From positions 1-32,297 of the forward strand of contig CAIQOY010000107.1 in NCBI GenBank assembly GCA_903873565.1: DNA of 32,297 bases, given 5' to 3'. Every line of letters starts with the position of its first letter. Position 1 is the first letter of the stretch. Both the position numbers and the translations under genes were made by a program. The stretch comes from an uncultured Actinomycetes bacterium (lineage in GTDB: Bacteria > Actinomycetota > Thermoleophilia > Gaiellales > F1-60-MAGs149). The notes under the pieces are model-generated. The model worked only from the letters and a program-made list of their open reading frames with translations. It had not been told where the DNA came from and made no database searches. This document shows positions 1-32,297 of the stretch, piece after piece.

Positions 1-2
1 GA

Positions 3-224
3 GGTGCTCGGCCTTGCGGGCCGTGCGGACGGGGTCGGCGTGCATCACCCCGCGTATCGCAGCGCGCCGCCGTGCGGCCGCCGGGCGCGGAACCGCCCGT
101 CGGGTCGTTCGCCGCCCGCTTCACGCTCGTGGTGCGGCCCGACCGGCGGGTCGTGGGCGTGACCGCGTCGGTGCCGGGCGACGCGGCGCGCGCCTGGCCG
201 GTGCGAATCGCCCGCCCGGCCTGA
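3..224 (+). CDS. 3' end of an unidentified CDS (truncated by window start)
   Basis: Open frame from the window edge to TGA at 222-224, ending ...FAARFTLVVRPDRRVVGVTASVPGDAARAWPVRIARPA*. Ordinary protein-like composition near the C-terminus; no family recognised. Confidence 0.4.
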   Translation, partial: GARPCGPCGRGRRASPRVSQRAAVRPPGAEPPVGSFAARFTLVVRPDRRVVGVTASVPGDAARAWPVRIARPA

Positions 225-241
225 CCCGCCCCCGCGCCGGG

Positions 242-823
242 TCAGTCGCGCCCGAGGAGGCCCTTGAGCTTGGCCTTCGTGACGTCGGCCGCGATGCCGA
301 CGGCGGAGGGCTCGTCGGCGGCCACCGACGGCGGCGGCGCCTCGCCGCGCGCCTTCGCCTCGGCCCCGGCGAGCAGGGTCGCCTCCATCGCCTTGGCCAT
401 CTCGCCGATCATGCGCCCGGCGACGTCCGTCATGATCCCGCGGCCCATCTGGGCCACCCGGCCGGTGATCAGGAGGTCCGAGCTGACCGCGACGTGGCTC
501 GCCGCACCGCCCTCGGCGGGCGCGACTCGCATGGTCAGGAGCGCCTGGGCGGTGCCCTGCCCGCGCGCCTCCGTGGCCTTCGCGCGCATCACGGCGGTGC
601 GCTGCGCGTCGTCCTGGGACTCGATCGCCACCTCGCCCTTGTAGGACAGCTGCATCGGGCCCATCTTCATCGTCACCACCGCGTCGAACGCCCCGTTCTC
701 GCGCCGGCCGGTGATCTCGGCGCCGGGGATGCACGGGGCGACGCGCTCGACGTCCGTCATCAGGGCGTACGTGTCGTCGGGCGACGCGGCGACGGTGAAC
801 TCGTTCTCGATCAGGATGCCCAT
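242..823 (-). CDS. CoxG/SRPBCC-family protein (carbon monoxide dehydrogenase subunit G-like)
   Basis: MGILIENEFTVAASPDDTYALMTDVERVAPCIPGAEITG... matches the CoxG pattern (P-x-C-x-PGAE). ATG at 823 is preceded by SD GGAGGAGCG. The ORF track start at 883 is too long. Confidence 0.85.
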   Translation of the reverse strand: MGILIENEFTVAASPDDTYALMTDVERVAPCIPGAEITGRRENGAFDAVVTMKMGPMQLSYKGEVAIESQDDAQRTAVMRAKATEARGQGTAQALLTMRVAPAEGGAASHVAVSSDLLITGRVAQMGRGIMTDVAGRMIGEMAKAMEATLLAGAEAKARGEAPPPSVAADEPSAVGIAADVTKAKLKGLLGRD

Positions 824-1063
824 TGCGCTCGCTCCTCCGGCGGCCGGTGGGTCGATTGTTCCCGGCCTGCGGCGCCGATGCAAGCGCCGGGTTCGCGGCC
901 TTCCCGCGTCGGCGGGCGGTGCGGGCGCCGTACGGTGGTCCGAGCCGTCGAATCACGCGCATCCATCCGCGGCGAGGGGAATAGCGATAGGCTGAGAAAC
1001 GTTGAGTCTGATAGCAATAGATCTCTGCCCCGGCCCGCACGATCCCATCCCCGGAAGGACCCC

Positions 1064-3415
1064 GTGAACGACACCCCGACCCCCGACCCCCAGCCCACCT
1101 TCCTGCCCCTGATCCCGCTCGAGGACGCCCTCGTCCTGCCCGGCATGGCCCTCAGCGTCGACCTCGCCTCGCCCGAGGCCAACGCCGCCGTCGACGAGGT
1201 CGGCGACGACCGCCGCGTCGTGCTCGTGCCCCGCGTCGACGGGCGCTTCGCCACGATCGGCGTCGTCGCCCAGCTCGAGGGCGAGCCCGCGATGCTGCCC
1301 GGCGGCAGCCGCGGCGTCACCCTGCGCGCCCTGCACCGCGCCGAGCTCGGCCGCGCCGAGGCCGCCGGCGGCGCCCTGCGCATCGAGGTCGCCGAGCGCC
1401 CCGACCCCGACGACCCGGGCGACGAGGCCCGCGAGCTGGCCCGCGAGTACCGCGCGATCGTCGAGGAGATCCTCGAGGCGCGCGGCAACCGCCCCGTGAT
1501 CGCGATGCTGCGCCAGATCGACGAGCCCGGCGCCCTGGCCGACACCGCCGGCTTCTCCCCCGACCTCTCCTACGAGCGCAAGCTCGAGCTGCTCGAGACC
1601 GTCGACGTGGAGCAGCGCCTCCGCAAGGTGACGGCCTGGATGCGCGACGTGCTGGCCGAGATCGCCGTGCGCGAGCGGATCCGCGAGGACGTCGCCGAGG
1701 GCATGGAGAAGTCGCAGCGCGAGTACCTGCTGCGCCGCCAGCTCGACGCCATCCGCAAGGAGCTCGGCGACCTCGAGGGCACCGACGGCGACGAGTTCGA
1801 GCGCTACCGCCGGCGCATCGCCGACTCGGCGATGCCGGAGGAGGCGCGCCACGAGGCCGAGCGCGAGGTCGACCGGCTCGAGTCCGGCGCCCAGGGTCCC
1901 GAGGCCTCCACGATCCGCACCTACCTCGACGCCCTGCTCGACGTGCCGTGGGGCGTCCTCAGCGAGGAGTCCGGCGACGTCCAGGGCGCCCGCGCGATCC
2001 TCGACGCCGACCACGCCGGCCTCGACGACGTCAAGGAGCGGATCGTCGAGCACCTCGCGGTCCGGAAGTTCCGGCGCGAGCGCGAGATCGAGGACGGCAA
2101 GGCCGGCGTGATCCTGGCCCTCGTCGGCCCGCCCGGCGTCGGCAAGACGTCGCTCGGCGAGTCGATCGCCCGGGCGCTCGGACGCGAGTTCGTGCGCGTC
2201 GCCCTCGGCGGCGTCCGCGACGAGGCGGAGATCCGCGGCCACCGCCGCACCTACGTCGGCGCGATGCCGGGCCGCTTCGTGCGCGCCCTGCGCGACGCCG
2301 GCACGATGAACCCGGTGATCCTCCTCGACGAGGTCGACAAGCTCGGCTCGGACTGGCGCGGCGACCCCTCGAGCGCGCTGCTCGAGGTGCTCGACCCCGC
2401 CCAGAACTCGACCTTCCGCGACCACTACCTCGACGTCGAGGTCGACCTCTCGCAGGTCCTCTTCCTGGCCACCGCCAACATGGCCGACCAGATCCCGCCG
2501 GCCCTCTACGACCGGCTCGAGGTGATCACCCTCGACGGCTACACCGACGACGAGAAGGTCGCCATCGCCACGGGCTACCTGGTGCCGCGCCAGCGGACCC
2601 GCAACGGCCTGCTCGACGACGAGGCGACCGTCTCCGAGGAGGCGGTCCGCAAGGTGATCCGCGACCACACCCGCGAGGCGGGGGTGCGCACCCTCGAGCG
2701 CCAGCTCGGCACGCTGCTGCGCAAGGCCGCGACGCGCCTGGCGGCCGGCGAGGCGTCGGCCCCGATCGCGATCGGGACGGACGACGTGGAGCGCGACCTC
2801 GGCCGCGCGAAGTTCCACGACGAGGTGGCCGAGCGCACCGGCGTCGCCGGCGTGGCCACCGGCCTCGCCGTGACCAGCGTCGGCGGCGACGTCCTCTTCG
2901 TCGAGGCCTCCTCGCACCCCGGCACGGGCGGCCCCACCCTGACCGGCCAGCTCGGCGACGTGATGCGCGAGTCCGCCACGATCGCGCTGACCCACGTGCG
3001 CTCGAACGCCGCGCACTACGGCATCGACAGCCGCCAGTTCGAGGACCGGCAGTTCCACCTGCACGTGCCGGCGGGCGCCGTGCCCAAGGACGGCCCCTCG
3101 GCGGGCGTCACGATGTCCATCGCGCTCGTCTCGCTCCTGACCGGCCGCCACGTGCGCCCGGACGTCGCGATGACCGGCGAGGTGACCCTGCGCGGCCGCG
3201 TCCTGCCGGTCGGCGGCATCAAGCAGAAGGTGCTCGCCGCCCACCGCGCGGGCGTCACGGACGTGATCATCCCGAAGCGCAACGAGGCCGACCTCGAGGA
3301 CGTGCCCGACGAGGTGCTGGCGGAGCTGACGGTGCACCCCGTGGCCACCCTCGAGGAGGCCCTGGAGGTCGCGCTCGAGCCGGCCGTCCACTGGGACGAG
3401 CTGGCGATCGGCTGA
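1064..3415 (+). CDS. lon: ATP-dependent endopeptidase La (Lon protease)
   Basis: Lon N-domain (FLPLIPLEDALVLPGMALSV), Walker A GPPGVGKTSLGESIARALGREFVRVALGGVRDEAEIRGHRRTYVGAMPG, catalytic KDGPSAGVTM and GGIKQKVLAAHRAG. GTG start at 1064 after GGAAGGA SD; the ORF track start at 14 is artefactual. Confidence 0.97.
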   Translation: MNDTPTPDPQPTFLPLIPLEDALVLPGMALSVDLASPEANAAVDEVGDDRRVVLVPRVDGRFATIGVVAQLEGEPAMLPGGSRGVTLRALHRAELGRAEAAGGALRIEVAERPDPDDPGDEARELAREYRAIVEEILEARGNRPVIAMLRQIDEPGALADTAGFSPDLSYERKLELLETVDVEQRLRKVTAWMRDVLAEIAVRERIREDVAEGMEKSQREYLLRRQLDAIRKELGDLEGTDGDEFERYRRRIADSAMPEEARHEAEREVDRLESGAQGPEASTIRTYLDALLDVPWGVLSEESGDVQGARAILDADHAGLDDVKERIVEHLAVRKFRREREIEDGKAGVILALVGPPGVGKTSLGESIARALGREFVRVALGGVRDEAEIRGHRRTYVGAMPGRFVRALRDAGTMNPVILLDEVDKLGSDWRGDPSSALLEVLDPAQNSTFRDHYLDVEVDLSQVLFLATANMADQIPPALYDRLEVITLDGYTDDEKVAIATGYLVPRQRTRNGLLDDEATVSEEAVRKVIRDHTREAGVRTLERQLGTLLRKAATRLAAGEASAPIAIGTDDVERDLGRAKFHDEVAERTGVAGVATGLAVTSVGGDVLFVEASSHPGTGGPTLTGQLGDVMRESATIALTHVRSNAAHYGIDSRQFEDRQFHLHVPAGAVPKDGPSAGVTMSIALVSLLTGRHVRPDVAMTGEVTLRGRVLPVGGIKQKVLAAHRAGVTDVIIPKRNEADLEDVPDEVLAELTVHPVATLEEALEVALEPAVHWDELAIG

Positions 3416-3421
3416 GCCCGG

Positions 3422-3450
3422 TCCCGCCGCCGCCCGCGGCGGCGGCGGGA
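3422..3450 (+). terminator. Strong GC hairpin after lon (13-bp perfect stem, 3-nt loop)
   Basis: TCCCGCCGCCGCC (3422-3434) / CGC / GGCGGCGGCGGGA (3438-3450), 6 nt after the lon stop. No U-tract. Confidence 0.6.
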
Positions 3451-3501
3451 TCGACTAGCCTCCCCCCGCGGCGGCGGCGGGATCGACTAGCCTCCCCCCG
3501 C
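3433..3501 (+). repeat. 32-bp tandem duplication (about 2.1 copies)
   Basis: cccgcggcggcggcgggatcgactagcctccc starting at 3433 recurs with period 32 at 3465. Identity continues to 3501. Confidence 0.95.
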
Positions 3502-3519
3502 ATCGACGAGGAGAGGACC

Positions 3520-4680
3520 ATGCTCGAGCCGCTCGCTTCCTTCGGCAACCACCTGCCCATCAAGATCCGCTTCGGCGACGGCGAGATCGCGCGCCTGCCG
3601 GAGGTCCTGGCCGCCGAGGGCGCCACGAGCACCGTGATCGTGATCGACCGCGCGATGGTCGACCATCCCTCGATCGCGGCCGCGCTCGCGACGGCGCCGG
3701 GTGCGGTCACCCACTGGGTCAAGGAGCCGGGCGAGCCCACCACCGACGACGTCGCCTCGTGCGCGCAGGCGCTCGGGGACGCGGGGGCCGACGCGATCGT
3801 GGCGGTCGGCGGCGGCTCGGCGATGGACACCGCGAAGGCGGCGCGCCTCGTGCACGGCAGCGGCCGGCCGTACGCCGACTGGGCCGCCGGGAAGGCCGAG
3901 CACGCGGACTGGCCCACCCTCTTCATCACCGTCCCCACCACCTCGGGCACGGGCTCCGAGGTGTCGGGCGGCATCGTCGTCACCGACTCGGAGACGCACC
4001 GCAAGGCCGGCATCGCGCACCCCACCGTGCGCGCCCGCTACGCGATCGTCGACCCCGAGCTGACCCACGGCCTGCCCCCCGCGCCCACCATGTACGCCGG
4101 CATCGACGCGATCGCCCAGGCGATCGCCGCCGTCGCCGTGGTCGCGCGCACGCCGATCGGCAACGGCATCGCCTTCGAGTCGATCCGCTACGGCGTCGAG
4201 GCCCTGCCGGCCGCGATCGCCAACGGCGCCGACGCGGGCGCCCGCTCGCGGATGGCCGCCTGCTCGCTGCTCGGCGGCCTCTGCATGAACATCTCCGACT
4301 GCGGCTCCGAGCACTCGATCGCGCAGTCGATCGGCGGCCGCTACGGCCTCCCGCACGGCCTCACCATCGGCCTCGTCCTGGCCGAGACGATGGATGTCGA
4401 CCGCACCGCCGAGCCGGAGCTCTTCGACCGCATCGCCGACGCGATGGGCTGGCCCGACCAGGGCCGCGGCGACGGCTCGCGCGCCGTGGCCGCCGTGCAC
4501 GCGCTGCTCCGGGAGATCGGCTTCCCGACGCTGCGCTCCACGGGCGTCGAGGAGGATGCGCTGCCCGCGCTCGCCGAGGCCGCGATGGAGGACTACTTCA
4601 TCACGGTGGCGCCGCACCGCTGGACCGCCGAGGACGTGCTCGGCGCCTACCGGGCGGCCTGGGCGATCGAGGCGCGCTAG
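3520..4680 (+). CDS. Iron-containing alcohol dehydrogenase
   Basis: MLEPLASFGNHLPIKIRFGDGEIARLPEVL...; GGGSAMDTAKAARL and PTTSGTGSEVSGGIVVTD motifs. SD GAGGAGAGG before ATG 3520. Confidence 0.93.
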   Translation: MLEPLASFGNHLPIKIRFGDGEIARLPEVLAAEGATSTVIVIDRAMVDHPSIAAALATAPGAVTHWVKEPGEPTTDDVASCAQALGDAGADAIVAVGGGSAMDTAKAARLVHGSGRPYADWAAGKAEHADWPTLFITVPTTSGTGSEVSGGIVVTDSETHRKAGIAHPTVRARYAIVDPELTHGLPPAPTMYAGIDAIAQAIAAVAVVARTPIGNGIAFESIRYGVEALPAAIANGADAGARSRMAACSLLGGLCMNISDCGSEHSIAQSIGGRYGLPHGLTIGLVLAETMDVDRTAEPELFDRIADAMGWPDQGRGDGSRAVAAVHALLREIGFPTLRSTGVEEDALPALAEAAMEDYFITVAPHRWTAEDVLGAYRAAWAIEAR

Positions 4681-4683
4681 CCC

Positions 4684-5112
4684 CTAGAGGGGCACCGGCT
4701 CGTAGGCGGGCAGGAGCGGCAGCAGCCGCTCCCAGCGGTCGATCTCGCAGCCGTTCCCGCGGCTGAGGCTCGCGTCGACGGGCACCCCGTCGAGGGTGCC
4801 CGTGATGCGCGCCTGCTCCGGTCCGCCGTAGAGCTCGGTGCAGGCCGTGTCCGGCGGGACGGGCCCGAGCGCGTCGGCCTCGGCCGTGAGCGCGGCGCAG
4901 GCCGCGCCCGGGTCGGGCAGGTCGCCGCCCGCCGGGTCGCAGGTCAGGGTCGCGGTGACGGCCGCGCCCTGGCCCTCGCCGGCCGGCCAGAGCTCGACCG
5001 AGAGCGCGGTGGCCCCGCCTTCCGCGGCCGGCGCGCCGTCGTCGCCGCCGCAGGCGCCGAGGAGCGCGAGGGCGCTGAGGGCGACGAGGGCGATCGGCGC
5101 GAGGCGGCGCAT
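4684..5112 (-). CDS. Predicted lipoprotein with subtilisin-inhibitor-like (SSI) fold
   Basis: Signal peptide with lipobox (ALALLGAC); CDPAGGDLPDPGAACAAL...ACTELYGGPEQARITGTLDGVPVDASLSRGNGCEIDRW resembles the SSI family cysteine pattern. Confidence 0.75.
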   Translation of the reverse strand: MRRLAPIALVALSALALLGACGGDDGAPAAEGGATALSVELWPAGEGQGAAVTATLTCDPAGGDLPDPGAACAALTAEADALGPVPPDTACTELYGGPEQARITGTLDGVPVDASLSRGNGCEIDRWERLLPLLPAYEPVPL

Positions 5113-5132
5113 GCGCCCACCCTAGCGCCCGC

Positions 5133-7823
5133 TCAGCCCTTCGGCTTGCGGGCGGCGCGCTTCTTCGGGGCCGGGCCCTTGGCGCGCCGCTCCGCGAGGA
5201 GCTGCGCCGCCATCGCGGGCGTCACCGCATCGGGCAGGACGTCCTTCGGGATCGAGGCGTTGGTCTCGCCGTCGGTCACGTACGGCCCGAAGCGGCCGGC
5301 CTTGAGCGTGATCGTCCCGCCCGACTCGGGGTCGGGGCCGAGCTCCTTGAGGCTCTGGGCCTGGGCGCGCCCGCGGCGCTCCTTGGGCTTGGCGAGGATC
5401 TCCTCGGCCTGCTCGAGCGTGAGCGTGAAGAGCTCGTCCTCGGAGCCGAGCGAGCGCGTCTCGGCGCCCTTCTTGATGTACGGCCCGTAGCGGCCGTTGG
5501 CCACCATGATCTCCTCGCCGTCCGCCGCGGTCAGGGTGCGCGGCAGGGTCAGGAGGCGCACGGCGTCCTCGAGCGTGACCTGCTCGAACTCCATCCCCTT
5601 GAGGAGCGAGGCGGTGCGGCCCTTGGCCTTCGCCGGGGCGTCCTCGGGCAGGGCCTCGGTGACGTACGGGCCGTAGCGGCCGATCCGCGCCGTCACGGCG
5701 AGCCCGGTCTCGGGGTGCGCGCCGAGGTCGCGCACGCCGGCCGCGGCGAGGGTGGCCGGGTCGATCTTCTGGGCGACGAGCTCCTCGGCCTCCTCGGGCG
5801 TGATCTCCTTGGTGCCCTGCTGGCGCCAGATCGTGTAGCCGCAGCCCGGCTCCTTCTTCGAGCGGTACGAGGTGCACGAGTACGAGACCGGCATCTCCAC
5901 GATCTCGCCGTCGCACCACGGGCACGGCCCGATCACGCGCCGCTCGATCCGCATCGCGTCGCGGTCCTTGTCGGAGAACCAGTCGACGATCTTCGTCGTG
6001 TAGGCGCGGATGTCGCTCATGAACGCCTCGCTCGACTCGACCCCCTCCTGGATGCGCTGCAGGCGGTGCTCCCACTCGCCGGTCAGGGCCGGGCTCGTGA
6101 GGTCGTGGTCGCCGAGCATCCGGATCACGGCGAGGCCCTTCGGGGTGGCGCGCAGCTGGCGGCCCTCGCGCTCGACGTAGCGGTTCGTGATCAGGTCCTC
6201 GATCGTCTGGGCGCGGGTCGCCGGCGTGCCGAGCCCGGAGTCGCGCATCGCCTCGGCGAGCTCCTCCTCATCGACCAGCTTGCCGGCCGTCTCCATCGCC
6301 AGGAGCAGCGAGTTCTCGGTGAAGTGCCGGGGCGGCGTGGTGTGCTTCGCCAGCACCTCGACGGCGCCGATCGCGCTCGTCTCGCCCTCGTTCAGCGCCG
6401 GCAGGAGCGTGCGCTCGGAGACCTCGTCCTCCGTCTCCTCCTCGTCCTCGCCGGGGGCCTTCGGCTCGGCCGGCGGGGCGTCGCGGTAGACGGCGAGGAA
6501 GCCCGGCTCGACGATCACGGTGCCCGACGAGCGGAACAGCTCGCCGCCCGCCTCGGTGTCGACGGAGGTGACCTCCTTGCGCGCCGGCGGGTGGAAGGCG
6601 GCGAGGAAGCGGCGCGCCACGAGGTCGTAGATCTTGCGCTCGTCGGGGCCCAGCGCCGACAGGTCCTGGGTGCCCTCGGTCGGGATGATCGCGTGGTGGT
6701 CGCCGACCTTGTCGTCGGCCACGACCCGGGCCAGCGGCAGCTCGGCGAGGCCCGCCACGTACTGCCCGCCCGCGGCGTAGGCCGGGTCGGCGCGGCCGAC
6801 CTCGGCCGCGATGCCCTTCAGGGTCGGGACCATGTCGCCCGTCAGGTACTTCGAGTTGGTGCGCGGATAGGTCAGCAGCTTGTGCGTGTCGTAGAGCGAC
6901 TGCGCGGCGGCCAGCGTGCGCTTGGCCGTGAACCCGAACTGGCCGTTGGCCTCGCGCTGCAGCTGGGTGAGGTCGAAGAGCAGCTTCGGCTGCTCGACCC
7001 GGGGGCGCTTCTCGACCCGCACCACGCGGGCGTCGGCGGCGGCTCGCGCCGCGGCGGCGACCCGCTCGGCCTCCTCGGCGGTCGGCAGCGTCTTGTCCGT
7101 GCCGCGGAACCAGCGGCCCCCGTACGGCTTCCCGGCCTGGCTCGTGAAGTCCGCGTGGACCTCCCAGTACGGCACCGGCACGAAGGCGGCGATCTCCTCG
7201 TCGCGACGCGCGATCAGGGCCAGGGTCGGCGTCTTCACGCGGCCCAGCGGGATCGGGTTGCGCGGCGAGCCGACCTTGACGGTGGCGGCGCGGGTCGCGT
7301 TGTAGCCGACCAGCCAGTCGGCGGTCTCGCGGGCCCGGGCCGCGTCCTCGAGCGGCTTCATCTGCTGGTCGTCGCGCAGGTGCTCGAAGGCGTCGCGGAT
7401 CGCGGTCTTCGTCATCGACGAGAACCAGGCCCGCTCGATCGGCTTGTCGACCCCGCTCGTCTGGTAGATCAGCTTGAAGATCAGCTCGCCCTCGCGGCCG
7501 GCGTCGCAGGCGTTGACGATGATGTCGACGTCCTTGCGCTTCATCGCCCGGTGCAGCACCGCGAGCTGCTTGACCGCCCGCTCACCGCGCGCCTCGTAGC
7601 GCTGCTCGGCCGGGATGATCGGCAGGTCCTCGAACTTCCAGCGCTTGTAGCGGGCGTCGTACTCGTCGGGCTCGAGCTGCTCCACGAGGTGCCCCGAGGC
7701 GGCGCCGACCACGTAGTCGTCGCTCTCGAAGAGGTCGCCCTTCTTCGCGAACGTCCCGGGCAGGGCGCCCACGACGTCGCGCTGGACGCTCGCCTTCTCG
7801 CAGATGATCAGTCGCTTGCCCAT
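5133..7823 (-). CDS. topA: Type IA DNA topoisomerase (TopB-like TOPRIM core, zinc-finger-like region, TopA-like C-terminal repeats)
   Basis: MGKRLIICEKASVQRDVVGALPG; NACDAGREGELIF; active-site region LLTYPRTNSKYL; CPWC...C...C region; three IGRYGPYV/NGRYGPYI/AGRFGPYV C-terminal repeats. ATG at 7823. Confidence 0.92.
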   Translation of the reverse strand: MGKRLIICEKASVQRDVVGALPGTFAKKGDLFESDDYVVGAASGHLVEQLEPDEYDARYKRWKFEDLPIIPAEQRYEARGERAVKQLAVLHRAMKRKDVDIIVNACDAGREGELIFKLIYQTSGVDKPIERAWFSSMTKTAIRDAFEHLRDDQQMKPLEDAARARETADWLVGYNATRAATVKVGSPRNPIPLGRVKTPTLALIARRDEEIAAFVPVPYWEVHADFTSQAGKPYGGRWFRGTDKTLPTAEEAERVAAAARAAADARVVRVEKRPRVEQPKLLFDLTQLQREANGQFGFTAKRTLAAAQSLYDTHKLLTYPRTNSKYLTGDMVPTLKGIAAEVGRADPAYAAGGQYVAGLAELPLARVVADDKVGDHHAIIPTEGTQDLSALGPDERKIYDLVARRFLAAFHPPARKEVTSVDTEAGGELFRSSGTVIVEPGFLAVYRDAPPAEPKAPGEDEEETEDEVSERTLLPALNEGETSAIGAVEVLAKHTTPPRHFTENSLLLAMETAGKLVDEEELAEAMRDSGLGTPATRAQTIEDLITNRYVEREGRQLRATPKGLAVIRMLGDHDLTSPALTGEWEHRLQRIQEGVESSEAFMSDIRAYTTKIVDWFSDKDRDAMRIERRVIGPCPWCDGEIVEMPVSYSCTSYRSKKEPGCGYTIWRQQGTKEITPEEAEELVAQKIDPATLAAAGVRDLGAHPETGLAVTARIGRYGPYVTEALPEDAPAKAKGRTASLLKGMEFEQVTLEDAVRLLTLPRTLTAADGEEIMVANGRYGPYIKKGAETRSLGSEDELFTLTLEQAEEILAKPKERRGRAQAQSLKELGPDPESGGTITLKAGRFGPYVTDGETNASIPKDVLPDAVTPAMAAQLLAERRAKGPAPKKRAARKPKG

Positions 7824-7955
7824 CGGCGCGGCGGACGGTAGCACGCCCCCGGACCGGGCCACCGGACCGACACCCCGCGAAGGGGGTCATGCGCGCTACC
7901 CTGCGGAGAGGCCGCGGGACGCGGGGATTCCCCGCCGGGGAGCGGCATCAGCACC

Positions 7956-10673
7956 ATGTCCACCACTTCCGGGAAGAGCGCCGACTCCGATCCGCTGGCC
8001 GCGGACACGACGGGCACGTGGCGCCCGCGCATCGACAGCCCCGACGAGATCGGGCCGCTGCCGAGCGACGTCACGCCGGAGGAGCTCCTGACCTACATGA
8101 GCGCCGGCATGTCGACCGTCAAGGCGTACCGCACGCACGGGCACCTGGCCGCGCGCCTCGACCCGCTCGGCTCCGAGCCGCCCGGCGACCCGGCCCTCGA
8201 TCCGGCCTTCCTCGGCCTCGACCAGCGCGCCCTCGACGCCGTCCCCGCGACGCCGCTGCGCACCTACACGTCCGGCGAGACCCTCGGCGACGTCATCGAC
8301 GAGATGCGCGACATCTACTGCGGCCCGATCGCCTACGAGATCGAACACCTGCGCTCGCACCGCGAGCGCGTCTGGCTGCGCGAGGCGATCGAGTCGCGCG
8401 CCTTCTGGCTGCCGGGCACGCCCGAGGAGCGCCGCCGCGAGCTGGTGCGCCTGCTCCGCGTCGAGGGGCTCGAGGCGTTCCTGCGCCGCACCTTCATCGG
8501 CACGAAGCAGTTCTCGATCGAGGGCCTCGACATGATGATCCCGCTGCTCGACGAGGCCGTGCTGCTCGCGGCCCGCGACGGCGTCGAGGACGTCACGATC
8601 GGCATGGCCCACCGCGGCCGCCTCAACGTCCTCGCCCACATCCTGCGCCTGCCGTACGCCCAGATCCTCGCGGAGTTCGCCGGCGAGACCGAGACCAACG
8701 TGCACACGCTGATGCCGTCCGGCGGCACCGGCGACGTCAAGTACCACTACGGCGCGAGCGGCTCGCGCCAGCTCGAGGTCGAGCCCGGCGTCACCCGCGA
8801 CGTGCGCCTCGCGCTCCTCCCCAACCCCTCGCACCTCGAGTTCATCAACCCGGTCGTGATGGGCCGCACGCGCGCGCTGCAGACCGACTGGGCGCCGCCG
8901 AGCGCGACGCAGACGGACGCGACGCGGGCGCTGGCCATCCAGATCCACGGCGACGCCGCCTTCCCCGGCCAGGGCGTCGTGGCCGAGACCCTCAACCTGC
9001 AGCAGCTCGACGGCTACCGGGTCGGCGGCTCGCTGCACGTGATCGCCGACAACCAGGTCGGGTTCACCACGAACCCGAGCGAGGGCCGCTCGACCCGCCA
9101 CTGCTCCGACATCGCCAAGGGCTACGACGTGCCGGTCATCCACGTCAACGCCGACGACGTCGACGCCTGCCGCGCCGCGATCCGCCTGGCGATGGCCTAC
9201 CGCAGCCGCTTCGGCAAGGACGTCCTGGTCGACCTGATCGGCTACCGGCGCTGGGGCCACAACGAGGGCGACGAGCCCTCGTACACGCAGCCGCTGATGT
9301 ACGCCAAGATCCACGAGCACCCGCCCGTCGCCGAGGTCTACGCCGCCAAGCTGGTCGCCGAGGGCATCATCACGCCGGCCGAGGTCGACGAGATGCGCGA
9401 GCACGTGCACGCCCGCCTCAAGCAGGCGCTCGAGGAGATCCGCGTCGACACGGTCGACGAGCCGATGCCGACGTTCTCGTCGCCGTCGCGCACCAGCGTC
9501 GAGACGAAGGTGCCCGCCGCCCAGCTCCGGCGCCTGACCGAGGAGCTGCTCGAGGTGCCGGAGGGCTTCACGGTCAACGAGAAGCTCGCCCAGGTGCTGG
9601 AGCGCCGCCGCACCGCGCTCGCGCCGGACGGCCGCATCGAGTGGGGCCACGCCGAGGCGCTCGCCTACGCGACCCTGCTCGAGGAGGGCGTGCCGATCCG
9701 CCTGACCGGCCAGGACTCCGAGCGCGGCACGTTCGCCCACCGCCACGCCGTCCTCCACGACGCCGCGACCGGCGAGCGCTACACCCCGCTCCAGCACCTG
9801 CGGGACGCGCGCGCCGGCTTCGAGGTCCACAACGCGCCCCTCACGGAGACCGGCTGCCTCGGCTTCGAGTACGGCTACGCGACGACCCGCCCCGACAGCC
9901 TCGTCCTGTGGGAGGCCCAGTTCGGCGACTTCGTCAACGTCGCCCAGGTCATCGTCGACCAGTTCATCATGAGCGGCCGCACCAAGTGGGGCGACGAGTG
10001 CCGCCTGACCCTGCTGCTCCCCCACGGCTACGAGGGGTCCGGGCCCGAGCACTCCTCCGCGCGGCTCGAGCGCTTCCTCAAGCTGGCCGCGGAGGACAAC
10101 TGCACGATCGCCTATCCGACGACCGCCGCCCAGTTCTTCCACCTCGTGCGGCGCCAGTCGCTGGCCCCCGAGCGGCGGCCGCTGATCGTCATGACCCCGA
10201 AGTCGCTGCTGCGCCTGAAGGAGGCCTCCTCCTCCCTCGCGGACCTCAGCGACGGCGCCTTCACCCGCATCCTCGACGACCCCGACGTGAAGGACTTCCG
10301 CGACGACATCTCGCAGGCCATCCTCTGCTCGGGCAAGGTCTTCTACGACATCAAGAAGCACCCGGACTACGCGCCCGACCGCGGCGTCGCCGTGATCCGC
10401 CTCGAGCAGCTCTACCCGTTCCCGACGGAGACGCTCTCGCGCGTCCTCTCGTGGTACCCCAACCTCGAGGAGCTCGTCTGGGCGCAGGAGGAGCCGGCCA
10501 ACATGGGCGCCTGGCGCTCGATCCGCCACCGTCTGGAGATGGCCGCGCCCGGCGTCCGGCTGCGCTACGCGGGCCGCCCGTGGCGGGCCAGCCCGTCGGA
10601 GGGCTACCCGCCCGACCACCTGATCGAGCAGGAGCGCCTCGTGCGCGACGCGCTCGGCCTGCCACCCCGCTAG
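7956..10673 (+). CDS. sucA: 2-oxoglutarate dehydrogenase E1 component / 2-oxoglutarate decarboxylase
   Basis: MSAGMSTVKAYRTHGHLAARLDPLG; RRTFIGTKQFSIEGLDMMIPLLDEAV; GMAHRGRLNVLAHIL; RRWGHNEGDEPSYTQPLMY; GRTKWGDECRLTLLLPHGYEGSGPEHSSARLERFL. Confidence 0.97.
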   Translation: MSTTSGKSADSDPLAADTTGTWRPRIDSPDEIGPLPSDVTPEELLTYMSAGMSTVKAYRTHGHLAARLDPLGSEPPGDPALDPAFLGLDQRALDAVPATPLRTYTSGETLGDVIDEMRDIYCGPIAYEIEHLRSHRERVWLREAIESRAFWLPGTPEERRRELVRLLRVEGLEAFLRRTFIGTKQFSIEGLDMMIPLLDEAVLLAARDGVEDVTIGMAHRGRLNVLAHILRLPYAQILAEFAGETETNVHTLMPSGGTGDVKYHYGASGSRQLEVEPGVTRDVRLALLPNPSHLEFINPVVMGRTRALQTDWAPPSATQTDATRALAIQIHGDAAFPGQGVVAETLNLQQLDGYRVGGSLHVIADNQVGFTTNPSEGRSTRHCSDIAKGYDVPVIHVNADDVDACRAAIRLAMAYRSRFGKDVLVDLIGYRRWGHNEGDEPSYTQPLMYAKIHEHPPVAEVYAAKLVAEGIITPAEVDEMREHVHARLKQALEEIRVDTVDEPMPTFSSPSRTSVETKVPAAQLRRLTEELLEVPEGFTVNEKLAQVLERRRTALAPDGRIEWGHAEALAYATLLEEGVPIRLTGQDSERGTFAHRHAVLHDAATGERYTPLQHLRDARAGFEVHNAPLTETGCLGFEYGYATTRPDSLVLWEAQFGDFVNVAQVIVDQFIMSGRTKWGDECRLTLLLPHGYEGSGPEHSSARLERFLKLAAEDNCTIAYPTTAAQFFHLVRRQSLAPERRPLIVMTPKSLLRLKEASSSLADLSDGAFTRILDDPDVKDFRDDISQAILCSGKVFYDIKKHPDYAPDRGVAVIRLEQLYPFPTETLSRVLSWYPNLEELVWAQEEPANMGAWRSIRHRLEMAAPGVRLRYAGRPWRASPSEGYPPDHLIEQERLVRDALGLPPR

Positions 10674-10691
10674 CCGGTACCCTGCCGGTCG

Positions 10692-12161
10692 ATGGCGGCG
10701 ACGCAGACGACGGACCGGCTCGGCACCCTCGCGGAGCGCGCCCGCGCGATCGTCGGCCCCGTCTGGGTGCTGTCGGACCCGGCCCAGCTCAGCACCTACG
10801 AGTGCGACGGGCTGACCAACCAGCGTGAGCGGCCCGGCCTCGTCGTGCTGCCGGCGAGCACCGACGAGGTGGCGGCCGTGGTGCGCGCCTGCCACGAGCT
10901 CGGCATCCCGTTCGTCGCGCGCGGCGCCGGCTCGGGGCTGTCGGGCGGCGCGATGCCGCGCGCGGAGGGCGTCGTGATCGGCCTCGCGCGGATGCGCGAG
11001 ATCCTCGCCGTCGACCTGCCCAACCGGCGCGTCACGGTGCAGCCGGGCGTGACCAACCTCGCCATCACCGAGGCGGTCGCCCCGCACGGCTTCTACTACG
11101 CGCCCGACCCCTCGAGCCAGCAGGTCTGCACGATCGGCGGCAACCTCGCCGAGAACGCGGGCGGCGCCCACTGCCTCAAGTACGGCTTCACCGTCAACCA
11201 CGCGCTGTCGGCCGTGGTCGTCCTGGCCGACGGCGCCGTGGTCCGCCTCGGCGCGGACGCGCCCGACGCGCCGGGCCTCGACCTGCTCGGCGTCCTGATC
11301 GGCAGCGAGGGCACCTGCGGGATCGTCACCGAGGCCGTCGTCGGCATCCTGCCGAAGCCGCAGCACGTCGAGACGCTGGTCGCGTTCTTCGACACGGTCG
11401 AGGAGGGCGGCGAGACCGTCTCCGCGATCATCTCCGCCGGCATCGTGCCCGCCGCCGTCGAGATGATGGACCGCCTCGCGATCGAGGCCGCGCGGGCCGT
11501 CACGAAGATGGACTGGGACGCCGAGTCGGCGCTGATCGTCGAGCTCGACGGCCCGGAGTCGGAGGTGCGCTCGCAGTTCGAGGCCGTCACCCGGATCTGC
11601 GCCGCGCACCACGCCCGCGAGGTGCGGGTCGCCGCCTCCCCCGCCGAGCGCGCCGCGATCTGGACGGCCCGCAAGAGCGCCTTCGCGGCGGCCGGCCGGC
11701 TCGCCCCCGCCTACCGCGTACAGGACGGCGTGATCCCCCGCACCCGGCTGCCCGAGGTGCTGCGCGGCATCGCGGCGCTCTCGGAGCGCTACGGCCTGCG
11801 CGTCGCCAACGTCTTCCACGCGGGCGACGGCAACCTGCACCCCCTGGTCCTGTACGACAGCGCGGTGCCCGAGCAGGTCGAGCAGTCCGAGGAGCTGGCG
11901 ATGGCGATCGTCGCGCTCTGCGTCGAGTTCGGCGGGTCGATCACCGGCGAGCACGGCGTCGGCACGGAGAAGGCCTGCTCGATGCCGAAGATGTTCGACG
12001 GCGACGACCTGACCGCCTTCGACCGCGTGCGCGGCGCCTTCGACCCCGACGGCCTCTGCAACCCCGACAAGCTGCTGCCGACGCCGCGGCTGTGCGGCGA
12101 GGTGCCCGGCTTCCACCGCGTGCACCCCGTCGAGCGGGCCGGGCTCGGGGACCGCCTCTGA
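10692..12161 (+). CDS. glcD: Glycolate oxidase FAD-binding subunit GlcD
   Basis: FAD-linked oxidase motifs (VARGAGSGLSGGAMP, CTIGGNLAENAGGAHCLKYG, NVFHAGDGNLHPL, GEHGVGTEK), followed by glcE and glcF-like genes. Confidence 0.93.
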   Translation: MAATQTTDRLGTLAERARAIVGPVWVLSDPAQLSTYECDGLTNQRERPGLVVLPASTDEVAAVVRACHELGIPFVARGAGSGLSGGAMPRAEGVVIGLARMREILAVDLPNRRVTVQPGVTNLAITEAVAPHGFYYAPDPSSQQVCTIGGNLAENAGGAHCLKYGFTVNHALSAVVVLADGAVVRLGADAPDAPGLDLLGVLIGSEGTCGIVTEAVVGILPKPQHVETLVAFFDTVEEGGETVSAIISAGIVPAAVEMMDRLAIEAARAVTKMDWDAESALIVELDGPESEVRSQFEAVTRICAAHHAREVRVAASPAERAAIWTARKSAFAAAGRLAPAYRVQDGVIPRTRLPEVLRGIAALSERYGLRVANVFHAGDGNLHPLVLYDSAVPEQVEQSEELAMAIVALCVEFGGSITGEHGVGTEKACSMPKMFDGDDLTAFDRVRGAFDPDGLCNPDKLLPTPRLCGEVPGFHRVHPVERAGLGDRL

Positions 12162-13368
12162 TGGGCCTCGTCGAGGACCTCGCCGCCGACCTCGGCCCCG
12201 CCCGCGTGCGTCCGGGCGGGCCCGACGACGCGATCGGCGGGCGCGTGCCCGCCGCCGTCGCCGAGCCGCTCTCGCCCGAGGCCGTCGCCGCCGTCCTGGC
12301 CCGCGCGGGCCGCGACGGCCTCGCGGTGCGCGTGCGGGGCGGCGGCACCAAGCAGTCCTGGTCGGCGCCGCCCGAGCGCCTCGACGTCGTGCTCTCCACG
12401 CGCGCGCTGCACCGCCTAATCGACCACGCGCCGGGCGACATGACCTGCGTCGCCGAGGCCGGCATGCCGCTCGCCGCGCTGCAGGCCGCGATCGCCGACG
12501 TGACCACGCACCGCCAGCGGCTGATGCTCGACCCGCCCGGCGGCGCGGAGGCCACCCTCGGCGGCGTGCTGGCCACCGCCGCGGCGGGCCCGCGCCGCGT
12601 GCGCTACGGCACCCCGCGCGACCTCGTGATCGGCGCGCGCTACGTGACGGGTGACGGCCTCGCCGCGAAGACCGGCGGGCGCGTCGTCAAGAACGTCGCC
12701 GGCTACGACGTGGCCAAGCTCCTGATCGGGTCGCACGGCTCCCTGGCGGTGATCACCGAGGTGGCGCTCAAGCTGCACCCCCTCCCCGACGCCGCCCGCA
12801 CCGTCGTCCTGCGCGACCCCGACCCCGACCGCGCCGCCGCCTTCTGCGACGCCGTCCGCGGAGCGCCCATCACCCCGGCGCTCGTGGAGGCCGCCTGGCC
12901 GGAGGGCCTCGTCCTCGTCCGCGTCGAGAGCACGGAGGAGGGCGCGGCCGCCCAGGTCGAGCGCCTGCGCGGGCTCGGCCCCGTCGAGGAGCTCGACGAG
13001 GTGGCCGCCGACGCCCTGACGGCCGACCTCGCCGCCCGCGCCTGGGCCGGCACGGGCCCGGTCCTCGCCGTCGGCGTGGTGCCCGACCGCCTCGCCGACC
13101 TCCTGCGCGCCGCCCGGGACGCCGGCGCGACGCTCGTGGCGCGCGCGCCGGTCTGCGCCGGCGAGCTGGCCCTGCCCGACGACGATCCCGACCGCGCTGC
13201 CCGCCTGATCGATGCCGTGCGGGCGCTGGGCGGGAGCGTGCAGCTGCGCCGCGGCGGCGAGGACCTGCGGGCGCTCGTGCGCACGGCGCCCGAGCCGGCC
13301 GTCCTGCGCCTCGAGGCCGCGCTCAAGGACCGGCTCGACCCCCATGGCGTGCTCGCGGGGGCCGCGCG

Positions 13369-13372
<4 letters not shown>
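12161..13372 (+). CDS. glcE: Glycolate oxidase FAD-binding subunit GlcE
   Basis: ATG at 12161 overlaps the glcD stop (TGATG). VRGGGTKQSWSAPP, ATLGGVLATAAAGPRRVRYGTPRDLVIG, GGRVVKNVAGYDVAKLLIGSHGSLAVITEV. Confidence 0.92.
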
Positions 13373-14780
<1,408 letters not shown>

Positions 14781-14784
<4 letters not shown>

Positions 14785-15209
14785 CCTGGCTGCTCGCGGT
14801 CCAGGCCGGCGCGGCCCTCTACATGACGGGCGTGATCTGGATGTGCCAGATCGCCCACTACCCCCTGTTCGCGGAGGTCGGCGACGGGATGCCGGCCTAC
14901 CAGCGTCGCAACCGCGTGCGCACGACCTACGTGGTGGGCCCGGCGATGCTGGCCGAGCTGGTGGCCGCGGCCGTGCTCCTGGTCAGCCGGCCCGAGGCCA
15001 TCCCGGCCTGGGCGGCCTGGCTCGGGATCGCGCTGGTGGCGATCGCCTGGGGCGTCACCATCCTCCTGTCGGTGCCCGCCCACGAGCGCCTGTCGGCCCG
15101 CTACGACGCGGCCGCGCTCGCGCGGCTGGTGCGCACCAACTGGATCCGCACGGCGGCCTGGACCGGCCACGGCGCGCTCGCGCTGTGGATGCTCGTCGTC
15201 GCCGCCTAG
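14781..15209 (+). CDS. Small integral membrane protein, function unknown
   Basis: GTG at 14781 overlaps the glcF stop (GTGA). VTWLLAVQAGAALYMTGVIWMCQIAHYPLF...; about four predicted TM segments. Confidence 0.75.
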
Positions 15210-15697
15210 CGCGGCAGGCGCAGCGCCTGGACGGGCCCGACCCGGAGGCCCCAGCGGTTCAGGGGCACGGCGATGATCACGCCCTGCATCTCCTCGAAGC
15301 GCCGCACCCACAGCGCGAGCGGGCCGTAGGAGGCCCCGACCGCCGTGAAGACCAGGGCGGCGAGGCCCTGCGCCGGCTCGAGCCCCGGCACCAGCGCCAG
15401 GACGAGGAACACGCCCATCACCACGCCGACCGGGACGACGCAGCGCCCGAAGGCGTCGCCGGGGGCGCCGATCGGCAGGCCCGCGGCGGGCGTCGCCCGG
15501 CCCAGCGCGGTGCGCAGGGTGCGCACGGTGGTCAGCGCGCCGGCCAGCGCCGCGACCACCGCGATCACGATCGCGGAGCGCCAGCCGAGCGTCGGCACGG
15601 CGCCCGTCGCGTAGACGACGGCGAGGTTGGCGGCCCCGAGGGCGAACCAGCCGACGCCGAGGCCGGCCTGGTGGAGGGCGAAGGGAATCAGGGCCAC
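15206..15697 (-). CDS. Integral membrane protein, function unknown
   Basis: MALIPFALHQAGLGVGWFALGAANLAVVYATG...; several hydrophobic segments; GTG start at 15697. Confidence 0.65.
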   Translation of the reverse strand: MALIPFALHQAGLGVGWFALGAANLAVVYATGAVPTLGWRSAIVIAVVAALAGALTTVRTLRTALGRATPAAGLPIGAPGDAFGRCVVPVGVVMGVFLVLALVPGLEPAQGLAALVFTAVGASYGPLALWVRRFEEMQGVIIAVPLNRWGLRVGPVQALRLPR

Positions 15698-15743
15698 GGT
15701 CTGCCGACTTACCCGCGCGGCGTCCGATTCCTGCCCGGGCCGC

Positions 15744-17054
15744 TCACCCGAGCAACCGGCGCACGACGTCGAGCTGGAGCGCGACCGCGGTGCCGAGGTC
15801 GTCGACGTGGATCCGCTCGTCCCGGTTGTGCATGCCGCCCTCGTAGACGTCGAGCGGGGTGCTGACCACCGGCCAGAAGCCGTAGGCGACCGTTCCGAAC
15901 GCCTGCCGCACGAAGGCGGCGTCGGTGAAGCCCGTCGAGAGCTGGGGCACCAGCACCGCGCCCGGCTCGAGGGTCTCGACGGCCCCGGCGAGGGCGGCGT
16001 GGAGCGGCGTGCCGAGCGGCGACTCCGTGCCGCCGGTGATGCCCTGGTCGAGCCGCACCTCGTGCGGGATGTCGTCGCCGAGGGCCTCGGCCAGCTCGCG
16101 CTCGAGGTCGGCCTCGGTGTCGCCCGGGAGGATGCGGCAGTCGACGCCGACCGACGCCCGGCCGGGCAGGACGTTGCGGGCGCTCGACCCGGTCAGGAGC
16201 GTCGGCGCGATCGTGATGCCGAGCAGGGCGTCGATCTCGAGCGCGAAGGCGGGGTGCAGCGCCGCCACCTCGGCCGCCACCGCGGCGAGGTCGCGGTCGG
16301 GGTCGACGCCGAGCGCCTCGACCATCCCGCGGATGGCGGGCACGAGCCGCCTGCGGGTCGCGTGGGCGTCGAGGCGGCGGATCAGCTCGGCGAGCAGCGG
16401 CACCGCGTTGCGGCCCATCGTGGGGATCGAGGCGTGGCCGGCCTCGCCGAGCGCCGTCACGGTCGCGGGCAGGGTCGCCTTCTCCCCCACCTGCAGCGTG
16501 TAGACGACGCGGCCGTCGGCGAGCTCCAGGCGGACGCCGCCGCCCTCGTCGATCGCGTAGTCGCAGCGCAGGTCCGGGCGCTCGGCGAGGAGCCAGGGCA
16601 TCCCGACCACGTCGGTGCCGTCCTCCTCGTCGGCCTGCGAGATCAGGAGCAGGTCGCCGGCGGGCGCGAAGCCCGTGCGCGCCAGCTCGGCGATCACGAC
16701 GCAGCGCGTGGCCAGCTCGTTCTTCATGTCGCAGGTGCCGCGCCCCCACACGAAGCCCGCGTCGTCGAGGTGCGCGTCGAAGGGCGGGTGCGTCCAGTCG
16801 ACGGCGTCCGCGGGCACCACGTCGGTGTGGCCGAGCAGGGCGAGCGACGGGCCCGTGCCGCGGCCCGGCAGCCGCGCCACCACGTTGGCGCGGTCGGGAT
16901 CGCGGGCCACGAGCTCGCAGGCGACGCCGTTCGCCTCGAGGTAGGCCTTGACCACCAGCGCCGCGGGCGTCTCGCGCCCCGGCGGGTTCGAGCTGTCGAC
17001 GCGGACGAGGTCCCGCATCAGGCCGACGGCCTCGTCGCGCAGGCGGGCGTCCAT
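15744..17054 (-). CDS. M20-family metallopeptidase (ArgE/DapE/ACY1/CPG2 type)
   Basis: LALLGHTDVVPADAVDWTHPPF, VWGRGTCDMKNELA, LISQADEEDGTDVVGMP; ATG at 17054. Confidence 0.92.
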   Translation of the reverse strand: MDARLRDEAVGLMRDLVRVDSSNPPGRETPAALVVKAYLEANGVACELVARDPDRANVVARLPGRGTGPSLALLGHTDVVPADAVDWTHPPFDAHLDDAGFVWGRGTCDMKNELATRCVVIAELARTGFAPAGDLLLISQADEEDGTDVVGMPWLLAERPDLRCDYAIDEGGGVRLELADGRVVYTLQVGEKATLPATVTALGEAGHASIPTMGRNAVPLLAELIRRLDAHATRRRLVPAIRGMVEALGVDPDRDLAAVAAEVAALHPAFALEIDALLGITIAPTLLTGSSARNVLPGRASVGVDCRILPGDTEADLERELAEALGDDIPHEVRLDQGITGGTESPLGTPLHAALAGAVETLEPGAVLVPQLSTGFTDAAFVRQAFGTVAYGFWPVVSTPLDVYEGGMHNRDERIHVDDLGTAVALQLDVVRRLLG

Positions 17055-17059
17055 CCGGC

Positions 17060-18121
17060 TCAGGCCTCCCCGCCGGCGACGTCGAGCACGATCTTGCCCA
17101 CGAACGCCTTCTCCACGAAGGCGCGCTGCGCGTCGTGCACCGCCTCGAGCGGGTAGGTGGCGGCGATCAGCGGGCGGATCGCGCCGCGCTCGATCAGCCC
17201 CACGAGCTCCCGGAAGACCTCCGGCGGCGAGACGGTGGCCCCGATCAGGGTCAGGTCCTTGAGGTAGAGCGTGCGCAGGTCGAGGTCGACGTGCGGGCCC
17301 GCGATCGCGCCCGACACTGCGTAGCGCCCGCCGCGGGCGAGCGCGTCGAGGAGCGACGGCCAGGTGTCGCCGCCGACGACGTCGACGACGACGTCGACGG
17401 GGCCGAGCCCCTGCGCCTCGAGCGCGGCGTCCGCGGCGGCGCCGCGATCGATCGTGGCGATCGCGCCGAGCTGGCGCACGAGGTCCGCCTTCTGGGGCTG
17501 GCAGACGCCGATCGGCTCCGCCCCGAGCGCCCGGGCCAGCTGCACGGCGTACGCGCCGACGCCGCCCGAGGCGCCGGTCACCAGCACGCGCTCGCCCGGG
17601 GCGACCCGGGCGCGGCGCAGCATGTCGAGGGCGGTCTCCGCGGCCGTCGGGAACGAGGCCAACTCGACGGCGCTCAGCGGCGCGTCGACGGGGACGGCGT
17701 TGACGGCCGGCACCGCGGCGAAGTCCGCGTAGCCGCCGTCGATCTCGGAGCCCACGTAGCGGGCGCGCAGGAGGTCGTCGGGGGCCTCGGGGTCGCGCAC
17801 CCACGGGTCGACGAGCACCCGCTCGCCGATCCGCTCGTGGGCCACGTCCGCGCCGACCGCCGCGACGACGCCGCAGATGTCGGCGCCCTGGATGCGCGGG
17901 AAGGCGAGCGCCCCGTCCCACGACCCCGCGTCGTCCTCGGATTGGGCGTACCAGCCGACACGCGTGTTGACGTCCGTGTTGTTGACCGCGCAGGCGTCGA
18001 CCCGCACCAGGACCTCCCCGGGTCCCGGCGCCGGCGTCGGGTAGGCCGGCTCGAGGACCAGCCGGTCGAGGTCGCCGTGCCCGGTCAGGAGCACCGCGCG
18101 CATGGTCGGGGGGATCGTCAC
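17060..18121 (-). CDS. Zinc-type alcohol dehydrogenase / quinone oxidoreductase-like (MDR superfamily)
   Basis: MRAVLLTGHGDLDRLVLEPAYPTPAPGPGEVLVRVDACAVNNTDVNTRVGWY; VLVTGASGGVGAYAVQLARALGA. GTG 18121 overlaps the upstream stop (GTGA); ATG 18103 is an alternative start. Confidence 0.9.
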   Translation of the reverse strand: MTIPPTMRAVLLTGHGDLDRLVLEPAYPTPAPGPGEVLVRVDACAVNNTDVNTRVGWYAQSEDDAGSWDGALAFPRIQGADICGVVAAVGADVAHERIGERVLVDPWVRDPEAPDDLLRARYVGSEIDGGYADFAAVPAVNAVPVDAPLSAVELASFPTAAETALDMLRRARVAPGERVLVTGASGGVGAYAVQLARALGAEPIGVCQPQKADLVRQLGAIATIDRGAAADAALEAQGLGPVDVVVDVVGGDTWPSLLDALARGGRYAVSGAIAGPHVDLDLRTLYLKDLTLIGATVSPPEVFRELVGLIERGAIRPLIAATYPLEAVHDAQRAFVEKAFVGKIVLDVAGGEA

Positions 18122-18501
18122 GCCGCGGGCGGGTCGGGGCGGCGGACGAACCAGACGAGGCCGAGGCCGAGCGCGATCAGCCCGACGCCGACGACCAGCG
18201 AGCCGGTCAGGGATCCGTCGGGGACGATCTCCGTGCGCCACGGCCCGGCCCCGCCGATCAGGGCGAGGAACGCGTCGGCGAGGATCACGAGCGCCGCCAC
18301 GAGCGCGATCCCGCGCGCCCGCTGCGCACCCCGGTCGAGCTCGGCCTTGACCCAGGCGAGGCAGAGCCCGGCGATCATCGCGTCCTTCACGCCCACGACC
18401 AGATCGTAGGGCGGCGCGATGTCCCCGCCGAACAGCGCCCACGCCCCGGTCGCCACGTAGGAGCCGGCGCAGACGCCGGCGACGATCGCATCGCCCTTCA
18501 T
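18118..18501 (-). CDS. 127-aa membrane protein co-transcribed with cydAB
   Basis: MKGDAIVAGVCAGSYVATGAWALFGGDIAPPYDLVVGVKDAMIAGLCLAWVKAEL...; hydrophobic segments; ATGA overlap with the cydB stop. Confidence 0.75.
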   Translation of the reverse strand: MKGDAIVAGVCAGSYVATGAWALFGGDIAPPYDLVVGVKDAMIAGLCLAWVKAELDRGAQRARGIALVAALVILADAFLALIGGAGPWRTEIVPDGSLTGSLVVGVGLIALGLGLVWFVRRPDPPAA

Positions 18502-19529
18502 GCCCGGTCCTCCGCACGGCGACCCGCCTCCGGATGACCGCCCTTGAACAGCCGGAACAGGAGCCACAGCGCCGGCACGAGGATCACGCCGCCGATCGCG
18601 AGGCAGACGAGGTACACGCGCAGCATCGACGGCGACGAGGCGGCGTCGGCGAAGGTCAGGTGCGGCGTGACCGCGTACGGCCACTGGGCGACCGCCCAGC
18701 CCCACAGGATCGCCAGCACGAAGGCGACGCCGAGCGGCCGCACCCAGCGGTAGGCGCGGGCGGCCAGCGCGGCGAGGCCGCCGGCCCCGAACGCGGCGGC
18801 GGCCAGCGCGAACGGCAGCCCGCGCCCGGTCAGGAGCGCGTCCGCGTGCTCGGGCGCGACGTCGGCCTCGAGCACGAGGCCGACGGCCGCGACGACCGCG
18901 AGGGCACAGCCCGCGACCAGCGCGCGGCGGCGGAAGTCGTCGCGCAGGTCGCCGTCCGTCTCCCGGGTCAGGAACACCGCCGCCAGGTACGAGCAGATCA
19001 GGACGGCGAGCAGGCCGGTGACGAGCGGGAAGGGACGCAGGAGCTCGGCCACCGGCACCGTCGCCCAGCCGTCGCCGACCGGCTCGAGCGCGCCGGACGC
19101 GACGGCGCCGGCGCAGAGCCCGAGCGCGAACGGCGTGACCAGGCTCGAGATGCTGAAGGCGACGCCGAGCCAGCGCTGGAGCTGCGGCTGGTCCTCGCTG
19201 TGCGCCCGGAACGCGAAGGCCGAGCCGCGCAGCACGATCCCGAGCAGCACGAACGTGAGCGGCGCGAACAGCCCGATGCAGAGCGCGGCGAAGGCCTTGG
19301 GGAAGGCCGTGAACAGCACGACGATCACGAAGATGATCCAGACGTGGTTGACCTCCCAGACGGGCCCGATCGCGCGCTCGATCGCCGCGCGCTGGTCCGC
19401 GCGCCGCGGCCCGCGGGCGAACAGGTCCCAGACGCCGCCGCCGAAGTCGGCCCCGGCGAGGACGGCGTAGGCGCTGAGCCCCACGAGCAGGCTGAGCGCG
19501 GCCAGCAGCACGAGCGTCTGGTCAGTCAC
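18498..19529 (-). CDS. cydB: Cytochrome bd ubiquinol oxidase subunit II
   Basis: LAGADFGGGVWDLFARGPRRADQRAAIERAIGPVWEVNHVWIIFVIVVLFTAFPKAFA; overlaps cydA by 8 nt. Confidence 0.95.
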   Translation of the reverse strand: MTDQTLVLLAALSLLVGLSAYAVLAGADFGGGVWDLFARGPRRADQRAAIERAIGPVWEVNHVWIIFVIVVLFTAFPKAFAALCIGLFAPLTFVLLGIVLRGSAFAFRAHSEDQPQLQRWLGVAFSISSLVTPFALGLCAGAVASGALEPVGDGWATVPVAELLRPFPLVTGLLAVLICSYLAAVFLTRETDGDLRDDFRRRALVAGCALAVVAAVGLVLEADVAPEHADALLTGRGLPFALAAAAFGAGGLAALAARAYRWVRPLGVAFVLAILWGWAVAQWPYAVTPHLTFADAASSPSMLRVYLVCLAIGGVILVPALWLLFRLFKGGHPEAGRRAEDRA

Positions 19530-20853
19530 CGGCGACCTCGAGGCCGGCGGCGATGCGCGCGCGGCGGCGGCGCGCCATCCGGATCAGGATCAGCGAGCCG
19601 AGCACGGCGAGCAGGATGTAGACGCCGCTGAAGACGACGAACCACGGCAGGATGCCCGTGGCCGTGGTGAAGCTGTCCTCGGTGCGCAGCACCTCGTAGA
19701 CGACCCACGGCTGGCGCCCCGACTCGGTGGTGATCCAGCCGGTCTCGACGCAGATGAAGGCGGCGGGCGCCGACGCCACGAGCCCCCACAGAAACGGCCG
19801 GCTCCCCAGCCAGTGCGGCCGCCGCCGCCACGCGTAGAGGCCGACGAGCCCGGGCAGGAGCAGGGCCGAGCCGAGCGTGATCATGGTGTCGTAGGCGAGG
19901 TGGACGAGGACCGGGTTGGGCCAGTCCTCCTCGGGCCACTCCTCCATCCCCTGCACCGTGGCGGTCGGGTCGTTGTAGGCGAGCAGGCTGAGCAGGTACG
20001 GGATCTCGATCCCGCCCTTGACGGTGCGCGTCTCCTCGTCGGGGATGCCGAACAGCGTCATCGGCGCGCCCGCGGTGGTCTGGAAGAGCCCCTCCATGGT
20101 GGCCAGCTTGAGCGGCTGGTTCTGCGTGACCTGGACGGCGATCAGGTCGCCCGTCACCAGCTGGACCGGCATCAGGATGCCGGCCACGGCGAGGCCGATC
20201 GCGAGGCCCTTGCGGTGGTACTCGTCGCGGCGGCCCTTCAGCATCCCCCAGGCGTAGACCGCGGCCACGCTGAACCCCGTGGTGACGAGCGCGGCGAACA
20301 GCATGTGCGTGTACTGCGTGAAGAGCGCGGGGTTGAACATCGCCGCGATCGGGTCGACGTCGACGACCTCGCCGGCCGCGTTGAGCACGAACCCCTGCGG
20401 CGTGTTCATCCACGAGTTGGCGGCGATGATGAAGAAGGTCGAGGCGAAGCCGCCGAGGAGCAGCGGGAATCCGCACAGGAAGTGCGCGCGCGCCGACAGC
20501 CGGCCCCAGCCGTAGAGGTAGATCGACAGGAAGATCCCCTCGATGAAGAAGGCGAAGCCCTCGAGGCTGAACGGCATCCCGATGATGCCGCCCGCGAACT
20601 CCATGAAGCGCGGCCACAGCAGGCCGATCTCGAAGGACAGCATCGTGCCGGAGACGGCGCCGATCGCGAACGTGACGGCGAAGGCCCTCGACCAGGTGCG
20701 GGCGAGGCGGTAGTAGACGTCGCGGCCGGTGCGCAGCCACAGCCCCTCGGCGATCAGGAGCACGAGCGGCATCCCGATCCCGAGCACCGCGAAGATGATG
20801 TGGAACGCCAGAGACGAGCCCATCTGGGCCCGTGCCGCCATCAGCTCGCTCAT
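19522..20853 (-). CDS. cydA: Cytochrome bd ubiquinol oxidase subunit I
   Basis: MSELMAARAQMGSSLAFHIIFAVLGIGMPLVLLIAEG; FEIGLLWPRFMEFAGGIIGMPFSLEGFAFFIEGIFLSIYLYGWGRL; GWITTESGRQPWVVYEVLRT. Confidence 0.96.
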   Translation of the reverse strand: MSELMAARAQMGSSLAFHIIFAVLGIGMPLVLLIAEGLWLRTGRDVYYRLARTWSRAFAVTFAIGAVSGTMLSFEIGLLWPRFMEFAGGIIGMPFSLEGFAFFIEGIFLSIYLYGWGRLSARAHFLCGFPLLLGGFASTFFIIAANSWMNTPQGFVLNAAGEVVDVDPIAAMFNPALFTQYTHMLFAALVTTGFSVAAVYAWGMLKGRRDEYHRKGLAIGLAVAGILMPVQLVTGDLIAVQVTQNQPLKLATMEGLFQTTAGAPMTLFGIPDEETRTVKGGIEIPYLLSLLAYNDPTATVQGMEEWPEEDWPNPVLVHLAYDTMITLGSALLLPGLVGLYAWRRRPHWLGSRPFLWGLVASAPAAFICVETGWITTESGRQPWVVYEVLRTEDSFTTATGILPWFVVFSGVYILLAVLGSLILIRMARRRRARIAAGLEVAGD

Positions 20854-20908
20854 CCTGCCTCCCGCGCCCGGCGGGCGCGGGGTGACTGTAGCGCAGCGCG
20901 CTCGGCGG

Positions 20909-21685
20909 CTAGTGGTCGGGCCGCTGGACGCCGGCGACCATGCGCGCCATCAGCTGGCGCGGCATCAGCCGCGGCACCTTCGCGAGCGCCTTGTTGCCCG
21001 CGCCGGGGATGACCAGCACGCGTCCGGCCCGGAAGCCGCGCCAGCCCGTCTCGGCGCAGGTCCGTGCGTCCATCATCGCCATCGACTTCATCGAGGTCTC
21101 GCCCATGCCGGCGCGATCCTGGAAGCCCGTCTCCACCGGCCCCGGGCAGAGCGCCGACACGGTCACGCCCGTGCCGCGGACCTCCACGGCGAGGCCCTCG
21201 GTCAGGGCCACCACGTAGTTCTTGGTGGCGTAGTAGACGGCCGCGTTCGGACCCGACAGGAAGCCGGCGACGCTGGCCACGTTGAGGACGCCGCCCCGGC
21301 CGCGCGCGACCATGCCGGGCAGGTGGGCGCGGGTCAGGGACGTCAGGGCCGCCACGTTGACGGCGACCATCCCGTCGACCTCCGCTGGCTCGGTGGCGCC
21401 GAAGGCGCGCCAGATCCCGAAGCCCGCGTTGTTGACGAGCACGTCGACCGGGCGCTCGAGGCGCGCCCCGATCAGCCCGACGGCGGCCGGGTCCTCGAGG
21501 TCGGCGACGATCGTCTGGGCGCCCACGCGGTAGCGCGAGGCGAGCTCGCCGGCGACGGCCTCGAGGGCGCCGCCGCGGCGCGCGACGAGGACGAGGTCGT
21601 GCCCGTCGGCGGCCGCGCAGCGGGCCAGCTCGAGGCCGATGCCGCCGGAGGCGCCGGTGACGAGGGCGAGCGGGCGCTCGCTCAC
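20909..21685 (-). CDS. Short-chain dehydrogenase/reductase
   Basis: LALVTGASGGIGLELARCAAADGHDLVLVARR, NNAGFGIW, YYATKNYVVALTEGLAVE. GTG 21685 overlaps the upstream stop. Confidence 0.92.
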   Translation of the reverse strand: MSERPLALVTGASGGIGLELARCAAADGHDLVLVARRGGALEAVAGELASRYRVGAQTIVADLEDPAAVGLIGARLERPVDVLVNNAGFGIWRAFGATEPAEVDGMVAVNVAALTSLTRAHLPGMVARGRGGVLNVASVAGFLSGPNAAVYYATKNYVVALTEGLAVEVRGTGVTVSALCPGPVETGFQDRAGMGETSMKSMAMMDARTCAETGWRGFRAGRVLVIPGAGNKALAKVPRLMPRQLMARMVAGVQRPDH

Positions 21686-22188
21686 GCGACCTCCGCCCCC
21701 TGGCGCGCGTCGAAGCCGCGCCCGCCGGCCAGCCGGTGCACGGCGCGCATGAAGCCGACCCACTCGGGGCCGGGCTCCGCGCCGCCCGCGGGCGGCCAGG
21801 CGCCGACGCCGTGGATGTCGAGCCGTCGACGGCCCCAGAGCAGCGCGATCGCCCAGGCGCCGCCGTCACCCGCGCCGGACGGCCGCGACTCCCAGCCCCA
21901 CACGCCGAGGCGGTCGAGGGCGCGGTCGAAGCGCATCCAGACGTCGTCGTCGGGGGCGTAGATCGCGACGTCCGCGAGGCCGTCCTCGTCCCACTCGCGA
22001 TAGCGCAGGACCGGCCCGACCAGGGAGCCGAGCGCGAGCAGGGGGCCGAGCCCCGGCTCCGGGTCGTCGACCGGGTGGTCGGTCCACGCGTCGGGATCGG
22101 CGGCGAGCGCCGCCGAGGTCAGGTCGAGCTGCCAGCTCGAGCCGAGCGTGTTCGAGACGGCGATGCGGAGGGCGTCGGGGAGGTCCAC
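21682..22188 (-). CDS. Hypothetical protein
   Basis: VDLPDALRIAVSNTLGSSWQLDLTSAALAADPDAW...; GTG at 22188 has an upstream GAAGG SD. Coupled to the SDR by overlapping start/stop. No family recognised. Confidence 0.6.
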   Translation of the reverse strand: MDLPDALRIAVSNTLGSSWQLDLTSAALAADPDAWTDHPVDDPEPGLGPLLALGSLVGPVLRYREWDEDGLADVAIYAPDDDVWMRFDRALDRLGVWGWESRPSGAGDGGAWAIALLWGRRRLDIHGVGAWPPAGGAEPGPEWVGFMRAVHRLAGGRGFDARQGAEVA

Positions 22189-22280
22189 GCCCCAACCTTC
22201 GCACACGGTGCCGCCCGAGCCTGACGCGTCGCCGCCGACGACGGCCCCGACCAGCGACGGAACCGCGGGTTCGGCATCGA

Positions 22281-22349
22281 CAAGAGCGTCATAGTGGATC
22301 AGACAACACCGTCATTTCAGATCAGTAACAAGCGTCATTATGGACTAGT
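22281..22349. repeat. Three contiguous 23-bp direct repeats (iteron-like), core CGTCAT-N4-GAYYAG
   Basis: 22281 caagagCGTCATagtgGATCAGa / 22304 caacacCGTCATttcaGATCAGt / 22327 aacaagCGTCATtatgGACTAGt. Invariant CGTCAT recurs at exact 23-bp spacing (22287, 22310, 22333). Confidence 0.9.
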
Positions 22350-22366
22350 AGGACCACGGATTCGTC

Positions 22367-22372
22367 TAGAAT
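22367..22372 (+). promoter_or_regulatory. Predicted -10 element TAGAAT for the ATPase gene (leaderless)
   Basis: TAGAAT ends 6 nt before the GTG start at 22379, in a locally AT-rich segment. Confidence 0.55.
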
Positions 22373-22378
22373 CGGCCT

Positions 22379-23662
22379 GTGGCGGTTCACTACACCGAGC
22401 GGGTGGTCGACCGCGAGATCGGCATTCTGAGCCACGAGATCGCAGCCCTGTCGATCGAGGGCGCGAAGGCCGTCGGCAAGACCTCGACGGCACTGCGCAT
22501 CGCGCGCACCGTCCACCGACTGGACGACGAGGCGGCGCGAGCCGTGGCCGCCGCCGACCCGTCGCGGCTCCTGCAGGGCGCGACGCCGATCCTGATCGAC
22601 GAATGGCAGCGCCTCCCCTCCTCGTGGGACCTCGTCCGGCGCGCGGTCGACGAGCGGTCCCCGGGGCCGGGCAGCTTCATCCTGACGGGCTCGGCGTCAC
22701 CACACGCCGATGCGCCGATCCACTCCGGAGCCGGGCGGATCGTGACCGTGCGCATGCGGCCCATGTCCCTCGCCGAGCGCAACCTCCAGCCGCCCGCGGT
22801 CGGACTCGGCGAACTCCTGTCCGGCGAGCGCCCGACGGTGGCGGGCGAGACGCCGTTGCGCATCGCCGACTACGCGCACGAGATCACGGCGTCCGGTTTC
22901 CCCGGCCTGCGCGGGCTGCGCGGACGAGCGCTGCGGGCGCAGCTCGACGGGTACGTAGACCGGATCGTCGAGCGGGAGATCCCGGCCCTGGGCGTGGCGA
23001 CCCGCAACCCCGCGGCGCTGCGACGATGGCTCGCGGCCTACGCGGCGGCGAGCTCGACCACTGCCTCCTTCGAGGCGATCCGGGATGCCGCCACCGGCGG
23101 CACCGATGAGAAGCCCGCGAAGGCGACGGTGCGCCCCTATCGGGATGCGCTCGAACGACTCTGGGTCCTCGATCCGGTGCCGGCCTGGCTGCCGACCCGC
23201 AATCGCCTTCGCCGGCTCGCAGCGGCGCCGAAGCACCAACTCGTCGATCCGGCACTGGCCGCTCGCCTGCTCGGCGTCGACGCGGCGGCCCTGCTCGATG
23301 CCAGCACCTCGGGCTCCGCTCGCCACCGGGACGCACCCCTCCTGGGGGCCCTGTTCGAGGCGCTCGTGACGCTCGACGTCCGCGTCTACGCCCAGGCGTC
23401 GGAGGCGCGAGTGGGTCACCTCCGGACCGCGGGCGGCGAGCGCGAGGTCGACCTGATCGTCGAGCGCGCCGACGGACGCGTCGTGGCGATCGAGGTCAAG
23501 ATGACCGGCAGCGTTGACGATGCCGATGTGCGCCACCTCCGCTGGCTCCGCGAGCGGCTGGGCGATGACCTCCTCGATGCCGTGGTCATCACCTGCGGGC
23601 CCGCCGCCTACCGGCGCCCCGACGGCGTCGCGGTCATCCCGGCGGGCCTGCTCGGACCATGA
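22379..23662 (+). CDS. AAA ATPase with DUF4143-type C-terminal PD-(D/E)XK-like domain
   Basis: Walker A EGAKAVGKTSTA; Walker B PILIDEWQRLP; SFILTGSAS sensor-like; YVDRIVEREIPALG; C-terminal EREVDLIVERADGRVVAIEVKMT. The layout matches AAA_14/DUF4143 proteins. Confidence 0.88.
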   Translation: MAVHYTERVVDREIGILSHEIAALSIEGAKAVGKTSTALRIARTVHRLDDEAARAVAAADPSRLLQGATPILIDEWQRLPSSWDLVRRAVDERSPGPGSFILTGSASPHADAPIHSGAGRIVTVRMRPMSLAERNLQPPAVGLGELLSGERPTVAGETPLRIADYAHEITASGFPGLRGLRGRALRAQLDGYVDRIVEREIPALGVATRNPAALRRWLAAYAAASSTTASFEAIRDAATGGTDEKPAKATVRPYRDALERLWVLDPVPAWLPTRNRLRRLAAAPKHQLVDPALAARLLGVDAAALLDASTSGSARHRDAPLLGALFEALVTLDVRVYAQASEARVGHLRTAGGEREVDLIVERADGRVVAIEVKMTGSVDDADVRHLRWLRERLGDDLLDAVVITCGPAAYRRPDGVAVIPAGLLGP

Positions 23663-23672
23663 CGCGCGGAAG

Positions 23673-23765
23673 CGAGGCGGCGCAGGAATCGAACCTACCG
23701 ACCGACGGGCTGCGCCGGCCTACGCGTTTTGAAGACGCGATCCGCCACCAGGCGGTTGCCACCCC
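23673..23765 (-). tRNA. selC: tRNA-Sec (anticodon UCA)
   Basis: Minus strand: GGGGTGGC AA CCGCC TGGT GGCGG AT CGCGT CTTCAAA ACGCG T ... GTAGG TTCGATT CCTGC GCCGCCTC G. 8-bp acceptor (two G-U), 5-bp T-stem, UCA in the anticodon loop, long variable arm (GGCCG/CGGTC), 93 nt, discriminator G, CCA not encoded. Confidence 0.93.
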
Positions 23766-23856
23766 GCTCCGAATCTAGCGGACCGGGGCGTCCGGCGGCG
23801 CGCGCCGGGCGAATCGCCTACCGTCCGACCGGACACGCCCTCGACCCCCGGAGATC

Positions 23857-25362
23857 ATGAGCGCCACCGCCATCCCCACCGCCGCATCCGTCGCCGACGC
23901 CGTCGCCCGCCTCAGCCCGGAAGGCCGCGCGTTCATCGACGGGGCCTACGTCGACGCCCTCAGCGGCGAGACCTTCGACTGCGTCTCCCCGATCGACGGC
24001 AGCGTGATCGCGCAGGTCGCCGCCTGCGACCAGGCCGACGTCGACCGTGCGGTCAAGGGCGCGCGCGCCGCCTTCGAGAAGGGCGCCTGGTCGAAGGCCT
24101 CGCCCGCCAAGCGCAAGCACACGCTGATCCGCTTCGCGGAGCTGATCCGCGAGCACGCCGACGAGCTCGCGCTGCTCGAGACGATCGACATGGGCAAGCC
24201 GATCGCGGACAGCCGCCAGATCGACATCCCGGGCGCCGCCAAGACCATCAACTTCTACGGCGAGTGCGCGGACAAGGTCTCCGACGAGATCGCCCCGACC
24301 GACCCGTCGGCGGTGGCGATGGTCGTGCGCGAGCCGCTCGGCGTGATCGGCGCCGTGGTGCCGTGGAACTTCCCGCTCCTGATGGCGGCGTGGAAGCTCG
24401 GCCCGGCGCTGGCCACCGGCAACTCGGTCGTGCTCAAGCCGGCCGAGCAGTCGCCCCTGACCGCGATCCGGATCGCCCAGCTCGCCGTCGACGCCGGCAT
24501 CCCCGCGGGCGTCCTGCAGGTCGTGCCGGGCTTCGGCGAGACGGCCGGCCAGGCGATCGGCCTGCACATGGACGTCGACATGGTCGCCTTCACCGGCTCC
24601 ACCGAGGTCGGCAAGTACTTCATGCGCTACTCCGGCGAGTCGAACCTCAAGCGGGTCTCGCTCGAGTGCGGCGGCAAGACGCCGCACATCATCCTCCCGG
24701 ACTACCCCGACCTCGACAAGGCCGCCGAGGCCGTCGCCTGGGGCATCTTCTTCAACCAGGGCGAGGTCTGCAACGCGGGCTCGCGCCTGCTCGTGCACGA
24801 GGGCATCCGCGACGACTTCATCGCCCGCGTGGCGAAGGTCGCGCAGGGCATCCAGCCCGGCAACCCGCTCGACCAGGGCACCAAGATGGGCGCGATGGTC
24901 GACGCCACGCAGATGGAGCGCGTGCTCGGCTACATCGAGGCCGGCAAGGCCGACGGCGCGACCGTCGCCATGGGCGGCAGCCGCGTGATGCAGGACACCG
25001 GCGGCTGCTTCATCGAGCCGACGATCTTCGCCGACGTCACGAACGACATGAAGATCGCCCAGGAGGAGATCTTCGGGCCGGTCCTCTCCGCGATCACCTT
25101 CTCGGAGGTCGACGAGGCCGTCCGCATCGCCAACGACACCGTCTACGGCCTGGCGGGCGCGCTCTGGACCCGCGACGTCTCCACCGCCCACAAGGTCGCG
25201 CGCGACATCAAGGCGGGCGTGGTCTGGGTCAACTGCTTCGACGCGGGCGACATCACCACGCCGTTCGGCGGCTTCAAGCAGTCGGGCTTCGGCCGCGACA
25301 AGTCGATGCACGCGATGGAGAAGTACACCGACCTCAAGCTGATCTGGCTGCAGCTCGACTAG
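23857..25362 (+). CDS. NAD(P)-dependent aldehyde dehydrogenase
   Basis: PWNFPLLMAAWKLGPALATGNSVVLKPAEQSPLT, FTGSTEVGKYFM, LECGGKTPHIIL, FFNQGEVCNAGSRLLV, EEIFGPVLSAITF. Confidence 0.96.
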   Translation: MSATAIPTAASVADAVARLSPEGRAFIDGAYVDALSGETFDCVSPIDGSVIAQVAACDQADVDRAVKGARAAFEKGAWSKASPAKRKHTLIRFAELIREHADELALLETIDMGKPIADSRQIDIPGAAKTINFYGECADKVSDEIAPTDPSAVAMVVREPLGVIGAVVPWNFPLLMAAWKLGPALATGNSVVLKPAEQSPLTAIRIAQLAVDAGIPAGVLQVVPGFGETAGQAIGLHMDVDMVAFTGSTEVGKYFMRYSGESNLKRVSLECGGKTPHIILPDYPDLDKAAEAVAWGIFFNQGEVCNAGSRLLVHEGIRDDFIARVAKVAQGIQPGNPLDQGTKMGAMVDATQMERVLGYIEAGKADGATVAMGGSRVMQDTGGCFIEPTIFADVTNDMKIAQEEIFGPVLSAITFSEVDEAVRIANDTVYGLAGALWTRDVSTAHKVARDIKAGVVWVNCFDAGDITTPFGGFKQSGFGRDKSMHAMEKYTDLKLIWLQLD

Positions 25363-25378
25363 GCCGGGGGGCGCCGCG

Positions 25379-26074
25379 GTGCTGATCGCCGACGGCTGGG
25401 CGCACCAGGAGGCGGGCCGCTCGCGCGGCGGCCTGCCCCTGACCGTCTACCTGCCCGCGGGCGCGCGCAGGGTCGACGGCCTGCTCCTGGCCGGCATCCA
25501 CGGCGAGGAGCCCGAGACGCTGCTGCTCGCCCGGCGCCTGCTCGAGCGGGTCGACGCCACGGACACCGCCTGGGCGGTCCTGCCCGCCGCCAACCCCGAC
25601 GGGCTGCTCGCCGGCGTGCGCCAGAACGCGGCCGGCGTCGACCTGAACCGCAACTTCCCCGCCGCCTCGTGGGGGCCGGAGGACTCGTACACCTACCCGC
25701 CGGGCACGCCCGAGCGGCGGCGGCCCCACCGCACGAACCGCTCCTCGCCGGGCACGGCGCCGGGATCGGAGCCGGAGACGCAGGCGCTGCTCGCGCTGAT
25801 CGACCGGCTCGAGCCCGACCTGATCGTGGACCTGCACAGCCCGCTCGCCCTCGTCGCCCCGACCCCCGACGCCGACCCGCTCGTCGTGGCCCGGCTGGCC
25901 GAGGCGGCCGACCTGCCCGTGCACCCCGAGATCGGCAGCCCCACCCCGGGCGCCCTGCGCGACTGGTGCGCGGACCGCGGCCTGCCCGCGATCACCTACG
26001 AGGTCGAGCACGCGCCCCTGCCGGCGCTCTGCGCGCGGCACCTGCCCGGCCTGACCGCGCTCCTGCAGACGTAG
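25379..26074 (+). CDS. M14-family zinc carboxypeptidase, MpaA-like murein peptide amidase
   Basis: LAGIHGEEPETLLLARRLL (HxxE), GVDLNRNFPA, VDLHSP, AITYEVEHAP. GTG start 16 nt after the ALDH stop. Confidence 0.85.
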   Translation: MLIADGWAHQEAGRSRGGLPLTVYLPAGARRVDGLLLAGIHGEEPETLLLARRLLERVDATDTAWAVLPAANPDGLLAGVRQNAAGVDLNRNFPAASWGPEDSYTYPPGTPERRRPHRTNRSSPGTAPGSEPETQALLALIDRLEPDLIVDLHSPLALVAPTPDADPLVVARLAEAADLPVHPEIGSPTPGALRDWCADRGLPAITYEVEHAPLPALCARHLPGLTALLQT

Positions 26075-26127
26075 GGCGGGCCCCACAGCCCGGCCGGCGA
26101 CAGGCGACCCTGCGGTACGGTCTGGGC

Positions 26128-27768
26128 ATGCGGCCCGCGCGCGCCCTCCTGATCGCCGCCCTCGTGCTGGGCCTCGTCGCCGCCCCGCTCGAGGCCCGGC
26201 CGACAGGCGAGGTGGGCGCCCGAATCGTCAACGGGACGACCGCCCCGGCCGGCGCATGGCCGAGCGCGACCTTCCTGACCTTCACGTTCGACAACGTCGA
26301 TCGCTACGCATGCACGGGATCGCTGATCGCGCCACGGGTGATCCTGACCGCCGCCCACTGCGTCATCGACGAAGCCGGCGACCCGGCGATCACCGCCTTC
26401 TCCTTCGCCCGTCCGGGCGTGACCTCGATCTCCGACAACTCGACCCGCCAGGCCTGGGCGTCGGCGACGCCGCACCCCGGCTACGACCCCACCACCCTGG
26501 AGAACGACATCGCGCTGATCACGCTCACGAACCCCGCCGGCGCCCCGGCGGCGCCGATCCCGCTGATCGCCCCGTGGCAGGACGCGCTCGTGGTCGGCGG
26601 CGCCCCCGCCGCCATCGCCGGGTGGGGTATGACGCACCCGTCCGTCACGAGCTCGAGCTCGTCCACCCTGCAGGAGGCGACGGTGCCGATCATCGCCGAC
26701 ACCGCCTGCGCGGACGTCTACGGCGGCGACTTCGTCGCCTCGGCGATGCTCTGCGCGGGCGACCTCGCCCAGCGCATCGACACCTGCAAGGGCGACTCCG
26801 GCGGGCCGCTCGCGATGACGCTCGGCGGCAGCCGCGTGCTCGTCGGCGACACCAGCTGGGGCAGCTTCCCGTGCGCCGACGGCCACCGCCCGGGCGTCTT
26901 CGGACGCGTATCCGCCTTCCGCAACTGGATCCTCGACGACGCGGGTGCGGCCAGCACCCTCGTGCGCGACCACCTCGCGACGCAGACCGCGTCCACGGGG
27001 AGCCTCGCCCTCTCCAGCACGGGCCCGAGCGTGACGGCGTCCTGGACCGTCACGCCCGCCAACTGGACCACCACCGGCTTCCGCGTCGCGATCAACGGCA
27101 CGGACGCGACGGTGACGACCACCTCGCACACCGTCTCCGTGCCCGGCGGCGGGCCGGTGACCGCGGTCGTCGATCCCCTGGTCACGCTCGGCACCGCCGC
27201 CGGTGCGACGATCACCGCGACCCCGACGCCCACCCGCGCTCCCGTCGTCACGGCTCGGGCGGACTCCGTCCCGCGCGTGGGCGCGGTCGTGACCGCGAGC
27301 GCCGCCAGCGACGACCCGTGGGGCGGCGCGCTCACCTACGAGTGGCGCGTCGGCGGGGCGATCGTCCAGCAGGGCGCACAGGCGACCTACCGGCCGACCG
27401 CCGCGGAGGCCGGCAAGCTCGTGACCATCGCCGTGAGCGCCGCGAACGCCGCCGGCACCGGCACCGCTGCCGTCGACGCCGGCCGCGTCACCCAGTCGCC
27501 GCAGATCAAGGCCGGCCCGGTGCCGGTCCGCGGCGCGGCCCGGGTCGGGGGGCGGCTGCAGGCCCGCCCGCCCGCAGTGGCCGGCTACCCGAAGCCGCGG
27601 GCGACGTACCGCTGGTTCCGCGACGGCCGGCTCGTGCGCAGCGCGCGAACGTCGGTCTACCGCGTGCGCCCCGTCGATGCGGGTGCGCGCATCACGGGCA
27701 AGGTCACGTGGGCCAACGCCACGGGCAGGGTCACCCGCGCCCTCAGCCCGGTCCGGATCGCCGGGTGA
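26128..27768 (+). CDS. Secreted trypsin-like (S1) serine protease with C-terminal Ig-like repeats
   Basis: Signal peptide; RIVNGTTAPAGAWPS activation-type site; LTAAHC, ENDIALITL, CKGDSGGPLA triad; two C-terminal repeats (YEWRVGG.../YRWFRDGR...). Confidence 0.92.
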   Translation: MRPARALLIAALVLGLVAAPLEARPTGEVGARIVNGTTAPAGAWPSATFLTFTFDNVDRYACTGSLIAPRVILTAAHCVIDEAGDPAITAFSFARPGVTSISDNSTRQAWASATPHPGYDPTTLENDIALITLTNPAGAPAAPIPLIAPWQDALVVGGAPAAIAGWGMTHPSVTSSSSSTLQEATVPIIADTACADVYGGDFVASAMLCAGDLAQRIDTCKGDSGGPLAMTLGGSRVLVGDTSWGSFPCADGHRPGVFGRVSAFRNWILDDAGAASTLVRDHLATQTASTGSLALSSTGPSVTASWTVTPANWTTTGFRVAINGTDATVTTTSHTVSVPGGGPVTAVVDPLVTLGTAAGATITATPTPTRAPVVTARADSVPRVGAVVTASAASDDPWGGALTYEWRVGGAIVQQGAQATYRPTAAEAGKLVTIAVSAANAAGTGTAAVDAGRVTQSPQIKAGPVPVRGAARVGGRLQARPPAVAGYPKPRATYRWFRDGRLVRSARTSVYRVRPVDAGARITGKVTWANATGRVTRALSPVRIAG

Positions 27769-27772
27769 GCAG

Positions 27773-27786
27773 GCCCCGGCCGGGGC
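27773..27786. terminator. GC palindrome after the protease gene, candidate terminator
   Basis: GCCCCGGCCGGGGC perfect 14-bp palindrome 4 nt after the stop codon. No U-tract. Confidence 0.4.
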
Positions 27787-27882
27787 TGACGGTCGCGTTC
27801 CGACCATGTAAGGTACAGGTCGTCGTTCTTACCTAAGCGTTCAGGAACGGCCGCTCACGTGACCCGAGGAGAGACCCCCGCG

Positions 27883-29391
27883 ATGACCCACGCCCACCCC
27901 CGCATCCACGCCCGCTGGTGGGCCGTGGCGATCGCCGCCGCGCTGCTCGCTGCCCTCGCGGCGCTGCTGCCGACGCGCGCCGATGCCGCGATCTCGAAGT
28001 CGACCTCGACCTTCTACCAGATCAACGGCACCGCGCCCGTCACGGGCCTGAAGCTGACCGGCTACGACGGCAAGAACGTCTACGTCGCCATCACGGTCAC
28101 CGGCCAGGCGACCGTGTCGGTCCCGACCACGGCCCAGACCGGTCTGTCGCTGCCCTTCGGGTACGCGTCGTGGTCCGGGTCGCAGATCGCCTTCACCGGC
28201 CCGGTGGCCAACGCCAACGCCGCGCTCGCGGCGCTGACGATCATCGCGCCCAATGTCGCCTACGTGAAGAACTCGACCGCCAACGACGTCACCCTCAACC
28301 TGACGGCCTTCGACAACAGCACCGGCGCGGCGTTCAACCCGGCCAACCAGCACTTCTACCGGTACGTGCCGGGCAAGATCACGGGAACGGATGCCCTCGC
28401 CGCCGCCGCCGCCGCGCCCGCGACCCTCGGCCAGGCCGGCTACCTCGCCTCGATCACCAGCGCGGACGAGAACGCGTTCGTCGCGGAGAAGATCCAGGGC
28501 GACGCCGGCGCGGTCGCGAAGAACGTCTGGATCGGCGCGACCGATACGGCCGAGGAGGGCAAGTGGGTGTGGAACGGCGGTCCGGACAACGGCGTGCAGT
28601 TCTGGCAGGGCTGCGACCCGGCCAGCGGCGGCGTGGCCGTCGAGGGCCGCTACTCGCAGTGGGCCCCGGGTGAGCCGAACAACTGGAACGCATCGCGCTG
28701 CCAGGTCGAGAACAGCCCGACGCTCGGCGAGGACTGCGCGATCATCAACAAGTTCTCCCCGAACTCCGCGCCGCCTGACAACGCCTTCTTCCAGGGCCTG
28801 TGGAACGACCTGCCCTGCTCGTACGGCGCGGGCGCGAACGACATCATCTCCGGCTACATCGTCGAGTACGGCAACAAGGCCGTCGGCGGGGACTACAGCG
28901 GCTTGGACACCCTCTCCGTGACGTTCAAGCCCCGCCCGTTCGCGCCGAAGGTGAAGGCGAACTTCTTCGACAAGGTGTTCAACCTGCTGTTCACGTCGAA
29001 GAAGCGCAAGAACCTGCCGAAGAAGCCGAACAAGCCCGCGACCTTCACGTTCAAGACCAAGGTGAAGATGGTCAACCCGGGCACCTACGTCATCACGATC
29101 AAGCGCAAGGACGGCAAGGGCGTGCCGTACCTGCTGCTGTCCGGGTCGAAGGCGCAGGCCGCCGGCGGCAAGGCCGTGAAGCTCGGGTCCTCGCGCTGGT
29201 CGATCGAGGTCACGACGACCAAGGCGAACCAGACGGTCACCGTCGACCCCGTCCTCAAGACGATGGACTGGGTGAAGCCGGCCGGCACCCAGCTGTCGGT
29301 GAAGCTCAAGACCGACTCGAACATGCGCTGCCCGCTCGGGTGGTGCGAGTCGACCCCGATCCCGAGCCCGCGGGACCAGGGCAAGGGCTAG
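27883..29391 (+). CDS. Secreted protein with C-type lectin-like domain
   Basis: Signal peptide; WIGATDTAEEGKWVWNGGPDNGVQFWQGCDP...YSQWAPGEPNNWNASRCQ...EDCAIIN...LWNDLPC...GYIVEYG carries the CTLD WIG, EPN and WND signatures. ATG 27883 preceded by GAGGAGAG; the track start at 27859 is too long. Confidence 0.85.
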   Translation: MTHAHPRIHARWWAVAIAAALLAALAALLPTRADAAISKSTSTFYQINGTAPVTGLKLTGYDGKNVYVAITVTGQATVSVPTTAQTGLSLPFGYASWSGSQIAFTGPVANANAALAALTIIAPNVAYVKNSTANDVTLNLTAFDNSTGAAFNPANQHFYRYVPGKITGTDALAAAAAAPATLGQAGYLASITSADENAFVAEKIQGDAGAVAKNVWIGATDTAEEGKWVWNGGPDNGVQFWQGCDPASGGVAVEGRYSQWAPGEPNNWNASRCQVENSPTLGEDCAIINKFSPNSAPPDNAFFQGLWNDLPCSYGAGANDIISGYIVEYGNKAVGGDYSGLDTLSVTFKPRPFAPKVKANFFDKVFNLLFTSKKRKNLPKKPNKPATFTFKTKVKMVNPGTYVITIKRKDGKGVPYLLLSGSKAQAAGGKAVKLGSSRWSIEVTTTKANQTVTVDPVLKTMDWVKPAGTQLSVKLKTDSNMRCPLGWCESTPIPSPRDQGKG

Positions 29392-29430
29392 GAGGGATTC
29401 GCGCGGTCCGGCCGCGCGACGCACGACGCC

Positions 29431-29465
29431 GAGGGCCCGTCTCCCCCAGCGGGAGGCGGGCCCTC
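29431..29465. terminator. Bidirectional hairpin terminator between convergent genes
   Basis: GAGGGCCCG t CTCCC ccagc GGGAG g CGGGCCCTC: 9-bp plus 5-bp stem between the CTLD gene (+) and ettA (-). Confidence 0.7.
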
Positions 29466-29503
29466 CGTCGTCGCGGGGACCCGTCGCCAGCTGGGATCGG
29501 GGA

Positions 29504-31183
<1,680 letters not shown>

Positions 31184-31235
31184 GGGCGGGCAGCCTACCC
31201 CACACCGGGTGGTGCGACGGCAGCCGGCAGGCGGC

Positions 31236-31976
31236 TCAGGCGGGCGTGAGGCCCGCCTCGCGGACGGCGTCCGCGAAGGGGGCGGCGAGGCCGACCGTGA
31301 ACGGCCCGAAGATCCCGTACACCGCCGAGGCCTCGTCGTAGCGCATCTCGTAGACGATGTCCTTGATCGCCTTCGGGTCGTCGCTGAAGAGCGTGACCTG
31401 CCACTCCCAGTCGGACAGGCCGGTGGCGGCGGTGATCATCTGCGACACCCGCCCCCGGAACGTCGCGCCGAGACGGCCGTGCCCGCCCATCAGCCGGCGG
31501 CGCTCCTCGAAGTCGAGGGCGTACCAGTTCGCGCCCACGTCACGGCTCTTGGCCATCGGGTAGATGCAGACGACGCGCGTGTCGGGGAGGTCGCGCGGGT
31601 GCAGGCGGCCCTCGCGCAGCTCGGCCACGTTGGGGTTGTCCGGGTTGATGTACTCGGAGGCCTCCGTGATCGAGACCATGCACTTCTCGGGCACCTCGAC
31701 GAGGGCCTCCCCGAGCTCGGTGCGCAGCAGGTCGCGGTGCAGGGCGTGGACCCGGGCGAGGTCGGGGTGCAGGAGGATCAGGCCGAGGTCGGCGCCCGCG
31801 CCGACGACGCTGAAGGCGATCAGCTGCGCGTCGGGCTCGGCTAGGAAGGCGTCGACGAGGGCCTGGGCCTCGGTCAGATCGACCTCGTCGCCGCGGTCGC
31901 CGGCGATCGCGAAGACGAGGTGCAGGACCGCCCAGCCCTCGGACGGGATCGCGGGGGTGTCGGCGAGGCGCGGCAC
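31236..31976 (-). CDS. hemQ: Coproheme decarboxylase HemQ (chlorite dismutase family)
   Basis: [91 protein letters not shown] start. Confidence 0.93.
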
Positions 31977-31999
31977 GCGGGCAGGGTAGCCGTCCCGGG

Positions 32000-32297
32000 C
32001 TAGCCGCCGAGCAGGGCGCGCATCTCCGCGATCTCCTGCTCCTGGGCCGCGATGATCTCGTCGGCGAGCGCCGTCAGCTCCGGATCGTCGCCGTCGGCCT
32101 TGACGTCCTCGGCCATCGCCACGGCGCCCTCGTGGTGGGCGATCATGCCCTCGAGGAAGAGGCGGTCGAAGTCGGCGCCCTCGGCGCCGCCGAGCGCCGC
32201 GATCTGCTCGTCGGAGAGCATGCCCTCCATGCCGCCGTGGCCGGAGTGGTCGCCGCCCATCCCGGCGTCCTCCGCGTCGAGCCAGGCCCGCATCTGC
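32000..32297 (-). CDS. DUF305 family protein, truncated by window end
   Basis: LSDEQIAALGGAEGADFDRLFLEGMIAHHEGAVAMAEDVKADGDDPELTALADEIIAAQEQEIAEMRALLGG: DUF305 M-I-x-H-H-x-G-A signature. Confidence 0.88.
   Translation of the reverse strand, partial: QMRAWLDAEDAGMGGDHSGHGGMEGMLSDEQIAALGGAEGADFDRLFLEGMIAHHEGAVAMAEDVKADGDDPELTALADEIIAAQEQEIAEMRALLGG

Follow-up and report, generated by a model that had tools for sequence, protein, structure and literature searches.

Within the window, by which the whole stretch of 32,297 nucleotides analysed here is meant, the gene of an AAA_14-DUF4143 ATPase is preceded by an array of 23-bp direct repeats and followed by a tRNA-Sec gene on the opposite strand. 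The features to which we refer are the following, each given with its coordinates in the window and its strand:

22190..23661, no strand assigned: cassette of upstream stretch, array and gene, absent from the same-genus genomes G004 and G003
22285..22307, plus strand: putative operator unit 1, a direct repeat containing CGTCATAGTGGATCAG; register from the PWM over orthologs
22308..22330, plus strand: putative operator unit 2, the direct repeat CGTCATTTCAGATCAG; PWM register; kept in the gene-less sister genome G001
22331..22353, plus strand: putative operator unit 3, the direct repeat CGTCATTATGGACTAG, over the -35 zone; PWM register
22354..22376, plus strand: slot 4, a degenerate unit in register (PWM) that holds the predicted -10; its assignment as a fourth unit is an inference
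22367..22372, plus strand: predicted -10 TAGAAT, 6 nt 5' of the GTG start; read from the sequence, a leaderless mRNA being inferred
22379..23662, plus strand: AAA_14-DUF4143 ATPase, 427 aa, GTG start, PADLOC candidate PDC-S01 (ORF, Pfam, PADLOC)
22445..22777, plus strand: AAA_14 domain, residues 23-133, Walker A GAKAVGKT (Pfam)
23009..23182, plus strand: winged helix-turn-helix (wHTH), residues 211-268, from the secondary structure of the AlphaFold2 model; the name is inferred from the topology
23120..23158, plus strand: predicted recognition helix, formed by residues 248-260; covariation with unit positions 11-17 is seen for residues 247-251
23429..23431, plus strand: codon of A351, which lies in a predicted PD-(D/E)XK-domain hairpin and varies together with unit position 6
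23450..23500, plus strand: PD-(D/E)XK motif D358...E372-x-K374, from conserved columns; the name nuclease is taken from PF13635 and PMC12988326
23672-23765, minus strand: tRNA-Sec, anticodon TCA, 10 bp past the ATPase stop codon and abutting the cassette

The hexanucleotide CGTCAT starts at positions 22287, 22310 and 22333, in exact steps of 23 bp, and is followed each time by N4 and then by GATCAG, GATCAG and GACTAG in units 1, 2 and 3, respectively, just as a first-pass annotation of this DNA had read it. The AT-rich pocket in which the repeats were said to lie is real (at the array the local GC is 0.59, down from about 0.75), and so is their singularity within the window, where the three units are the only exact matches to CGTCAT-N4-GAYYAG; with up to two mismatches there are 18 matches versus 6.3 expected. 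The rest of the 2.29 Mb assembly contains two more exact matches, both single and within long ORFs (contigs C224 and C363), and the motif is found as an array only once, at this site. A random scatter over the genome, which was named beforehand as a ground for giving up the proposal, is thus not observed. The array scores 32 bits versus a shuffle maximum of 19.

It had also been proposed that the array covers the -35 zone of a promoter whose -10 follows the third repeat at a distance of 17 nt. Unit 3 does span the -35 zone, and the predicted -10, TAGAAT, does follow it; the distance, however, is 18 nt, and the hexamer is not outside the array. It begins exactly 23 bp past the corresponding hexamer of unit 3, at the place where other orthologs have TAnnnT. 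Since TAGAAT is removed from the hexamer of unit 3 by one full period, the array is read as four slots, of which the degenerate fourth is, by inference from the register, the promoter in the window. It should be noted that a simple sigma-70 scan found no promoter here.

The ATPase is above the Pfam cut-offs for both PF13173 (AAA_14) and PF13635 (DUF4143, residues 198-375) and matches the PADLOC model PDLC04790 (PDC-S01) over residues 4-424 of 427 (E 4.1e-75); all 28 of 28 aligned relatives likewise match PDC-S01 models. In the alignment columns D358 and K374 are invariant and E372 is nearly so. The secondary structure of the AlphaFold2 model (mean pLDDT 90.8) was interpreted as comprising an AAA+ domain, a helical region that includes a wHTH (helices 211-223, 231-239 and 248-260) and an alpha/beta domain of the PD-(D/E)XK type. 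Its best fold matches in the PDB include 2qen (E 1.5e-6) and 2fna (1.1e-4), then Orc1/Cdc6 2qby (1.9e-4) and clamp loaders; an NCBIfam search and a PDB search by sequence gave nothing useful. According to PMC12988326, PDC-S01 is an ATPase fused to PD-(D/E)XK that ranks, as a candidate, fourth in frequency among the defences of prokaryotes; most such defence candidates still await validation. In the open-access literature we found neither a published test of antiviral activity of PDC-S01 nor a mechanism. The window's own assembly contains a second DUF4143 gene fragment (L045, G000:C99), a 194-residue open frame near a contig end.

The array is not confined to the window. Conservation upstream of orthologs was the check that the first-pass annotation had named, and it was run on 79 usable orthologs with 49-68% identity to the window ATPase, which belong to at least nine phyla (Actinomycetota, Acidobacteriota, Planctomycetota, Chlorobiota, Gemmatimonadota, Chloroflexota, Myxococcota, Gammaproteobacteria, Deinococcota). 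In an open scan of periods from 12 to 40 bp over the 200 nt upstream of the start, the best period was exactly 23 in 72 of the 79, shuffled sequences being flat, and it was again 23 in 14 of 15 orthologs held out. A plasmid ortholog from Prosthecochloris aestuarii (Chlorobiota, 59% identity) has the same motif with period 23, and this is also the best period of all eight viral-contig homologs (31-35% identity), in one of them weakly. In the ortholog L228 a strong array with the usual motif GATCAGTAGCG lies at -184 to -61 of the start and has a period of 19 bp.

When the set was widened to about 100 members of the family, the best period was 22/23 in 41 and 32/33 in 15, as compared with 5 and 4, respectively, in the members' own coding sequences. 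Strong 22/23-bp arrays are found at 22 of 87 ATPases versus none of 78 AAA_21 loci and one of 67 HTH_3 loci (1/145 controls). Only these independent loci were used for comparison; all other ORFs in the loci (22/322 with a strong 22/23-bp array) were set aside as a control because shadow and neighbouring ORFs share the array region. A chance origin of the array was rejected in view of its uniqueness in the genome, the shuffle scores and the control genes. The period class tracks the protein tree, requiring 8 changes, whereas none of 300 shuffles required fewer than 13.

This does not mean that every homolog has an array. Those of Thermus, Aminobacter and Aliarcobacter are among the ones without, and members lacking direct repeats often have large palindromes instead (36/61 versus 12/139 control upstreams), e.g., of 37-42 bp upstream of L058, L060, L077 and L023. 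A separate clade of the family (L067, L069, L070, L063, L097, L099, L052) has arrays of 32-33 bp in place of 22-23, and a genome of the same class (G107) has 24 DUF4143 matches (L030, L053, L085-L103), some with 33-bp arrays and others with palindromes. The homolog on pTT27 of Thermus thermophilus (L186) has no array. The AAA_14-DUF4143 gene TT_P0211 of T. thermophilus is reported to be 6.6-fold up when a plasmid is present (PMC4406477), but it has not been established that this gene and L186 are the same.

Iterative alignment of the units across orthologs yields a consensus of approximately TGCGAAATGGTAGCGTAG, whose right half contains TGGTAnnnT, an extended -10 (TGnTAnnnT). Of the 79 last units 63 have TAnnnT, versus 86 of the 186 upstream units. 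The last unit starts 19-24 nt before the start codon in 34 of 79 orthologs, which is the position expected for leaderless mRNAs. Usually, the last unit of the array is thus the promoter. Conservation extends to the left half, which is not a promoter element, and units that lack a -10 are retained upstream. In the arrays of L193 and L241 the copies of the unit are near-perfect.

That either a dedicated regulator or the ATPase itself binds the repeats had been inferred from the window alone. The conservation of the repeats upstream of orthologs supports this, binding remaining an inference, and of the two options that of the ATPase is favoured because the repeats covary with ATPase residues and no neighbouring gene recurs with them. 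The distance between motifs rises with that between proteins (Mantel rho 0.30, 0/500 permutations), the signal being strongest for residues 215-300, the wHTH region, and weakest for residues 345-427. The top pairs in mutual information, corrected for column averages, include K248 with unit position 11, A351 with position 6 and A249 with position 15, well above the permutation null maximum of 5.6 (APC-Z about 14 for the pairs of residues 248 and 351). Residue 248, the first of the recognition helix, is K with G at position 11 in 38 of 42 cases and R with T in 13 of 18. Residue 351 is R or K with C at position 6 in 33 of 33 cases and H, Q or W with G in 23 of 27; A351 goes with A in 3 of 3, the state of the window (CGTCAT). 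When phylogenetically independent pairs were counted on a tree built without the covarying columns, the changes went in the same direction for residue 249 and position 15 (8.7 v 0, p 0.004), residue 247 and position 15 (7.6 v 0, p 0.008) and residue 351 and position 6 (5.8 v 0, p about 0.03), and likewise in a fourth comparison (4.7 v 0).

The residue-base code was fixed in writing ahead of retrieving the 15 held-out orthologs. It was right in 8 of 12 cases at position 6 (R/K with C 4/4, H with G 4/4, Q 0/2, Y 0/2) and in 10 of 10 at position 11, though nine of these had the majority K/G state; position 15 was uninformative because every case had G. The enrichment of top pairs is moderate at both the N-terminus of the helix (p 0.003) and the hairpin (p 0.002), and other pairs of high covariation lie elsewhere in the protein (A422, S172, G240). 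From these it must be concluded that lineage effects have not been fully removed and that contact is not proven. The covariation, itself drawn from sequences only, should therefore be regarded as strong support for the ATPase reading the units and not as proof that it touches them.

The array and the gene also travel together. Among the 13 genomes of the same genus that were searched, the window's own included, G004 and G003 have neither array nor ATPase gene, the flanking genes being joined to tRNA-Sec. In G001, which is 89% identical, the stretch corresponding to 22190-22326 is kept with units 1-2 and is followed by tRNA-Sec without an ATPase gene. What remains there is an operator scar, two units spaced by 23 bp without the gene (L324, about 1460-1500). 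Since G003 and G004 lack both array and gene, G001 is best read as a case of gene loss, and the simplest history is that array and gene were gained as one cassette and that the gene was later lost in G001.

We consider it likely that the repeats serve as operator for a defence candidate that consists of a single gene and regulates itself, i.e., that the ATPase binds the units of its own promoter and most likely represses it. Binding to its own promoter and autoregulation are what the covariation with ATPase residues most probably indicates. What was computed comprises the array and its conservation, the link with the -10, the lack of a second such array in the genome, the joint movement of array and gene, and the residue-base covariation. 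That the protein physically binds, that it does so cooperatively via the AAA+ domain, that it represses and what triggers it are inferences, for which data on binding and expression are lacking. According to the mechanism that we propose the PDC-S01 ATPase would bind each 23-bp unit through two DNA-reading surfaces: the recognition helix of the wHTH would read the right half of the unit, overlapping the extended -10, and the hairpin of the PD-(D/E)XK domain would read the left half. With three to four units about two helical turns apart, several protomers could come to lie side by side over the -35/-10 region, where, once assembled, they would most likely repress transcription. Release of the protomers, and with it higher expression, would require a trigger, for which invasion, nucleotide state and titration come into question.

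How far other explanations can account for the same pattern has to be considered. It is unlikely that the ATPase binds the array for a main purpose other than repression, as an activator or at a site where the ATPase-nuclease is parked or marked and restrained until an invader comes. Yet activation or sequestration would leave the same sequence pattern as repression; the PD-(D/E)XK hairpin apparently reads the left half, which would place a nuclease on its own promoter, and the retention of upstream units without a -10 also fits. It is the coincidence of the last unit with the -10 in most orthologs that favours occlusion of RNA polymerase. We regard it as quite unlikely that a separate transcription factor, encoded by the host or by an element, binds the repeats and has the ATPase merely as target gene. 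Small dedicated repressors on direct-repeat operators do occur in defence islands (RptR, PMC12255303), but at most six of the 79 ortholog loci share any one family of neighbouring genes, and a small repressor gene dedicated to the operon is missing. Moreover, the motif is kept over all these phyla as well as on plasmids and viral contigs, and where its bases change they do so in step with residues of the ATPase.

That the repeats are the insertion target or the end of a mobile element carrying the ATPase is very improbable, even if the cassette adjoins tRNA-Sec and is missing from sister genomes and even if two units have outlived the gene in G001. The array is on the promoter side with its last unit on the -10, no matching repeat is seen in the window at the other end of the cassette, and G003 and G004 have no array where they have no gene. 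Hardly tenable is the notion that the arrays are tandem -10 elements or products of replication slippage without any protein reader: the right half of the unit is indeed an extended -10, and the near-perfect copies in L193 and L241 suggest duplication, but the left half is conserved and covarying without being a promoter element, the period has stayed at 23 over deep divergence, and control genes have no array. Iterons of plasmid replication were considered and rejected. The arrays lie at single-gene promoters, mostly on chromosomal contigs, and the neighbour is not a rep gene but AAA_14-DUF4143. The term iteron-like, which was initially given to the repeats, is therefore unsupported in the sense of a replication origin.

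The operator read by its own ATPase may have a wider meaning, which we put forward only tentatively and would not be surprised to see refuted. Each copy of this family of defence ATPase-nucleases could have a private operator, read by winged helix and PD-(D/E)XK domain via a residue-base code; the array would both repress the gene and restrain the ATPase-nuclease until an invader disturbs the array or competes for it, and the geometries of the clades (22, 23 and 33 bp, palindromes) would allow many copies in one genome without cross-talk. Whatever becomes of this idea, a conserved, protein-specific operator is a first handle on PDC-S01, offering a defined DNA ligand and a predicted code at named residues, and the promoter can be used on a reporter to find the trigger. 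The findings also suggest that the DUF4143 / PD-(D/E)XK module can be a sequence-reading domain and how, where DUF4143 matches number up to 24 in one genome, the paralogs could be kept under separate control.

A search of the open-access literature, from which subscription papers and most preprints were excluded, turned up no published account of these operators. An autoregulated operator is of a known kind; an effector ATPase-nuclease that apparently reads gene-specific arrays via a residue-base code across phyla appears to be new. The window protein is a member of PDC-S01 (AAA_14-DUF4143, COG1373-like), for which the consulted passages of PMC12988326 describe no operator or regulation, so that the self-read promoter repeats are an addition made here. 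The archaeal AAA+ ATPases PABY2304 (2qen) and SSO1545 (2fna) are alike in fold with only 13-16% identity. We know of no operator for either of them. Orc1/Cdc6 (2qby) is likewise an AAA+ ATPase with DNA-binding domains, sitting on origin DNA. Orc1/Cdc6 proteins act at replication origins and, to our knowledge, involve neither a PD-(D/E)XK domain nor a leaderless promoter. In mycobacteria an SSO1545-like ATPase domain is part of the promoter-binding transcription regulator IniR, which differs in activating iniBAC on trehalose and in having another C-terminal DNA-binding domain (PMC5760070). In the case of RptR, three direct repeats overlap the -10 of a phage-defence island promoter, and the protein represses its own promoter (PMC12255303). 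The likeness lies in direct repeats that overlap the promoter of the regulated gene, and, by analogy, RptR is a working precedent for such an arrangement over the -10. RptR, however, is a separate 9-kDa homodimer that has 9-bp repeats with a TAGCTA palindrome (PMC12255303), whereas here the units are 23 bp long and the presumed effector, the ATPase itself, is apparently their reader.
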